The notes under the pieces: generated by a model
What the model saw: the letters and a program-made list of their open reading frames with translations, nothing else
Database searches by the model: none
What the model was told of the DNA's origin: nothing
Assembly (NCBI GenBank): GCA_022340465.1
Contig: JAJDNW010000130.1
Span: 1 to 64,000, forward strand
Source: Deltaproteobacteria bacterium
GTDB lineage: Bacteria; Desulfobacterota; Desulfobacteria; Desulfobacterales; B30-G6
Direction of reading: 5' to 3'
DNA: 64,000 bases
Shown here: one piece after another, positions 1 through 64,000 of the stretch
Layout: the number at the start of each line of letters is the position of its first letter
Position numbering within the stretch: the stretch's first letter is position 1
Made by a program: the position numbers and the translations under genes

Positions 1-42
1 AGGATTGTGTCTATTTTACCATGTTGTTTACCCTGCGGGAAA

Positions 43-133
43 GCCTGAGGACTTCAGATTCCGCGTTGCTGAGGGTTCGAAGTAAAACACTACGACTTCA
101 CCCTCAGACGCCTTGACGCTGAAGCCCTCAGGC
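43..133. repeat. Nested imperfect inverted repeat
   Basis: Arms 43-57 and 119-133 are complementary at 14 of 15 positions. An inner pair, 69-83 and 95-107, is also complementary apart from a 2-nt bulge. On the plus strand the outer arm is followed by four T residues, so it may end a transcript arriving from before the window. No gene is visible in 1-321 and the rest of that stretch shows nothing recognisable apart from the hairpin at 195-270. Confidence 0.6.
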
Positions 134-194
134 TTTTGCAACGCTGGGGTTTATGCTTCGAGAGATATGCAGAGATAAAGCGGGGATAGGATTC

Positions 195-270
195 ATCACG
201 AAAACACGAAAGAATGGAAACACGACGAGAAGAAAAAATTCGTGTTTTCATTCTTTCGTGTTTTCGTGAT
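195..270. repeat. 31-bp-arm hairpin repeat
   Basis: Arms 195-225 and 240-270 are inverted complements over 31 nt with one difference, and in a plus-strand RNA that difference would be a G-U pair. The 14-nt loop is A-rich. The arms are built from a short CACGAAAA-like unit. The element lies about 50 nt before the small selenoprotein candidate. There is no strong U tract directly after it, so a simple terminator is not obvious. Confidence 0.75.
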
Positions 271-321
271 TGTTCTTTTATTGAAAAGTTTTCGATTTAA
301 TTAATAGAGGAGGATGTTATC

Positions 322-504
322 GTGAATAACGCTGGATTAATATGCAGGGTCTGTGAGGGCGATCTCGGCATCCAACGCTCGTGACGCGAGATTGTGCTGC
401 GCTGCAGGTCGTGCGGCGCCGAATACAGCCTCAAAGAAGCCCTGGAACACATGGATGAGGATTTTGAGCGGCAGGTGGGGGATGTACGCTGTGACCGCTT
501 ATAA
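322..504 (+). CDS. Dual-CxxC small selenoprotein (Sec at UGA 382-384)
   Basis: This is a 60-residue reading frame if TGA 382-384 is read as selenocysteine (residue 21). It starts at GTG 322, 8 nt after the Shine-Dalgarno AGAGGAGG (306-313), and ends at TAA 502-504. Cys8-x2-Cys11 lies before the TGA and Cys28-x2-Cys31 after it, both in the same frame, followed by an acidic helical tail (residues 36-56). The coding character continues past the TGA without a shift, and a SECIS-like hairpin sits 14 nt downstream. From memory, a family of small dual-CXXC (seleno)proteins is annotated in Desulfobacterota; its function is unknown to me, and a zinc-ribbon or redox role is inference. selA is present at 23.9-25.3 kb. 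Stop-aware gene calling would miss it or truncate it to 20 codons. Confidence 0.8.
382..419 (+). promoter_or_regulatory. UGA codon plus bacterial SECIS-like hairpin
   Basis: Downstream of UGA 382-384, GCGCUGC (399-405) pairs with GCGGCGC (413-419) as a 7-bp stem containing one G-U pair. The loop is AGGUCGU (406-412). A GGU-bearing apical loop roughly 15-35 nt after the UGA is the known mark of SelB-dependent SECIS elements, and the UGCAGGUC at the stem top resembles the Escherichia coli fdhF element. The hairpin also encodes the second CxxC, so the sequence is constrained at both levels. Confidence 0.75.
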
Positions 505-531
505 AAGCGTGGTACACGATTTCATTTATTT

Positions 532-1443
532 ATGGTTTTTTCAAGCTTATTTCCGGTGTTCGCCCTTCTTTTGCTGGGCAACCTGGCCAAACGGTTCGGT
601 CTGACCGATGATGACTTCCTGAAGACTTCCGACCGGTTGATCTACTTCATTTTCTTTCCGGTGCTGTTGTTCTGGAAAATCGGCGGTGCGGACACCGGCG
701 GTGGTGTCGCCTGGAATCTGTGCCTGGCAGGACTGGCCGCCATTGCCGCCGTCTACCTGGTCAGTGCGACGGCTTTGAAAATCTTCAGGGTCTCCCATTT
801 CAAGGCGGGTACCTTTTCGCAGAGCTGCTACCGATTCAACACTTACATCGGCATGGCCGTCGTTTACAACGCCCTGGGGGACGAAGGGGTCAAGCACTTC
901 GGGATCATGGTGGGTTTCGTCATACCGTTCATCAACGTCCTGGCTGTTTCGACGCTGATCTGGCATTCGGGTGAGCGCATGGCGCTTGAGAGCCGAATAC
1001 GGATAACCCTGCGGGAGATCGTCACCAACCCGCTGATCATCGGCTGCCTGGCAGGCCTTTTGTATGCGCGTACGATCAACACCTTTCCGACTTTTCTGGA
1101 CAACGCCCTCCGCCTGTCCACCGCCGTGGCCCTGCCCCTGGCGTTGCTTTCCATCGGCGGTGCGCTGACCCTTAAGAGCATGCGGGGGAACGCACTGCTG
1201 TCGGTGGTCGCCGCGGTGATCAAACTATTGATTCTGCCAGGGATCGGATATGGTATGCTCAGATGGTTCGGCGTGTCGGGAATTCCCTTCAAGGTGGGGA
1301 TGATCTATTTCACCCTGCCGGCTTCGGCGTCCATCTACGTTCTTTCCGCACAGCTGAAGAGCGATACGGAACTCGCTTCCGCGGCGGTCGTGCTGTCGAC
1401 GGTGCTGTCGTTTTTTTCGCTGACAATGGGGCTTCTGCTGTGA
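532..1443 (+). CDS. AEC family (auxin efflux carrier-like) transporter
   Basis: A 303-residue, highly hydrophobic protein with about ten predicted membrane segments in two halves separated by a polar stretch near residues 145-165. This is the layout of the Mem_trans/AEC family, inner-membrane carriers for organic anions such as malate or malonate. The substrate cannot be read from sequence. The start at ATG 532 has no convincing Shine-Dalgarno. Its stop codon overlaps the GTG start of truA, which suggests translational coupling. It lies 27 nt after the selenoprotein candidate on the same strand and may share its transcript. Confidence 0.8.
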   Translation: MVFSSLFPVFALLLLGNLAKRFGLTDDDFLKTSDRLIYFIFFPVLLFWKIGGADTGGGVAWNLCLAGLAAIAAVYLVSATALKIFRVSHFKAGTFSQSCYRFNTYIGMAVVYNALGDEGVKHFGIMVGFVIPFINVLAVSTLIWHSGERMALESRIRITLREIVTNPLIIGCLAGLLYARTINTFPTFLDNALRLSTAVALPLALLSIGGALTLKSMRGNALLSVVAAVIKLLILPGIGYGMLRWFGVSGIPFKVGMIYFTLPASASIYVLSAQLKSDTELASAAVVLSTVLSFFSLTMGLLL

Positions 1444-2177
1444 AGAACTATCTCATCACCATCGAGTACGACGGAACCGCCTATCACGGGTGGCAGCGCC
1501 AGAAAAACGATGCGACGGTGCAGGCCGAGATCGAGCGCGCACTGGCGGTAATGACCCGTGAAACGATTGTCGTGAATGGCTCCGGAAGGACGGACGCCGG
1601 TGTGCATGCCCTGGCGCAGACGGCGAATTTCAAGAGCGGTGCCGGACTGTCTCCGCAAGCCTTCAGGATGGGGCTCAACAGCCTGTTGAATGGGGACATC
1701 GTCATCAGGGACTGCCGGACGGTGGCGGACGCCTTTCATGCCCGGTATGATGCCAGGGGAAAAGTCTATCGGTACCGTATTTGGAACGACAGCCTTCCTA
1801 CAGCCATCGAGCGGCGGTATGTCTGGCATATTCGCAGTGAACTGGATTTTTATGCCATGCAGAAGGCCGCTGCTTTGACAATCGGCGAACACGACTTCAG
1901 GGCGTTCGAGGGGGCCGGGAGTCCGCGGTCGACCACGGTCCGCAGGGTGACGAGGGCCGAACTGGCCAGAGATCTCTCCGGCAACATCCGTTTCACCATC
2001 GAGGCCGATGGGTTCTTGAGGTACATGGTGCGCAACATCGTCGGCACGCTCGTGGATGTCGGCCGTTCCAGGATGCGCCCGGAGGATTTTAAAACCGTTC
2101 TCGAATCCCGGGACCGGGCACAAGCCGGGGCGACGGCTCCGCCGCAGGGGTTGTATCTAGTAAAAGTGGTTTATTAG
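1440..2177 (+). CDS. truA: tRNA pseudouridine synthase A
   Basis: A 245-residue protein, the usual TruA length, which converts uridines 38-40 of the tRNA anticodon arm to pseudouridine in the cytoplasm. The catalytic motif GRTDAGVHA is at residues 49-57, with the nucleophile Asp52. The N-terminal KNYLITIEYDGTAYHGWQ block is typical of the family. The start chosen is GTG 1440, because upstream codons in this frame lie inside the AEC gene and the family alignment begins here. It overlaps the AEC stop codon (1441-1443) by 4 nt. Confidence 0.95.
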   Translation: MKNYLITIEYDGTAYHGWQRQKNDATVQAEIERALAVMTRETIVVNGSGRTDAGVHALAQTANFKSGAGLSPQAFRMGLNSLLNGDIVIRDCRTVADAFHARYDARGKVYRYRIWNDSLPTAIERRYVWHIRSELDFYAMQKAAALTIGEHDFRAFEGAGSPRSTTVRRVTRAELARDLSGNIRFTIEADGFLRYMVRNIVGTLVDVGRSRMRPEDFKTVLESRDRAQAGATAPPQGLYLVKVVY

Positions 2178-2184
2178 GGTTTTG

Positions 2185-2252
2185 TATTTGGTGCTTTGTG
2201 TCTGGTTGTTGGATGGTGAGGCAGTGGACGTTAAACACCAAACACCAACTCA
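2185..2252. repeat. Degenerate TTGGTGTTTGGTG-type short-period array
   Basis: The convergent gap between truA and the ClC gene contains loosely repeated TTTGGTG-like units on the left and CACCAAA-like units on the right (around 2236-2251), so the stretch is partly self-complementary. No canonical terminator is seen here. It resembles in style the arrays at 8656-8755, 32673-32715 and 41391-41462. Confidence 0.4.
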
Positions 2253-4073
2253 ACGCTGACCGTTCTGCTTCATTTTCCCGATTTTTTCGTTGTAGAAGGC
2301 AATGACTTCCCGGCGGTTCAGCATGCCGATCAATTCTCCGTGGTCCTCGTCGGCGACCACCGGAAGGCTGTCGATGTTCTTTTCGGTGAATTTTTGCAGA
2401 ACCGAATTCAGATCGTCCGAAGGCGTGGTGACGATGATGTCGGAGGTGCCGATATCCTGCATTCTCACCAGGTCCTCTATTTCACTGGAAAACAGCACGC
2501 CCCTCACGTCGTTGATGGAAAAAATGGCGATAAGCTTTTCATTGCCGTCCATGACCGGGAAATAGTGCTGTTTGGTGTTGGAAAAAAATGTCTTGAATTC
2601 GCCGAAAGCCATGTCCTGGGGGATGAGGGTCACCTTTTTCACATGATCCATGAGATCCTTGACGCGGATGGCCTGAAGGATGTCCACAAAAAAATCGCCG
2701 GCGTGGGCCGGGGAGTCTATTTTGCTTTTCACCTGTTCGTGATAAATGCTCCATTTTTTTGAAGCCATGAAGGTAAGGGAGCAGACCAGAAGGCTTGGCA
2801 GCAGTAGGTGGTAGGAATTGGTCATTTCACTCACGAAGATGATCGTGGAGATCGGCGTGTTGGATACCGCCGTGAAAAAACCGGCCATGCCCACGACGAC
2901 AAAAGCCCCCGGTTCGGTGACGACGTTGGGCAAAAGCCCGTGAAAGACTTTTCCCACCGCGCCGCCCATGGCGCCCCCGATGACGACGGACGGACCGAAG
3001 ACGCCGCCACTGCCGCCGGATCCGATGGAAAATGACGTGGTGAAAATTTTTCCAATGGCCAGAAAGAGCAGAAAGGGGATGGTCAGTTGGTTGTCCAGGG
3101 CCATCTGCGCGAATCCGTAGCCGAAAGCGAGGGTTTGCGGCAAAAAAAAGCCGATGATACCGGTCGCCAGACCCCCGATGGCCGGTTTGACGTGGTTGGG
3201 GATTTTTATCGCCCTGAAAAGGTCCATAATGCCGTAGAACGACTTGACGTACAATACGGCGAGCCCCACGAGAATGAAAGCGAGAACGATGTAGGGGCCC
3301 AGTTCCATTGGGTTGCTGAACCTGAAATCCGCGGAATCGAAAAGAGAGCCCCATCCGAACACCAGGCAGAAAACACAGTAGGCCACCACGCTTGAAATCC
3401 CCGCCGGAATGATGACTTCGGACTCGAATTCCGGGTCGCGGTAGAGCACTTCGGCGGCAAACAGGGCGCCGGCCAGAGGGGCGCGAAAGATGCTGCCCAC
3501 CCCGGCACCGATGCCGGCCGCCATCATGATCCTGCGTTCACGTTCGGACAATTTGAGTTTGGTCGCCAGAAAGGACCCGAATCCGGCGCCGATCTGGGCA
3601 ATGGGGCCTTCACGCCCGCCGGATCCGCCCGTGGCCAATGTGATGGCGGAAGCGATGGTTTTGATAATGGGCACCCGGCTGCGGATGAGCCCGCCGGCCC
3701 GGTGATAGGCATCGATAGCGGCATCGGTTCCATGCCCTTCGGCTTCGGGGGCGTAGGTATAGACGATCCACCCGCTGAGCAGACCGCCGGCGGCCGGTAG
3801 CAGCAGCAGAATCCAACGGTTGAAGGGCGTGGCAGTCGGTGGCATCAGGTGATGCTCCCCGGCAGGCGCTGGCGGCCGGTAACCGGCCGCCATATCCATG
3901 AAATAGTGAATGCCGAGTTGGCAGAGATAGTGAAAAAGGACGGACCCCAATCCGGCGATCAGGCCGATGGCCACGAAATAGAACATCCACTTGCCGGCGT
4001 GGGCGATGTTGAAATTTCTGTCCTGCCCCGCCAGCCGGTTGATCCACATTTTTATAATCGAGTCATTCCGCAT
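2250..4073 (-). CDS. ClC-type chloride channel/antiporter with C-terminal CBS pair
   Basis: A large ClC membrane protein (607 residues from ATG 4073). It has the signature GSGGREGP (about residues 150-157), whose glutamate is the gating/proton-coupling residue in the family, and the second filter block GSGGSGGVFGP near residue 350. About ten or more hydrophobic helices fill residues 25-450. Two CBS domains follow (about 470-600) and probably sense nucleotides. Whether it is a channel or an H+/Cl- exchanger cannot be decided by eye. The start is uncertain: GTG 4106 would overlap the aminotransferase end, while ATG 4073 follows its stop by 4 nt; neither has a clear ribosome site. It probably shares a transcript with that aminotransferase. 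Confidence 0.9.
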   Translation of the reverse strand: MRNDSIIKMWINRLAGQDRNFNIAHAGKWMFYFVAIGLIAGLGSVLFHYLCQLGIHYFMDMAAGYRPPAPAGEHHLMPPTATPFNRWILLLLPAAGGLLSGWIVYTYAPEAEGHGTDAAIDAYHRAGGLIRSRVPIIKTIASAITLATGGSGGREGPIAQIGAGFGSFLATKLKLSERERRIMMAAGIGAGVGSIFRAPLAGALFAAEVLYRDPEFESEVIIPAGISSVVAYCVFCLVFGWGSLFDSADFRFSNPMELGPYIVLAFILVGLAVLYVKSFYGIMDLFRAIKIPNHVKPAIGGLATGIIGFFLPQTLAFGYGFAQMALDNQLTIPFLLFLAIGKIFTTSFSIGSGGSGGVFGPSVVIGGAMGGAVGKVFHGLLPNVVTEPGAFVVVGMAGFFTAVSNTPISTIIFVSEMTNSYHLLLPSLLVCSLTFMASKKWSIYHEQVKSKIDSPAHAGDFFVDILQAIRVKDLMDHVKKVTLIPQDMAFGEFKTFFSNTKQHYFPVMDGNEKLIAIFSINDVRGVLFSSEIEDLVRMQDIGTSDIIVTTPSDDLNSVLQKFTEKNIDSLPVVADEDHGELIGMLNRREVIAFYNEKIGKMKQNGQR

Positions 4074-4077
4074 AAAA

Positions 4078-5394
4078 TTAGGGCGAATTGTCAATATCGT
4101 CGACACCCTGCAACATGGTGTCGAACAGCGTCGCTATGTCTCCTTCTTCGATGCAGGAAAAAGCCACCCTGATGTTGTTTTCTCCTATGGCGATCAAGCC
4201 GACCCCGTATTTTTCGAGCAGGTGCACCCGCAATTTCTCGGCATTGACACGTTTGAGGCGGAGGCACATGAAGTATCCGGAGTTGAAGGGGTATAGGTCC
4301 CACGCATTCTTGTATTTCGGGTCTTGAAGCACGCTTTTTACCTTGAGGGCACGCGCCTTCAACACCTCGAATTTTGCCCGCTTCTCAGCAGGGAACTTTT
4401 CATTCTGCATCGATTTGAGAACGATGGACTGGCCCAGGTGGGACGCGTTGGAGATATTGCCCCGGATGCACCCGGCGGTTTTCTTTTCCAGGGCCGTGTA
4501 AACGGATTCCTCGTTGCCGCCCGCTGCCGCGCCATAGGTGATGAATCCCACCCTGAGACCCCACACGAAATTTTCCTTTGTGCAGCCGTCCAACTTTACG
4601 GCCAGAAGGCGCGGATCGCTGCCGCACAGCTTGGCAAACAACGACTCCTGCAGGGTGTCTTGTTCATAGAAAAGGCCGAAATAGGCGTCGTCGGTGACAG
4701 CGACGACATGGGTGCCTTCCCTTGCCGTATCGATGAGAATTTCCGCAATCCGGTCCCCCTCCACCTTGGTGGCAGTGTAACCGGTCGGATTGTGGGGAAA
4801 GTTGAGCAGTACGGTGATTTTGCTATGGTGTGCCGCTTCGTCCCTTACCGCCGCTTGGAAGGCCTCGGTATCGAAGGTGCCCTGATCCGTAAACATCGGA
4901 TAGGTGCGGATACGGGCTCCCTTTTTCACGTTGAAGACCATGTTGTAGTTGCCCCACATCATGTCGGGCAGTATGACCACGTCGCCGGGATCGAGCCAGA
5001 GGTCGGCGAACATGCTGATGCCGTGCGTGACGCCGCACGTGACCACGGGCAGGCTGATGGCTTTCCCGGCAAGTGAACTGTTTTTTTTGTAGAGGGATGA
5101 TTGCCAGATCTTGCGCAGTCCCGGGATACCGAAAGAGGGGGCGTAGGTCAGGGATTCGCTGGCCCGGATCTCTCTGATGGCCTCCATGACGGACTCGAGG
5201 TGCATGGTGTGGCCGCCCTCTTTGGCAATGCCAATGGTGGCGTTCAGCTTGTGTGCCTTTTCTTTTGCTTCTGCACTCTGGCTGAGGATGCCCTTGGGAA
5301 AGAAAAGCGCCTTGCCGATGCCGGAAAGCATTTCGATCAGGTGCGGATTCCCCGCTTCGATAATCTCATTCAATTCCCGGGCGATGGGATTCAT
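4078..5394 (-). CDS. Class I/II PLP-dependent aminotransferase
   Basis: A 438-residue fold-type I aminotransferase. The NFPHNPTG block (about residues 198-205) contacts PLP and substrate. The likely Schiff-base lysine is Lys273 in DGCTKENFVWGLRVGF, which replaces the more common SLSK block. Substrate specificity is not apparent; aromatic or branched-chain amino acids are possible. The start is ATG 5394 rather than the in-frame ATG 5415, because AAGGAGG lies 7 nt before 5394 and falls inside the longer version. The ClC gene follows 4 nt after the stop. Confidence 0.88.
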   Translation of the reverse strand: MNPIARELNEIIEAGNPHLIEMLSGIGKALFFPKGILSQSAEAKEKAHKLNATIGIAKEGGHTMHLESVMEAIREIRASESLTYAPSFGIPGLRKIWQSSLYKKNSSLAGKAISLPVVTCGVTHGISMFADLWLDPGDVVILPDMMWGNYNMVFNVKKGARIRTYPMFTDQGTFDTEAFQAAVRDEAAHHSKITVLLNFPHNPTGYTATKVEGDRIAEILIDTAREGTHVVAVTDDAYFGLFYEQDTLQESLFAKLCGSDPRLLAVKLDGCTKENFVWGLRVGFITYGAAAGGNEESVYTALEKKTAGCIRGNISNASHLGQSIVLKSMQNEKFPAEKRAKFEVLKARALKVKSVLQDPKYKNAWDLYPFNSGYFMCLRLKRVNAEKLRVHLLEKYGVGLIAIGENNIRVAFSCIEEGDIATLFDTMLQGVDDIDNSP

Positions 5395-5480
5395 CCTGTC
5401 TACCTCCTTGGCCATCCGGCAAGCTTGTCATCAATCTGTTTCGGTCACGCTTACCGGTAGAAGCCGAAGAATGTCAAGAC

Positions 5481-5570
5481 CTAAGTTGAGGGTTTCACAT
5501 TTTACGAATGATAAAAATAAACATGTTTTTAACGGATTCTATCTAGTTGCATTCGTAAAATTTGAAACCC
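5481..5570. repeat. Dispersed inverted repeat (CTAAGTTGAGGGTTTC family)
   Basis: Arms 5490-5510 and 5550-5570 are complementary at 20 of 21 positions around a 39-nt A/T-rich spacer. The left end (5481-5512) matches the reverse complement of the element at 62918-62956 over about 32 nt with two differences, so this is a family member. It occupies the 302-bp gap between the aminotransferase and the PxxKW gene; the remainder of that gap holds only the terminator at 5645-5677. Confidence 0.65.
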
Positions 5571-5644
5571 TGCGGGATTTCCGGGTTCACCGCACCGGCG
5601 GTGCCGAGAGGCATCCCGCGCCGGCAGGGCCGGGTGTCATGCAA

Positions 5645-5677
5645 TAAAAAACCCTGCTCGCCGTGCAAGCAGGGTTT
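5645..5677 (-). terminator. Rho-independent terminator of the PxxKW gene
   Basis: On the minus strand AAACCCTGCT and AGCAGGGTTT form a 10-bp stem (5668-5677 with 5649-5658) followed by a T run (5645-5650). It lies 20 nt after the stop codon of the 5697-5975 gene. Confidence 0.85.
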
Positions 5678-5696
5678 GTCATTGCAGAGGATTGCA

Positions 5697-5975
5697 TTAG
5701 CGGCTTGCGCGCTTGGATGCTTTGAGCGGATTGATTTTCTGCTTTTTCTGGGTGGAAACGGTTGAGACATGCGACGCCATGTTGCAGTTTCCGTTTTTCC
5801 ACTTGAGCGCCGGATCCGGGCACGCCGAACAGTACCATCCCGAACCGTTTTCCATTTTGCGGTTGCAGCCGTCACAATTCTCTATGGTCTGATGACAAAT
5901 CCCGCCGTTGTAGGAACACCCTTGTTTGGTCATGAAAGGGCATTCATTTCCTTTTCTAACCGTTGTACATTCCAT
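5697..5975 (-). CDS. PxxKW family cysteine-rich small protein
   Basis: A 92-residue protein with nine cysteines at positions 3, 12, 20, 27, 34, 37, 49, 52 and 64, and the PALKW motif (55-59) that gives this family its name in Desulfobacterota annotation. The tail (70-92) is basic. The cysteine spacing suggests metal or iron-sulfur binding, but that is inference and no function is known to me. The start is ATG 5975, because AGGGGGTGATTCC just before it is almost a perfect anti-16S match; GTG 5984 lies inside that site. A consensus promoter (6076-6104), a leader terminator (6013-6045) and a 3' terminator make this a self-contained transcription unit. Confidence 0.85.
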   Translation of the reverse strand: MECTTVRKGNECPFMTKQGCSYNGGICHQTIENCDGCNRKMENGSGWYCSACPDPALKWKNGNCNMASHVSTVSTQKKQKINPLKASKRASR

Positions 5976-6012
5976 TGGAATCACCCCCTAAATTTTGGTA
6001 GGTTGCATTGAT

Positions 6013-6045
6013 AAAAAAATGGCCGGAAATATCGATCCCGGCCAT
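6013..6045 (-). terminator. Leader terminator before the PxxKW gene
   Basis: Read on the minus strand, ATGGCCGG (6045-6038) pairs with CCGGCCAT (6026-6019) around an 11-nt loop, followed by seven T residues (6019-6013). It lies between the promoter at 6076-6104 and the start codon at 5975, so it sits inside the 5' leader rather than after any gene. It could be an attenuator or the end of a small RNA of about 55 nt. Confidence 0.7.
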
Positions 6046-6075
6046 GCCTTTTCCATCGACATCATTAAACGTTAG

Positions 6076-6104
6076 ATATTAACTAATGAAAGCTAAATTG
6101 TCAA
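6076..6104 (-). promoter_or_regulatory. Sigma-70-type promoter for the PxxKW gene
   Basis: On the minus strand a perfect -35 TTGACA (6104-6099) is separated by 17 nt from TAATAT (6081-6076). The expected start is near 6069, giving a leader of about 95 nt before ATG 5975. The rest of the 336-bp gap up to kdsD shows no gene. Confidence 0.75.
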
Positions 6105-6311
6105 GGATTAATTTGGTGACAAGCGTACTTTCACCACAACTCCCGCGCGTGACGACAGGCGGTGATTGGGGTTTTCCGTAAAAACTGCTTGATTTTTTTA
6201 CTGAATATTGTCATGGCATGATGAGCCAAAACGAATTTTTTTCCGCGCTGCAAAAGCCCGAGGTTTTGAGGCTTGAGGTCTAGCGGTAATCACAGATACA
6301 GGAGCGGGCCA

Positions 6312-7304
6312 TTGATCATAGAGGAAGCGAAGGAAGTCTTGCGCATCGAGGCCGAGGGCCTCATGCAGTTGGTCGACAAACTGGACGACAATTTCACGGC
6401 CATGGTGCAATCTATTTACAGTACCAGCGGGCGGGTGGTGGTAGGCGGGATCGGCAAGTCAGGCATTGTCGGCAGAAAGATCGCGGCTACGCTGAACAGC
6501 ACCGGTACGCGTTCCTTCTTCCTGCATCCCGTCGAGGCCATGCACGGTGATCTGGGAATGGTGGGCCCTGATGATATATTTCTGGCCCTTTCAACCAGCG
6601 GGGAGACCGACGAGCTGAATGCATTGGTCGCCAGCATACGGGGGATAGGCTGCACGGTAATCGCCTTCACGGGAAACAAGGCGTCCACCCTGGCGCAGAA
6701 CAGCGATATCGTGATCGACGTGGGCGTCGAAAAGGAGGCCTGCCCGTTGGGGTTGGCGCCAACGGCCAGTTCGACGGCGCTTCTGGCCATGGGGGATGCC
6801 CTGGCCGTCACGTTGATCAACATGAAAGCGTTTACTCCGAGCGATTTCAGACGGTTTCATCCGGGTGGCGCCCTGGGGCAGCGCCTCGCGAGCCGGGTCG
6901 TCGACATGATGCTGATAGGAGAAGCCATCCCCCGGATAACGATTACGGCAACCATGGAACAGGCTATCGAAACGATCAATAGCATGGGGCTCGGGGCAAC
7001 CCTTGTATGCGATGACGCCAAGAGGCTGGTGGGCATCATAACCGACGGTGACATCAGGCGATCTCTCGCACAGCGCAGGGATCTATGGTCACTGCCGGTG
7101 GGCAAGGTGATGACCGCAAACCCCAAACAGATCGGTCCGGAAACGCCGGCGTACGACGCACTGGAAATTATGGAAAAGCATGAGATCACCGTACTGCCCA
7201 TCACCGGGGAGGACGGAACCGTTTGCGGGATCCTGCATCTCCACGACATTTTGGGAAAAGGCGACTTTAGATTCGAACCTAAAAAACTGGGCAGGCATTT
7301 ATGA
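6312..7304 (+). CDS. kdsD: D-arabinose 5-phosphate isomerase (KpsF/GutQ family)
   Basis: A 330-residue enzyme that interconverts ribulose 5-phosphate and arabinose 5-phosphate, the first committed step towards Kdo for LPS. An N-terminal SIS sugar-isomerase domain (about 30-170, with VGGIGKSGIVGRKIAAT and FLALSTSGETDEL) is followed by two CBS repeats (about 205-325). The start is TTG 6312, 7 nt after AGGAG (6300-6304); an upstream in-frame TTG at 6273 has no ribosome site. The stop overlaps the ATG of the phosphofructokinase gene (ATGA, 7301-7304). kdsB and waaA lie near 51-53 kb. Confidence 0.93.
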   Translation: MIIEEAKEVLRIEAEGLMQLVDKLDDNFTAMVQSIYSTSGRVVVGGIGKSGIVGRKIAATLNSTGTRSFFLHPVEAMHGDLGMVGPDDIFLALSTSGETDELNALVASIRGIGCTVIAFTGNKASTLAQNSDIVIDVGVEKEACPLGLAPTASSTALLAMGDALAVTLINMKAFTPSDFRRFHPGGALGQRLASRVVDMMLIGEAIPRITITATMEQAIETINSMGLGATLVCDDAKRLVGIITDGDIRRSLAQRRDLWSLPVGKVMTANPKQIGPETPAYDALEIMEKHEITVLPITGEDGTVCGILHLHDILGKGDFRFEPKKLGRHL

Positions 7305-8608
7305 TTCACGATGTGGAAGACACCCGGGTTAAAGCGCTGGGCCATGCAAAAATACCGTCTCCTCTCAGCCGGGACGAGAATTTTGTATCGGACGAAGATG
7401 GGGTAATGATCGACGCGACCTTGAAGAATATGCGGAAAGTGCTGGAAAGCGGCTCCGTGAGTCCCTGCCTGGAGGTGGCCGGCCCCAGGGAGAAGATCTA
7501 TTTCGATTCCAGCAAGCTCAGGTGTGCCATCGTGACCTGCGGAGGCCTATGCCCGGGACTGAACGACATCATCCGCTCGGTGGTGCTGGAACTTTTTTTC
7601 GGGTACGGAGTCAGGAACATCTACGGCATCCGTTACGGGCTGCAGGGTTTCATTCCCAAATACAATCACGAAATCGTGGAGTTGTCTCCGGCGTCTGTCG
7701 CCAATATCCTCGAGCTGGGCGGTTCGATTCTGGGGTCGTCCAGGGGACCCCAGGATATCGATGAAATCGTCGACAGCCTGGAGAGGATGAATGTCGGCAT
7801 TCTATTCATGGTCGGCGGGGATGGCACCCTCAAGGCCGCTACCCGCATTGTGGACAGCATCACGGAAAGGGAGCTTAAAATCAGCGTGGTGGGCATTCCC
7901 AAAACCATCGACAACGATATCTACCTGGTGGCCCGTTCGTTTGGATTCGAGACGGCCGTGGACGTGGCTACAGAGGCGATCAAGGGTGCTCACAACGAGT
8001 CCATCGGCTATCCCAACGGTGTCGGCCTTATCAAGCTGATGGGGCGTCATTCCGGCTTTATCGCCGCAACGGCGACGCTCGCTCAACAAGATGTCAATTT
8101 TACCCTGATTCCGGAAGTCGATTTTGACATCGAGGGCCCCGGGGGGCTGCTGGCGGCCATCGAAGAAAGGATTGCCGCCAGATCCCATGCCGTCATCGTG
8201 GTGGCGGAAGGCGCCGGGCAGAAGTTTTTCGAAAATAATGCGCGCGAGCGGGACGAGTCCGGGAATATCCGGCTGAAGGATATCGGCATTTTTTTGAAGA
8301 ACCGGATAGCGGCTTATTTTTCTGAAAAAAGGATCGATATAAGCCTCAAATATATTGACCCCAGCTATATCATCCGCAGCCTTCCCGCCAATGCCAATGA
8401 CCATGTCTTCTGCAGCTTTTTAGGGCGTGACGCCGTGCACGCGGGCATGGCCGGCAAGACCGGTGTGCTCATCGGTTTTTGGAACAACACCTACGTTCAT
8501 CTTCCCATGATCCTCTCCGCAGGCAAACGCAAACAGGTGGCCCCCCGCGGCAAACTGTGGAGCAGCGTTCTGGAGGCCACGGGGCAGGGGAGGCTCAAGA
8601 ACGACTAG
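7301..8608 (+). CDS. ATP-dependent 6-phosphofructokinase (eukaryote-like clade)
   Basis: A 435-residue PFKA-family kinase that phosphorylates fructose 6-phosphate to the 1,6-bisphosphate. GGDGT is at 172-176 and PKTIDND at 200-206, with catalytic Asp204. The Gly after GGD is the ATP-type residue, whereas the Lys in PKTIDND is shared by PPi-dependent enzymes and by the plant/trypanosome ATP-PFKs. The length and mixed motif fit that ATP-dependent clade. An N-terminal extension of about 70 residues precedes the first Rossmann strand. Translation is probably coupled to kdsD through the ATGA overlap. Phosphoryl donor assignment remains inference. Confidence 0.88.
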   Translation: MIHDVEDTRVKALGHAKIPSPLSRDENFVSDEDGVMIDATLKNMRKVLESGSVSPCLEVAGPREKIYFDSSKLRCAIVTCGGLCPGLNDIIRSVVLELFFGYGVRNIYGIRYGLQGFIPKYNHEIVELSPASVANILELGGSILGSSRGPQDIDEIVDSLERMNVGILFMVGGDGTLKAATRIVDSITERELKISVVGIPKTIDNDIYLVARSFGFETAVDVATEAIKGAHNESIGYPNGVGLIKLMGRHSGFIAATATLAQQDVNFTLIPEVDFDIEGPGGLLAAIEERIAARSHAVIVVAEGAGQKFFENNARERDESGNIRLKDIGIFLKNRIAAYFSEKRIDISLKYIDPSYIIRSLPANANDHVFCSFLGRDAVHAGMAGKTGVLIGFWNNTYVHLPMILSAGKRKQVAPRGKLWSSVLEATGQGRLKND

Positions 8609-8655
8609 CCCGCCTCTGAAAATTCTCTGCGGGGATTTAAGCTTTACGGATTTAG

Positions 8656-8755
8656 GTGGTGAAGCGTGAGGCGTGAGACGTTAGACCTGAAACGTGAGAC
8701 TTCACCCCTGACTTGAGACCACTGACTTCCGGCCTCCGACTTCTGGTTTCTGCCT
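8656..8755. repeat. Degenerate GTGAGACGTGAGAC-type array
   Basis: The convergent gap between phosphofructokinase and the lipoprotein gene is filled with loosely repeated GTGAGAC and GACTTC units. GGTGAAG (8658-8664) and CTTCACC (8699-8705) bracket the first part as an inverted pair. No canonical terminator was recognised. No coding character is visible. Confidence 0.5.
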
Positions 8756-8756
8756 T

Positions 8757-10847
8757 TCAGGGTTGCCGGGCTTCCACGAAGCTGTCTCCCGTCACCTCGA
8801 GGAGAAACAGGGCCTTGACGGCATCGCCGCTGTAGTCGAAGTGTGTCCTGCCGGTGACTCCCGGGAAATTGACAAGGTTGAGGAGTTCGTCTTTGACGTG
8901 GTTTTTGAACCGGATGCCGGGCGTCCCGAGGATCTGGAAAACCATGTCGGCGGAATCATAGGTGACGGCTTCGATAAATCCGGGCGACTTGCCAAAGGCA
9001 TCTTCGAAGGCTTGCACAAAACGCTTGACCTGTACAAGGCCGCTGTTCGGTGAAAATCCCTCGGTCATGACGGCACCCTGCACGTACCGGCGGGCCATTT
9101 CGAGGAGCTCGGTGGAGTGCCACAGGTTGGTGCCCAGAAGGTACACGTCGTTCACATCGTGGTAGGCCAGCTGGGGGATGATCAACCCGGCCTTGCCGGG
9201 TGCGTCGGGTATGAACACCGCCTGAAAGTCGACCACCGGTTCGGCTTCTTCGTTTCTGCTGCGTTCCTCATCCGTGGCCACCGGTCCCAGCACCGTGTCC
9301 GGTACGGTTTTGTACAGGACAGCGATCGATTTCAACTCGCGGGGGAAAAAGGGCACCACCGTGCGTGGATTGAAGTGATCCAGCCACCATGGCGTATCCT
9401 CTTCCGGCAGCATTTCAAAATCGATTTTGAGATCGTCGGGAACCGGGAAATACAGTCCCACCATCTTTTTTATGGGTACGGCAAAGTCATTCAGTTCGGG
9501 ATCGTAGGAATCTATGGCCGATATCGTCCCCCCCCGGGCATCGATTTCGTCCCAGAAAAGGTTCATGTATGTCGTTCCGTAGTGCTCGCGCGGGTAGAGA
9601 ATCGCGAAGCGTTTAACATTCAGTGTTTCGGTGGCATAGTCGGCCAGTGTGCGGGCCTGCATTTTAGGGGTGATGAAGTTTCTGAATACGAAATTGCCGG
9701 TTGCCGTGATGCCTTCTCGCTGGGTGAACGTCAGGATCGGAATACCGCGCGCCTGTGCCTCGAGGGCCGCCGGTTCCGACATGATCATGGGGCCCAGGAT
9801 GACGGCGGCATTTTCAGCGTCCAGTTCCCGCACAGCCGCGGTCGTTTTGAACGGATCGGCCTGCGTGTCTTTCACGACCAGCCGGATACCCGGCCGGCCG
9901 CCTGCCTGGACGTGTCGCTGGTAGGCCAGTTCTATGCCCTGCAGGGCTCTTTGCCCATAGGTTCGGTAGCGGCCGCTCAGAGGCAGGAGGCAGCCCACGG
10001 TATAAGGACTGCTGATGGATTTGCTGATGATTTCATCGATCAATTCCTGTGCAGGCTGCGCCATTTCATGCTCGGGCATGGTTTTGGTGAGTTGCGTCAA
10101 GGCTTCCAGGGCGTCGTCGGTTTTGCCTTTTTCGATGCAGATTAAGCCGAAACGGTACAGGAGGTGCCCCCGCAGCAGGGGGGTTTTTACCCTTGCGAGC
10201 AGGTTCACGAGATGGACTTCGCGGAGTCCGGCCACCGCAGCTTTAACTTTTTCCAGCAGCCGTTCCTTTTCGAAATCGCCGGCCAGGCGATAAGCGGCAC
10301 TGTAAAAATAAAAGGCATCTTCCGGGGTGCCGACTCCCATGTGGGCATCGCCGAGCAGAACGTATTTTCTGAGAAGCTGGCTCTCGGAGAGGTCGTTTTC
10401 GGCAATCTTAAAGGCAAAGTCGATGGCGTCGGTGTATCTTCCCTGCCGGTTGTAGATATCGAGCACTTCGATCATCGCTTCCCGCGTCAGCGGGCTTTCC
10501 GGGTAGGATTCCACCAGCGTTTGGTAGGTGGCGAGGGCCCCATCGAGATCTTCCCTGTATGTTTGAATCGATCCGATTTTGTAGAGGGCGGCATCTGCCA
10601 GGGGGCCTTCGGGATACCATTCCAGATAGGCCCTGTACTTTTCCATGGCCTCGTCGAACGATTTTTTCAGGAAGAGCTCTTCCGCCTGCGAGAAAACCGC
10701 TTCGCCGGAGAGCAGTTCGGCTCCCGGCGGCTGGGTGGGGGTGAGGATGACCGGCGGTACGGATGGCTTTGCGCAGCCCCAGATAATGAGGGATAAAAGG
10801 GAAAATAGGACGAAAAAATGAATGTTAACTAATGATTTCAGCTTCAT
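8757..10847 (-). CDS. LpoA-like lipoprotein: TPR region plus periplasmic-binding fold
   Basis: A 696-residue predicted lipoprotein. The start ATG 10847 opens a signal peptide ending in the lipobox LIIWGC, with acylated Cys25; longer in-frame starts would add an unrelated cysteine-rich leader. Residues about 55-270 contain TPR-like helical repeats (AEELFLKKSFDEAMEKYRA and similar), and about 285-690 form a type I periplasmic-binding fold beginning PYTVGCLLPLSGRYRTYGQ. This order matches the PBP-activator LpoA/LppC family, outer-membrane lipoproteins that stimulate peptidoglycan synthases. The fold is also close to branched-chain amino-acid binding proteins, so a ligand-binding role is the alternative. 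No permease gene is adjacent. Confidence 0.8.
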   Translation of the reverse strand: MKLKSLVNIHFFVLFSLLSLIIWGCAKPSVPPVILTPTQPPGAELLSGEAVFSQAEELFLKKSFDEAMEKYRAYLEWYPEGPLADAALYKIGSIQTYREDLDGALATYQTLVESYPESPLTREAMIEVLDIYNRQGRYTDAIDFAFKIAENDLSESQLLRKYVLLGDAHMGVGTPEDAFYFYSAAYRLAGDFEKERLLEKVKAAVAGLREVHLVNLLARVKTPLLRGHLLYRFGLICIEKGKTDDALEALTQLTKTMPEHEMAQPAQELIDEIISKSISSPYTVGCLLPLSGRYRTYGQRALQGIELAYQRHVQAGGRPGIRLVVKDTQADPFKTTAAVRELDAENAAVILGPMIMSEPAALEAQARGIPILTFTQREGITATGNFVFRNFITPKMQARTLADYATETLNVKRFAILYPREHYGTTYMNLFWDEIDARGGTISAIDSYDPELNDFAVPIKKMVGLYFPVPDDLKIDFEMLPEEDTPWWLDHFNPRTVVPFFPRELKSIAVLYKTVPDTVLGPVATDEERSRNEEAEPVVDFQAVFIPDAPGKAGLIIPQLAYHDVNDVYLLGTNLWHSTELLEMARRYVQGAVMTEGFSPNSGLVQVKRFVQAFEDAFGKSPGFIEAVTYDSADMVFQILGTPGIRFKNHVKDELLNLVNFPGVTGRTHFDYSGDAVKALFLLEVTGDSFVEARQP

Positions 10848-10983
10848 GGCAATATCGCAGGGCGCACAAAATTTATCAAAATTGCATGCCGGGTTCGGCA
10901 TGCATGCGAAGCAAAAAAACCTCAAGAATGAGATAAATTGTCATCAGATGGTGAAATTGTCAAATGAATCTCATAAATTTTCA

Positions 10984-11079
10984 TCGGGTCTATAAACCAA
11001 AATGAGGCACAACGATTGCCGAGGAATAATACCGCCCCGGCCGTCAGGCTTTTACCTTGTTATTTGGTTATAGGTCCGA
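10984..11079. repeat. MITE-like palindromic element, copy 1
   Basis: A 96-bp element with imperfect terminal inverted repeats: TCGGGTCTATAAACC at the left and TATAGGTCCGA at the right, with the complementarity running about 24 nt. It contains a 23-bp core (11021-11043, with GGAATAATACCGCCCCGG) identical in copies 2 and 3. The hexamer TTTTCA directly abuts both ends (10978-10983 and 11080-11085), which looks like a target-site duplication. It lies in the 359-bp divergent gap between the lipoprotein gene and the aldolase; no other feature was seen in that gap besides the aldolase ribosome site. Confidence 0.75.
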
Positions 11080-11206
11080 TTTTCATGGTCGCTTTCGTCG
11101 CCAAATCATGATAGAAAGATTTTCACCCAAGGTGAAGGTTTCAGGAAAATTGCCGTATGGCTGTGGGTGATAAGCCGAAAAAATTAATGGTAAAGGAGGT
11201 CTGCGC

Positions 11207-12502
11207 ATGACGACGAACAATGTTTCTGCATCACGGAATTTCGAAAGGGCGTTGGAAATCGGGCGGCCGCCTACCGTTGTGAAACTTTTTCCCAATTCGC
11301 GCGCACTGATCGTGAGTGGAAAATATATCGACCGGGCAATGCTGGCCAAGGGAAAAGCCATTGCCATGGCCGCCAACGGCAGGAACCATCTGGTGATTCG
11401 GGGCGCCCTGCAGGCGGCGCAGCGGGCGAACGCGTGTCTGATCATCGAAATTGCGCGGTCGGAGGGCGGTGCGGAGGCCTATTGTGCGGTCAATTACTGG
11501 AATATCGCCCGCCAGGTGGACGCGGTCTGCAATGAACTTGGCATAACGGTACCGGTAGCCATCCACGCCGATCATTACGGCATCAAGAAGACAGCCGATG
11601 TGGAAGCGGCCAAGGTCGAGATACCGACCCTTTTCGAAGCCGGCATGACGTCCATTGCCGTGGACGCCTCCCATCTCCCCGACGATGAGAATCTTCTGGC
11701 CAATTTGCAGCTCAACCCCTTCATCCCCACCTGGGCGGGCTTGGAAACAGAAGTCGGTGAAATAAAAGGGAAAGAGGGCCTTTCCACCGCCGGGGAAGCC
11801 CTGTTTCTCATCCAGGGGTTGAATGCGCACGGCATTTTTCCCGACTGGATCGCCTTGAACAACGGGACAACCCACGGCATCGAAGCCAGCGGCCAGGGGA
11901 TCCAGGTCGGTTTGACCGCCGAGATCCACAACGCACTGTCACCCTATAACGTTTCCGGAGCCCAGCACGGGACGTCGGGGAACAACTCGGACAGGCTCAG
12001 GGAGATCGCGGCACAAACAAGAACGACAAAGGCCAATGTCGCCACCGCCCTGCAGATGATATCCTGGGGGCTGGAAGTCAATGATTACGGCAATGCCATC
12101 CTGGACCAGGACGGCAGTTTCATCAAGGTGAAGGGCGAAGGCGTCACCGAGGAGATGTGGGCGGCCATGGTCGCATATGCCCGGGACAAGGGCTTGTCCG
12201 GCGGAAACTTCAAGAAGCTGAACCTGCCTTTTGAAAACAAGCTCCTGGGTCAGCCGCAGCCTGTAAGAGGGCGGATGGTCAAGCGCGTCGAGGACTTCGT
12301 TTACGACATGCTGGTGAATGTGTTCAATGCCGCCGATACAGCCGACATCGCCCTGGAGGAAATTCTGAAGGCCGGGAGTCATGACCCGGGTCTCAAGGCC
12401 GCCGTTATGGAGGACAAGTCCGAGTGGACCGTTGAAAAAATCAGGGCCAAGGCCGCCGTGATTGACAGCGACAAGGGGCCGAAGGGCGATTTTGACGACT
12501 AA
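11207..12502 (+). CDS. fba: Class II fructose-bisphosphate aldolase
   Basis: A 431-residue zinc aldolase that splits or forms fructose 1,6-bisphosphate from dihydroxyacetone phosphate and glyceraldehyde 3-phosphate. The zinc-binding block HADH is at 120-123, and further active-site blocks are NNGTTHGIEASG and SGAQHGTSGNN (about 220-265). Compared with the common 280-350-residue class II enzymes it is long, with an extended C-terminal helical part (about 330-431). AAAGGAGG lies 6 nt before ATG 11207. It stands alone, downstream of MITE-like copy 1. Confidence 0.9.
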   Translation: MTTNNVSASRNFERALEIGRPPTVVKLFPNSRALIVSGKYIDRAMLAKGKAIAMAANGRNHLVIRGALQAAQRANACLIIEIARSEGGAEAYCAVNYWNIARQVDAVCNELGITVPVAIHADHYGIKKTADVEAAKVEIPTLFEAGMTSIAVDASHLPDDENLLANLQLNPFIPTWAGLETEVGEIKGKEGLSTAGEALFLIQGLNAHGIFPDWIALNNGTTHGIEASGQGIQVGLTAEIHNALSPYNVSGAQHGTSGNNSDRLREIAAQTRTTKANVATALQMISWGLEVNDYGNAILDQDGSFIKVKGEGVTEEMWAAMVAYARDKGLSGGNFKKLNLPFENKLLGQPQPVRGRMVKRVEDFVYDMLVNVFNAADTADIALEEILKAGSHDPGLKAAVMEDKSEWTVEKIRAKAAVIDSDKGPKGDFDD

Positions 12503-12606
12503 GTAAAAAAAATATTCAATAACGAATAAAGAATAATCAATGTCCAGAGGCGTAAAGGCATAGACAGTCTTGGGACGGGGGGTTCTGCAGCGAGGGCAAT
12601 ATTCTT

Positions 12607-13419
12607 TTATGTTTTAACCCGCTTGGCCCGTTCCCACAGCTCGTGCATGTCGTCATATTCGAGATCTTCGAATTTTTGTTCCATTTTGAAGGCGTGGCGT
12701 TCCATGTGGTGAAAGCGCCTTTCGAACTTGCGGATGGACGCGTCCAGGGCCGTATCCGGGTGGATGCCGGCAAAGCGGGCGACATTGGTGAGGGTAAACA
12801 GAACGTCGCCGAATTCCAGGGCGACATTTTCGCGGTTAAACCCATCGGCATCCTTTTCCAGTTCAGCCTTGAGCTCCCGCCATTCTTCCTCCGCCTGTGA
12901 CATGACCCCCTCGAGGTCATTCCAATCGAAGCCTGTGCGTGCGGCCCTCGAGGAAACACGGTAGGCCCGCATGAGGGCGGGCAGGGTTTTGGGGATGGCG
13001 TCTAGCAGCGAGCCATCGCCGCGGTCAGGCTTTTCGGCCGCTTTTATCCGGCTCCAGTTCCGGCTCACATCTTCGGCAGAATCGACGGTTGCATTTCCGA
13101 ATACGTGGGGGTGCCGATTGCGCATTTTCACGACATTTTTCGAGACAGCCTTCAGAACATCGAATTCTCCGTTTTCCTTGTAGATCGCTGCCAGGAAAAA
13201 CAGAAGAAACATGACGTCACCAAGTTCCTCGCAGACCGCCTCTGCATCTTCCGAACGGATGGCTTCCACGAGTTCGTGAGCCTCCTCGATCAGGTAGACG
13301 GCCAGGGATTGCGGTGTCTGTTTGCGGTCCCACGGGCATCCGCCCTCACCCCTCAGTTTTTCGATTAGATGGATCAGTTTGCCGAAAGGGGGGGCTTCCG
13401 AATCTATTTGCTTTTCCAA
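12607..13419 (-). CDS. mazG: Nucleoside triphosphate pyrophosphohydrolase MazG
   Basis: A 270-residue cytoplasmic house-cleaning NTP pyrophosphohydrolase (NTP to NMP plus PPi). Two MazG all-alpha domains are visible. The N-terminal one has CPWDRKQT, EEAHE (45-49) and EELGD (64-68) as magnesium ligands. The C-terminal one has EEEWRELKAE and ALEFGD. The gene overlaps the end of cvpA by 16 nt, so the two are probably co-transcribed. The convergent gap to fba (about 105 bp) has an A/T-rich AATAATGAATAA-like degenerate stretch but no clear terminator. Confidence 0.95.
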   Translation of the reverse strand: MEKQIDSEAPPFGKLIHLIEKLRGEGGCPWDRKQTPQSLAVYLIEEAHELVEAIRSEDAEAVCEELGDVMFLLFFLAAIYKENGEFDVLKAVSKNVVKMRNRHPHVFGNATVDSAEDVSRNWSRIKAAEKPDRGDGSLLDAIPKTLPALMRAYRVSSRAARTGFDWNDLEGVMSQAEEEWRELKAELEKDADGFNRENVALEFGDVLFTLTNVARFAGIHPDTALDASIRKFERRFHHMERHAFKMEQKFEDLEYDDMHELWERAKRVKT

Positions 13420-13928
13420 GTCGACTGCAATTCCTTGAGTTTAAATATGAATTGTTGCTTCATCTGGTCCGGAACCACTTTGGCCATGGCTTCCGATACA
13501 TGGGCCACATGGGGCGCCAGGAAAGATTGTTTGACCACGGGGGGGCCTTTGGGCAGAAAGGCGGTGAGGACAACCATCAAAATCGCGGCGATGAGGATGC
13601 CTTTGATCAGGCCAAACCCCGCGCCACAGACACGGTCGATCCAGCCCAGATGGGAAATGCTCAACAGATACTTGGTAATCACGCCGAGGATGCTGATGAT
13701 GAAAAAAACAAGACAGAAGATAATGAAAAAACTCAAAATATTAGCATAGGCCACGTTGGAAAGCCATTTGGAAATGACTTTCGCCAAAAGGCCGTAATAG
13801 GTGTAGGCTGCATAATATCCGGCCAGAACCCCGATGATCGAGGATATTTCCTTTACCAAGCCTCTGAATATGCCCCTGGTCAGGCAAAAACCAACAATCA
13901 CGATCATTGAAACATCGAGTACCGTCAT
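13404..13928 (-). CDS. cvpA: CvpA family inner-membrane protein
   Basis: A 174-residue protein with four predicted membrane helices (about 5-25, 28-48, 64-86 and 100-122) and a charged C-terminal tail. The pattern TRGIFRGLVKEISSIIG near the N-terminus is typical of the colicin V production protein family. The family has a conserved but incompletely defined role in envelope homeostasis. It overlaps the start of mazG by 16 nt and is the first gene of the pair, transcribed away from phoH. Confidence 0.88.
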   Translation of the reverse strand: MTVLDVSMIVIVGFCLTRGIFRGLVKEISSIIGVLAGYYAAYTYYGLLAKVISKWLSNVAYANILSFFIIFCLVFFIISILGVITKYLLSISHLGWIDRVCGAGFGLIKGILIAAILMVVLTAFLPKGPPVVKQSFLAPHVAHVSEAMAKVVPDQMKQQFIFKLKELQSTWKSK

Positions 13929-14252
13929 GGCAATTATATCGTCCGCTATAGGCTCGCGTTTTTACGCGGGGAATTTATTGGTTAGAAATTATTTTATATA
14001 GTTATCGCGTAATGTTCCCTTTCTGAGCGCGTGGCGGCTTCCTTGTGCCGGCTCTCCGCAGCCCGCTCCGATCGGAAAAATGGGCCAAAATATAAAATTA
14101 CCAGAGGGTGTATATTGCGTCAAGAGGTTTTCTTTTCAGACAAGGGGCGCTAATTGGCATTTGCAAAGTTGAAAAAGGGTGTGGTAGGAACAGTTCCATA
14201 CCTGGGTCGAGCCTTTCGAATAAGGCTATATTCTGCAGCAAGGGAGCAGCTT
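13929..14252. other. Divergent intergenic region cvpA/phoH
   Basis: No gene was supported here. An A/T-rich stretch at about 13965-14012 is the likeliest place for divergent promoters, but no -35/-10 pair stands out. An open frame upstream of the chosen phoH start (from TTG 14154) lacks a ribosome site and is treated as untranslated. Confidence 0.4.
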
Positions 14253-15290
14253 TTGGACGAATTGGACAATCAAGCCGGTGCCGATGGCACCCAAAAATAC
14301 AGCTTTGCTGGCATGGAGCTTGCCCGGCAGCTTTTCGGCGAGCACAACCGCCACCTACAGCTGGTGGCCGAAGCCCTGGATGTCAGCATCAACGCCAGAG
14401 GAACCGATGTGACCATCCACGGGGAAAAGATTGCCGCAGACCTCGCCGGAAACACGCTCAAGCAGCTTTACGGCCTGTTGAAAGAAGGGTATCCGGTATA
14501 CGAGAACGACGTGGATTACGCCATTCGCGTGCTTTCCCGGGATCACAAGGCCAGACTCAAGGACATCTTTTTGGACACGGTATATGTCACGTCCAAAAAA
14601 CGTTCGATCACCCCTAAAAGCCGCGCCCAAAAAGCTTACATAGACGCCATCCGGTCTTTTGACATCGTTTTCGGGATCGGGCCTGCGGGGACCGGCAAGA
14701 CCTATCTGGCCATGGCCATGGCCGTGGCCGCACTGTCCAAAGGGATCGTGAGCCGCATTATCCTCACGCGTCCGGCAGTGGAAGCGGGGGAGGCGCTCGG
14801 CTTCCTGCCGGGAGATCTCACGGAAAAGGTCGACCCCTATCTGCGACCATTGTATGACGCCTTGCACGATATGATGCGTTTCGAAAAAGTTTCCAGTCTG
14901 CTCCAGCGCGGCATCATCGAGGTCGCCCCCATCGCCTTCATGCGCGGCAGGACCCTGAACGACTCTTTCATCATCCTGGATGAGGCCCAGAACACGACCT
15001 CCGAACAGATGAAGATGTTTCTTACCCGCATCGGTTTCAATTCCAAGGCGGTCATCACCGGAGACATCACGCAGATCGACCTGCCCGCCAGCAAGGCGTC
15101 GGGGCTTGTCGAGTCCAAGAACATTCTCCAGAAAATCGAAGGGATCAGGTTCGTCTTTTTTTCCAAGACGGATGTGGTCAGGCACAGGCTGGTCCGGGAC
15201 ATCATCAAGGCTTATGAAGAACTGGAAGAGAAAAAACAGGCCGCGCACGGCAAGGCTGATGACAGTCAGCCGGGAACGGGCGGTATCTGA
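14253..15290 (+). CDS. phoH: PhoH family ATPase
   Basis: A 345-residue PhoH-like P-loop ATPase. Walker A GPAGTGKT is at about 143-150 and the Walker B-like FIILDEAQNTT at about 240-250. An N-terminal KH-like/PhoH-specific region (about 20-130) precedes it. The family is associated with RNA metabolism, and next to ybeY a role in ribosome or RNA quality control is plausible. The start is TTG 14253, 6 nt after AAGGGAG (14240-14246); the frame is open further upstream to TTG 14154 without a ribosome site, so the start is moderately certain. The phosphohydrolase gene follows 4 nt after the stop. Confidence 0.88.
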   Translation: MDELDNQAGADGTQKYSFAGMELARQLFGEHNRHLQLVAEALDVSINARGTDVTIHGEKIAADLAGNTLKQLYGLLKEGYPVYENDVDYAIRVLSRDHKARLKDIFLDTVYVTSKKRSITPKSRAQKAYIDAIRSFDIVFGIGPAGTGKTYLAMAMAVAALSKGIVSRIILTRPAVEAGEALGFLPGDLTEKVDPYLRPLYDALHDMMRFEKVSSLLQRGIIEVAPIAFMRGRTLNDSFIILDEAQNTTSEQMKMFLTRIGFNSKAVITGDITQIDLPASKASGLVESKNILQKIEGIRFVFFSKTDVVRHRLVRDIIKAYEELEEKKQAAHGKADDSQPGTGGI

Positions 15291-15294
15291 ACCG

Positions 15295-17736
15295 ATGAGA
15301 AACAGCAAAAAGAAAAAGCGCATCGAACATTTTTTTGGACTGGAGGCATATTTCAGGTGGCTCCTCCTGGCCGTGGTGACCGGGGCAATTATTGTGGTTC
15401 TCTTTCCTAGCCTGATCATCAGCCCCCGGGGATATGTATCCGGAGATGTGGTGCTGCGGGACATAAAGGCCACCAAGGATTTCCTGTTCGAAGACAAGCA
15501 GGCCACCCAGCTGCAAAGAGCTTCGGCGGTGGAAAAGGTTCTCACCGTGTACGACCACAACACGGCGCTGGCTCCCGAGCTCGTTCAGCGGGTGGAAACA
15601 TCCTTCGCGGCCATGCGCGCCGTAATCGCAGCGGTAGATTCGCCGCCAAAAGACACGGTGGAAAAAGGTGAAACAGGCAACGGGGCAAGCGAAGATGCGG
15701 CGGGCGAAAATGTCGATAACCGCCCGCACGAAAAGCAGAACCTGCACGATCTGCTGATGGCCCAGAAGCCGGCTTTTGAAAAAAATATCGGGATTGCCTT
15801 CAGCCAGGGGGCCTTTGCGATTCTGGAAAAGGAAGGCTTTTCTACCGATATTTCCGACCGCATAACCAGAATTCTGTCGGAAATTCTCGAAAACGGCGTG
15901 GTGGCCAACAAAGAACTGCTGCTTCAGGAAGCCGAAAAAGGGATCACCCTGAGAAGCATTGACGGGAAAACCGAGCGCACCGTCGTCAATCTGAAGCAGT
16001 TCTACGGTTTGGACCAGTCCAAAGTCATGGTCCGCATTGTGGGGCAGCCTATTCTTGCGGATGTCGACTACAATCTCAGGAACCTGGTGGTGGACGTGGT
16101 GCAGCGCCTGATGAATCCCAACATCACCCTCAACCGCAGCGCCACTGAAGAGCGCAAGCAAAGGGCCGCCGAGGAGGTCCAGCCGATTTTCTACAAGATC
16201 AAGGCCGGAGAAATGCTTTTGCGCGAAGGCGACAGGGTATCCGAGACCCAGTTGTTAAAACTCAAGGCCTTCGAACGCCAGACCAAGACCCAGGCGGTAG
16301 TGGCCAAAAGTGTCGGTGCGGCGATCATCATTGTATGCCTGCTGGTGGGATTGTTCATTATTCACCAGAGCAGGCTTCTCAAGGTTCCCGGAGGGATCAA
16401 CAAAAACCTCCTTTTCATCGGCACCACGCTGCTGCTTGTGGTGCTCGCGGCCAAGTTTTCAGCTTCTCTCGCCGAATCCATCGCCGCCGGGACCCCCTTT
16501 TCCATTCCCGCCAGGGCCATTTTTTACGGTGTACCCCTTGCTGCGGGCGGCATGACCATCTGCCTCTTCATGGGGTTGGAGATCGCCATTCCCTTTGCCA
16601 TTGTCACGGCTTTTTGCGCCGCGACGATATACCACGGACGGTTTGATACATTTATCTATTTTCTCCTCAACGGCACGCTGGCGGCGTACTGGGTTCAAAA
16701 CTGCCGGGAGCGCAAGGTTTTCATCTCCGCCGGTCTCAAACTGGGAGCCTTGAATATCGTTCTGGCCATCGCATCGGAGGTGTATGCCGGCAATCTGTCG
16801 GGCAGGGTGCTTGCCTGGGGGGGCGCCTTTGCCTTTGCGGGCGGCATCGGTACGGGCGTCACGACCCTTGGCCTGGCCCCCCTGATGGAAATGATTTTTG
16901 GTTATACGACCGATATCACCTTGCTGGAACTGGCCAACCTGGACCGCCCCATTCTGAGAAAACTCATGATCGAGGCGCCCGGCACCTACCACCATTCCAT
17001 GGTCGTGGGAAGCATGGTGGAAGCCGCCGCGGCGGAAATAGGCGCCAATCCACTCCTGGCCAAGGTTTGCGGCTACTACCATGACATTGGCAAAATCAGG
17101 AAACCGCTCTACTTCATCGAAAACCAGACCGACGGGGTCAACCGGCACGACAAACTGGCACCTTCCATGTCCAGTCTGATTCTGATCGCCCATGTCAAGA
17201 ACGGCGTGGAGATCGCCAGGCAGAACAAACTGGGGCAGGGTATTATCGACACGATCCAGCAGCATCACGGGACGAGCCTGATCAGTTATTTTTATGAGAA
17301 GGCGCGGCAGAAAAAAGGGGACGATGCCGTGAAAATAGATGCGTTCAGGTATCCCGGACCCAGGCCGCAGACCCGTGAGGCCGGGCTGGTCATGCTGGCC
17401 GATGTCGTCGAGGCGGCCTCAAGAACGCTTGACAACCCGACCGCCTCCAGGATTCAAAAGCTGACCCAGGATCTGTTCAACAAAATATTTTCGGACGGGC
17501 AGCTGGACAACTGCGAACTTACCTTGAAGGACCTGCATAAAATAGCCAGAAGCTATTACAAGATTTTGACCGGAATCCATCATCATCGCATCGAGTACAA
17601 CGAATCCGTCTCCAAACAGAACGGAAAAGAAGCCAATGGGAGTGCTGATAGACAACCGCCAGGCAACACATCCGATAAAGCTGGACAAAATCGAACGGAA
17701 GGCACAGGCCATCTTAGACGCCTTGGGATGTCCTGA
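15295..17736 (+). CDS. 7TM-HD family phosphohydrolase (PgpH/YqfF-like)
   Basis: An 813-residue membrane protein. One N-terminal helix (about 22-44) is followed by a long extracytoplasmic HDED-type domain (about 50-330), seven membrane helices (about 340-520) and a cytoplasmic HD domain (about 560-740). Metal-binding blocks are YHHSMVVG and CGYYHDIGKIRKP. In Gram-positives the homologue PgpH hydrolyses cyclic di-AMP; the same substrate here is inference. The start ATG 15295 lies 4 nt after the phoH stop. Its last 101 nt overlap the start of ybeY, an unusually long overlap but consistent with the standard phoH-HD-ybeY order. Confidence 0.9.
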   Translation: MRNSKKKKRIEHFFGLEAYFRWLLLAVVTGAIIVVLFPSLIISPRGYVSGDVVLRDIKATKDFLFEDKQATQLQRASAVEKVLTVYDHNTALAPELVQRVETSFAAMRAVIAAVDSPPKDTVEKGETGNGASEDAAGENVDNRPHEKQNLHDLLMAQKPAFEKNIGIAFSQGAFAILEKEGFSTDISDRITRILSEILENGVVANKELLLQEAEKGITLRSIDGKTERTVVNLKQFYGLDQSKVMVRIVGQPILADVDYNLRNLVVDVVQRLMNPNITLNRSATEERKQRAAEEVQPIFYKIKAGEMLLREGDRVSETQLLKLKAFERQTKTQAVVAKSVGAAIIIVCLLVGLFIIHQSRLLKVPGGINKNLLFIGTTLLLVVLAAKFSASLAESIAAGTPFSIPARAIFYGVPLAAGGMTICLFMGLEIAIPFAIVTAFCAATIYHGRFDTFIYFLLNGTLAAYWVQNCRERKVFISAGLKLGALNIVLAIASEVYAGNLSGRVLAWGGAFAFAGGIGTGVTTLGLAPLMEMIFGYTTDITLLELANLDRPILRKLMIEAPGTYHHSMVVGSMVEAAAAEIGANPLLAKVCGYYHDIGKIRKPLYFIENQTDGVNRHDKLAPSMSSLILIAHVKNGVEIARQNKLGQGIIDTIQQHHGTSLISYFYEKARQKKGDDAVKIDAFRYPGPRPQTREAGLVMLADVVEAASRTLDNPTASRIQKLTQDLFNKIFSDGQLDNCELTLKDLHKIARSYYKILTGIHHHRIEYNESVSKQNGKEANGSADRQPPGNTSDKAGQNRTEGTGHLRRLGMS

Positions 17737-18076
17737 AAAAGAACTTTCCATCCTGCTTGTCGACGATCCCCAGATAGCCGACCTCAATGTTACCTACCTG
17801 AACCGGGAAGGCCCGACCAACGTCATCGCCTTTCCCATGCAGGAGGGCGAGTTTGCCGGCATCACACCGGATCTTCTGGGGGATGTGGTCATATCATTAG
17901 ACACGGCCGCAAGGGAAGGACTGACGGCCGGTGTCGACATGGAATCCCGCGCTGTTGAGCTTTTGGTTCACGGCGTGCTGCACCTGATGGGCTATGACCA
18001 TGAGAATGACGAGCATGAAGCGCGCCGCATGGAGAGGAAAAGCGAGGACGTGCTGGCGGCGATTCGGCAGCTTTGA
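17636..18076 (+). CDS. ybeY: Endoribonuclease YbeY (rRNA maturation factor)
   Basis: A 146-residue zinc-dependent RNase involved in 16S rRNA 3'-end maturation and ribosome quality control. The metal motif H-x3-H-x5-H is at His112, His116 and His122 (HGVLHLMGYDH). The PTNVIAFP block (60-67) is typical. The start ATG 17636 lies within the 3' end of the upstream HD gene, overlapping it by 101 nt in another frame; GTG 17642 is an alternative. The order phoH, HD phosphohydrolase, ybeY is widely conserved. Confidence 0.93.
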   Translation: MGVLIDNRQATHPIKLDKIERKAQAILDALGCPEKELSILLVDDPQIADLNVTYLNREGPTNVIAFPMQEGEFAGITPDLLGDVVISLDTAAREGLTAGVDMESRAVELLVHGVLHLMGYDHENDEHEARRMERKSEDVLAAIRQL

Positions 18077-18196
18077 CGGGATATTCATCTAACTATTGAG
18101 TATATCTCTCGCCCACTTCGTTAACGCACGGTAGAGGACGTAGATATTGGGATTTAGAATTTATAAGCTCCGGTTTGTCCGGACGGAAGGGGTGTT

Positions 18197-19762
18197 ATGT
18201 TTCTGGTGACGGCGGCAGAGATGCGGGAGATGGACCGGCGGACCATCGAATCGTTCGGTTTGCCGGGAAGAATTCTGATGGAGAATGCCGGACGCGGTGC
18301 CGTGCGCGTCATGCGGGCTTATTTCCCCGGTATCGCGTCCCAGCGGGTGGGAATTTTAGCAGGGCGCGGCAACAATGGCGGCGACGGGTTTGTCATCGCC
18401 CGCCGCCTTGCCTGCATGGGAGTGGACGTCTCGGTTTTTCTGCTGTCGAAAAGGTCGCGCGTTGTCGGAGACGCCGGCGCGAATCTGGCATTACTGGATC
18501 CCCTTGGCGTCCCGGTCTTCGAGATCGAGGACCCTGCCGCCCTGCGCAAGAAAAAGCCGGCCATGCGCCGCCGGGAGGTTTGGGTCGACGCGCTTTTGGG
18601 GACCGGTTTGAATGCAGACGTCCGGGGGCATTTCAGGGAAGCGATCGATTTCGTCAACCGGGCGGACAAGCCGGTAGTGGCGGTGGATGTTCCGTCGGGG
18701 CTGAATGCCGACACCGGACAAATCTGCGGGACCTGCATTCGGGCCAAGGTGACGGTGACGTTCGCCTTTGCCAAGCTTGGCTGTGCCGTTTTTCCAGGCG
18801 CCGCATGTTGCGGAGCGCTCGAAGTTGTCGATATCGGCATCCCCCCCTTCATTACGGCGGCCGTGAATCCACGGCAGGTCTGGATTACGCCCGCCGGCCT
18901 GCGGCCGTTATTGCGGCAGCGGGCTCCTGACGTTCACAAAGGGACGACCGGCCACCTCATGGTGGTTGCGGGGTCGCCGGGCAAAACCGGTGCGGCATCC
19001 ATGAGTGCCATGGCGGCCATGCGTGCCGGAGCCGGGCTGGTAACTCTTGGGGTACCGGCGGGGCTCAACGGGATCGTCGAACCGCAGGTCACGGAAGCCA
19101 TGACCGTCCCTCTGCCCGAGACCGTGGATGGTTTGCTGGACAGTTCTGCATTGAGAATCGTGAAAGCGATGCTTCCTGGCAAGCGCTGCGTCGCCTTCGG
19201 CCCCGGAATCGGTACGGGAGACGGGGCCGGGCGGTTCCTGGCCGGACTCATAGAAAGCAGTCCCATCCCCCTGGTGATCGATGCGGACGGCATCAACCTC
19301 CTGGCCGGGAATCCGGGCATGCTTAAGAAGGCGAGGGCCGCCGTGACCATCACCCCGCACCCTGGTGAGATGGCGCGCCTTCTCGGCACAACCCCTGCGC
19401 AGGTTCAGGAGGACCGCGTCGGATGTGCACGCGATGTTGCCGCGCGCTACGGTGTCCACGTCGTGCTCAAGGGGGCGGCCACCGTCATCGCTCATCCGGA
19501 AGGAAACGTTCACGTCAATCAAACGGGAAATCCCGGCATGGCGTCAGGCGGGATGGGGGATATTCTCACCGGTCTGGTTGCCGGATTCACGGTTCAGGGG
19601 TATAGCGTCGACGCCGCTGCGCGCCTGGGCGTCTACCTGCACGGCCGTGCGGCCGATACCCTTGCCGCTGCCAAGGGGCCCGTCGGGTTTTTGGCGACGG
19701 AGGTCATGAACCGGATACCGGAAGAGATCCGTTTGCTGGCAACAAACTCATTTGATGCTTGA
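18197..19762 (+). CDS. nnr: Bifunctional NAD(P)H-hydrate epimerase/dehydratase
   Basis: A 521-residue metabolite-repair enzyme. The N-terminal YjeF_N epimerase domain (about 1-215) carries GRGNNGGDGFV and interconverts R and S NAD(P)HX. The C-terminal ribokinase-like dehydratase domain (about 225-515) uses ADP to restore NAD(P)H and carries PGMASGGMGDILTG. Full length matches the usual fusion. It lies 120 nt after ybeY and 12 nt before tsaE, a common pairing. The start ATG 18197 has a weak GGAAGGGG-type site 5-12 nt upstream. Confidence 0.95.
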   Translation: MFLVTAAEMREMDRRTIESFGLPGRILMENAGRGAVRVMRAYFPGIASQRVGILAGRGNNGGDGFVIARRLACMGVDVSVFLLSKRSRVVGDAGANLALLDPLGVPVFEIEDPAALRKKKPAMRRREVWVDALLGTGLNADVRGHFREAIDFVNRADKPVVAVDVPSGLNADTGQICGTCIRAKVTVTFAFAKLGCAVFPGAACCGALEVVDIGIPPFITAAVNPRQVWITPAGLRPLLRQRAPDVHKGTTGHLMVVAGSPGKTGAASMSAMAAMRAGAGLVTLGVPAGLNGIVEPQVTEAMTVPLPETVDGLLDSSALRIVKAMLPGKRCVAFGPGIGTGDGAGRFLAGLIESSPIPLVIDADGINLLAGNPGMLKKARAAVTITPHPGEMARLLGTTPAQVQEDRVGCARDVAARYGVHVVLKGAATVIAHPEGNVHVNQTGNPGMASGGMGDILTGLVAGFTVQGYSVDAAARLGVYLHGRAADTLAAAKGPVGFLATEVMNRIPEEIRLLATNSFDA

Positions 19763-19774
19763 CATCGAGTCGTT

Positions 19775-20263
19775 ATGGAACTCGCTTTTACCACCAACTC
19801 GGCGCAGGAGACCGCAGAACTGGGCGAAGCTATGGGGCGATCCATCACGGCACCGGTGGTGATTGCCCTGACCGGTGACCTGGGAAGCGGCAAGACCGTC
19901 TTCGTGCAGGGGCTGGCACGCGGCCTGTCGGTTCCCGACGAATACTATGTCACCAGCCCTTCGTACACACTGATCAATGCCTACCCGGGACGGCTGCCCC
20001 TCTATCACGCAGACCTCTACCGCCTCGAAGGGGGTGCGGATTTAGAAGACCTCGAGCTGGATGACCTGGCCGGCGGTGAGGGCGTCGTGGCCATAGAATG
20101 GGCCGAGCGGATCGAGCTGAAGGATCTCGAGGAACATGTGTCGGTGCGGATCCTGACGGCCGGTGAATCTTACCGTGTGGTTTACCTATCCGGAACTGGA
20201 CAGAGCCATTCCGATCTGTTAAAGGAAACCGAAAAAAGGTTGAGGGAACCATCATGGCGTTGA
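19775..20263 (+). CDS. tsaE: tRNA threonylcarbamoyladenosine biosynthesis ATPase TsaE
   Basis: A 162-residue P-loop protein with Walker A GDLGSGKT at 34-41 and the YLTSPSYT-like block (here [15 protein letters not shown], about 55-69). TsaE drives the TsaBD complex that makes t6A37 in ANN-decoding tRNAs. The family order nnr-tsaE is conserved. The gene ends inside the lysC start (10-nt overlap at 20254-20263), which suggests coupling. Confidence 0.93.
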
Positions 20264-21471
20264 TCGTACAAAAATACGGCGGAACTTCAGTGGCGGATCT
20301 GGATAGAATCCGGAACGTGGCAAAAAAGGTAATCAAAACCCATGACCGGGGGAACAACGTGGTTGTCATTCTGTCGGCCATGGCCGGCGTAACCGACAAG
20401 CTCATCAACATGGCAACCGGTGTGAGCGATGATCCGGACAAACGGGAACTGGACGTCCTGCTGGCCACCGGCGAGCAGACCACCGCGGCCTTGCTGGCCA
20501 TGATGCTGAAATCCATGGATTACCCGGCGCAGTCTTTGCTGGGCCACCAGGCGGAGGTGGTGACCGACTGCGATTTCGGGAATGCGCGCATCATCGAAAT
20601 AGGCGCCAAACGAATCACGGAGCTGTTGGAAAAAGGAACCATCGTCGTGGTAGCCGGGTTCCAGGGAATCGATTTGCAAGGCAACATAACCACTCTGGGC
20701 CGCGGCGGTTCGGACACGTCGGCCGTGGCCATTGCCGCAGCGCTCAAGGCCGACATGTGCGAGATATATACGGACGTGGACGGAATCTACACCGCTGACC
20801 CGAATGTCTGCCACAAGGCAAGAAAACTTAAAATGATATCGTATGACGAGATGCTCAACATGGCCAGCCTCGGTGCAAAGGTCCTGCAGATAAGGTCGGT
20901 GGGATTTGCCAAGAAATACAACATACCCGTGCACGTACGGTCGTCATTTTCCGAGGAGGAAGGAACAATGGTGGTAAACGAGGATTTCGGAATGGAACAG
21001 CTGATGGTGTCCGGGGTAACCCACGACAAGGACCAAGCCCGTATTACCCTGAAAAAGGTGCCGGATCAACCGGGGATCGCCGCCAAGATATTTTCACCTG
21101 TGGCGGAAGCGGGCGTCGTCGTCGACATGATCATTCAAAATACGCGTGTCGGGGGGCAGACGGATCTGACGTTTACGGTGCCGACGTCGGATTTCAGGAA
21201 GACCCTCGACATTCAGCGAAAAGTCGCTGCGGAGATAGGTGCGGAGGACGTTTTCGGCGATGAACATATCGCCAAGGTGTCCGCCATCGGTGTGGGCATG
21301 AAAAACCATTCGGGTGTGGCCTCGATCATGTTCAATGCGCTCGCCCGGGAAAATATCAACATCATCATGATCAGCACGTCGGAGATCAGAATATCCTGCA
21401 TCATCGAGGAGAAGTACACCGAACTGGCGGTCCGCGTTCTGCACACGGCCTTCGGCCTTGACGCGGAGTAA
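20254..21471 (+). CDS. lysC: Aspartate kinase
   Basis: A 405-residue monofunctional aspartokinase, first step of the lysine, threonine and methionine pathway. The N-terminal kinase domain begins with the signature KYGGTS (7-12) and contains [12 protein letters not shown] and [11 protein letters not shown]. Two C-terminal ACT domains (about 265-400) predict feedback control by lysine and/or threonine. The start ATG 20254 overlaps tsaE by 10 nt. No leader, riboswitch or attenuator was seen before it. Confidence 0.95.
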
Positions 21472-21479
21472 GCCGCCCC

Positions 21480-21578
21480 TTGAAACGCTTCAATGCCGAT
21501 CAGCTCAAGCTCGTCCTTCTGGTGGGCGCCGTCATCCTGGCGGGCGTGGTGTTGCGGTATCTCTTTACAACGCCGTAA
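21480..21578 (+). CDS. Possible 32-residue single-pass membrane peptide
   Basis: TTG 21480 to TAA 21578 encodes a short basic start (KRF), a hydrophobic stretch (about residues 9-29, LKLVLLVGAVILAGVV...) and a TTP end, the layout of a small single-span membrane protein. It begins 8 nt after the lysC stop. A GGAG 12-15 nt upstream is the only ribosome-site candidate, so translation is uncertain. No family is recognised. Codon usage is compatible with the neighbours. Confidence 0.4.
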   Translation: MKRFNADQLKLVLLVGAVILAGVVLRYLFTTP

Positions 21579-21620
21579 TGCTCCGTACGGAAAAAGGATT
21601 CGAGGATTCCACGGAAAAGC

Positions 21621-21664
21621 TCATAGCTGATAGCACGTAGCTCATAGCCCGCTATCAGCTATGA
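21621..21664. repeat. Inverted repeat of TAGCTCATAGC units
   Basis: TCATAGCTGATAGC (21621-21634) and its exact complement (21651-21664) form 14-bp arms around a further AGCTCATAGC-like copy. It sits between lysC and pyrF, which converge here. No T run follows directly, so terminator function is doubtful; a degenerate short-period array is the simpler description. Confidence 0.55.
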
Positions 21665-21749
21665 CCTATAAGCTGGCTTTTTGCTTGGCCCTATACCTCC
21701 AAGCCTTTGGATTTAGCCGAAGGCATAATTCTCGAACATTTTGTTATAA

Positions 21750-22481
21750 TTACGAAATTGCCTGTTCGATTTCTGCCAGGATTGCCCTGGCGGCGGCAAC
21801 GGGATGGGCCGCATCCCTGATGGGGCGGCCGATGACCAGGTAATCCGATCCGTTTTGGATGGCTCCGGCCGGTGTGGCCACCCGGACCTGGTCGTCGTGA
21901 GCGCCGTTTGTTGTCCCCGGGCGGACGCCGGGGGTCACCGCCAGAAAATCGCTGCCGCAGCGGCTTTTAACCGTTCCGGCTTCCAGGGGGGAGCAGATAA
22001 CGCCGGCGCATCCGGATCTGGCGGCGGCCTGGGCCTTTTTCAGAACCAGCGCCTGCAGATTGTCGGCATAGGTGCGTTCGTATCCCGCCTCTTTGAGGTC
22101 ATCGCTTCCCAGGCTGGTCAGCACCGTGACGCCGAGAACCCGCACGCTTTCACCGGCTCCCTCGACGGCGGCCTCGAGCATCCTGACCGAATCGCCGCAG
22201 TGAACCGTGGCCAGGTCGACACCGTACGCGGCCACCTGGCGCATGGCCCGCCGAACGGTCTCGGGTATGTCGTGAAGCTTCAGGTCCAGGAAAATTTTCG
22301 CATCCGGCGCGTGGCGTCTGATCCGGTGGATGATTTCCGGGCCGGTCTTGATAAACAGCTCCAGCCCGACTTTGAAGGTTCCCACCAGGTGGGCCAGCGC
22401 TTTCACGTAGGTCAGCGCCTCGTCCGCCGAAGGCAGGTCAAGCGGGAAAATGAGGTAGTCTCTGGGTTCTTTCGTGGTCAT
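21750..22481 (-). CDS. pyrF: Orotidine 5'-phosphate decarboxylase
   Basis: A 243-residue TIM-barrel enzyme that makes UMP from OMP. The catalytic DxKxxD array is at Asp66, Lys68 and Asp71 in FLDLKLHDIP, and the phosphate-binding GIRP-like segments are VTPGVRPG (about 189-196) and VIGRPIRDA near the C-terminus. The length is normal. It is followed on the opposite strand by lysC and its small ORF, and preceded by a 67-bp gap to rfbB that contains a GCGGCGCAGCCGC palindrome. Confidence 0.95.
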   Translation of the reverse strand: MTTKEPRDYLIFPLDLPSADEALTYVKALAHLVGTFKVGLELFIKTGPEIIHRIRRHAPDAKIFLDLKLHDIPETVRRAMRQVAAYGVDLATVHCGDSVRMLEAAVEGAGESVRVLGVTVLTSLGSDDLKEAGYERTYADNLQALVLKKAQAAARSGCAGVICSPLEAGTVKSRCGSDFLAVTPGVRPGTTNGAHDDQVRVATPAGAIQNGSDYLVIGRPIRDAAHPVAAARAILAEIEQAIS

Positions 22482-22548
22482 ATAACGCTTCCCTGTGTCT
22501 AAGCGGCGCAGCCGCGCTACATACGAAAATTCCGGTTGGGCCGCGGGT

Positions 22549-23619
22549 TCAACCGGGAGTTTCGTATTGGGTGTCGATCCATTTCCGGTATGCGCCGCTG
22601 CGTACCCGGCTGGTCCATTCCGGGTTGTTCAGGTACCAGTCGATGGTTTTTTTCATGCCGCTTTCGAACGTTTCCAGGGGCGTCCATCCCAGTTCGCTGT
22701 TGATCTTGTTGAAATCGATGGCGTAGCGCAGGTCGTGGCCGGGGCGGTCCTTCACAAAGGTGATCAGGCTCTCCCGCGACGGTTTTCCGGCATCCCGGTC
22801 CTCGAGGGGTTCCATTTCGTCAAGGAGGTTGCATATCAGCCGGACCACGTCTATGTTTTGCATTTCACACCGACCGCCGACGTTGTAGGTTTCGCCTGTT
22901 TTTCCCTGCTGCATGATGCCCCAGATGGCGCGACAGTGATCCTCGACATAAAGCCAGTCCCTGACATTGAGCCCCTGACCGTAAACGGGAAGGGGCCTGC
23001 CTTCGCGGGCATTTAAAATCATGAGGGGAATCAGCTTTTCCGGGAACTGGTAAGGGCCGTAATTGTTGGAACAATTGGAAAGGGTTACCGGTAGACCATA
23101 GGTCCGGTAATAGGCTCTAACCAGATGATCCGAAGAGGCCTTGGATGCCGAATAGGGACTGCTGGGGTCATACGGTGTCTTTTCGGTGAACAGTCCCGTC
23201 TTGCCGAGAGAACCGTAGACCTCATCGGTGCTGACATGGTGCATCAGGGAAACCTGGCCCGTCCTTTCCCTGATAATTTCCAGCAGGTTGAAAGTGCCCA
23301 GGATGTTGGTTCTGATGAAATCGTCGGGCCCCAGAATGGACCTGTCCACATGGGATTCTGCGGCAAAATGGCAGACGCCGTCGACATTGTAGGCCTGAAA
23401 CACACGGTCGAGGGCGTCTTTGTCGCAGATGTCCGTTTGGGAAAAAATGTAGCGTTCCGGATATTGCTCGGCGATGCCGGCAAGGTTTTCCATGTTGCCG
23501 GCATAGGTCAGTTTGTCCACGTTGATGATGCGGCCCTTGAAGTCGTCTCTCGAGAAAAGGTAATGGATGAAATTGCTGCCGATAAAGCCGCAGCCGCCGG
23601 TTACGAGAAGATTCTGCAT
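22549..23619 (-). CDS. rfbB: dTDP-glucose 4,6-dehydratase
   Basis: A 356-residue extended short-chain dehydrogenase that converts dTDP-glucose to dTDP-4-keto-6-deoxyglucose for rhamnose and other O-antigen sugars. The NAD-binding TGGCGFIGS starts at residue 6, and the active-site STDEVYG and YSASK blocks are near 130-165. The start ATG 23619 has GGAGG 5 nt upstream; the longer in-frame ATG 23676 is not needed. The usual partners rfbA, C and D are not in the window. Confidence 0.93.
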
Positions 23620-23729
23620 GCTGCCTCCATGACGTTTGCTGAACGGGGTTCTATCATTTTTACATGGCGGGTTCAACTTTTGTAATGAAAAAAGAACGGT
23701 GAGGGAAAGGCTGCGCTTGGAAAAAAAAG

Positions 23730-23758
23730 TTGAAATTCGAGCGGTGCAGATATAAGAT
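23730..23758 (+). promoter_or_regulatory. Possible promoter for selA
   Basis: TTGAAA (23730-23735) is followed after 17 nt by TAAGAT (23753-23758), or after 15 nt by TATAAG. It lies about 100 nt before the selA start in the divergent rfbB/selA gap. The match is only moderate. Confidence 0.35.
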
Positions 23759-23859
23759 ATATTGTTTACGGATAGTTAATAGCGGCCCGCTTCGGAAAAT
23801 GTCCGCGATGGAGGCCGGCAAACGCCGTGTGCGGCGGGATGGCACGGGTGAGGGGACCC

Positions 23860-25287
23860 ATGGTCAAGGATGACATCAAACGGGAATTGTTGAAAAACCT
23901 GCCGGGAGTCGATCACCTGCTGGAACGCATGCGGACCGATCCGCGGTTCGACGGTGTCCCGCGTTCGGTCAGGCTGGCCGGCGCCAGGGAGGCGATCGAG
24001 GAGATACGGGCGTCCATCCTCCGGGGCGACCCGGATAGCGCTGCGTCCCTTGTACAGGACGCAGGTGCGCTGGAGAAGGCCTGCCGAATCGCCGAAAAGC
24101 GTATGGCTCTCAATCTGCACCCGCTGGTCAACGCCACCGGGGTTATTGTGCACACGAACCTCGGGCGTTCACGGCTGGCCGCAGCCGCCATCAGCAACCT
24201 CGAGGCCATCGGAGCCGGGTATTCAAACCTTGAATTCGATCTTGCATCCGGAAAAAGGGGGTCGCGCTACAGTGCCGTCGAGGACCTGATTTGTGAAATC
24301 AGTGGTGCCGAGGCGGCCATGGCGGTAAACAACAACGCGGGTGGCGTGCTGCTCTGCCTGGATACGCTTGCCAAGGGGAAAAAAGTGGTGGTTTCACGGG
24401 GCGAACTCGTGGAAATAGGAGGCTCTTTCCGGATTCCGGATGTAATGGCCAAAAGCGGCGCCCTGCTCACGGAGGTGGGCGCCACCAATCGCACCCACGC
24501 CAGGGACTATGAAACGGCGATCGACAGTGAAACCGCTTTACTGCTGAAGGTGCACACGAGCAATTTCAGTGTGGTGGGCTTTACCAAGAGCCTGTCCCTG
24601 AAAGAACTGGTGGCCATGGGTAGACAACATCGGTTGCCGGTGATGGAGGACCTCGGCAGCGGAACCTTCGTCGATTTTTCCAAATACGGCGGTATCAATG
24701 AACCGACCGTGCAGGAATCGATCGCCGCCGGGCTGGACGTCGTTACCTTCAGCGGCGACAAGTTGCTGGGCGGACCCCAGGCCGGCATCATTGCGGGATC
24801 GAAGGCGATTCTCGACAGAATCAAACAGAATCCGCTCACGAGGGCCCTGCGCATCGACAAACTGACCCTCGCCGCGTTGGAGAGCACCCTGCGTCTTTAC
24901 AGGGATGAAAAACAGGCCGTTGAAGAAATTCCCACATTGAAAATGCTGACGGCAGCACCGGAAATCCTGGAGGAGAAAGCCGGGCGGCTTGCCGCTATGC
25001 TTGAACGGACGGCCGGGGAACATTTCGATGTAAGGACGATCGGAGGGACCTCCCGCGCGGGAGGAGGAGCCATGCCGCTTGCGGATCTGCCGACCACCTG
25101 TGTGGGCGTCGAACCGAAAGGCATGTCGGTAAACCGGTTGGAGCGGCTTCTCCGTGGCGGGCGGCCAGCGGTCATCGGGCGGATCGAAGCGGATCTTTTT
25201 ATTCTGGATGTTCGCACCGTGCGGGAAGATGAATTTCCCATCATCGTGAATGCGGTGAAAAGCGTCATGCGGACGGGCGATGCATGA
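23860..25287 (+). CDS. selA: L-seryl-tRNA(Sec) selenium transferase
   Basis: A 475-residue PLP enzyme that converts Ser-tRNA(Sec) to Sec-tRNA(Sec) using selenophosphate. The PLP lysine is Lys301 in FSGDKLLGGPQAG, close to Lys295 of the E. coli enzyme, and HPLVNATGVIVHTNLGRS is a hallmark block. The start is ATG 23860, with a GAGGGG site; ATG 23839 is also possible. Its presence means selenoproteins should exist in this genome, matching the candidate at 322-504. selB, selD and selC are not in the window; the next gene is unrelated, separated by about 50 nt. Confidence 0.95.
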   Translation: MVKDDIKRELLKNLPGVDHLLERMRTDPRFDGVPRSVRLAGAREAIEEIRASILRGDPDSAASLVQDAGALEKACRIAEKRMALNLHPLVNATGVIVHTNLGRSRLAAAAISNLEAIGAGYSNLEFDLASGKRGSRYSAVEDLICEISGAEAAMAVNNNAGGVLLCLDTLAKGKKVVVSRGELVEIGGSFRIPDVMAKSGALLTEVGATNRTHARDYETAIDSETALLLKVHTSNFSVVGFTKSLSLKELVAMGRQHRLPVMEDLGSGTFVDFSKYGGINEPTVQESIAAGLDVVTFSGDKLLGGPQAGIIAGSKAILDRIKQNPLTRALRIDKLTLAALESTLRLYRDEKQAVEEIPTLKMLTAAPEILEEKAGRLAAMLERTAGEHFDVRTIGGTSRAGGGAMPLADLPTTCVGVEPKGMSVNRLERLLRGGRPAVIGRIEADLFILDVRTVREDEFPIIVNAVKSVMRTGDA

Positions 25288-25339
25288 CCTGCGTCCGGCA
25301 CGGGTCGGAGGCTTTCATAATGGTTAAGGATTGTTGAAC

Positions 25340-26719
25340 GTGGGGAAAAACAAGCGCCACGAGAAGGCTGTTTCCACAAAAAGCAGCGCGCGGGAATTTT
25401 TGCGCAGCCGGTTGAGCAGGCTCAAGAACGGTTTTGATTCCGCACTCAACGGTGCCGGCACGGCGGATGGCCGGGTACTGGAAACCAACCGATACGATGA
25501 CCTTGAATTCATCAACGGAATCAATAAAGCGACATCTGAAGCCGACATGTTCGGGGTGCTGGTGGTGAGAGCGGATCAAGCGGCCGCACACACCGGCAAC
25601 GCCGCCCACGAAGATCCGGGGCCACAGGCGGACCACATCGCCGGGGTTGTCGAGGCGGTGTGCCGCCGGGCGGACGGTGTTTGGGGGGCGATGGAGAGCG
25701 GCATGTTCGGCTGCTGCGTGCCGGGTTTCGATGACGATGCCTGCCTGAAGACAGCGGAAGAAATTATCCGGGGGGTTCACGCGCTCAACAACGGCAGCGT
25801 ATCCATCGGTACCGCCAGGTATCCGATGCTCGACTATAACCGGGACGAGATCGTGGAAAATGCGTATAAGGCCTTAAACCACGCCGCATTTCTCGGCCCC
25901 GGCAGCACGGTGGCCTTCGATGCCGTCAGCTTGAATATCAGCGGGGATGTCCTGTACCAGGCGGGGGATATCAAAGGCGCAGCCGACGAGTTCGAGCGCG
26001 GCCTGAGAATCGATCCCCGGGACGAAAATCTCAACAACAGCCTGGGGGTCTGCTACGGGGAACTGGGGGACCTTGCCGGGGCGCTCGGATATTTTGAAAC
26101 TGTCCTGGCCATTAACCCCAATAGCGTGCTGGCGCTGCACAACGCCGGATACGTCAAGGCCATGTTGGACGACCCCGAAGGTGCCCTGGCGTATTTCATG
26201 CGCGCCGACGCACAGGACGGCAGCATTTTTGAAATCGCCTTCCACACGGGAAAGCTCCTGGTGGAAGCCGGACACCAGGAGAGGGCCAAGCCATACCTGG
26301 AAAGGGCGGTAAAGCTGAATCCCGCTTTCGGCAAGGCCCACTACCTGATGGGTGAATGCAGCCGTGGCATGGGCCTGACGGACGAAGCGGTCCGTGCCTA
26401 TAAATCGGCTATAAGGCGCAACCCGAATGATGCCGATGCGTTATCGGCTCTGGGGCTGTTGTATGACGAGATGGGAGAGAATCCGGAGATCCCGCTTATT
26501 TTCTGTGAGAAAAGTGTGGAGCTTTCTCCGGAAAACGGACTTTTTGCCTGCCGCTTCGGGCAGGTACTGATGAACCAGGAAAAGACGCAAAGGGCGCTGA
26601 CCATGTTTGAAAAGGCACGGGATCTCGGCTACGACGCCGAGGAGTGGATCGCGGCGGCCAGGGCGGCACTGTCCCAAGGAGGGCAGGAGGGCCGCGCTAG
26701 CGTTGGGAAAGGAGAATGA
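25340..26719 (+). CDS. Degenerate GGDEF-like/TPR protein
   Basis: A 459-residue cytoplasmic protein of unknown role. The N-terminal part (about 45-200) has the look of a nucleotide-cyclase fold that has lost its catalytic motif: the segment VSIGTARYPMLDYNRDEIVENAYKAL-type ending resembles the GGDEF C-terminus, but no GGDEF is present. Residues about 200-450 carry six or seven TPR units (for example YQAGDIKGAADEFERGLRID). The start is taken as GTG 25340, 9 nt after TAAGGA; TTG codons at 25331 and 25334 are alternatives. It is followed 7 nt later by the FmdB-type gene. Confidence 0.7.
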   Translation: MGKNKRHEKAVSTKSSAREFLRSRLSRLKNGFDSALNGAGTADGRVLETNRYDDLEFINGINKATSEADMFGVLVVRADQAAAHTGNAAHEDPGPQADHIAGVVEAVCRRADGVWGAMESGMFGCCVPGFDDDACLKTAEEIIRGVHALNNGSVSIGTARYPMLDYNRDEIVENAYKALNHAAFLGPGSTVAFDAVSLNISGDVLYQAGDIKGAADEFERGLRIDPRDENLNNSLGVCYGELGDLAGALGYFETVLAINPNSVLALHNAGYVKAMLDDPEGALAYFMRADAQDGSIFEIAFHTGKLLVEAGHQERAKPYLERAVKLNPAFGKAHYLMGECSRGMGLTDEAVRAYKSAIRRNPNDADALSALGLLYDEMGENPEIPLIFCEKSVELSPENGLFACRFGQVLMNQEKTQRALTMFEKARDLGYDAEEWIAAARAALSQGGQEGRASVGKGE

Positions 26720-26726
26720 TAAGATA

Positions 26727-26960
26727 ATGCCGATTTATGAATATCACTGCAATGAGTGTGGACACGATTTCGAACGGCTGGTGTTTGGCAGCGAAAAGCC
26801 CGCCTGTTCCGCATGCAACAGCGAAAATGTCGGGCGGTTGATATCCGCCTGCGGGTTTGTCAGCAAGGGGAGCTCCGGTGAAACTGTCGGTGCATCGGCG
26901 GGAGCGTCCTCATGCGGCGGCTGCTCGGCTTCGAGTTGTGCGGGATGTGGAACGACCTGA
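26727..26960 (+). CDS. FmdB-type zinc ribbon protein
   Basis: A 77-residue protein starting MPIYEYHCNECGHDFE, the standard FmdB/CxxC_CxxC_SSSS ribbon, with Cys8, Cys11, Cys27 and Cys30 as likely zinc ligands. The tail is Gly/Ser/Cys-rich with three further CxxC-like pairs. The family is small and widespread with no firm function; the putative regulator name is historical. Its TGA stop overlaps the ATG of hemC by one base. Confidence 0.88.
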   Translation: MPIYEYHCNECGHDFERLVFGSEKPACSACNSENVGRLISACGFVSKGSSGETVGASAGASSCGGCSASSCAGCGTT

Positions 26961-27892
26961 TGCCGGCATGCGTCAGAATCGGTACCCGTGGCAGCAAACT
27001 CGCGCTGTGGCAGGCGAACTGGGTCAAGTCAGCCATAGAAGCGGGCCATCCCTCCCTCGAGGTAGAGATCACGGTCATCAAAACCAGGGGGGACAAGATA
27101 CTGGACGTGCCCCTGGCGAAGATCGGCGGAAAGGGCCTGTTCGTAAAGGAGATCGAAGAGGCGTTGCTTGCCCGAAGAATCGATATGGCGGTTCACAGCA
27201 TGAAGGACATGCCCGCGGATCTGCCCGGGGGGCTCTGCGTCGGGGCCATCCCCGCGCGGGAGACGCCCCACGATGTCTTGATAGCGAAAGACGGCCGTCG
27301 GCTTTCCGAATTGAAAAAGGGGAGCCGCATCGGCACCAGCAGTCTTCGCCGTGCCGCCCAGCTGCTGTTTGCCCGACCCGATTTGAGCATCACGCCCTTG
27401 CGGGGCAACCTGGATACCCGCTTGAGAAAACTGGAAGCCGGAGAAATGGATGCCATCGTACTGGCCGCCGCCGGTATGAAACGCATGGGGATGGCCGGAA
27501 AAATTTCGGAGTACCTGGACGCGTCGGTCATGCTTCCCGCCGCCGGCCAGGGGGCCCTGTGCATCGAGACGCGGGAGGACGATGAAATGATCGGACGCAT
27601 CGCAGCCGAACTGGATCACCGGGAGACACGCATGGCGGTTACCGGTGAAAGGGCATTCCTGCACCGGATGGGGGGCAGCTGCCAGGTACCCATTGCGGCT
27701 TACGGCAAAATCAGCGGCGACCGCTATTGTCTGACCGGACTGGTAGCGCAAATCGACGGTTCCGAGTGCCTGCGGGAAGAGGGCGAGGGCCCTGTGGCGG
27801 AAACCGAGAGGATCGGCATCACGTTGGCCGAGCGCCTGGTAGAGATGGGTGCGGAGCGCATACTAAAACAACTTCAGCAGGATCAGGTATGA
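26960..27892 (+). CDS. hemC: Porphobilinogen deaminase (hydroxymethylbilane synthase)
   Basis: A 310-residue enzyme that joins four porphobilinogens into hydroxymethylbilane. The dipyrromethane cofactor is attached to Cys241 in MGGSCQVPI, equivalent to Cys242 in E. coli. The RIGTRGSKLALWQ block begins at residue 6. The start ATG 26960 overlaps the FmdB-type stop, and its own stop overlaps cobA-hemD (ATGA at 27889-27892), so the three genes are translationally linked. Confidence 0.95.
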   Translation: MPACVRIGTRGSKLALWQANWVKSAIEAGHPSLEVEITVIKTRGDKILDVPLAKIGGKGLFVKEIEEALLARRIDMAVHSMKDMPADLPGGLCVGAIPARETPHDVLIAKDGRRLSELKKGSRIGTSSLRRAAQLLFARPDLSITPLRGNLDTRLRKLEAGEMDAIVLAAAGMKRMGMAGKISEYLDASVMLPAAGQGALCIETREDDEMIGRIAAELDHRETRMAVTGERAFLHRMGGSCQVPIAAYGKISGDRYCLTGLVAQIDGSECLREEGEGPVAETERIGITLAERLVEMGAERILKQLQQDQV

Positions 27893-29418
27893 ACAAGAGG
27901 CGGGGAATCGTTTACCTGGTGGGAGCCGGCCCTGGTGACCCGGGCCTGATTACCCTTAAGGGCAGACAGTGCATCCAACGGGCGGATGTCGTCGTTTACG
28001 ACTATCTGGCGGCCGAATCCCTACTGCGGCATGCCAAAAGCGATGCCGAACTCATCTACGTGGGGAAGAAGGGAGGGGATCACACCCTTTCCCAGTCCAG
28101 GATCAACGCCCTGCTGGTGGAAAAAGCCTCCCAGGGGCTGGTCGTAACCCGATTGAAAGGGGGCGATCCGTTCATCTTCGGCAGGGGCGGTGAAGAGGTC
28201 GAAGTGCTCATCGAAGCGGGCATTTCCTTTGAAGTCGTTCCGGGGGTCACCTCGGCGGTAGCCGCACCGGCCTATGCCGGTATTCCCCTGACCCATCGCA
28301 AATTCACCTCCACCGTGGCCTTCGTCACCGGCCATGAGGACCCCGGGAAGGCGTCGTCGGGCATCGACTGGAAAGCACTGGCCTCGGGAATCGGCACCCT
28401 GGTTTTTTTCATGGGGGTCAAAAATCTCAAGTATATCGTCAACCAGCTGATGCGGCACGGCCTGACGCCGGAAAGACCGGCAGCCCTGATCGGCTGGGGA
28501 ACGACGCCTCGGCAGACCACTGTCACCGGCACCTTGGGAACCATAGAAAAAGAGGCCGGCAAAGCCGGTATGAAACCACCGGCGTTGATCGTCATCGGGG
28601 ATGTCGTGCGTTTGCGCGAACGGATGAAGTGGTTCGAGAAGCGTCCGCTGCTGGGCAGGCGCATCGTGGTTACGCGTGCCAGGAAACAGGCCAGCGGATT
28701 CCTGCAGATGCTGACAGACGCCGGTGCGGATTGCCTGGAGTGTCCGACCATCAAAGTAGTGCCGCCTGAAAGCTGGCAGGCGCTGGATCGGGCTGTCGAC
28801 CGGATCGCCGGCTATGACTGGCTTGTCTTTACCAGTGTAAACGGCGTGACATTTTTTTTCGAACGGATTTTTAACGCAGGATTGGACAGCCGATCGCTGC
28901 AGGGCATCCAGGTGGCGGCCATCGGCCCCGCCACGGCGGAACGCCTCATGGATTACGGCATTCGATGCGACATCATTCCTGAAAACTACCGGGCGGAGTC
29001 GATGGCTGCCGCTTTCGAGAAGGTGGCGATCGCGGATAAAAGCGTCCTGCTTCCACGGGCCAGGGAAGCGCGTTCCGTTCTGCCCGAGGCGTTGACCCGC
29101 ATGGGGGCCCGGGTGGACGAAGTCATCGCATACGTCACCGAAGTCGAGGATCGGAACGGCGGGACCCTGATTGACAATCTGGAAAAAGGAAACGTCGACT
29201 GTATTACGTTCACCAGCTCCTCGACCGTCAAGAACTTCAAACGTCTGCTGCCGGCGGATAAATTCCCTGCACTCGTCGGAAAAACGACGATTGCCTGCAT
29301 CGGACCGATAACGGCCGCAACTGCCGAAGCGCTCGGATTCGATGTTCATATCGTTGCCCGGGAATATACGATTCCGGGGCTCTACGGGGCCATCGTGGAT
29401 CATTATAAGCCGTCTTGA
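27889..29418 (+). CDS. cobA-hemD: Fused uroporphyrinogen-III methyltransferase/synthase
   Basis: A 509-residue fusion. Residues about 1-250 are a SUMT domain ([15 protein letters not shown] at 9-23, and the family block [16 protein letters not shown]) that methylates uroporphyrinogen III to precorrin-2. Residues about 255-505 are a HemD domain that closes and inverts ring D. Together with hemC the pathway from porphobilinogen to precorrin-2 is complete, serving siroheme, cobalamin or the alternative heme route. This fusion is common in sulfate reducers and clostridia. The start overlaps the hemC stop by 4 nt. Confidence 0.95.
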
Positions 29419-29444
29419 CGGAGGTGTTCGCCGGGGGAGGGTTT

Positions 29445-30605
29445 ATGCAATCATACCTGGACAGGTTAACCGAATATGCCCATGCCGTCCGGGCATTGAA
29501 GGAGACCATTATCACCAACATCGTGCTTCTTGGTCAGGAACCGGCGCCGACGTTTAAAGAAAGGGCAAAATCCCAACTTTTTCTCGACCGACTTTCCGAC
29601 CTTGGCGCGGATGAATGCACCATCGATGGATACCAGAACCCCATCGGCATCGTCCGGGGATCCGTCAAGGACAAACCGCCCATCTTCGTGGTTGCGCATA
29701 TGGACACACCCTTTGGCAAGGATGTGGACCACAACTTTCTCGTCAACGAGGAAACCATAATGGGCGCGGGCATCATGGACAATTCCGTGGGCGTAGGGGT
29801 GCTTGCGTCCCTGCCGTACATCTTCAAGTCGCTGGGCCTGCAATTCGAGTCGGATATCGTGCTGGCCGGTGTCATCCAGTCCATCGGCCGGGGCAATCTG
29901 AGAGGTATCCGGCATCTTTTAAAAACCTGGTCGACCCCGGTGAGGGGAGCTGTCTGTATCGAGGGGGGCGAGCTGGGACGTCTCAATTACAACAGCTACG
30001 GCATGATTCGGGGGGAAATTGAATGCAACATTTCGACGGAGTCAGGATTCGAACCCCAGTTCAAACCCAACGCCATTTTGATCCTGAACGAGATTATCAA
30101 TCAGATTCTGCAAATGCGTCTGCCCCAACGGCCGCTGGCGCGGGTCATCATCGGTAAGATTTCAGGCGGGCACAAGCATGGCCTGATCGCTTATGACGGG
30201 ACCTTGGGGCTGGAAATACAGAGCGATGCCGATGATATGGTGAGAAGCATATTCAACGACATAACGGACATCGTCAACGGAGCCGGGCATGAATATCAGG
30301 GGGCTTTGAAGTTGAATACCATCAGCAGCCTGCATGCGTCGAGAATGGGGTATTCCCACCCCCTGGTAAAGAGCGCCGTAGCCGTCATGAACCGGTTGGA
30401 GCTCAAACCGGTCAGTGAGCCCAGCGAATCGGAGTTGTCCATTTTCCTGTCCCACAAAATTCCTGCCGTCACCCTGGGGGTGACGCGGGGCAGGGATTAT
30501 CACCTGGAACGTGCGACCATGATAATCGAACCCATGTATAAGGGCATCGCCCAGATCCTGGGGGTGATTTCCGCCATAGACAACGGGGTGTGTGATGGCC
30601 TATGA
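29445..30605 (+). CDS. M20/M42-like zinc peptidase family protein
   Basis: A 386-residue protein with a metallopeptidase pattern: HMDTPFG (about 86-92) as first metal ligand, the bridging Asp in GIMDNSVGVGVL, and a later EGGELG. These resemble M20 di-zinc aminoacyl hydrolases, but the substrate is unknown. The start ATG 29445 has GGAGG 4 nt upstream; TTG 29415 overlapping the hemD stop is an alternative. The 3' end overlaps gpgS by 11 nt. Its place between a tetrapyrrole gene and a solute-synthesis gene gives no clear role. Confidence 0.65.
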   Translation: MQSYLDRLTEYAHAVRALKETIITNIVLLGQEPAPTFKERAKSQLFLDRLSDLGADECTIDGYQNPIGIVRGSVKDKPPIFVVAHMDTPFGKDVDHNFLVNEETIMGAGIMDNSVGVGVLASLPYIFKSLGLQFESDIVLAGVIQSIGRGNLRGIRHLLKTWSTPVRGAVCIEGGELGRLNYNSYGMIRGEIECNISTESGFEPQFKPNAILILNEIINQILQMRLPQRPLARVIIGKISGGHKHGLIAYDGTLGLEIQSDADDMVRSIFNDITDIVNGAGHEYQGALKLNTISSLHASRMGYSHPLVKSAVAVMNRLELKPVSEPSESELSIFLSHKIPAVTLGVTRGRDYHLERATMIIEPMYKGIAQILGVISAIDNGVCDGL

Positions 30606-31584
30606 CTGGCTCAAGAGCAACACGTTTCACCATTCCGAGTTTTCCGATCTCGATCGCCTGGCGGCGGCCAAGCAGCGCAAAGGGCTGAAAATATCCCTGT
30701 GCCTGCCGACGCTCAATGAAGAACGCACGATCGCCAAAGAGATCCTGATCATGAAATCGGAACTGATGATCCGCTTTCCTCTGATCGACGAAATCGTCGT
30801 GGTCGACTCCGGGTCGACCGATCGCACTCAGGAGGCGGCCGAGGCGTATGGGGCCCGGTTTTATTATGCGGGTGACATCCTTCCCGATCTGGCGCACTTC
30901 AAAGGCAAGGGTGAGAATCTGTGGAAGGCGCTTTATATCACCCGCGGTGATATCATCATATACCTGGATGCCGATATCAAGAACATTCACCACCGGTTTG
31001 CATACGGCCTGCTGGGCCCTCTGCTGCTGACCGATCACATCCGGTATGTGAAGGCCTTTTACGACCGCCCCATCGCTCTGGGGCAAAAAAAGATGCGTTC
31101 CACCGGCGGCGGACGGGTGACGGAACTGGTGATCCGCCCGCTATTTTCACTGTTTATCCCCGAATTGACCCAGATCATCCAGCCGCTTTCAGGTGAGTAC
31201 GCCGGATACAGGGATATTCTGGATAAAATTCCTTTTCCCATCGGTTACGGGGTGGAAACCAGCATGATCATGGACATCTATACGAAATGGGGGCTTGACG
31301 TCATGGGGCAGACGGACCTTGACCGGAGGGTTCACCGGAACCAGTCCACCCAGGCACTCGGTCGCATGGCGTTCGTGATCATGAAGACCTTTATCAACCG
31401 CAAGATCAAGATGGGGATGATCGAACTTAGAGAAAAAATGTTTGACGAGATGATTCAATACAATCTTGTCGAGAACGAGTACGAAGCGGCAGTTTATGAA
31501 ATGGGGGGACTCGAACGCCCCCCGATGCACGAGATTCCGGCTTACGCCGACAAATTTTTAAAGAAAGCAACCCATGGAAAATAA
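30595..31584 (+). CDS. gpgS: Glucosyl-3-phosphoglycerate synthase
   Basis: A 329-residue GT-A glycosyltransferase (family 81 type). The nucleotide-sugar block VVDSGSTDRT, the DxD-like YLDADIKN, and the family pattern STGGGRVTELV followed by QPLSGEYAG and GYGVE match GpgS along most of the length. GpgS joins glucose from NDP-glucose to 3-phosphoglycerate, the first step to glucosylglycerate, a compatible solute. The phosphatase partner is not adjacent. GTG 30592 immediately precedes the chosen ATG 30595. It overlaps both the peptidase gene and moaA by about 11 nt. Confidence 0.85.
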   Translation: MAYDWLKSNTFHHSEFSDLDRLAAAKQRKGLKISLCLPTLNEERTIAKEILIMKSELMIRFPLIDEIVVVDSGSTDRTQEAAEAYGARFYYAGDILPDLAHFKGKGENLWKALYITRGDIIIYLDADIKNIHHRFAYGLLGPLLLTDHIRYVKAFYDRPIALGQKKMRSTGGGRVTELVIRPLFSLFIPELTQIIQPLSGEYAGYRDILDKIPFPIGYGVETSMIMDIYTKWGLDVMGQTDLDRRVHRNQSTQALGRMAFVIMKTFINRKIKMGMIELREKMFDEMIQYNLVENEYEAAVYEMGGLERPPMHEIPAYADKFLKKATHGK

Positions 31585-32566
31585 CCCGCTGAAAGACAAG
31601 TTTAACCGGCACCTGACCTACCTGCGGATATCGGTTACCGACAGATGCAACCTCCGCTGCATTTACTGTGTCCCCAAAGGGATCGTCCCCAAGATGCCCC
31701 ATGACGATATCCTGCGTTATGAAGAGATGTTGCGGATCGTTCGCATCGGCGTGGCCGTGGGCATTCGCAAGGTGCGGGTGACCGGTGGAGAGCCGCTCGT
31801 ACGCAAGGGCATCGGCGACTTTCTGAAAAGACTGGGGGCGGTGGACGGCCTGACCGACATATCCATAACCACGAACGGATACCTGCTGGAAAACAATGTG
31901 GAGATGATCAAGGCCGCGGGGATCCGGCGGATCAATGTGAGCTTGGACTCGCTTGACAGGGACAAGTTCGCCTATATTACGGGGTATGACGTTTTCGACC
32001 GTGTGTGGCAAGGCATTTTGCACGCACAAGCGTCAGGCCTTGCCCCCATAAAGCTGAATGTCGTGGCGCTCAAAGGACACAACGAAGATGAACTCGTGGA
32101 CATGGCCAGGCTCTCCTTAACGTATCCCTTCCACGTCCGGTTCATCGAGTACATGCCGATCGGAAACTCGAGGGTGAAGACCGGGGATTCGATCCTGGCG
32201 CCGGAGATAAAGCGGCGGATCGAAACCATAGGGAGCCTGGAGCCGATAACCAAGAATCGGATGGACGGGCCGGCCGAGAGGTACCGCTTCAAAGACGCCC
32301 CCGGGGAAATCGGTTTCATCCGGCCCATGAGCCGTCATTTCTGTTCGACCTGCAACCGCCTGCGGTTGACGGCGGACGGACACCTGAGGCCCTGCCTCCT
32401 GTCAGACCGCCAGGTGGATATCAAGGGCCCGATGCGCGCGGGGTGCAGTGATGAACAGATCGTCGAGATATTCAGATCCGCCGTCCGCCACAAGCACGAT
32501 GCCCACCGCTTTGCCCGGCACGAGGAATGCCGGGTGGCGGATCAGATGTCCGGAATCGGCGGTTAA
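31574..32566 (+). CDS. moaA: GTP 3',8-cyclase (molybdopterin biosynthesis)
   Basis: A 330-residue radical-SAM enzyme that begins molybdopterin synthesis. The SAM cluster motif is CNLRCIYC (C-x3-C-x2-C), the second cluster uses the later CSTCNRLR and CLL cysteines, and the protein ends in the Gly-Gly needed for activity (MSGIGG). It would supply the pterin for the tungsten/molybdenum enzyme AOR at 38.7 kb. The start ATG 31574 lies inside the end of gpgS. Confidence 0.95.
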   Translation: MENNPLKDKFNRHLTYLRISVTDRCNLRCIYCVPKGIVPKMPHDDILRYEEMLRIVRIGVAVGIRKVRVTGGEPLVRKGIGDFLKRLGAVDGLTDISITTNGYLLENNVEMIKAAGIRRINVSLDSLDRDKFAYITGYDVFDRVWQGILHAQASGLAPIKLNVVALKGHNEDELVDMARLSLTYPFHVRFIEYMPIGNSRVKTGDSILAPEIKRRIETIGSLEPITKNRMDGPAERYRFKDAPGEIGFIRPMSRHFCSTCNRLRLTADGHLRPCLLSDRQVDIKGPMRAGCSDEQIVEIFRSAVRHKHDAHRFARHEECRVADQMSGIGG

Positions 32567-32672
32567 AAATAGGGCCCCCCGGGGACGCTGTTTCCGCAAG
32601 CCGACTATGGGGTTGGCAATGGTCGCGATGGAGGAAAATCACTTTAAACGATCACTAAAGTGTGATATCGTT

Positions 32673-32715
32673 CCTTATCTCATATCTATTATATCCCTAT
32701 CATATCTCATCTCCG
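32673..32715. repeat. Degenerate TATCTCATATC-type array
   Basis: Between moaA and the cyclic-nucleotide-binding gene, TATCTCATATC, TATTATATC, TATCATATC and TCATCTCC units follow each other with irregular spacing. ATCAC/GTGAT just upstream (32651-32666) form a small inverted pair. No coding character was seen in 32567-32741. Confidence 0.5.
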
Positions 32716-32741
32716 TATCGACACGATGGAAAGGATAAGAA

Positions 32742-33200
32742 ATGGCGCTATACGATATGATCGCAACCATGCCGCTTTTTGAGAACTTTTCCGAAGAAGA
32801 AAAGAAAACGTTTGCCCAGATGGATCATTCGCTTCTGGCGTTCAACAAGGGGGACATTATCATCAGGGAGGGAGATCACTACACATCGCTCTATCTCCTG
32901 ATAAGGGGCAGCGCCCAGGTGACCAAGACCGGCTACGGAAGTCCCATTGCACAGCTGAAACCGGGGTCGGTGTTCGGTGAGATATCCTTTCTGACGCACA
33001 GAGCCAGACAGAGCAACGTGATTGCAGATGAAAAGATTCTGGCCCTGAAAATCGACGACGATTTTTTTGACAAAATCGAACCCTCCATGCGTGACAACAT
33101 CAAGAACTACCTGATAGAGCTTTTAGCCGGCCGGCTGGACCGCATGAACGAAGCCTTGAGCAAAATAGCCAAATATGCCCGGGGCTATGCTGTGCTGTAG
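32742..33200 (+). CDS. Stand-alone cyclic-nucleotide-binding domain protein
   Basis: A 152-residue protein consisting of one cNMP-binding (Crp-type beta-roll) domain, about residues 10-125, with KGDIIIREGDHYTSLYLLIRGSAQV and PGSVFGEISFLT as the phosphate-binding-cassette region. The classic arginine of that cassette is not evident, so true nucleotide binding is uncertain. There is no helix-turn-helix, so it is not itself a Crp/Fnr regulator. A short helical tail (about 126-150) may dimerise. The start ATG 32742 follows GGAAAGGATAAG. Confidence 0.8.
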   Translation: MALYDMIATMPLFENFSEEEKKTFAQMDHSLLAFNKGDIIIREGDHYTSLYLLIRGSAQVTKTGYGSPIAQLKPGSVFGEISFLTHRARQSNVIADEKILALKIDDDFFDKIEPSMRDNIKNYLIELLAGRLDRMNEALSKIAKYARGYAVL

Positions 33201-33249
33201 GGGCGGGTCAGGGGTTGCTCCCGGGACGGTGCGGTCCCTGGGATCCATG

Positions 33250-33537
33250 CTATTCGTATTCGTATTTATCTTCCAGTTTTAACTGCTGCTCCTTGGTGAC
33301 GATACCCTCTTCGTACAGTATGTCTCCGATACCGGCCTCTCTCAGATCGTCGATTTTTATGATCGATTCCGCCGGTTTGCTTTGAAGGCTGAAAAAGGTA
33401 TATTTCAGGTTGAGGTGTTCTTTCTTCAACATCCTGAACTCTTTTCCGCCCACATAGATAAAGTGATTGGCGAGCAACATGTATACGAGTCCGATCACAA
33501 CGGCGTACAGGATATACTTTTTAATCGTTTGTACCAT
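33250..33537 (-). CDS. Small membrane-anchored protein, unknown
   Basis: A 95-residue protein with one N-terminal membrane helix (about 8-27) and a polar remainder predicted to be exposed, ending in a charged segment. The segment IDDLREAGIGDILYEEGIVTKEQQLKLED resembles a short SHOCT-like helical tail seen in other membrane proteins. No family name is assigned. An AGAGGAT site lies 7 nt before ATG 33537. It converges with the cyclic-nucleotide-binding gene and is divergent from the J-domain gene. Confidence 0.6.
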   Translation of the reverse strand: MVQTIKKYILYAVVIGLVYMLLANHFIYVGGKEFRMLKKEHLNLKYTFFSLQSKPAESIIKIDDLREAGIGDILYEEGIVTKEQQLKLEDKYEYE

Positions 33538-33653
33538 AGTCGCATCCTCTCTTGTCCATACGGCGGCGCCTGCAACCTAAACTGAGCTTGGGTGAAATTA
33601 TCTTTGGATGCACCATAAAAAAAAACGGTGGTGTTTTCAATGAGATTTTTAAA

Positions 33654-33682
33654 TTGTACATGCGGGGTTTCTCATGTATGCT
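33654..33682 (+). promoter_or_regulatory. Possible promoter for the J-domain gene
   Basis: TTGTAC (33654-33659) and TATGCT (33677-33682) are 17 nt apart, about 75 nt before ATG 33759. The -10 matches well and the -35 moderately. Confidence 0.4.
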
Positions 33683-33758
33683 GTGGCACCCAAACCGCAG
33701 CAGTGAACGAATACCGGTAACGGCAGCCCCATCAATAAAAAAGGCCTGATAACGAAAG

Positions 33759-34490
33759 ATGATTGATCCTAACCCTATGGTCAACCCCCATAAAAGCGGC
33801 GGCTGCCTGTCCTGCGGCAAAACCGAGGGATTGGGCCGACGAAAATATTGCTCTGTCACCTGCCGGCAGCAGCTGCGGTACCAATTGAACGTTAGAACCG
33901 GCCTTCTCAAGGCCCTCAACACAAGGTACGCGACCTTCTATTTTACCGACAGCTTGCTGGTGCTGGACATCCTGCCTTACAACGAATCCGGGATCTTCAG
34001 CTTTCTGTACCCGAGAGAAAGCGGGAAAAAGCCGTCCGAAGATTTCTCACAGATGTCCAATGTTCTCGGGAACCGGTGGTGGCAGGAAAAAAAGCGTACC
34101 CGGAGATCCTACTTGGCTTCCAGGCTTGTCCTGGAAAAAGCGGACAGGAAAAACGATGCCCCGGGAGCGCTGAAGCCGCAGGATATTCGCATACCGACGC
34201 TGAAGGGAAACGGGAGATCGCTGGTGCATTTGCAGCTGAGCAGAGCAGATCTTGACAGGCCTGAATTGAAAAAGGTTATCAAATCCGCATTCCGGCGACA
34301 GGCGCGCAAACACCACCCGGATTTCGGGGGGGGCGGGGGGGCATTCCGCAGGATCTATCAGGCGTACGAGGATCTGATGACCTGGGCCGAGGAACCGACC
34401 TTTACAAGGCGTTCCGGATTTCCCGACAAGTGGTTTTACGATGGGGAGAAAAACAGGTGGGTGCAGCCCGCACCGCGCCGGACTCCCTAA
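33759..34490 (+). CDS. Zinc-finger/J-domain protein
   Basis: A 243-residue protein. An N-terminal zinc-finger-like block, CLSCGKTEGLGRRKYCSVTC (Cys16, 19, 31 and 35), is followed by a middle region of unknown fold and a C-terminal J domain (about 165-212) with the HPD motif at 186-188 (KHHPDFGGGG). The J domain suggests it recruits or stimulates an Hsp70 (DnaK). It lacks the Gly/Phe and client-binding parts of DnaJ, so it is a specialised co-chaperone; its target is unknown. It lies alone, with a short convergent gap to the phosphoribosyltransferase. Confidence 0.75.
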   Translation: MIDPNPMVNPHKSGGCLSCGKTEGLGRRKYCSVTCRQQLRYQLNVRTGLLKALNTRYATFYFTDSLLVLDILPYNESGIFSFLYPRESGKKPSEDFSQMSNVLGNRWWQEKKRTRRSYLASRLVLEKADRKNDAPGALKPQDIRIPTLKGNGRSLVHLQLSRADLDRPELKKVIKSAFRRQARKHHPDFGGGGGAFRRIYQAYEDLMTWAEEPTFTRRSGFPDKWFYDGEKNRWVQPAPRRTP

Positions 34491-34537
34491 CTCCCTTCAT
34501 AAGCCACCGGGTCTGCCGGAGGTCGCCGATTTGCGGC

Positions 34538-35104
34538 TCACCCCAGCCCCACCTTCTCGAAAAGCGCCTTCAGCCCCGGTTTGTTGGCAAAAATTTCTTC
34601 CCTTGTCAGCCCGTCGAGTTCATGTGGAAAGACCAGCCAACGGTCGGTTTCATGGATGTAGTAGTCCGGGATGATGTCGGTTATGTTCTTGGCGGGTTTA
34701 AACCATGCGGTGGCGACCCGAATGTCTTCAGGGAGGTTGCGGCGCATTTTTTTCTTCAGGGTTTGGATGATGGTCCTGATACTGTTCCCGCTGTCAAACA
34801 CATCGTCTACGATGAGGAGGCCGTCCTCCCGGTTTGTATGACGGACGACATACTCCAGCGCGTGCACCCGAACCCGTTTTTCTCTTGCATGGATGCCGTA
34901 GTAGGATGAGGTTCGAATGGCGATGTGGTCTGTCTCGACCCCCAGGTGGTCCAAAATTTCCTGAACGGCGATGCCGACAGGCGTGCCGCCCCGCCACACG
35001 CCGATGATGAAGCTGGGTCGAAAGCCGCTTTTGAAGATGCGCAGGCCGAGCTCGAAAGCGTCGTCGAGCAGTTCCTGGGCCGTCACGTATATTTTATCTT
35101 TCAT
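34538..35104 (-). CDS. Phosphoribosyltransferase (hypoxanthine/xanthine type)
   Basis: A 188-residue type I PRTase. The PRPP-binding loop LIVDDVFDSGNS lies at about 97-108, and the flexible SYYGIHARE loop at about 67-75. It would salvage a 6-oxopurine with PRPP. It resembles the short xanthine/hypoxanthine PRTases rather than Hpt of E. coli; the base preference is inference. The ATG 35104 has a GGAGG site about 5 nt upstream. MITE-like copy 2 begins 36 bp beyond its start. Confidence 0.82.
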   Translation of the reverse strand: MKDKIYVTAQELLDDAFELGLRIFKSGFRPSFIIGVWRGGTPVGIAVQEILDHLGVETDHIAIRTSSYYGIHAREKRVRVHALEYVVRHTNREDGLLIVDDVFDSGNSIRTIIQTLKKKMRRNLPEDIRVATAWFKPAKNITDIIPDYYIHETDRWLVFPHELDGLTREEIFANKPGLKALFEKVGLG

Positions 35105-35140
35105 GCGGGTTTACCTCCGGTTGCGTTTTCGAAAAAAAAA

Positions 35141-35233
35141 CGGGCCGATAACCCAGAATAAGGCACAACGGTTGCCGAGGAATAATACCGCCCCGGCCGG
35201 CCGGCTTTTACCTTGTTATTGGTTATAGCTCCG
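35141..35233. repeat. MITE-like palindromic element, copy 2
   Basis: A 93-bp copy with the 23-bp core at 35177-35199, identical to copies 1 and 3. Inverted ends CGGGCCGATAACCC and GGTTATAGCTCCG are partly complementary. It is flanked by A runs (9 at 35132-35140 and 7 at 35234-35240), compatible with a target duplication but low complexity. It lies between the divergent phosphoribosyltransferase and kinase genes. Confidence 0.7.
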
Positions 35234-35324
35234 AAAAAAATATACCGTTTAATTCCCATGGTTGTAAACCCATAACATGCAAACATGTTGAGTTCCATCC
35301 TTTAGCCGTGCTATAAATAGGTTT

Positions 35325-36221
35325 ATGGTTACCATCAGAACCATTGACATGAGCCATCTTGTCGGTAAGGATGTCGGTTCATCCACGGTCCTGAGGGAGA
35401 TCGGGCGGGGCAGCATGGCGTTGGTTTTCGAAGCTTACCAGCGCACGCTGAAGCGGAAAATCGCACTGAAGATCCTGCCGAAATCGCTGATGACCTCTGC
35501 TGCCGCGGAGAGGTTTCAAGCGGAGGCGGAGGCTGCGGCTATTCTGACCCACCCCAACATCATCCCCATTTATGAAGTCGGTGAAGCGGACGAATTCCTG
35601 TTCATGAGCATGCAGATGGTTCAGGGGAACGATCTGTCGGTATATCTTGAAAAGGCCGGGAAGCACGTGGTCCCCTCCAGGAGAATCCTGCCGCTGGCCG
35701 CAACGCTTAAAATCATCATCCAGGTATTGGACGCCCTGGGCTACGCCCATGAAAACGGCGTCATCCACCGCGATATCAAGCCGGCCAATATATTAATCGA
35801 AAAGCGCAGCAAACGACCGCTGATATCCGATTTCGGCACCGCCAAACTGGTGAGGGGGGATGACCCGGACCAGACGGTCATACTGGGAACACCGTTGTTC
35901 ATGGCACCGGAACAGATATCGACATCGGAGATCGACGGGCGCGTGGACGTGTATGCCGCCGGCATTCTCCTCTTTCGCATGATGGTCCCCGATCTGCCCG
36001 TGATACGATATGACTCCCTTGTTTCCCTTTTGAAGCAGAAACAGAACAGCCCCCAGGGGATTTTTCTGAAAACGCCGTCCCAGCTCAATCCGTCCCTGAA
36101 CCCGGCCATGGACCGCATTGTCGCCAAGGCGGTGGCGTACGACCGGAACGACCGTTTCGAAGACTGCGCCGCCTTTGTCAAGGCGTTGCAATGGTACCGT
36201 GGCCGGTATCTGAAACCGTGA
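35325..36221 (+). CDS. Soluble serine/threonine protein kinase
   Basis: A 298-residue single-domain Hanks-type kinase. The Gly-rich loop IGRGSMALVFEAY is at 26-38, the ATP-anchoring Lys49 lies in ALKI, the catalytic loop HRDIKPANIL is at 148-157 (Asp150), and DFG is at 169-171. No membrane helix or PASTA domain is seen. The start ATG 35325 has no strong site; the internal Met9 is an alternative. The next gene begins 83 nt later and may encode its substrate or effector. No phosphatase gene is adjacent. Confidence 0.88.
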   Translation: MVTIRTIDMSHLVGKDVGSSTVLREIGRGSMALVFEAYQRTLKRKIALKILPKSLMTSAAAERFQAEAEAAAILTHPNIIPIYEVGEADEFLFMSMQMVQGNDLSVYLEKAGKHVVPSRRILPLAATLKIIIQVLDALGYAHENGVIHRDIKPANILIEKRSKRPLISDFGTAKLVRGDDPDQTVILGTPLFMAPEQISTSEIDGRVDVYAAGILLFRMMVPDLPVIRYDSLVSLLKQKQNSPQGIFLKTPSQLNPSLNPAMDRIVAKAVAYDRNDRFEDCAAFVKALQWYRGRYLKP

Positions 36222-36304
36222 AGGACGTTACCCCGGCTAGCGGTTGCAGCCGGGCGATCGTATGCGGATCCTGAAAGCCAGCGCCCTGTAAAGACGGGGG
36301 ACGC

Positions 36305-38530
36305 ATGGTGGGAGGAAACAAAACATCTATGCAGAAGGACACCCTGAAAAAAGCACTGTCTGAAAACATCGGCCGCAATTTCAACATGGTGTTCAACCAG
36401 GTCGCCATGTACAACGTCCACCATAAATCCGGGGCGGGGGCCATCGACCGCTTTTTAGCGTCCCTGCAAGAGGGGTGGCAACGGGTACCCTCCATCGCCA
36501 TCTCCATGAGCAAGGAACGGTTCTTCGTTGAAGAGGAGCCCCTGAATCAGCGCGTCAACACCTTTCGCATGGCCGCCCATTTTAAGAAGGCCGGCATCGA
36601 GTCCATTTCCTTTGACAGGGACCTGAGCCGGGAAGACCTGACCTATTTTCTCGAAGTGATCACCGACCTGAACACATACAGCAACATCAATGCCATGAAA
36701 CGGGCATTGAATTCCAGGGGGGTTGACGGCGTCAGGATCAATTACGTCATCTTCCGGAAAGTGTCCGAAGACGAGGAGGTGGTCAGACGCGACCAGTTGG
36801 ATGGAAAGTTCGTTGATGTCGTGGGGGAAAATCGGGTTCAGGAATCGAGCATGGGCGGCATTCTTGACGTCATGGTGTCCAATATCATTTCCGACGAGTT
36901 TGGAAAAAACCTAACGGTTCCAAAATTGATGGAGGGACCGTCGGCGCTGTGTTCCCTGCTCATCGACTCAGACCTGGCGGCAGCGAATCGTCCCGAAAAA
37001 CCGAACCTTTCGCCCGGGGAGTCTCTATTCCAGGGGCTGCAGCAGTTCCGCCATGAGGTGGACACGGCCATGAACACCCGATCGGATCTCAATATGGCCG
37101 ACCTGGCCAGGAACGTGTTCGAGCTGAAAAAGAAGTTGATCGAGGGGGTCGACAAACAAAAGGCCAGGGGCGTTGTTTATTTGGATGAAGCCGGAATACG
37201 AAGGGAGGTCGACGAAATCACCGACAATGTGCTGGTCCGGTTGATCCAGGAAGAATACAATAAGGGTGCCGTGTCCGTCAAGCGATTGGCCGGCATCATC
37301 ATCCGCCTCGTACCGTCGGTGGAGGATTTGCGCAGGATTCTTCCCAAGGTAAAAAAGACGCTTGTTTCGGCGGGGATGCCGCTGTCCGAATTCTTACAGC
37401 TGGTGCAGGAACTCAAGCAGGAGCTGCAGAGCGACGAACTCGCGCGCGCCCTGGAAAGAGGTGCTGGCGAGATCGGGCTGGACGGCGAGGAACTGGTGCA
37501 GGAAATCATGGCCCATCCGGACAGGGCGGCCGAACTGATCTGTTTGGCGGCTGAAATTCGCAGGACCGGCAACGATGAAAAGATCCTGTCTGAGCTGCTG
37601 GTCGAGTATGTCGAACGCATCGGTACAGGCCTTGCGGCCAGTGAACTGGAAAGCGAAGGCGGTTTGGGCGGCGAAGAGGCCCGGCGGGTGTTCCGCCGAA
37701 TCCGTTCGGGGCTGGTGGATAATCTGAGAACACAGAAGCTCGACGCCAGCATGATGGCTGACGTCGAGAAACGCCTTGTGGAGCGCATGGAGACCAGTCT
37801 GCGACAGCTTAAATCCAGAATGCTGTTCAAGCGGGTGAGCAGCGGGGATGCCAAAAAGTTGACCAAAGATGCTGTCTTGAAAATGCTTCAGTCCTATTCC
37901 GATGATGAAAGAGAGTACAACGAGATTCTGGAGCAGGTCAAAAGTGCGCTGGTGGAAAAAGGAGGCGACAGCGGGCATTTCGATCGGATTTATGATGAAA
38001 TGATGGCGGAAAGCGAGGCTCGGCAGAAGACCGATCCAGCGAAAAAGGCCCCACCCGGAACCCTCAACCGGCAAAGCATCCTCTTCGTAATAGAAAATGA
38101 AATCAAGCGTTCCGCCCGATATGAAACCCCCTTCTCCGTTTTGTCCTTCTCCATCATCAGGGCCAAGCCTCGAAAAGGGGAGGCACCCGCGGAGTCTACC
38201 CTGGACGACGTCATCCAGGCATTCATGAGCGAACTGGTAAAGATAGTCCGCGAGACGGACGTCGTCGGACGGTTGAGCATGAAAATGGTCGTTGTGATGC
38301 AGCCCATGACCAATGGGCCCAATTCGAAAATCGCCCTGGAAAGGGTATCAAAAGCCTTGAAAGCAAGCCAAATCAAGGTAAAGGGCGTTCCCTTCGACAT
38401 TCAGTTCGCGGGGGTGTCCACCCCCTTTGACCCCGAAAGTATGGCAACCCTCAGGGCGCTGGTCAATACAGCACAAAGGAATTTGAAAACCATGGCGACC
38501 CGGCTGATCAACCTTCAGAGCCTCATGTGA
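36305..38530 (+). CDS. 741-residue protein with degenerate C-terminal GGDEF-like domain
   Basis: A large cytoplasmic protein that I do not recognise as a named family. The C-terminal 140 residues (about 600-741) have a nucleotide-cyclase-like fold: RQSILFVIENEIKRSARYETPFSVLSFS at the start and VGRLSMKMVVVMQ-type strands where an active cyclase would carry GGDEF, which is missing, so catalysis is unlikely. Residues 1-110 look alpha/beta, and 110-590 are strongly helical and acidic, probably a scaffold. The start ATG 36305 has GGGGGA 3-8 nt upstream. It follows the Ser/Thr kinase gene, which suggests a shared signalling function. Confidence 0.6.
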   Translation: MVGGNKTSMQKDTLKKALSENIGRNFNMVFNQVAMYNVHHKSGAGAIDRFLASLQEGWQRVPSIAISMSKERFFVEEEPLNQRVNTFRMAAHFKKAGIESISFDRDLSREDLTYFLEVITDLNTYSNINAMKRALNSRGVDGVRINYVIFRKVSEDEEVVRRDQLDGKFVDVVGENRVQESSMGGILDVMVSNIISDEFGKNLTVPKLMEGPSALCSLLIDSDLAAANRPEKPNLSPGESLFQGLQQFRHEVDTAMNTRSDLNMADLARNVFELKKKLIEGVDKQKARGVVYLDEAGIRREVDEITDNVLVRLIQEEYNKGAVSVKRLAGIIIRLVPSVEDLRRILPKVKKTLVSAGMPLSEFLQLVQELKQELQSDELARALERGAGEIGLDGEELVQEIMAHPDRAAELICLAAEIRRTGNDEKILSELLVEYVERIGTGLAASELESEGGLGGEEARRVFRRIRSGLVDNLRTQKLDASMMADVEKRLVERMETSLRQLKSRMLFKRVSSGDAKKLTKDAVLKMLQSYSDDEREYNEILEQVKSALVEKGGDSGHFDRIYDEMMAESEARQKTDPAKKAPPGTLNRQSILFVIENEIKRSARYETPFSVLSFSIIRAKPRKGEAPAESTLDDVIQAFMSELVKIVRETDVVGRLSMKMVVVMQPMTNGPNSKIALERVSKALKASQIKVKGVPFDIQFAGVSTPFDPESMATLRALVNTAQRNLKTMATRLINLQSLM

Positions 38531-38617
38531 CATCGGTCGATCTGTCTTTCGCCACCCCATTCGGTCATGCCCTGTTCGATGCATTAGGAAAACCATGATT
38601 GTCCGTTTCGGTTTTTC

Positions 38618-38646
38618 TTGACATGACTAAAAAATACCAATAGTTA
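38618..38646 (+). promoter_or_regulatory. Possible promoter for AOR
   Basis: A perfect TTGACA (38618-38623) lies 17 nt before TAGTTA (38641-38646), about 100 nt before the AOR start. The -10 matches poorly, so activator dependence or a chance match are both possible. Confidence 0.3.
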
Positions 38647-38748
38647 CAAGTAAACAAACGAAAAACGTCCGCTTTCGAACAAACCCATGCAATGTCTGTC
38701 ACAGGCGGCAAGAAATTACCCTTTACCAAAGGGAAAAGGAGGATCACG

Positions 38749-40485
38749 ATGGATAAAATTCTACGCTTGAAAATGGGGGAAAAGGGAGGCCCGAAGGCGG
38801 TGGTCGAGTCCCTTGGCGACTATGCGGGACTCGGAGGACGTGCCATGACCTCAACGATTGTTTCCAAGGAGGTTCCGCCACTTTGCCACCCCTTGGGAGA
38901 GGACAACAAACTGGTCATCGCTCCGGGATTGTTGAGCGGCAGCCTGGCGGCCATGTCCGGCAGAATTTCCGTGGGCTGCAAAAGCCCCTTGACCGGTGGC
39001 ATCAAAGAAGCCAATTCAGGGGGACAACCGTCGCAGGTGATGGCAAGGCTGGGGTATGCCGCCATCGTTATCGAAGGCAAACCGGCGGACGACAACCTGT
39101 ACAAGGTGGTCATCAACAAGGACGGTGTAGAAATCTCGGCGGATAACAGCCTCAAGGGCCTGGGCAATTATGCGGTTATCGACAAGGTGAAGGGGGCGTA
39201 TGGCGAGAAAGTCTGCGCCATCTCCATCGGCCAGGCGGGTGAAATGAAAATGTCCGCCGCTTCCATCGCCTTCACCGACATGGAGCAGAGACCCACCCGC
39301 CATGCGGGCCGCGGCGGCGTCGGGGCGGTCATGGGATCCAAGGGGGTCAAGCTGATCGTGCTGGATGACGAGGGGATGCCCAAGCGCGAACCCGCCGATC
39401 CGGATAAATTCCGCGAAGCCAACAAGGCGTTTGTGCAGGGGTTGAAAAAACATCCGGTCACCGGCGAGGGGTTGCCGGCTTACGGAACCAATGTACTGAC
39501 CAACGTGGTCAACGAAGCCGGCGGATATCCCGCCAGAAACTTTTCCGCGGGCCAGTTCGAAGGGGCCTCCAAGATAAGCGGCGAAACCCAGGCGGAAACC
39601 GAAACCGCCCGGGGCGGTTTGGCGACCCACGGGTGTCATCGGGGCTGCGTTATTCAGTGCTCCGGCACTTTCAACGACAAGAACGGCAACTTTTTGACCA
39701 AGCAACCCGAGTATGAGACCGTGTGGGCCCACGGGGGGAACTGCGGCATCGACGATCTGGACGCCGTTGCCCAAATGGACCGCATGGATGACGACTTCGG
39801 TCTGGATACCATCGAGATGGGCGCCACCATCGGCGTGGCCATGGAAGCCGGTATCGCTGAATTCGGCGACGCGCAGGCGGCCATCAAGCTTCTCAAGGAG
39901 GTTGGCGAAGGGACGCCCCTGGGGCGTATTCTGGGCAACGGCGCCGCCGTCACCGGCCAGGTGTTCGGCGTCGAGCGGGTGCCGGTGGTAAAACGGCAGG
40001 CCATGCCGGCGTACGATCCGCGAGCCGTTCAGGGCATGGGCGTGACCTATGCCACCACCACCATGGGCGCCGACCACACGGCCGGCTATTCGGTTACGGC
40101 CAACATTCTGGGTGTGGGCGGCAACGTGGACGGCACCAAACCGGAAGGCCAGGTGGAACTGTCCAGAAACCTCCAGATAGCCACAGCCGCGATCGATTCG
40201 ACGGGCATGTGCCTCTTCATCGCCTTTGCGATCCTGGATCAACCGGAAACGTTCCAGGCCCTGCTTGACGTTATCAGCGGTTTTACCGGACAGCCTTTGA
40301 CGGCCGATGACGTGAGCAACCTGGGTATGTCGGTTTTGAGGGCAGAGAGGGATTTCAATGCCGCAGCCGGATTCACCGCCAAGGACGACCGCCTGCCGGA
40401 ATACTTCAAGAAGGAGCCCATCGCTCCGCACAATGTGACCTTCCAGGTCAGCGATGAAGAGCTGGACACGGTGTTCAACTTCTAG
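38749..40485 (+). CDS. aor: Aldehyde:ferredoxin oxidoreductase family protein
   Basis: A 578-residue tungsten/molybdenum enzyme that interconverts aldehydes and carboxylates with ferredoxin. The Fe4S4 ligands are Cys296, Cys300, Cys304 (CHRGCVIQC) and Cys488 in DSTGMCLF. The first gap is x3 rather than the x2 I recall for the Pyrococcus furiosus AOR, which places it in another AOR subfamily, so the physiological substrate is uncertain. The start ATG 38749 has AAAGGAGG about 7 nt upstream. It is followed by a strong terminator at 40495-40527. MoaA at 31.6 kb supplies the pterin branch. Confidence 0.9.
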   Translation: MDKILRLKMGEKGGPKAVVESLGDYAGLGGRAMTSTIVSKEVPPLCHPLGEDNKLVIAPGLLSGSLAAMSGRISVGCKSPLTGGIKEANSGGQPSQVMARLGYAAIVIEGKPADDNLYKVVINKDGVEISADNSLKGLGNYAVIDKVKGAYGEKVCAISIGQAGEMKMSAASIAFTDMEQRPTRHAGRGGVGAVMGSKGVKLIVLDDEGMPKREPADPDKFREANKAFVQGLKKHPVTGEGLPAYGTNVLTNVVNEAGGYPARNFSAGQFEGASKISGETQAETETARGGLATHGCHRGCVIQCSGTFNDKNGNFLTKQPEYETVWAHGGNCGIDDLDAVAQMDRMDDDFGLDTIEMGATIGVAMEAGIAEFGDAQAAIKLLKEVGEGTPLGRILGNGAAVTGQVFGVERVPVVKRQAMPAYDPRAVQGMGVTYATTTMGADHTAGYSVTANILGVGGNVDGTKPEGQVELSRNLQIATAAIDSTGMCLFIAFAILDQPETFQALLDVISGFTGQPLTADDVSNLGMSVLRAERDFNAAAGFTAKDDRLPEYFKKEPIAPHNVTFQVSDEELDTVFNF

Positions 40486-40494
40486 GCAACAGGA

Positions 40495-40527
40495 ATCTGC
40501 CCGATCCACTGGATCGGGCAGATTTTT
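40495..40527 (+). terminator. Rho-independent terminator after AOR
   Basis: ATCTGCCCGATCC and its exact complement (40495-40507 and 40511-40523) form a 13-bp stem with a 3-nt loop, followed by five T residues. It begins 10 nt after the AOR stop. Confidence 0.92.
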
Positions 40528-40532
40528 GTTGA

Positions 40533-40603
40533 GCATGCGGCTGCGCCGCATGCATGGATACGATCAATAGTGCAGGGGAAACCTATCGGGTTTCCCCTGT
40601 TTA
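40533..40603. repeat. Two further hairpins between AOR and the next gene
   Basis: GCATGCGGC (40533-40541) pairs perfectly with 40545-40553, and CAGGGGAAACC (40573-40583) pairs with 40589-40599, the latter followed by TTT. The second may be a back-up terminator. They lie just before MITE-like copy 3. Confidence 0.55.
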
Positions 40604-40605
40604 AA

Positions 40606-40718
40606 TCGGGTCTACGACCCAAAATAAGGCGCAACGATTGGCGAGGAATAATACCGCCCCGGCCGTGAAAAAACTCGGTTCAAAGCGTCTGTTATGCCGA
40701 ACAGGGCTATACGTTCGA
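40606..40718. repeat. MITE-like palindromic element, copy 3
   Basis: The left end TCGGGTCTACGACCC and the 23-bp core (40643-40665) match copies 1 and 2. The right half has diverged: after the core it runs into a sequence that ends near GTTCGA (40713-40718), only partly like the expected TAGGTCCGA. No clear target duplication. It lies 45 bp before the 195-aa gene. Confidence 0.65.
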
Positions 40719-40762
40719 AATAATATCGGTCGATTAAAATCCTTTTTTATTGGGAATGAATT

Positions 40763-41350
40763 ATGGACTTGACCATCGCCATCGGCGAAGATCGTGTGTC
40801 GGATCTTTTGGGACTGCTGTCCCCTTCCTTCAAGGTAAAGGTGCGTGCAGGCGTTGACCTGAAAAGTTTTGTGTGCGACCAGCTCGGCGTGCAAACCGCC
40901 TATTTTGAAAACAGGATCCAGACGCTGTTCCTCGACAGCAAACCGGTGGACGATGTAGAGACGGCCACCCTCAATGACGGGAGCGTTTTGGCGCTCTCCG
41001 CGGCCATGCCGGGGCTGGTGGGGGCGACCTTCCGCAAGGGGGGGCGCTACAGTCAGCTGCGCAAGAGCATTTCATACCAAGCGGAGGCAGGCGGCACGGA
41101 AAAAAAGCAGGGATGGGTGACGCTCAAGCTGTTCAACCTGGTGCTCAAGGAGCTGGGCCCCGGTTTCCTCGAAAGGGGCGTCTGGGTTCCGGGGAAGCAG
41201 GTAAAGGACTTTTTCGAAAAAATGCCCCCAGAAATCCGACGGCATATCCGGTCGTTGACGTTGGAGGGGGAAACCATATCGCCAGAAGCATTAACGGAAG
41301 CGGTACCGGGCGGCGCAGAGGTATTCATCAGGGTTGGCGTCCACCACTAA
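40763..41350 (+). CDS. 195-residue protein with beta-grasp-like N-terminal part, unknown
   Basis: A conserved-looking protein I cannot name. The first 85 residues follow a ubiquitin/MoaD-like pattern, with VKVRAGVDLKSFVCDQLGV and DDVETATLNDGSVLALSAAMPG reminiscent of the MoaD/ThiS beta-grasp (strand, helix, LxDGDxVxxxPxxxGG-like end), but there is no Gly-Gly terminus because a further 100 helical residues follow. The position after AOR is suggestive, since MoaD-like genes often accompany AOR, but a terminator separates the two. The start ATG 40763 has a weak GGGAATGAATT site upstream. Confidence 0.5.
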   Translation: MDLTIAIGEDRVSDLLGLLSPSFKVKVRAGVDLKSFVCDQLGVQTAYFENRIQTLFLDSKPVDDVETATLNDGSVLALSAAMPGLVGATFRKGGRYSQLRKSISYQAEAGGTEKKQGWVTLKLFNLVLKELGPGFLERGVWVPGKQVKDFFEKMPPEIRRHIRSLTLEGETISPEALTEAVPGGAEVFIRVGVHH

Positions 41351-41390
41351 CCGACGCTTTAATCGCTTTCAGAGGCCAATTCCAGTTAAG

Positions 41391-41462
41391 CTTCATGCGC
41401 ATCGAAATAGTAGTCGCGATCGGAATTGGGTCGTCTCGATTTCGATAGCGATTTCGAGTAGG
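41391..41462. repeat. Degenerate CGATTTCG/CGAAAT array
   Basis: The gap between the 195-aa gene and fadA contains irregularly spaced ATCGAAAT, GCGATCG and CTCGATTTCGATAGCGATTTCGAG-type units with partial inverted symmetry. No coding character. It is of the same general style as the arrays at 8656, 21621 and 32673. Confidence 0.45.
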
Positions 41463-41533
41463 ATGGCACTATCCGGTCAGGACGCATTTCTGAGAGCAGG
41501 CATAATTCCAGCTTTGCAGGGTAGGGGAAAACG

Positions 41534-41565
41534 AAAACCGCCCGGCCATCCGGCCGGGCGGTTTT
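41534..41565. terminator. Bidirectional terminator
   Basis: AAAACCGCCCGGCC (41534-41547) pairs perfectly with GGCCGGGCGGTTTT (41552-41565) around a 4-nt loop, giving T runs on both strands. It separates the 195-aa gene (plus) from fadA (minus, ending at 41621). Confidence 0.92.
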
Positions 41566-41620
41566 ATAATATTTGACAGCGGCGAGGCCGCGTTCCATAA
41601 AATGTGGGTACCACCTTTTA

Positions 41621-42796
41621 TCAGCAGCGCTCGAACAGGGCCGCGGCCCCCATCCCACCGCCGATGCACATGGACTCGACGCCGTAGCGGGCCCCTGTCG
41701 CCTGCATATTGGTCATCAGGGTTGCACACAATTTCGCTCCGGTGCACCCCAGGGGGTGTCCCAGGGCAATGGCCCCGCCGTTTAGGTTCACTTTAGCGAG
41801 GTCGATGCCCAGTTCCCGCGTGCAGTACAACGCCTGGGAGGCGAAGGCTTCGTTGATTTCGAAGAGATCGATATCCTCGAGACTGACGCCGGCCAGCTTG
41901 AGCAGTTTGGGAATAGCGTAGAGCGGCCCGACTCCCATCTCATCCGGCCGGCACCCCGCGGTGGTGTAGCATTTCAACTTGGCCAGGGGCTTGAGTCCCA
42001 ATTCCTTCACTTTCCCCTCGCTGGCGATGATGGTGACGGCGGCCCCGTCCGTCATCTGCGAAGAGTTCCCGGCCGTGACCGAGCCTGTTGCGGAAAATGC
42101 CGGCCGCAGCTTGGCCAGGCCTTCCACGGTGGTCGATTCGCGAATGCCGTCGTCGAAATCCTGAAGGAAGGTTTCTTTTTCAAAAGTGCCGTCCTCCTTT
42201 TCTTGGAAGCGCGTTGCCGGTGTGGGAACGATTTCGGTATATTTCTTCCCGGCCTTGGCGGCCGCGGCCTTCATCTGAGAGTTGTAGGCGAATTCGTCCT
42301 GCTGCTCCCGCGTGATTCCGTAGCGCTTGGCCACGTTTTCCGCGGTGAGGCCCATTGAAATGTACATGCTGTCTTGGGATTTTGAATACGCCGGGTGGGG
42401 GCGGGGAATGGATCCGCCCATGGGAACGTAAGTCATGGATTCCACACCGCCTCCGATGGTGACTTCCGACCATCCGGCCATGACGCGCAGGGAGGCCTGC
42501 GCGATGGCTTCGAGGCCCGACGAGCAGAAGCGGTTGACGGTGGCGCCGGTGACGTCCACGGGGAATCCCGCCATCTGGCTGGCGATCCGGCCGATATTCA
42601 GGCCCTGCTCCGCTTCCGGAAAGGAGCAGCCGATCATGACATCATCCACATCCTTTTTTTCCAGGTTCTCGGTTTGATCCACGGCGGATCCCAGGATAAA
42701 GGACAGGAGGTCTTCGGGGCGCGTGTCTTTGAAGGCGCCCTTGTTTCTCCGGCATCCCGGTGTCCTTACGGAAGTTACGATATAGGCATCTCTCAT
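41621..42796 (-). CDS. fadA: Acetyl-CoA acyltransferase (thiolase)
   Basis: A 391-residue thiolase that cleaves 3-ketoacyl-CoA with CoA, the last step of beta-oxidation. The nucleophile is Cys91 in NRFCSSGLEAIA; the second and third active-site blocks are GGAIALGHPLGCTGA and the C-terminal CIGGGMGAA. It lies 122 nt after fadN on the same strand and is presumably in one operon under the promoter at 45377-45405. A GGAGGAT site precedes ATG 42796. Confidence 0.95.
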   Translation of the reverse strand: MRDAYIVTSVRTPGCRRNKGAFKDTRPEDLLSFILGSAVDQTENLEKKDVDDVMIGCSFPEAEQGLNIGRIASQMAGFPVDVTGATVNRFCSSGLEAIAQASLRVMAGWSEVTIGGGVESMTYVPMGGSIPRPHPAYSKSQDSMYISMGLTAENVAKRYGITREQQDEFAYNSQMKAAAAKAGKKYTEIVPTPATRFQEKEDGTFEKETFLQDFDDGIRESTTVEGLAKLRPAFSATGSVTAGNSSQMTDGAAVTIIASEGKVKELGLKPLAKLKCYTTAGCRPDEMGVGPLYAIPKLLKLAGVSLEDIDLFEINEAFASQALYCTRELGIDLAKVNLNGGAIALGHPLGCTGAKLCATLMTNMQATGARYGVESMCIGGGMGAAALFERC

Positions 42797-42841
42797 GGTT
42801 TAATCCTCCTCGAACGGGTTCGCCGGGCGAATCCGTTAAAC

Positions 42842-42862
42842 GCGGCGCTGCCGCTTTTTTTT
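42842..42862 (+). terminator. Plus-strand terminator-like hairpin antisense to the fad operon
   Basis: GCGGC (42842-42846) pairs with GCCGC (42850-42854) around GCT, followed by eight T residues on the plus strand. It lies in the fadN-fadA gap but faces against them, so it would stop antisense transcription rather than fad mRNA. Chance is possible because the stem is only 5 bp. Confidence 0.35.
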
Positions 42863-42918
42863 ACAATCATGGCTCCTAAGGAGATAGGAGGGGGCCGGCG
42901 TTTGGCCGGCCGCAGGCC

Positions 42919-45324
42919 TCAATTCCTCAGAGGTTTTCCTGTCTTGAGCATGTGATCGATTCTGGCAATGGTTTTCTCCTCTTTGAGAAGGTCGAGAAAA
43001 GCCTTTCTTTCCAGGGTCAAAATCACATCCTCCTCGATGGCGCTGTTGCTGCGGACCGCACCGCCGCTCATGACATAGGCGATTTTCTTGAGAACGAACA
43101 CGTCGTATTCGCTGATGTAGCCCGCTTTCTGCATGTCGAGAATCTGGGCATTGACCATACCCTGGGCGGCTTCGCCGAGGACCTTGATTTTTCTTTTTAC
43201 CGGCGGCGCGTAGCCCTCGTCCACCATTTTGAGAACATCTTTCTTGGCTTCGCCGAGAAGGTAGTCCCGGTTGAAAACGATGCGGTCGAAGGGACGCAGG
43301 AAGCCGTTGGCTCTGGCCTCTGCGGCGGACATGGACACTTTGGCCATACCGATGGACATGAATGCCGGAATGAAGAAGCGGGTCAGGTCGGCATCGGCGG
43401 CGGCTTCGGGAATGGCTTCCACGAAATTACGCCAGAGCCCGAGGCATCCACCGCCCGCCGGCAGCAGGCCGACACCGAATTCAACCAGGCCCATGAACAG
43501 TTCGGAGTGGGCAACGATTTTATCCGATGCCAGGCAGATCTCACAACCGCCGGCCAGTGTCATGCCGAAAGGGGCGGCCACCACGGGAAAGGGCGCATAG
43601 CGGGCTTTCACCAAACCGTACTGGAGGCCTTTGATCATCGCTTCGATTTCCGCGAGCCGGCCTTCCCGAACCGCCGCCCTCACCGCCGTGAGATCCGCGC
43701 CGGCCGAAAATGCGCCGGGCATGCCGCCGGCCTGGTTGCCGAACACCAGACCCTTGCCATGGGCATCCACATAATCGACGGCCTCGTGGATGGCCTCGAT
43801 GATTTCCTGATTCAAGGCGTTCATTTTGGTGTGGAACTCCAGACAGGCCACACCGTCTCCCAGATCCACCAGCGTGGCGGAGGCGTTGCCTTGAATCACC
43901 TTGCCGTCGGCCTTGAGGCCGGAGAGGGAGATGACGTTGGCACTCACCCTGACCGGCTTGTGGGTCTTTTCCTTAAAATCGTAGTAATAGCGTTGGCCGT
44001 TTTCTGTTTTATAGAAGGCGCTGATGCCGGCATCAAGCATGGTTTTTACATGTTCTGGAACGGCAAGACCGTCTTTTTCCATTTTTTCCACAGATGCGGC
44101 CACGCCGATTGCGTCCCAGGTTTCAAAAGGGCCCATTTCGAAGTTAAAGCCCCATCGCATGGCATTGTCGATTTCAACAATAGTGTCCGATATTTCGGGA
44201 ATCCGATTGGCCGAGTATATCAGATTGGCCGCCGTGGCTTTCCAGGCGAACCGGGACCCCTTGTCGTCGCCGTAAAGAACGGCTTGCATCTTTTCGGGCA
44301 GGGTCTTGTGTTTCTTGGCCGCTTCCAGGCAGGGGAATTGCGGCTTTCCATATTCTTCATAATCCAGCGTGGCGGGATTGATCACCTTGCGGATCTTTTT
44401 CCAGTCTGGCGTCAGATCGGTTTTGTAGAAACCGGCCTTTGTTTTTTTGCCGAGCAGATTGTCGGCGATCATCTGCGACACGTATTCGGGAACGACGAAG
44501 CTGTCTCTTGCCTCGTCGTCGGTGACCAGATCATAGGTGTTCCCGGCAACGTGGCCGAGGACATCTATCCCTACCAGGTCGGCGGTTTTGAACATCGCTG
44601 TTTTGGGGCGCCCCATGACAGGTCCGAAAAGGGCGTCGACTTCCGGAATGGTGAGACCGTCTTCGAGCATGATCTGCATGGCTTTGACCATGCCGTGAAT
44701 CCCGATGCGGTTGCCGACAAAGTTCGGTGTGTCTTTGGCCCACACAATCCCTTTTCCGAGGATGCGTTCGCCGAAGTCGGCCATGAAATCGAGTATCTCC
44801 GGAAGGGTTTCCTCTCCGGGAATGATTTCAAGCAATTTCATGTAGCGCACCGGGTTGAAAAAGTGCGTTCCCAAAAAGTATTGCCTGAATTCAGAACTCA
44901 GGCCTTTCGACATGGCGGAAAGGGGGATGCCGGACGTGTTGGAAGAAACGACGGTGCCCGGCGATCTGACTTTTTCGATGCGTTGAAACAGATCATGTTT
45001 GATCTTCAGATTCTCTACGACCACTTCCACGATCCAGTCGCAGTCCGCCAATTTTTCGAAATCATCTTCCAGGTTGCCGATGGTGATCCGGTCGGCGTCC
45101 TTTGGCTGCATAAGCAAAGACGGTTTTGACAACATGACCGCATCCAGACCGGCTTTGGCTATTCTGCTTCTGGCCTGCCGGTCATCCTTCTCTTCCGCCT
45201 TCAGGTCGAAGGGAACGATATCCAACAACAGGGTTTTTACACCGGCGCTGGCCAGTAAAGCAGCGATACCGCCGCCCATGACGCCCGATCCGATGACGGC
45301 CGCCTTTCTAATTTTTCTATCCAT
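42919..45324 (-). CDS. fadN: Fused 3-hydroxyacyl-CoA dehydrogenase/enoyl-CoA hydratase (FadN type)
   Basis: An 801-residue bifunctional beta-oxidation enzyme. The N-terminal NAD-binding domain begins AAVIGSGVMGGGIAALLASAG; dehydrogenase domains cover about 1-430. The enoyl-CoA hydratase/isomerase domain is C-terminal (about 480-700), with FSAGADL and an AGGCEICLASD block. This domain order is the FadN type of Bacillus, the reverse of E. coli FadB. The start is ATG 45324, with AGGAGG 5 nt upstream; an in-frame ATG at 45372 lies inside the operator. It is the first gene of the operon, followed by fadA. Confidence 0.92.
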   Translation of the reverse strand: MDRKIRKAAVIGSGVMGGGIAALLASAGVKTLLLDIVPFDLKAEEKDDRQARSRIAKAGLDAVMLSKPSLLMQPKDADRITIGNLEDDFEKLADCDWIVEVVVENLKIKHDLFQRIEKVRSPGTVVSSNTSGIPLSAMSKGLSSEFRQYFLGTHFFNPVRYMKLLEIIPGEETLPEILDFMADFGERILGKGIVWAKDTPNFVGNRIGIHGMVKAMQIMLEDGLTIPEVDALFGPVMGRPKTAMFKTADLVGIDVLGHVAGNTYDLVTDDEARDSFVVPEYVSQMIADNLLGKKTKAGFYKTDLTPDWKKIRKVINPATLDYEEYGKPQFPCLEAAKKHKTLPEKMQAVLYGDDKGSRFAWKATAANLIYSANRIPEISDTIVEIDNAMRWGFNFEMGPFETWDAIGVAASVEKMEKDGLAVPEHVKTMLDAGISAFYKTENGQRYYYDFKEKTHKPVRVSANVISLSGLKADGKVIQGNASATLVDLGDGVACLEFHTKMNALNQEIIEAIHEAVDYVDAHGKGLVFGNQAGGMPGAFSAGADLTAVRAAVREGRLAEIEAMIKGLQYGLVKARYAPFPVVAAPFGMTLAGGCEICLASDKIVAHSELFMGLVEFGVGLLPAGGGCLGLWRNFVEAIPEAAADADLTRFFIPAFMSIGMAKVSMSAAEARANGFLRPFDRIVFNRDYLLGEAKKDVLKMVDEGYAPPVKRKIKVLGEAAQGMVNAQILDMQKAGYISEYDVFVLKKIAYVMSGGAVRSNSAIEEDVILTLERKAFLDLLKEEKTIARIDHMLKTGKPLRN

Positions 45325-45357
45325 GCGTTCCTCCTGTTTGGTAAAATAGCACATAAA

Positions 45358-45375
45358 TGAATGAGCATTCATTCA
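45358..45375 (-). promoter_or_regulatory. TetR-type operator of the fad operon
   Basis: TGAATGA and TCATTCA (45358-45364 and 45369-45375) form a perfect inverted repeat with a 4-nt spacer. This shape is known from TetR-family regulators of fatty-acid catabolism. It starts 2 nt after the -10 box on the downstream side and would cover the transcription start. The regulator gene is not in the window. Confidence 0.8.
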
Positions 45376-45376
45376 T

Positions 45377-45405
45377 CTTTTAGCGGTTAATGCGCCGGTT
45401 GTCAA
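45377..45405 (-). promoter_or_regulatory. Sigma-70-type promoter of the fad operon
   Basis: On the minus strand TTGACA (45405-45400) is followed after 17 nt by TAAAAG (45382-45377). The operator lies directly after it and the fadN ATG about 45 nt further on. Confidence 0.75.
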
Positions 45406-45606
45406 GGGAAATAGAGGGGCTGGAAAAATTATTTCTACGCATAAAAAATCAATTAATACAGTATGTAAAGATTTATTTGATAGATTGAATGAAAATCGCA
45501 GCAGATAAATACGGGGGTTCTCTTCTACCGATAATAAATGAATCTAAATTCACTATATCAGGAACGGCCATTGAAGCTATTCGGAACCTTTTTCTGGCAA
45601 ACCACG

Positions 45607-46380
45607 CTACTCTACAAGCGAAGGCATTGGGATGGGGGTTGGAACGGGAATGTCGCGGGGGTCGGGATAGGTATCGCGCAGTTCGAACCAGTTGTCCACC
45701 TGATAGGTCAGGTACAGCATGCGCGCATCGAGCTTTTTCCTGTGCAGTTCTATCGATTCGGGGGTGGTGTCCGGCGGCACGCGCATCGGTTGATTGTCGA
45801 TGATCATGACGATCTCGGAAAAGGGCTTGGGGACGATGGTGCCGTCCCAACTCTTGAAACGAAAGTTTGGGCGGGCATACCACACCTGGGGCAAAAGCGG
45901 CGCCCCTGTTTTGGCGGCGGCCAGGACGATGCCGCGTTTGGAGACGTGCGGAGGGCCTTTGGGGGCATCCACGGCTATGCCGCCGGGATTGCCCCGATTG
46001 ACATGGTCGACGAGGGCTTTCAAACCGAGATGGCCGCCCTTTTTTCTGCCGCTGCTTCCCCGTGGGGTATAATATCCGAAGCGCCTGAGGAGCGCGGTGA
46101 TCATTTCCCCGTCGCGGCTGCGGCTGGACATGATGGCGCCCCCGCGATTGCGATGAAAGTAGACGCTGAAAAAAATGCAGCGATGCCAATTGGGGCCCAG
46201 AACCCTGTTGCCATTTTCCTCGAGAATGGCATCCAGCGATTCGAGCCCGAAGATGCGTTTACGGCAGGTGCAGAACAGCAGATGCATTAAAAGCCAGGCA
46301 AGCAGGCTGCCCAGGGATGCGAGCACCCTGATACTCAGGGGGTGCCTGAGGATTTTCTGCATGAGGGAATGTTTGGCCAT
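45607..46380 (-). CDS. Lysophospholipid acyltransferase-like protein (DUF374 type)
   Basis: A 257-residue protein with a hydrophobic N-terminus (about 10-40) and an acyltransferase-like core. Instead of the common HX4D it carries SVYFHRNRGGAIMSSRSRDGE, where Ser/Arg/Asp occupy the equivalent place; IAVDAPKGPP and PQVWYARPN are family blocks. The group adds fatty acyl chains to lipid acceptors at the inner membrane; the acceptor is unknown. The start is uncertain: ATG 46380 was chosen, with ATG 46362 and TTG 46416 as alternatives, none with a clear ribosome site. Confidence 0.72.
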   Translation of the reverse strand: MAKHSLMQKILRHPLSIRVLASLGSLLAWLLMHLLFCTCRKRIFGLESLDAILEENGNRVLGPNWHRCIFFSVYFHRNRGGAIMSSRSRDGEMITALLRRFGYYTPRGSSGRKKGGHLGLKALVDHVNRGNPGGIAVDAPKGPPHVSKRGIVLAAAKTGAPLLPQVWYARPNFRFKSWDGTIVPKPFSEIVMIIDNQPMRVPPDTTPESIELHRKKLDARMLYLTYQVDNWFELRDTYPDPRDIPVPTPIPMPSLVE

Positions 46381-46472
46381 AAAGCCGTTTATAGCGACTG
46401 CGAACGTGAAAAACAACCGCTATTATACCCCAAAGTTGAGGTATATAGAGATAGAGCAATTGCCATATATAG

Positions 46473-46703
46473 GTTCCGTTTCAACATTGGATTGGCAGGT
46501 GGCGGGCTTATTTTTCAAAGCACCACATCATCAATATTCTGCACGGTTGTCGTCGTGCCCTGCCGGATTGATGATGGTTCCACTATCTGATTTTATTAAA
46601 AATCTGCATTTTTTCATCAACAATCCGGCGGGCACAGGGTATGCCTTGGTTTGATATGGCGATTTGAAAAATAAACCCGCCACCCGCTCAGGGCATACGG
46701 AAC
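46473..46703. repeat. About 230-bp imperfect palindrome
   Basis: Matched arms from outside in: GTTCCGT (46473-46479) with 46697-46703; 46498-46521 with 46661-46684 (22 of 24 complementary); 46555-46576 with 46615-46635 (one or two differences and a bulge). The centre is A/T-rich. It fills most of the 501-bp gap between the acyltransferase and HU genes, where no gene was supported. It may be a decayed non-autonomous element. Confidence 0.65.
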
Positions 46704-46730
46704 GTTATTCTGACAAACGCGCTAAAGAAA

Positions 46731-46762
46731 CAGCCCGGTCGATGGTTGCATCGACCGGGCTG
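46731..46762 (-). terminator. Hairpin after the HU gene
   Basis: CAGCCCGGTCGATG (46731-46744) pairs perfectly with 46749-46762 around a 4-nt loop. On the minus strand it is followed by TTTCTTT, a weak U tract. It lies about 120 nt beyond the HU stop and probably ends that transcript. Confidence 0.7.
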
Positions 46763-46881
46763 CATCGAAGTGATTGAAGATCCTTGTGGTACTACCCCCA
46801 GGTGATTTCCGCTGTTGCCTGTCTGTCCGTTTTATCCTGTGCGGAAAGGGCCTTTGGGATGATTGAGCAAACTGATAAAGA

Positions 46882-47154
46882 CTAAATGGCGTCCTGCAAC
46901 TTTTTGCCGGCGGAGAATTTAACCACGTTTTTGCCTTTGATCTTGATGACTTCACCAGTCTGAGGATTTCTACCCTTGCGGGTTTTGCGGTAGACCTTCT
47001 TGAAGGTGCCGAAACCGACGAGGGTGACTTTGCCGTTGCGTTTCTTCAAGGCTTTGGTAATGCTTGCGGAGAATGAATTCAGCGCGGCCCCGGCAGCGGC
47101 CTTTGAAATGTTTGCATCCTTTGCCATTTGTTCAATCAATTCTGCCTTTGTCAT
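46882..47154 (-). CDS. HU family DNA-binding protein
   Basis: A 90-residue nucleoid protein starting MTKAELIEQMAKD, with the family signature GFGTFKKVYRKTRKGRNPQTGE (about 47-68) whose beta arms bend DNA. The start is ATG 47154 with GGGGGAG 4-10 nt upstream. A hairpin follows at 46731-46762. A second HU/IHF-type gene lies at 58541-58816; this one is the more HU-like. Confidence 0.93.
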   Translation of the reverse strand: MTKAELIEQMAKDANISKAAAGAALNSFSASITKALKKRNGKVTLVGFGTFKKVYRKTRKGRNPQTGEVIKIKGKNVVKFSAGKKLQDAI

Positions 47155-47212
47155 CTTCTCCCCCCCTTGTTTGGTGTTGATTGGTGAACGAACGGGCATC
47201 AGTTTATCGCGG

Positions 47213-47239
47213 TGTATAGCAATAAAAAGTGAAAGTCAA
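47213..47239 (-). promoter_or_regulatory. Possible HU promoter
   Basis: On the minus strand TTGACT (47239-47234) is followed by TATACA (47218-47213) with a 15-nt spacer, short of the usual 16-18. It lies about 60 nt before the HU start. The rest of the 260-bp gap holds no gene. Confidence 0.35.
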
Positions 47240-47414
47240 TAGGAAAATGTGCATATATAGGGGGTTTGTGGAAAAACCGCCCGCAAAATGAATACCAGCA
47301 AGACTTTGCGGCCTCCTGCAGCTTGCCGATTTGCAAATGCTTCAAGGTTGCAACATTGCGGCACCTCAATTTAGTGAGGTATACAGTTTTGGGACGACCT
47401 TTCCGGCCCGCGTT

Positions 47415-50400
47415 TCAGGCCGCAACCTTCTGGACGATTCGCTCGCCGATTTTTTCGGCCGATATGCCGAACAGATCGTCGATGGCAATGAGGTCGAGAA
47501 AGCCGTCCTGCCACTCCACGCTGTTTTCCTGAACGATGTTTTTTATGCGTTCATACTTGCCGCCCAGCGCCTTGACTTTGCTGCCCAGAGAGACATCTTC
47601 TTTGAAAACGATATTGAGCAGCAGCAGGTTTTCGATAATGCTTCCCCCAAAGGCCATAACGGGGATCACGACGATGCTGCGGCCGTCTTTTCTGCCCTTG
47701 CCGATGTAGACGTTGCCCTCCCTGACAATAATCCGTTTGGTTCCCTTCAGGGCCGTGTCCGTTTCCACCCGGGAAGGAATCGGTTTGAGCACGCCTTTTT
47801 TCTCCACGATTTCTATGGTCGTTTCCTGAGTGGGTTCCCCCAGCAGGTTCAATTTGTCGATGCGGTAAAGGATGGCGCCCTGGATGTGGGAAATAATGCG
47901 CTGCACGTTTTTCATGACGAGCACGTTTTTGTTTGTCAGTTGGGAGGCTTTCAAGCCGTTTTCCACCAGCGTATCGAAGAGAAGCCCCTTGATTTTTTCA
48001 CTGATGCGGCTGGTTCCCACCGTCACCGTTTTCGCCTGGTGCTTGATGGCATCGATGGGCCGGGACATACTGTTGATGGATTCGCCCAGACAGGCGAACA
48101 GGGTGTTCAGCATGTTTAAAGCGGTTCCCTTGACACCGAAATCGATTTCGAAGTCGGAAACGGGCAGTCGACCGGAAAGGTACTTCAGCAGAAGGGTCAG
48201 ATCGGAGGCCCGGGCGATGGAAAGCGGGTGCTGCTTCTGCTGCCTTCGCTCCCTGAAGGTTTTGTAAAAAACGGCGACCCGTTCCTGGAATGATCTTTCC
48301 AGAATGACTTCATACACGTCCAATCCCTTTTGAGACTGCTCTTCGATGCTTGCCTGGGTTGCCGCCCGGAATTGGTCGAGGAATTTAGAGCCTTCGTTAA
48401 TGGCCAGGGCCGCGTAGTATCCCCAGATATGGCCTACCAGCGTGTTGACGATCGGCGCCAGGTGCTCGCTGACTGCCGGCACATGAAAAACGTCTTCAGC
48501 ATACGGATCGAAGCGTTGCTCGCCCTCGTCAGCAATGACAACCGGTGTGGCTTTGTGGGCCTTGAAAATGGCCGTGTCCTTGATGATATCGCCGATGACA
48601 GTGCCTTTCGAGCCCGCAGCGCAGACGATGATGAGGGGTTCTGAGGAAAGGTCGATGTGCTTTTTGTCCTCGACGAAATCCGAAGAGATGGTCTTGTAGC
48701 ACAGTTCGCTCAGTTTGATGCGGATTTCGTCGGCCGAAGCCTTGTTCGGGCCGCTGCCCACAGCCGCCCAGTAGGTTTTGGTGCCGGCCAGCTTGCGGGC
48801 GGATGCCGCGATGGCTTCCTGCATTCCCAGAATGGTGTTCATCCGGGATGGAAGGCCGCGCAGTTCCTCTAGTTCCCGGGATACGAACTCCCCGCTTCTT
48901 TTGCCGGATAGATAGGCGATGTGAAGCCCCAAAAGGGCCCCGGCGACGATCTGTGAATAAAAGGCCTTGGTTGAAGCCACCGACATCTCGAGGTCGCGGC
49001 CGGTGCTGGTGTACATGACCCCGTCGACCTTGAAAGTGAGGTCGGAATCCCTGCGGTTGACGATGGCGAGCGTCGCGGCGCCGCGCTCCTTCACCATGTC
49101 GACAGTGCGATTGGTGTCCGTGGTGGTTCCCGACTGGCTGATGGCGACGACGAGTGCATCGGCCATGCTGTCCGGGGCGTCTGTCTCGCTGAGTTTGGAG
49201 CCGCTCAACTCGGAGGCCTTCAGGGCGTTGATATACAGCAGGGGGTCGTTCAGGTAGTAGTCCAGGATGTCTGCGCAGGCCTTGGCCGCAACGCCGGCGG
49301 TCCCCTGTCCGACGAAGAAAATGCGCCGGATGGTCTTGTCGGCGATGGCTTGTGCCAGCGATGCGGGCAGTGTTTTTTCGTCGAGGGTGGTTGTCAGGCG
49401 TTCCGGAGGGCCGTCAACCAGCTTCCAGCGGTTGTAAAGCGTTTTTTCGACTGACAGGGGCGATTCGGAAATTTCCTTCAGAAAATAGTGGGGGAAGTGC
49501 TGGCGGTCGATGTCGCGTGAGGTGATGTCGGTGTGCTTGATGTCACTCTCCGTCAGATGCAAAGGCGTGCCGTCGTAATACATGGCGGTGATGCCGTCGA
49601 GTCCTCCTGCGGAGGACTGGTCCAGGATGAATATCTGACCCTGGGTCTCCCCCTGGTCGCCCTGCACGATTTTTTCGCCGTCCAGTTTCAGGTAGGCGGA
49701 TGTTTCTTCCACGAACCCGTAAACCTCGGACGCCGGCATGTACATGTCTTCTGAAAGTCCCACGAAAATGGCCTGGCCGCTGCCTTTCTGGGCCAGGAAA
49801 AATTTACCTGGTGCAAGGTCGCAGTGCATGCTGATAGCGTGGGAACCCTGAAAACTGTTTACCGCGCGGCGAAAAGCCTCCGGCAGGTCGCAGCCTTCAC
49901 GTACATACTGTTCTATCACGGGGGGGATCACCTTGGTGTCCGTGGAAATTTCCGGAGGAAGTTGCAGACCTCGATCTTCCAACCCCGCCCTCAGGTCGAG
50001 GTAGTTGTCGATGTCCCCGTTGAGGCAGGCATGGATGGTATCGGTCACTGAAACGTTTTCACCATCCAGCATATTGTCCACCGGGTGGCAGTTCGCTTCG
50101 CTGATTTCACCCACGGAAGCCCAACGGGTGTGGGATGAGATGGTGTAGTGGATCACGTCCCGGGTGACCAGGCGCTGGAAGAGCAGGTCATTCCTGATCT
50201 GATCGCGAATAAAGGCGATGTTGTCGCCCAGGCTGCCGATTTCGGCCGCTATTTTATAGGTAAAAGCGATCGAGACGGGCCCTGACTGTTCTGCAGGTGA
50301 TGGCGGAATCAGGCGAATGCCGTTGTTGAGCAGGACCTTTCCCGATGTCCTTTTCTCGAAAACGGGCAGGAGGTCGTTTTCCTCAAGGTCATGGCGGTAG

Positions 50401-51128
50401 GCCTGGAAAACATTATTCTCCAAAATGAACAACAGCGATATTCCGGCCGAATCACGGCCCCTCACTTCCAGGCGGTCGAGGCTGTTGAGCACCGTGTTCA
50501 CTTCCTTGAAGATTTTAACGGTTTCCCGGTTGGCCGCCGCTGGAGGATGGGAGACTAGCGCCTCTGTCCTGTCGAGATTGGCCAGAATCTCCTGGGTCAG
50601 GCACCAGAGGGCATCCTTCATCTTTTCAATCGCCGAAGAGACGATCTCTACCGGCCCGCTCTCGAGATGGCCGATGCGCTCGGAAAGCACACGCTCTTCT
50701 TTTTCGACCAGCGCTGCAACACGCTCGGAGAGGCCGGTGACCCGCCCGCGTTGAGACACGTCCATGAAGAGGTCTACAAAGGCCTGCGAGCGCTTCAGCG
50801 CCCTGATGCCCTGAAGAAACCGGTCCAGGTTCTGTACGCCGTTCAGGTAATTGTCAGCAAGGTTCAGGTCCTGCCTGTCACAGCGTTCAAAGCTGCCTTC
50901 CACCAGTTGATCGAATTGTTTTTCCAGGTGGTCGAGAGTGGTTCCAGCCGCACAGACGGTGGTCGATTTAAAGGCCACGATGCCTGCCAGTCCGCAATAG
51001 AACGTCGCCCGCCGGCAGGGGAAAAAGACGATCGAATTTTCGGGTACGGTATGCATGCTGCGGCCTATAAAGACCGGCATTCCAAGTGCGCGTACTATTT
51101 TTTCCCACAACTTGCTGACACGCTTCAT
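47415..51128 (-). CDS. Oversized GlmS-like amidotransferase/SIS protein
   Basis: A 1237-residue protein, twice the length of GlmS. CGLAGIVAF (Cys45) corresponds to the GlmS N-terminal block with its nucleophile, but 44 residues precede it. A helical insertion of about 170 residues follows, then LEVRGRDSAGISLL, SSHTRWASVGE and LNGDIDNY complete the glutaminase domain. Two SIS sugar-isomerase domains follow (about 590-960: ISQSGTTTDT, SVASTKAF, GSGPNKASADEIRIKLSE). The last 270 residues are unlike GlmS. If active it would make glucosamine 6-phosphate or a related amino sugar. It lies 14 nt after kdsB, in an envelope-gene cluster. The start ATG 51128 has an AAAGGAG site. Confidence 0.8.
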   Translation of the reverse strand: MKRVSKLWEKIVRALGMPVFIGRSMHTVPENSIVFFPCRRATFYCGLAGIVAFKSTTVCAAGTTLDHLEKQFDQLVEGSFERCDRQDLNLADNYLNGVQNLDRFLQGIRALKRSQAFVDLFMDVSQRGRVTGLSERVAALVEKEERVLSERIGHLESGPVEIVSSAIEKMKDALWCLTQEILANLDRTEALVSHPPAAANRETVKIFKEVNTVLNSLDRLEVRGRDSAGISLLFILENNVFQAYRHDLEENDLLPVFEKRTSGKVLLNNGIRLIPPSPAEQSGPVSIAFTYKIAAEIGSLGDNIAFIRDQIRNDLLFQRLVTRDVIHYTISSHTRWASVGEISEANCHPVDNMLDGENVSVTDTIHACLNGDIDNYLDLRAGLEDRGLQLPPEISTDTKVIPPVIEQYVREGCDLPEAFRRAVNSFQGSHAISMHCDLAPGKFFLAQKGSGQAIFVGLSEDMYMPASEVYGFVEETSAYLKLDGEKIVQGDQGETQGQIFILDQSSAGGLDGITAMYYDGTPLHLTESDIKHTDITSRDIDRQHFPHYFLKEISESPLSVEKTLYNRWKLVDGPPERLTTTLDEKTLPASLAQAIADKTIRRIFFVGQGTAGVAAKACADILDYYLNDPLLYINALKASELSGSKLSETDAPDSMADALVVAISQSGTTTDTNRTVDMVKERGAATLAIVNRRDSDLTFKVDGVMYTSTGRDLEMSVASTKAFYSQIVAGALLGLHIAYLSGKRSGEFVSRELEELRGLPSRMNTILGMQEAIAASARKLAGTKTYWAAVGSGPNKASADEIRIKLSELCYKTISSDFVEDKKHIDLSSEPLIIVCAAGSKGTVIGDIIKDTAIFKAHKATPVVIADEGEQRFDPYAEDVFHVPAVSEHLAPIVNTLVGHIWGYYAALAINEGSKFLDQFRAATQASIEEQSQKGLDVYEVILERSFQERVAVFYKTFRERRQQKQHPLSIARASDLTLLLKYLSGRLPVSDFEIDFGVKGTALNMLNTLFACLGESINSMSRPIDAIKHQAKTVTVGTSRISEKIKGLLFDTLVENGLKASQLTNKNVLVMKNVQRIISHIQGAILYRIDKLNLLGEPTQETTIEIVEKKGVLKPIPSRVETDTALKGTKRIIVREGNVYIGKGRKDGRSIVVIPVMAFGGSIIENLLLLNIVFKEDVSLGSKVKALGGKYERIKNIVQENSVEWQDGFLDLIAIDDLFGISAEKIGERIVQKVAA

Positions 51129-51142
51129 AGGATGTACTCCTT

Positions 51143-51898
51143 TTAGGTCTCGTTTGTTTTTTCCCCTTCCAGGATCTGAGTCACTTTTTTCAGATCGTCG
51201 GGACTGTCTACCCCGATGCTGCCGTGATCCGTGATCACCACGTGGATGGCCATGCCGTTTTCCAGAAGCCTCAGCTGTTCCAGTGATTCAGCCACTTCCA
51301 GCCGTCCCGGCTTGAGCTTATGGAAGGTGCGCAATGCACGCATCCTGAAGGCATAGAGGCCGATGTGCCCGAGATATCCGGCCGACGCCTTATGCCTGGG
51401 AAAAGGGATTTTGGCACGTGAGAAGTATAGCGCACGGCCATCTTTTGCGATGACGACCTTGACACGGTTCGGGTTGTCGGCCTCCCCCGTGTCTATTGGA
51501 TAGGCAAGGGTCGTAATCTCGGTATCCGCGGAGGCAAAGGGAGCGATGAGGCGGTTGAGCATGTCGGGAGAGAGCAAGGGTTCGTCCCCTTGAATGTTGG
51601 CGACGACGGCGTCGTCGGGAACCCCCAGGCACAGAGCCGCTTCCAGGACGCGATCGGTGCCGCTCGGATGGTTTTCATCAGTCATCAGGACCGGTATCTG
51701 CAGTGCTTCCGCTTTGGAAAAAATGCGTTCGTCGTCAGTGGCCAGCACGATGTGGAAAAAATGGGGGCATTTTTCGGCCTGCTTGTAGACATGCCAGAAC
51801 ATGGGTTTGCCCTGGATTTCCGCCAGAGGTTTTCCGGGAAACCGCTCCGATCGATAGCGGGCGGGGATGATGCCGTAGCATTTGGGCAGTGTATTCAT
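51143..51898 (-). CDS. kdsB: CMP-Kdo synthetase
   Basis: A 251-residue cytidylyltransferase that activates Kdo with CTP before transfer to lipid [24 protein letters not shown] at the N-terminus is the CTP-binding signature, and [12 protein letters not shown] is the metal-binding block. It lies between waaA (33 nt upstream) and the GlmS-like gene (14 nt downstream), all on the minus strand, so synthesis and transfer of Kdo are clustered here, while kdsD is at 6.3 kb. Confidence 0.95.
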
Positions 51899-51930
51899 AA
51901 ATCACTCAAGTTACCTCAGCGTTTAGGTTT

Positions 51931-53217
51931 TCACAAGTACTCGAGGATCAGCTCGCATGCCGCCCTGGTGCCTCCCTGCCGTTTGCCGATGTAGTCGGCG
52001 GCCTGTTTTTTTACGACCCGTTTTTCCGGTGGATGGTCCAGGCAGGCGGCCAGAAATGTCGATACATCCTGCCATGATTCTGCCTGATGCACAAGGCCCA
52101 GTTCGACAATTTGCGACCCGACCCAGGCAAAGTTTTTCCAGTGGGGCCCGATGACCGGGGTCAATCCGGTAACCAGCGGTTCGAGGAAGTTCTGTCCGCC
52201 AAGGGGGGCGAGGCTGCCGCCCACGAAGGCCGCGGAGGCCCTCCGGTAGGCACTGCCCAATTCACCGAAGACATCCCACAAAACAACCCTTCCCGGTTGA
52301 ACAGGCCCGGTGACGGCGGAGCGCAGTTCCCAGGGGAGCCGGAGCCGGTCGAGGGTTTTGCGCCAATGATCGACCCGGTGCAGATGCCGTGGGAAAAGGC
52401 CGACAACCGCCCGAGGTCTGCGCGTATGCAAATCGCGCATTAAATGGCCGACCTCATTCTCTTCTTCTCTGCGCACCGATCCGAGGACGGCGAACGCCGC
52501 TTCGGGAGCGATGACGGCGTTGATGTTTTCCACGGGATCGTCGTCGGTCCGCACCTCCTGGAGGCGGTCGAACTTTATATTGGGCATGGTGGCCACACCC
52601 TTTTTGCCGAACAGCGCGCCAAAGCGGTCTGCGTCCGGTCTCGATATGGCTAAAATTCTTTCCGGCCGTAGGGTGCGCCAGAGAGAGGGCCAGATCATGT
52701 AACGCGTCAGGCTTTTTTCCGTCAGCCTGCCGTTGACGATGACCGCCGGGCACCCCTGCTGTTTGAGAGCCAACAGAAGCCCGGGCCAGATTTCCGTCTC
52801 CAGGAGCACCATGAGGCGCGGGTTTACTCTGCCAACCGTTCGGGTCATTATGGACGGCATGTCAAAGGGGCAATAGGCGACCTGGACGTCGACACGGTCA
52901 AAGCGATTTTTAAGGTCGGTGACGGCTCGATCCAGGATCTCTTTCCCTTGACGTGTGTTGGTGGTCAGAACAGCATCGAGACGGCGGTGATGCGGGAGGG
53001 TATTAATAATCTCCCCGGCAAGATAGGCTTCGCCCGCCGATGCCGCCTGTATCCAGAGATCGGCATTGCCTTTCAAGGGTTTTTCGAGAACGCGGCTCTC
53101 GAAGCCTTCGGCGAGACGCCGGTTTTTGCGAAGGAAGGGTAGCACCGCGCGCCAGAGAACATCGTAAAACGAAAAGGTCGCTTTTTCAACCGGGCTGATG
53201 GCGGGATGATTTTTCAT
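51931..53217 (-). CDS. waaA: Kdo transferase
   Basis: A 428-residue GT30 glycosyltransferase (two Rossmann halves) that adds Kdo to lipid IVA at the inner membrane. The family blocks WIQAASAGEAYLAGEII (near residue 55), LLETEIWPGLL and the C-terminal APLGGQNFLEPLVTGLTPVIGP are present. The start ATG 53217 lies within the end of the transpeptidase gene (32-nt overlap); the ribosome site is weak. Whether it adds one or two Kdo residues cannot be told. Confidence 0.93.
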   Translation of the reverse strand: MKNHPAISPVEKATFSFYDVLWRAVLPFLRKNRRLAEGFESRVLEKPLKGNADLWIQAASAGEAYLAGEIINTLPHHRRLDAVLTTNTRQGKEILDRAVTDLKNRFDRVDVQVAYCPFDMPSIMTRTVGRVNPRLMVLLETEIWPGLLLALKQQGCPAVIVNGRLTEKSLTRYMIWPSLWRTLRPERILAISRPDADRFGALFGKKGVATMPNIKFDRLQEVRTDDDPVENINAVIAPEAAFAVLGSVRREEENEVGHLMRDLHTRRPRAVVGLFPRHLHRVDHWRKTLDRLRLPWELRSAVTGPVQPGRVVLWDVFGELGSAYRRASAAFVGGSLAPLGGQNFLEPLVTGLTPVIGPHWKNFAWVGSQIVELGLVHQAESWQDVSTFLAACLDHPPEKRVVKKQAADYIGKRQGGTRAACELILEYL

Positions 53218-54589
53218 CGTTTTGACTGAAGTAGTTCTGGAAATATTTTTTGATGGCCATACGCGCATACTGACCGGCTCTGATTCCGATATACTCTTCA
53301 TGCGCCACAACCACGGCTACGGCCATCTTTTTCCCACTGTCGGGTTCTTCCGCAAAGCCCACGAACCAGTCGAACCTGAGGTCGTGCTTACGATTGAATA
53401 TGGAGCCTGTTTTTCCGCCGATGGTGAGCTTTGACAGCACCCGGTCCCGTTTATATCCCCTGAATGTTTTTCTGGCTGTGCCGGAACGGACAGTGGCTTT
53501 CATCAGATCATAAAGCACCTGTGATGTGTCAGGTAAAATCGCCTTCTTCATGGTTCGGGGCGCACACCTGTATACGTTTTTGCCGGTAGCGTCCTGGATG
53601 CTTTCGATAACAGTGGGTTCGACCATTTCGCCCTTGTTTACGACGGCTGAAGCCATGAGTACGCCGTGCAGCGGTGAAAGCGTCGTGCTGCGATTGAAGC
53701 CGCTGGCGATTTCCGCCCAGTTGTAGGTCGTATCAGCAATGCTCAAATGGCTGGGCGGCAGTTCGAGCTCAAAGTCGATCTCCTGGTTGAAGCCGAAGCT
53801 CTCGGCGTATTGCTCCAGCAGCGATTTGTTGAGATACAGGGAGCCGATTTTTCCGAATACCGGATTGACCGACCGGGCGAATGAATCTTTCAGGGAAATG
53901 TGATTGGTGTACTTGTTGTCGGTATCCTTGAGCTGCCGTTTGTAGAGGGTGTGGGCATTGCCGTTGAAGCGCATTTTTGAACCGGGTGTCAGGCCGCATT
54001 GTTCAATGGCGGCCGCCGCGGTGACGATCTTGAAAATACTCGCCGCCGGATACTGATTGTCCAGGCAGGGGTCATGGCCGGGGTCTTGTTTGTTGAACCC
54101 GCTCAGCAGTATGATTTTTCCGGTGGCGGGATCGGCGGCGACGATACCGATGAACCGCGAGTTGACGCGATCCATTTTTTTCAGCATGTAGCGCTGCAGG
54201 CCGGCGTCCAAGGTGGTTTGCACCCACAGGTGCTTTCCGTCGGCATCGATGGCAAACCCCTCTTCCCGGAGATTGACAAGCAGCCGCGGGTCTATCATGC
54301 TGCGGGCCCTTTCCTTGTCCTTCAACGGGTCTAATTGGGTCGCTTCCCTTTTCTCCTTGCCTCCCGCCAGCGTGGTGTACGGAGCCGAATCAGAATCATA
54401 GAGGGCAAAGACGTTGATGGCCAGGAACAGGCCACCGGCAGTCAGGCCGGCGGCAGCCAGGAGCATCATCAGCCTGGCGACGGCCCTGGCTCTCTTCCGG
54501 CGCCTTTTCTCGGCTTGTATCCTTGCCTGATACTCTCTCCAACAGCTAGTGGTTGCGTCGCCGTTCCGGTTGGTGAATGGATAAGACAT
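53186..54589 (-). CDS. Penicillin-binding transpeptidase domain protein
   Basis: A 467-residue membrane-anchored protein with one N-terminal helix (about 36-62) and a periplasmic transpeptidase domain. The three active-site motifs are SIFK (184-187, nucleophile Ser184), SVN (240-242) and KTG (near residue 400, GGKTGSIFN). It lacks a recognisable dimerisation/PBP dimer or glycosyltransferase domain and is shorter than FtsI/MrdA, so it is a small class B-like PBP. The cell-cycle role is unknown. It is upstream of waaA in the same direction. Confidence 0.85.
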   Translation of the reverse strand: MSYPFTNRNGDATTSCWREYQARIQAEKRRRKRARAVARLMMLLAAAGLTAGGLFLAINVFALYDSDSAPYTTLAGGKEKREATQLDPLKDKERARSMIDPRLLVNLREEGFAIDADGKHLWVQTTLDAGLQRYMLKKMDRVNSRFIGIVAADPATGKIILLSGFNKQDPGHDPCLDNQYPAASIFKIVTAAAAIEQCGLTPGSKMRFNGNAHTLYKRQLKDTDNKYTNHISLKDSFARSVNPVFGKIGSLYLNKSLLEQYAESFGFNQEIDFELELPPSHLSIADTTYNWAEIASGFNRSTTLSPLHGVLMASAVVNKGEMVEPTVIESIQDATGKNVYRCAPRTMKKAILPDTSQVLYDLMKATVRSGTARKTFRGYKRDRVLSKLTIGGKTGSIFNRKHDLRFDWFVGFAEEPDSGKKMAVAVVVAHEEYIGIRAGQYARMAIKKYFQNYFSQNDEKSSRHQPG

Positions 54590-54728
54590 GCAAGACTTCC
54601 TGCCTAAACTGATCGTTTCAACTCTTTACAGGTTATAAGATCCCAACCCGGGTAAACGGGAAATTCCAATATCGAAAACCAAAATCTTTCGCAAACATGA
54701 TGGGCTTATAGTAAACAGGACCTAAGCC

Positions 54729-56642
54729 TCAGCTGACCTTTGTTCCCGGAGCGACCGTTCTGCCCGGCGCTGCGAGGCTCGCCCCCTGTTCGTCCACAGC
54801 CGCCAGCACCATTCCGTTTGATTCGATCCCCATCAATTTGGCCGGCTGGAGATTGGCCACGACGATCACCTGTCGGCCCACGATGTCTTGGGGGGCGTAA
54901 TTCTGGGAAATTCCCGCAACGATGGTGCGCAGCTCGCCGAGATCGACTTCGAGCTCGAGTAATTTTTTTGACTTCGGGATGGGTTTCGCCTTCAGGACGG
55001 TACCCACCCTCAGATCGAGTTTTCCAAACGCTTCAAAGGGAATGCGTGGTTTGAGGTCGCCGATTCCGGCGGTTCCTTTTTCCGGTTTTGCAGCCGGCGC
55101 CATTTCAACCCTTGGAAACAGGGGGGGGCTTTTCTTGACTTGATTTCCCGCAGTCGTTTTACCCCAGGACCCGAGATGCGTCAAACGGAAAAAAGGACCG
55201 TCATTCGGATCCAGGCCGAGCTGGGTTTGAATGGCTTTCGCGGTTTGGGGCATAATCGGGTAGATCAGTCCGGAGACGATTCTGATCCCTTCCAGGAGGT
55301 TGTAGATTACCGTCTCCAGTGCGGCTGTTTTTTGGGCGTCCTTGGCAAGTACCCAGGGCGCTTTCAGGTCGATATATTTGTTCAAGCAGCCGACAAAAAC
55401 CCACACGGCCATGATGGCCTTGTGAAAGGCGAAGTCGTACATATGGGTTTCGAAGGCTTCCACCGCCTTTTCCGCCTGCCGCCTGACATCGGCATCATCA
55501 TTATCCTCTGTTTCCGGGTGAGAGCCCGGAACAGCACCTTTGAAATAGCGCAGGGTCATGGAGGTCACACGGCTGACCAGGTTTCCCAGATCGTTGGCCA
55601 GGTCTGCGTTGATACGTTGGACCAGGGCTTCTTCGTTGAAGTTCGAATCCAGTCCGAATGCCATTTCGCGCATGAGGAAATAGCGGAAGGCATCCAGGCC
55701 GTATACATTCTTCAACTGCAGGGGTTCCACCACATTGCCGATGGATTTGGACATCTTGCTCTGATCCACATTCCAATACCCGTGAACGTTCAAGTGCCGG
55801 TAGATGGGAATCCCTGCGGCTTTGAGCATAATTGGCCAGTAGATGCCGTGGGGTTTGAGAATGTCTTTGGCGACAATGTGCTGGGCCACGGGCCAGAATT
55901 TTTCGAACCGCTCCCCCTCCGGATATCCCAGAGCCGAGATGTAGTTCAGCAAAGCGTCGAACCACACGTACGTGACGTACTGTTCGTCGAAGGGCAGGGT
56001 AATGCCCCAGGTGATGCGGGATTTCGGCCGTGAAATACACAAATCTTCGAGGGGTTCACTGAGAAACGCCAGCACTTCGTTCCGGTAACGTTCCGGGCGG
56101 ATGAACCCGGGGTTGTTTTTAATGTGATCTATCAACCAATCCTGGTAACGGCTCATCTTGAAAAAATAATTGGATTCCTTGATCACTTCCGGTTCGGTTT
56201 CGTGATCCGGGCATTTGCCATCGACCAGTTCCCTTTCGGTGTAGAAACGTTCACAGCCGAAACAGTACAGGCCTTCGTATTCGCTGAAATATATATCGCC
56301 GGCATCATAAATTTGCTGGAGAATGCGTTTGACGACAGCTATGTGACCGCTGTCCGTGGTGCGGATAAAATCGCTGTTTTCGATGTCGAGCTCCGGCCAG
56401 AGCGCCCTGAACAAATTGCTGATTTTGTCGACATACTCCCTTGGCTTCAGGCCCTCCTTTTCCGCTGCCTGTACGATTTTGTCGCCGTGTTCGTCGGTGC
56501 CCGTTAAAAAAAAGGTTTCGCTCCCCAGCATGTCATGGAACCGGGTGGCGACGTCGGCAACAAGGGTGGTGTACGCATGCCCGAGATGGGGTTTGGCGTT
56601 AACATAATAGATGGGGGTGGTAATGTAAAATGGCGTAGACAT
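54729..56642 (-). CDS. metG: Methionyl-tRNA synthetase
   Basis: A 637-residue class I synthetase. HLGH (about 18-21, the HIGH motif) and KMSKS (about 298-302) bind ATP, and a CFGCERFYTERELVDGKCPDHE zinc-knuckle (about 127-145) is of the one-knuckle type. A C-terminal tRNA-binding domain (about 535-637, LDLRVGTVLKAKPIPKSKKLLELEVDLG) is fused. The next gene upstream, ricT, ends 8 nt before its start, so the order holB-ricT-metG forms one unit. Confidence 0.96.
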   Translation of the reverse strand: MSTPFYITTPIYYVNAKPHLGHAYTTLVADVATRFHDMLGSETFFLTGTDEHGDKIVQAAEKEGLKPREYVDKISNLFRALWPELDIENSDFIRTTDSGHIAVVKRILQQIYDAGDIYFSEYEGLYCFGCERFYTERELVDGKCPDHETEPEVIKESNYFFKMSRYQDWLIDHIKNNPGFIRPERYRNEVLAFLSEPLEDLCISRPKSRITWGITLPFDEQYVTYVWFDALLNYISALGYPEGERFEKFWPVAQHIVAKDILKPHGIYWPIMLKAAGIPIYRHLNVHGYWNVDQSKMSKSIGNVVEPLQLKNVYGLDAFRYFLMREMAFGLDSNFNEEALVQRINADLANDLGNLVSRVTSMTLRYFKGAVPGSHPETEDNDDADVRRQAEKAVEAFETHMYDFAFHKAIMAVWVFVGCLNKYIDLKAPWVLAKDAQKTAALETVIYNLLEGIRIVSGLIYPIMPQTAKAIQTQLGLDPNDGPFFRLTHLGSWGKTTAGNQVKKSPPLFPRVEMAPAAKPEKGTAGIGDLKPRIPFEAFGKLDLRVGTVLKAKPIPKSKKLLELEVDLGELRTIVAGISQNYAPQDIVGRQVIVVANLQPAKLMGIESNGMVLAAVDEQGASLAAPGRTVAPGTKVS

Positions 56643-56650
56643 CTGTTCTC

Positions 56651-57454
56651 CTATTTATCCGGTGCGTTAATATCATTTACGTCCAGTTCGACCTCGGAAC
56701 CGTTTTCCAGTCGCACCGAAACACGGCGTCCGAGAATGTTGTGGCGGATTACCTTGCCGTTTCCGTCTCGAACGCGAATATTTTTACCAATTTTAGGAAA
56801 GCCTTCCTTTAATTTGGCATAGGTTTTGTTTTCATAGGTCAGGCAGCACATCAGACGGCCGCACTGGCCGGAAATTTTTGTAGGGTTGAGGGAAAGACCC
56901 TGCTGCTTGGCCATTTTGATGGATACAGGATCGAATTTTTCAATGAAGGACGAACAGCAGATCTCACGGCCGCACCTGCCGATGCCGCCACACATTTTCG
57001 CCTGGTTGCGAATTCCGACCTGCCGCATTTCGATCCTGACCCGGAACTCTTTGACCAGCTTCTTGACGAGTTCACGAAAGTCGACCCGGCCGTCGGCAGT
57101 AAAAAAGAAAGTAAGCCTGCTGGCATCGAAGGTGCTTTCAACCGAAAAGAGATTCATTTTCAGATCGTTTTTTTTGATGCACTTCTGGCAGAACTTATAG
57201 GCGCGTGCTTCCAGGGCGATATTTTTTTCCCGGCGGTGGTGATCGTTTTCGCTGGCGACGCGGTGGACCTTTTTGAACGTTTTGCCACGTGGCGTATTTT
57301 CCATGGGTTCCGGCGGAATGGCCACAGTGCCGAATCCGAGCCCCTTTTCGGTTTCCACGATGACATAATCACCCGGTTTGAGCACAAAAGCACCGCTGTC
57401 GAAATGATAGATTTTGCCCGCCGGTTTGAACCGTATCCCAACAATTTTCTTCAT
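56651..57454 (-). CDS. ricT: PSP1-domain protein (RicT/YaaT family)
   Basis: A 267-residue cytoplasmic protein. A PSP1 domain covers about 60-170; the cysteine blocks CGGIGRCGREICC and CGRLMCCLTYE supply ligands that in Bacillus RicT bind an iron-sulfur cluster in the RicAFT complex affecting RNA processing. The start is ATG 57454; an in-frame TTG 57511 would overlap holB. The holB-ricT-metG order is common in bacteria. Here its partners RicA and RicF are not visible. Confidence 0.88.
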   Translation of the reverse strand: MKKIVGIRFKPAGKIYHFDSGAFVLKPGDYVIVETEKGLGFGTVAIPPEPMENTPRGKTFKKVHRVASENDHHRREKNIALEARAYKFCQKCIKKNDLKMNLFSVESTFDASRLTFFFTADGRVDFRELVKKLVKEFRVRIEMRQVGIRNQAKMCGGIGRCGREICCSSFIEKFDPVSIKMAKQQGLSLNPTKISGQCGRLMCCLTYENKTYAKLKEGFPKIGKNIRVRDGNGKVIRHNILGRRVSVRLENGSEVELDVNDINAPDK

Positions 57455-57507
57455 TGGATTGGATCCTGCATGCGTTGAAAAAGTTAACAACCGATCCGCC
57501 GGAAAAC

Positions 57508-58551
57508 TCAACGAACGGCAGACCGGATTGGAGATAAATTCATCATCATGACATCCAGCGTCAAGCGCGTGTTGACATTGGCCTGGATGTTTTTTTTGGC
57601 CGCTTCCAGCAGGTCGATGTCGGCAAGCAGCGAGGCTGTCTCGTAATGCCGCGCCGCCCGTGCGATTTTTTCCATGAGGTCCGTGTTGGCAACCCTGTTC
57701 GACCCCGCCTTGACAACCGCCAAATCCCTGAACCAGGATATCAGGATTTCCAGGGCGTCCGGAATCGCTTCCCGGTTGAGGGACATCAACTCCGAAAATG
57801 CCAGGAAGGATCGGATTTGTACGGAACGATCGCCACCCCCGTCATGAGGGTCGACAAGCTGTATAATCCACTCGCGCCGCCCTACCCAACCGGCATCCAC
57901 GAGGCTGTCCGCTTTGCCGTAGCTCCCGTTGGCCAACTTGGCTAAAATGGCGGCTTTGTCGCCTCGAACGCCCTGCTTTTCAAGGTACTCCGCAATGGCA
58001 TGCCCGGGAATCGGTTTGAAGGCTACCTGTTGACAGCGCGATACGATAGTGGGCAGGAGGTTGTGTTTGTTGTCGGCAATGAGGATCAGGACAGTGTTTT
58101 CCGGTGGTTCTTCGAGCAGCTTCAGCAGTGAATTACCGGCTTCCGGGTTCATGGTCTGAGCCTGGTCGATGACCACCACTCGCTGCGAAGCCTCATACGG
58201 TTTCACGGCCAACGTATGGCCAAGATTCCGGATCGTCAAGATCTTTATCCTTGATTTTTCAGGCGTTATAACGATGACGTCCGGATGCTGACCCGCTTCG
58301 ATTTTTCGGCACGGCCTGCATTCCCCGCACGGTACGATCCGGCTGTTTACAGCGGTCCGCCGATCGGCGGCCATGCGGCAGTTGAGAGCCCCGGCAAAAG
58401 TTAATGCGGTCTTTTTTTTCCCGATCCCGTCGATGCCGGTAAACAGCAACGCATGGGGAAGATTACCCCCCTGCAGCCAACCGGTCAGTCGGTGAACAGC
58501 CTTTTCCTGGTGGTGAATAGCCGAAAAGCCGGCTGCAGACTTAATAGTCAA
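57508..58551 (-). CDS. holB: DNA polymerase III delta-prime subunit
   Basis: A 347-residue AAA-type clamp-loader subunit. The Walker A region is GIDGIGKKKTAL (P-loop degenerate at the third Gly), and the zinc module is CGECRPCRKIEAGQHPD with an upstream Cys. The LLKLLEEPPENT block is a family hallmark. The start is TTG 58551, 4 nt after AAGGAG; it overlaps the stop of the IHF/HU-type gene by 11 nt, which suggests coupling. Confidence 0.93.
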   Translation of the reverse strand: MTIKSAAGFSAIHHQEKAVHRLTGWLQGGNLPHALLFTGIDGIGKKKTALTFAGALNCRMAADRRTAVNSRIVPCGECRPCRKIEAGQHPDVIVITPEKSRIKILTIRNLGHTLAVKPYEASQRVVVIDQAQTMNPEAGNSLLKLLEEPPENTVLILIADNKHNLLPTIVSRCQQVAFKPIPGHAIAEYLEKQGVRGDKAAILAKLANGSYGKADSLVDAGWVGRREWIIQLVDPHDGGGDRSVQIRSFLAFSELMSLNREAIPDALEILISWFRDLAVVKAGSNRVANTDLMEKIARAARHYETASLLADIDLLEAAKKNIQANVNTRLTLDVMMMNLSPIRSAVR

Positions 58552-58816
58552 CCCGCTCCTTCAGCTCTTTTCCCGGTTTAAAAAAAGGCAGTTTCTTCGG
58601 ATGGATAGCGACCTTTTCTCCTGTCTTGGGGTTTCTGCCGACATAACTCTTGTAATCTTTTACATAAAAACTGCACAACCCTCTTATTTCTACGCGCTCC
58701 CCCCGGGCCATGGCCTCCGCCATGTTTTCGAAGAATATCTGCACCACCTTTGCGGCTTCGGCTTTTGAGATGTCGGCCTCGTCTTTCAATGCAGAGATGA
58801 GCTCCAGTTTGTTCAT
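58541..58816 (-). CDS. IHF/HU-type DNA-binding protein
   Basis: A 91-residue protein with MNKLELISALKDEADIS at the start and the arm region RGLCSFYVKDYKSYVGRNPKTGE (about 46-68), the fold of IHF/HU proteins. The Arg/Tyr content and the REVEIRGLCSF block resemble IHF more than HU, but the assignment to a subunit is uncertain. ATG 58816 follows GGAGG by about 6 nt. It overlaps holB by 11 nt. Upstream (58817-59101) a non-coding stretch holds three tandem GGTGCC units at about 58992-59009 and nothing else recognisable. Confidence 0.85.
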   Translation of the reverse strand: MNKLELISALKDEADISKAEAAKVVQIFFENMAEAMARGERVEIRGLCSFYVKDYKSYVGRNPKTGEKVAIHPKKLPFFKPGKELKERVDY

Positions 58817-59101
58817 ATATCCTCCTTCCCGCGGCAGGGCACCCTCGCTGTCAACCCCGATCGGGATCAAACCTGATATCAGGTATTATCCGAATACCTC
58901 AATAATTTATTTCAGCACAAAGCCGGCTTCCCGGCCGGTGGGCCGATTCAAGTCTCTATTAATGATAAATTGAAAAAAAGTCAAGTAGATCGGTGCCGGT
59001 GCCGGTGCCCGGGCTTTGCCGGCCGTCGTCCCTACCGGCCCGGCGGGAGAAACGTGGTCGGCGTTCCGAAATGCTTCCACGAGGGTGTCGATGGGTGAGT
59101 C

Positions 59102-59629
59102 TCAGGCTAAAATTCCGGGAACGGGTTCGACATCCGCCTCGTCAACCTCGACCCCGGCCGTCTGACCCAGCGTGTCGACATTGATGATGACACGGCCCTT
59201 GCCCCGGTAACGCTTGAAGGTACCCACCACGCCTGCAAAAATGCCGTATACAACCAGCACCCTGTCACCTTTGACAAGCCTGTTTCCCGTCTGAATGGGG
59301 GTGCCGGAGGCAACCAGGATTTTGAGGGAGTCGATGGTTTCGCCGGGAACGGGTACGGGGCCGTCCTTGGTTCCGACGATGCGCACCGCGCCGGTGGTTT
59401 TGACGATTTCGATATGTTCACGGGCTTCGAGGTCGCTTTTCACGAAGAGGTATCCGGGAAAAACAGGCACCCGAATCATCAGTTTTCGGTCCTGGCGACG
59501 GCTCTTTACCTGCACCTTGGGCAGGAAGACTTCGAATGATTTTTTAAGCAGGCCGTCGTTGACGACGTTTTCGAATCGGCTGCGGGTGTGAAGCACATAC
59601 CACTTTTTTTCAAGTCCGCCATGGTCCAT
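59102..59629 (-). CDS. NusG-like transcription antiterminator (specialised paralogue)
   Basis: A 175-residue NusG-family protein. The N-terminal NGN domain (about 8-110, KKWYVLHTRSRFENVVNDGL and FPGYLFVKSDL) is followed by a KOW domain (about 120-170, KGDRVLVVYGIFAGVVGTFKRYRGKGRVIINVD). It is unlikely to be the housekeeping NusG, which normally sits beside secE and ribosomal genes; RfaH/UpxY-type factors act on specific long operons such as polysaccharide loci. It lies 37 nt after lptD, suggesting co-expression with LPS export. A target operon cannot be named from the window. Confidence 0.78.
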   Translation of the reverse strand: MDHGGLEKKWYVLHTRSRFENVVNDGLLKKSFEVFLPKVQVKSRRQDRKLMIRVPVFPGYLFVKSDLEAREHIEIVKTTGAVRIVGTKDGPVPVPGETIDSLKILVASGTPIQTGNRLVKGDRVLVVYGIFAGVVGTFKRYRGKGRVIINVDTLGQTAGVEVDEADVEPVPGILA

Positions 59630-59666
59630 AGGGTTCGTTCCGTCCTTACGGGCTTTCCACGATATT

Positions 59667-62060
59667 TCAGGGGGCGATGCCGCTTTCGAAGCCGCCGATG
59701 CCCTTGAGCCGTATTTCAAACGCGTACATAATTTCATCCACGTCCCTGGTATAGCGCAGGTCCAGGGACCAGCACTGGGCATCGTACAGGATCCCAAGCG
59801 TGGTTTCAAGATCCTCATCCGCATAAAAGTCGTATTCATAGCGGGCGATCAGCGACAGGGGGCGGGTTAGACGCAGCAAACCATCCACGACCAGCGAATT
59901 GACGCCATCCCCGGCATCTTCGTCTGTCTCTCTGGTATAGCGGTGTTCGATTGTCAGAACGTCGTCGCGGTTGTCGGAAATCCGCGACAAAAGACTGTGG
60001 CTCACGGGTTCGTTGTCATAAACGGACCAGTCCGCATCCGCCGACAGCCTGAAATGACGCCCGGGCGTGATCTGCAGCCTTGCAAAAACCGGTCTGAAGG
60101 GTTCCCGGCTTTCACCGTTCTTCCATTTGTCGGGGTCGTCCTCGAAAGCTTCGTTAAAATCATAGGTCTGCCCGATGTCGAACCGCGCCATCTGATGATA
60201 CCGGTAGCCGGGGGCCTCATCGGAAAGCTCGGGTTTCTGCTGGACCGCCCGGCGCTGGATGAACAGGTTGGACAGGGAATAGGTGACCTGATTCGACGCT
60301 TCAATCCTGTCGATGGCGTCGAAGTCGGGGTGGGACGACTGTGCATAGTCGGGCACATAGTTATAGGTAATGCGTGGATTGAGGGTGTGCTTGAGAGGCT
60401 GTTGACCTTCACCGCCGTTGAAAATCCTGTAGATTTCCGTCGACAGGTCCAGGCCGATATCCCAGAATTCACGGTGCTGGTAGTCTTCTCCGGCATCATC
60501 CGATGTGGGATCGACGTCGTCTGCGATATACCAGGCGGTTTCACGCAGCCCCACAGATGGTTCCAGAGTAAAATAACGGCCGACGTCCAGGGGCAGGTAA
60601 CCCCGGGGATACAGGTCGATCCGGTGGTCCCGGGTGACCCCGTTGTCGGTGGTCGTCGTGTCCCTGTAAAAATGGGTGTAGGAGGAACTCAGATCAAAAA
60701 AAAGGGGGGTATTGGCGACAGCCTGTTTCGAACCGTTGAACTGGATGAAAGGCAGCCTCTGGGCGGTGGTGTCGGGCAGATCCTGGGTGCGGGCGATGAC
60801 ATCGTCATACCATCTCGCCTCCGCATTCAGGTTGAAGCGCGACCAGTACCGGTTGACGTTGAAACGATTAAGCCTTACCGGATCGTTGTAATCGTCCAGG
60901 TCTCGTCCGAATTCATTGTTGTAGTAATCGCGGGTTGTGATGAAACCCGTGTATCCCCGCTTGAAATCCGTCAGGTAATCCTGATCGCTGACAATGTCCA
61001 GGTCGAACAGGGCCTTGAAGTTTCCAGGAAGTTCCTGGTCGTTTTTGGTTCTGAACCAGTAACGGTCCCTGTTGGTCCGCAGAAAATCGTCGCCGGTATT
61101 CTCCACATAGCCCCAGTCCCTTTCCGGGGAGCCCGGGTCGTCCCCGGTGACGCTGTCGACCCGCCGGTCGTCCAGGTAGTCGAACATGGTCGTTCCCTTT
61201 GAAAGGGGACTTGACGCGTAGCGGTATTCAGTGCCGAATTTGTTACCCCTGTCGGACATGTAATGCGAGTAGAAAGTGGCATCCGAGCTTTTGTTGATGG
61301 CCCAGAAAAGCGGTTGGTCGTATTCATAGCCCTTGCGGCTGGAATAACCGATCTGGGGCGTCAGCAGACCGGTCTGCCGCTTGGTCTTGACGGGGAATCC
61401 AATCCAGGGTGTGTAAAGGATCGGCACATTCTTAACCCACAAGGCGGCATGGTAGGCGGTCCCATAGCCCTCGATGGTCACATTGAGATTACGCCCCGTG
61501 ATTTTCCAGTCGGGTTTTTCACCGTCACACGTGGTGACGCTGGCTCTGTCGGCCCGGTAGGTGTCTTTACCGGTTTTTTGGAGGTTGTCGGATCGAACGA
61601 TGAAATGGTTTTTTTCAAAATAGAGTCTGCCGTTGGACACCTGCCCCTCTTCCCTTTCCAGGTCGAAGGTCAGGCTGTCGGCCGAGATCACATCTTCGCC
61701 GGAGGAAACCACGATGTGACCGCTGGCCTCCACCGTCATGTTTTCATGGTCGAACCGGACCTGATCGGCGCTGATCTTCTTGTCCCCCTGGGTGATTTGA
61801 ACGTTGCCCCGGGCATTGTATACCTTGGCGGTATCGTCATAACTCAGCTCGTCGGCCACGATGTGCCAGGGGCGGTTCGGCTCGTTCAACTGGCGGTCCA
61901 GGTCTTCCGCCGCTGCCCCGGCAGCGGACAGGGTCATCAGAGCGAAAAAAACAATGGCGATTCCAAGGAGCAGGGTGCCCTTGGCGGCTTGGGAACAGAT
62001 CTCCTGAAAGGCGTTTCCGGCACGGGTCGTTGAGGATTCTGTATGGATGTTCGGGGGCAT
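59667..62060 (-). CDS. lptD: LPS-assembly protein LptD
   Basis: A 797-residue outer-membrane protein. A signal-anchor segment (about 28-50, ending AAGAAAEDLD) is followed by an N-terminal OstA/LptA-like beta-jellyroll (about 65-170) with a YDD(T)AKVYNARGNVQ start, and a large barrel (about 220-790) of alternating aromatic strands. With LptE it inserts LPS into the outer leaflet. Its cysteines are few (around 177 and 785), so the E. coli disulfide pattern is not reproduced. ATG 62060 begins 90 bp from the divergent surE. Confidence 0.93.
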   Translation of the reverse strand: MPPNIHTESSTTRAGNAFQEICSQAAKGTLLLGIAIVFFALMTLSAAGAAAEDLDRQLNEPNRPWHIVADELSYDDTAKVYNARGNVQITQGDKKISADQVRFDHENMTVEASGHIVVSSGEDVISADSLTFDLEREEGQVSNGRLYFEKNHFIVRSDNLQKTGKDTYRADRASVTTCDGEKPDWKITGRNLNVTIEGYGTAYHAALWVKNVPILYTPWIGFPVKTKRQTGLLTPQIGYSSRKGYEYDQPLFWAINKSSDATFYSHYMSDRGNKFGTEYRYASSPLSKGTTMFDYLDDRRVDSVTGDDPGSPERDWGYVENTGDDFLRTNRDRYWFRTKNDQELPGNFKALFDLDIVSDQDYLTDFKRGYTGFITTRDYYNNEFGRDLDDYNDPVRLNRFNVNRYWSRFNLNAEARWYDDVIARTQDLPDTTAQRLPFIQFNGSKQAVANTPLFFDLSSSYTHFYRDTTTTDNGVTRDHRIDLYPRGYLPLDVGRYFTLEPSVGLRETAWYIADDVDPTSDDAGEDYQHREFWDIGLDLSTEIYRIFNGGEGQQPLKHTLNPRITYNYVPDYAQSSHPDFDAIDRIEASNQVTYSLSNLFIQRRAVQQKPELSDEAPGYRYHQMARFDIGQTYDFNEAFEDDPDKWKNGESREPFRPVFARLQITPGRHFRLSADADWSVYDNEPVSHSLLSRISDNRDDVLTIEHRYTRETDEDAGDGVNSLVVDGLLRLTRPLSLIARYEYDFYADEDLETTLGILYDAQCWSLDLRYTRDVDEIMYAFEIRLKGIGGFESGIAP

Positions 62061-62150
62061 CGATGTCCGATCGATCAGAGAATGGTTAAAAACCGGTTGC
62101 CATCATTTTAAATATTCCATATAAGGCCAAAACAGCTTAAAAATCAAGTT

Positions 62151-62909
62151 ATGGATATTCTGCTATCAAACGACGACGGCATTCAGGCGGAGGGGCTTTG
62201 GGCCCTGTACAGGTGTTTTGCGCCTTCACATCATTTGATCGTCGTCGCTCCGGACCGTGAAAGGAGCGCCATCGGGCATGCCATCACCCTGCATGCGCCC
62301 ATTCGGGCCGAAGCGGTCTCCATGAACGGTGAAAAAAACGCCTATGCCGTCAACGGGACCCCCGCGGATTGCATCAAACTGGCGGTTACCGAATTGGTGG
62401 GGAAAAAGCCGGACCTGGTCATAGCCGGCATCAATCCCGGTGCGAATGTTGGCGTAAATGTAAATTACTCGGGAACGCTGGCCGCGGCGAGGGAGGCGAC
62501 GCTGTACGGCATTCCGGCCATTGCGGTTTCCATACAAGGGAGGTCGCCGGCCTATTACGACGAAGCGGCCGTCTTTGTCGAGGGATTGGCGCGCAGGGTC
62601 GGCCGGCATGGTCTGCCGCAGGGGACACTGTTGAATGTAAACATTCCCGACCTGCCCTGGGACCGCTTGAAGGGCATACGCTTCAGCCGGCAGGGCAGTG
62701 AGCATTTCAAGGAGGGCATGGAAAAACGCTTCGATCCCCGGAATCGCCCTTATTACTGGTACGGGGCGTATGCCCAGGAGCCCACCGGGCAGGCCGATGC
62801 GGACGCCATGGCCCTGGCCGAGGAGCATATCAGTATTACCCCTCTTCAGTGCGATGCCACCAATTATGACTATTTGGATACGCTGGAGACATGGGATATC
62901 CGTTTATAG
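62151..62909 (+). CDS. surE: 5'/3'-nucleotidase SurE
   Basis: A 252-residue metal-dependent nucleotidase that dephosphorylates nucleoside monophosphates. The N-terminal LSNDDGI block (residues 4-10) supplies metal-binding Asp8 and Asp9, and AGINPGANVGVNVNYSGT carries the Ser/Asn ligands. The usual partner pcm is not adjacent. It is divergent from lptD. A palindromic repeat (62918-62956) follows the stop. Confidence 0.95.
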   Translation: MDILLSNDDGIQAEGLWALYRCFAPSHHLIVVAPDRERSAIGHAITLHAPIRAEAVSMNGEKNAYAVNGTPADCIKLAVTELVGKKPDLVIAGINPGANVGVNVNYSGTLAAAREATLYGIPAIAVSIQGRSPAYYDEAAVFVEGLARRVGRHGLPQGTLLNVNIPDLPWDRLKGIRFSRQGSEHFKEGMEKRFDPRNRPYYWYGAYAQEPTGQADADAMALAEEHISITPLQCDATNYDYLDTLETWDIRL

Positions 62910-62917
62910 GATATTTC

Positions 62918-62956
62918 CTAAGTTGATCATTCTTAAAATTTGAAACCCTCAACTTA
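62918..62956. repeat. 39-bp palindromic repeat (CTAAGTTGA family)
   Basis: CTAAGTTGA (62918-62926) and TCAACTTAG (62948-62956) are perfect inverted ends around a 21-nt A/T-rich middle. Read on the minus strand it matches 5481-5512 over about 32 nt with two differences. It sits between surE and tmk and has no T run, so it is better explained as a dispersed repeat than as a terminator. Confidence 0.65.
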
Positions 62957-62985
62957 GAATATTATTGAGGAGCGCCGGCCAAACC

Positions 62986-63621
62986 ATGTTCATTTCATTC
63001 GAAGGCATAGAGGGTTCGGGAAAAACGACCCAGATAAGCCGGGTGAGGGATTTTTTGGGCCGAAAGGGTGTCAGCTGCGTCACGACGCGGGAACCGGGGG
63101 GTACGGAGATCGGGCGGCGCATTCGGGCCATCCTGTTGGATCCCCGCAGTGAAGAACTCCATCCCCTGGCGGAACTGTTGTTGTATATGGCCGACCGGGC
63201 GCAGCACCTGAGACAGGTCGTGCAGGTCAACCTGGAAGCGGGCAAAACCGTTTTGTGCGACCGGTATTTTGACGCCACCCTCGCTTATCAGGGGTATGCC
63301 AGGGGGCTGGACATGGAGATGATCACCCGGCTCCACCGGCAGGCACTCGGGAATGTAAAGCCGGATCTGACCTTTCTGCTGGATCTGTCCCCCGAGGAGG
63401 GGCTTGCCAGGGCATGGCGGCAGATCGATGGCGGAGACAGGGCGGCCGGCGAGACGCGTTTCGAGGAAGAAAAAGTGGCTTTCCATCAAAAAGTGCGCGA
63501 GGGTTACCTTACGCTCGCCGAGGCCGAACCTGCCCGTTTCGCAGTGGTTGACGCCGCCATGGATGTAGACAGGGTGGGAGACGCGATTTGTTCGGTCCTG
63601 ACTGAAAAGTTGGGGGTATAG
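62986..63621 (+). CDS. tmk: Thymidylate kinase
   Basis: A 211-residue enzyme that phosphorylates dTMP. The P-loop GIEGSGKTT is at about 6-14, the DR(Y/H) block CDRYFDATLAYQGYARGL at about 88-105, and a LID-like segment near 145-160. The start ATG 62986 fits the family length; TTG 62965 is in frame but has no site. A GAGG about 15 nt upstream is rather far. It continues the plus-strand run from surE. Confidence 0.94.
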   Translation: MFISFEGIEGSGKTTQISRVRDFLGRKGVSCVTTREPGGTEIGRRIRAILLDPRSEELHPLAELLLYMADRAQHLRQVVQVNLEAGKTVLCDRYFDATLAYQGYARGLDMEMITRLHRQALGNVKPDLTFLLDLSPEEGLARAWRQIDGGDRAAGETRFEEEKVAFHQKVREGYLTLAEAEPARFAVVDAAMDVDRVGDAICSVLTEKLGV

Positions 63622-63709
63622 GGTGAACGGTGTAACGGTATCAAATTTCAGGCGCAAGGGCTCGGGGCATTGCGCTTACCTGTCGGCGTGGGGGCACACC
63701 GCGTAGATC

Positions 63710-64000
63710 ATGAGCAACGGCATTCTGGATAAAATAGGCAACACCCCCCTGGTTGAGATCAAGCGCATCAACCCGAACCCGGACGTGACCGTGCTGGCCA
63801 AACTTGAATATATGAATCCGGGGGGTTCCATCAAGGACCGGGCGGCGCTCTACATGATCGCGGCCGGGGAGACATCGGGAGAACTGACCCCAAATAAAAC
63901 CGTAATAGAAGCCACCAGCGGCAATACGGGTATTGGACTGGCCATGGTGTGCGCGGTCAAGGGGTACCGCCTGCTGTTGGCCATGTCGGAATCGGCCAGT
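63710..64000 (+). CDS. Cysteine synthase (partial, runs off the window)
   Basis: The first 97 residues of a fold-type II PLP enzyme. GNTPLVEI (11-18), the PLP-lysine block NPGGSIKDRAAL (about 37-48, Lys in SIKDR) and the SGNTGIGLA loop (about 70-78) identify an O-acetylserine sulfhydrylase/cystathionine beta-synthase-like protein. The start is ATG 63710, 88 nt after tmk; no strong ribosome site was seen. The 3' end lies outside the window, so cysK versus cysM and any C-terminal domains cannot be decided. Confidence 0.9.
   Translation, partial: MSNGILDKIGNTPLVEIKRINPNPDVTVLAKLEYMNPGGSIKDRAALYMIAAGETSGELTPNKTVIEATSGNTGIGLAMVCAVKGYRLLLAMSESAS

Follow-up and report, generated by a model that had tools for sequence, protein, structure and literature searches.

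A 60-residue protein encoded near the start of the window, the whole 64,000-nucleotide stretch of DNA analysed here, is in all likelihood (a probability of roughly 0.93) a selenoprotein of family NF041197, also called OS_HP3, whose UGA at codon 21 would be decoded as selenocysteine; this reading draws on comparison of sequences. Read directly, with TGA taken as a residue, the frame runs from a GTG start to a TAA stop at 502-504 and gives the translation VNNAGLICRVCEGDLGIQRSUREIVLRCRSCGAEYSLKEALEHMDEDFERQVGDVRCDRL*. An earlier note on this DNA had described the same arrangement, a Shine-Dalgarno-led GTG frame with one CxxC at residues 8-11, TGA at codon 21, a second CxxC at residues 28-31 and an acidic C-terminal part before the TAA, and our reading confirmed each of these elements (Table 1). 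It had also warned that stop-based calling would lose the gene, and the standard ORF listing indeed halts at the TGA and does not report the protein.

Table 1. Features of the window around the candidate selenoprotein gene and its decoding machinery.
Feature	Position	Strand	Details
Shine-Dalgarno AGGAGG	308..313	+	8 nt before the GTG start codon; read directly
Gene of the probable 60-residue selenoprotein	322..504	+	CxxC at residues 8-11 and 28-31, Sec at 21; NF041197 match; whole-genome search
In-frame TGA, probable selenocysteine codon 21	382..384	+	101 TGA, 28 Cys and 1 TGG among homologues
SECIS-type hairpin	399..419	+	8-bp upper stem 399-406/412-419, loop GGUCG 407-411; fold, rules, covariation
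AEC / Mem_trans (auxin efflux carrier type) transporter gene	532..1443	+	Pfam PF03547; 27 nt downstream of the selenoprotein gene
truA, tRNA pseudouridine(38-40) synthase	1440..2177	+	TIGR00071, over cut-off
selA, L-seryl-tRNA(Sec) selenium transferase	23827..25287	+	TIGR00474, 593 bits against a cut-off of 268

The protein matches the NCBIfam profile NF041197, "dual CXXC motif small (seleno)protein", with 69.4 bits (E = 2.1e-19; cut-off 40 bits), in an alignment that spans the TGA and covers the profile entirely (positions 1-53 of 53). The motifs that the family requires, C8-C11, R19-S20-U21 (RxU) and C28-C31, are all present and are invariant across 72 aligned members. The earlier note had mentioned a small dual-CXXC (seleno)protein family in Desulfobacterota, and NF041197 fits that description. 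In a 2026 review of selenoproteomes, NF041197 appears as 'Dual CXXC motif small protein (hypothetical protein OS_HP3)' with the motif RxU, and the first report is credited to Zhang and Gladyshev 2007 (PMC13188914); in a second study, OS_HP3 is the single known selenoprotein missed by the predictor in Desulfosarcina widdelii (PMC12013277). The family is thus not new, its assignment as a Sec protein has already been published from bioinformatic evidence, and the literature we searched gave no function for it. The window gene is an ordinary member, a new genome copy: it shares with NF041197/OS_HP3 the whole profile over cut-off, the length, the two CxxC pairs, the Sec within RxU, the SECIS-type hairpin and the phylum, and we see no difference that matters.

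A whole-genome search returned this single NF041197 copy, with one TGA inside the match, and 14 control genomes returned none. Within the order to which the window belongs the family is present in 187 of 291 sampled genomes, nearly always with exactly one TGA in the listed match, and at the level of the phylum in 112 of 395; some lineages carry forms without TGA (for example loci L153-L175). Hypothetical protein DW (PMC12013277) resembles the window protein in having a dual CxxC with the Sec between, and is filed under NF041197 as well, with the motif GxU (PMC13188914). That GxU motif and the absence of a C-terminal C-[DN]-R-[LI] set it apart from the window protein. A further member of the family, more divergent and bearing the motif CGGxAxIxGxU, mostly with TGA, is present in many genomes of the phylum (L182-L199, near base 3000 in each); it scores near the NF041197 cut-off and, judged by its motif, would fit hypothetical protein DW. 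The whole-genome search found no such DW-like second copy in the window genome.

Alignment of homologues for Cys or UGA at the selenocysteine codon had been proposed as a check, and the outcome favours the selenoprotein reading: among 130 homologues the column holds TGA in 101, a Cys codon in 28 (20 TGC and 8 TGT) and TGG in one. As evidence to the contrary the earlier note had named a sense codon other than Cys or Sec, or a frame that is not conserved after the TGA. The only such sense codon is the TGG of L065 (single-contig genome; about position 4963 of the reverse complement, on the minus strand). In this copy the first CxxC is disrupted as well (VPLKCGG, as opposed to CLKCNG in a relative such as L024), although the hairpin core TGCAGGTCATGCA is kept; the copy looks like a decayed gene or an assembly error. 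The closest relative found (L001/L002) retains both the TGA and the frame on either side of it. Non-synonymous differences affect 6 of 31 codons after the TGA and 6 of 20 before it, so that changes downstream are no more damaging than those upstream.

The RNA just downstream of the codon points in the same direction. Since Rfam at gathering thresholds gave no match in the window, the hairpin was assessed by published rules and by covariation. It lies 22 nt after the UGA, has a folding energy of -19.3 to -20.5 kcal/mol and conforms to the bacterial SECIS model as quoted in PMC13188914. In counts that overstate the number of events, because related sequences are not independent, the rules are passed by 90/101 TGA homologues as against 13/28 Cys homologues; the two stem pairs freest to vary, +17:+33 and +18:+32, are paired in 90 and 91 of the 101 TGA forms, where shuffling gives expectations of 67 and 78, and in only 8 and 12 of the 28 Cys forms. 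Changes at these pairs in TGA forms include G-C to A-U and U-A, and the innermost pairs are fixed by invariant TGC codons and say little. From these alignments we read covariation of the stem where the codon is TGA, and its loss in most cases where the codon is Cys. This column-wise covariation separates Sec from Cys forms, unlike total energy: under synonymous randomisation the two groups had mean z values of -0.70 and -0.55, and the window hairpin taken alone is no more stable than shuffled sequence (z -0.90).

The loop of the hairpin coincides with the pair of codons that separate the cysteines of the second CxxC. Among the TGA forms, again related and hence non-independent sequences, the first of these codons is AGG in 68 of the 77 cases in which it encodes Arg, compared with 7 of 209 Arg codons nearby, while Cys forms have Pro, Thr, Ser and other residues there. 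We take this bias to mean that the SECIS limits which residues the second knuckle, C-R-S-C, can have. That a SECIS loop lying on the gene's own second CxxC would restrict the protein sequence at that place is mildly new.

Besides selA, found within the window, the genome has selB, selD and tRNA-Sec, and the Sec machinery is complete. The premise of the earlier note, a bacterium with SelA in which a SECIS hairpin follows the UGA, is thereby borne out, and so is its conclusion of a probable selenoprotein, by the exchange of Cys and UGA together with a covarying hairpin and the presence of SelA, SelB, SelD and tRNA-Sec. The selD gene of this genome (L150, G000:C13:29872-30798) itself contains one internal TGA, and its product is probably a selenoprotein too. 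We also considered whether the family tracks the use of Sec; selA scores over the cut-off in 60/60 genomes carrying the family and also in 57/61 genomes without it, and a specific link was discarded on that account. All 29 tested genomes with Cys forms (L153-L175, L053, L056, L059) have selA, so loss of the Sec machinery does not explain the replacement by Cys.

Two other ways of reading the TGA have to be set against these observations. Were it an ordinary stop, as its place at the end of the frame in a standard ORF listing implies, the gene would make a 20-residue peptide or be a pseudogene, and the downstream frame would be a remnant. We give this next to no credence: 129 of 130 homologues from many genera have TGA or Cys at the codon, the frame beyond it keeps an invariant CxxC and Arg-59, the closest relative found preserves the TGA and the frame, and the hairpin covaries in the TGA forms. 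Decoding as tryptophan, or general readthrough, could draw on the lone TGG homologue and deserves practically no weight, as 28 of the 29 sense-codon homologues have Cys, the adjoining transporter gene terminates at TGA, the hairpin is specific to TGA forms and the Sec machinery is there to be used. Selenocysteine at codon 21 is the reading that we carry forward.

Beyond the probable identity of residue 21, the fold offers hints of its role. The alignment of 72 members shows the four CxxC cysteines, the Sec/Cys column and Arg-59 to be invariant, and residue 21 sits in a [RK]-[STA]-U-[RK]-like motif. An AlphaFold2 model of modest quality, with a mean pLDDT of 64 (about 80 for residues 11-30), has predicted strands at 14-19, 24-28 and 34-36, followed by helices; the plan of a zinc ribbon, two CxxC knuckles bracketing a β-hairpin plus a third strand, would fit this order. 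Its structural matches are weak and mostly zinc ribbons (Z up to 4.1, Foldseek E 0.08 at best), and weak sequence matches lead to zinc ribbons as well. On the basis of this model the two CxxC pairs probably form a zinc ribbon. The zinc ribbons matched, among them the RPB9 N-terminal domain, Trm112 and ZifS, likewise place two CxxC knuckles around a β-hairpin, but lack the Sec at the hairpin tip and the C-terminal CDRL motif of the window protein, and the similarity is too weak for a claim of homology.

The predicted fold puts Sec-21 into the turn that links strands 14-19 and 24-28, which leaves it at the end remote from the two knuckles, and this layout favours an exposed selenolate over a selenium ligand to metal. 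We therefore propose tentatively, and with somewhat less than even confidence, that Sec-21 is an exposed selenolate at the hairpin tip with a redox or nucleophilic role. The earlier note had placed the Sec between the CxxC pairs and suggested a redox or metal site; the position holds in the sequence, while a role of the Sec as metal ligand is unlikely. A metal carrier or sensor, with Sec-21 joining the CxxC cysteines around zinc or another metal in a selenium-containing site, would agree with a Sec flanked by two invariant CxxC pairs, all five positions being invariant as Cys or Sec. The four knuckle cysteines, though, are enough by themselves to make a zinc ribbon, and the turn predicted to hold the Sec is distant from them. 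The conserved Cys-57 near the C-terminus was considered as a resolving partner of the Sec; it occurs in 85 of 100 Sec forms and in 11 of 15 Cys forms, so that strict coupling between the two does not hold.

The gene neighbourhood supplies another kind of clue. The transporter gene following the selenoprotein gene is its probable operon partner, and the GTG start of truA overlaps the transporter stop. In 42 of 101 loci of the order, from about 24 families (an approximate figure, one family having been entered under two labels), the selenoprotein gene lies on the same strand at most 100 nt upstream of truA (21 loci) or of the transporter gene (21 loci). A conserved truA is found nearby in 46 of the 101 loci, the transporter is the next gene in 21, argJ is the next gene upstream, divergently oriented, in 46, and 45 loci have a gene for an RsuA/RluB-type pseudouridine synthase nearby; 33 loci lack all of these neighbours. 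At the phylum-level loci tested, the 1.5 kb around the gene contained no truA, argJ or other such neighbour, the one exception being a sugar-dehydrogenase match. This arrangement suggests co-transcription in part of the order and does not show a shared function.

Several further elements were seen in the surroundings. Just upstream of the gene, window positions 195-270 hold an inverted repeat with 31 nt at 97% complementarity and a 14-nt spacer, TCGTGTTTTCATTCTTTCGTGTTTTCGTGAT, one arm of which has near-copies with 2-3 mismatches at four other places in the genome; it is possibly a small dispersed repeat element. A second inverted repeat occupies 40-136, with 37-nt arms of 76% complementarity and a 23-nt spacer. 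A 95-residue cysteine-rich protein is encoded at 5697-5984 on the minus strand, and four other genomes have a similar one (cluster 16) in the vicinity of their selenoprotein gene.

The recurring closeness to truA, or to the transporter gene that precedes truA in the window, together with the pseudouridine synthase gene in 45 loci, might be taken to mean that the protein serves TruA or RNA modification as an accessory factor, the genes often being transcribed together. We regard this as very unlikely, because such neighbours are all absent from 33 loci, the phylum-level loci tested gave no truA or argJ match within 1.5 kb, and conserved gene order can stem from shared descent alone. A combined idea, in which the selenolate at the finger tip would work with TruA in a step of RNA modification that depends on selenium, or in the redox control of that modification, is a long shot.

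Taken as a working model, the preferred reading, a selenoprotein with an exposed Sec-21, would proceed as follows. SelB carrying Sec-tRNA(Sec), directed by the hairpin 22 nt downstream, would decode UGA-21 as selenocysteine and so yield the full-length protein. The two CxxC pairs would fold as the predicted zinc ribbon, in which zinc would do no more than hold the fold, and Sec-21 at the tip of the β-hairpin would be presented as an exposed selenolate, a redox or nucleophilic site that would act on some partner or substrate.

To the known family the present analysis adds a quantified SECIS constraint, a survey of Sec and Cys forms, and the conserved neighbourhood of truA, transporter and argJ. 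About two thirds of the sampled genomes in the order carry the gene, usually with UGA, and stop-based calling loses it easily. In this gene the SECIS loop coincides with the second CxxC of the encoded protein and appears to constrain the sequence at that place. The Sec and Cys forms, the mapped SECIS and the conserved neighbours together offer a clear test set for finding the function of this family.
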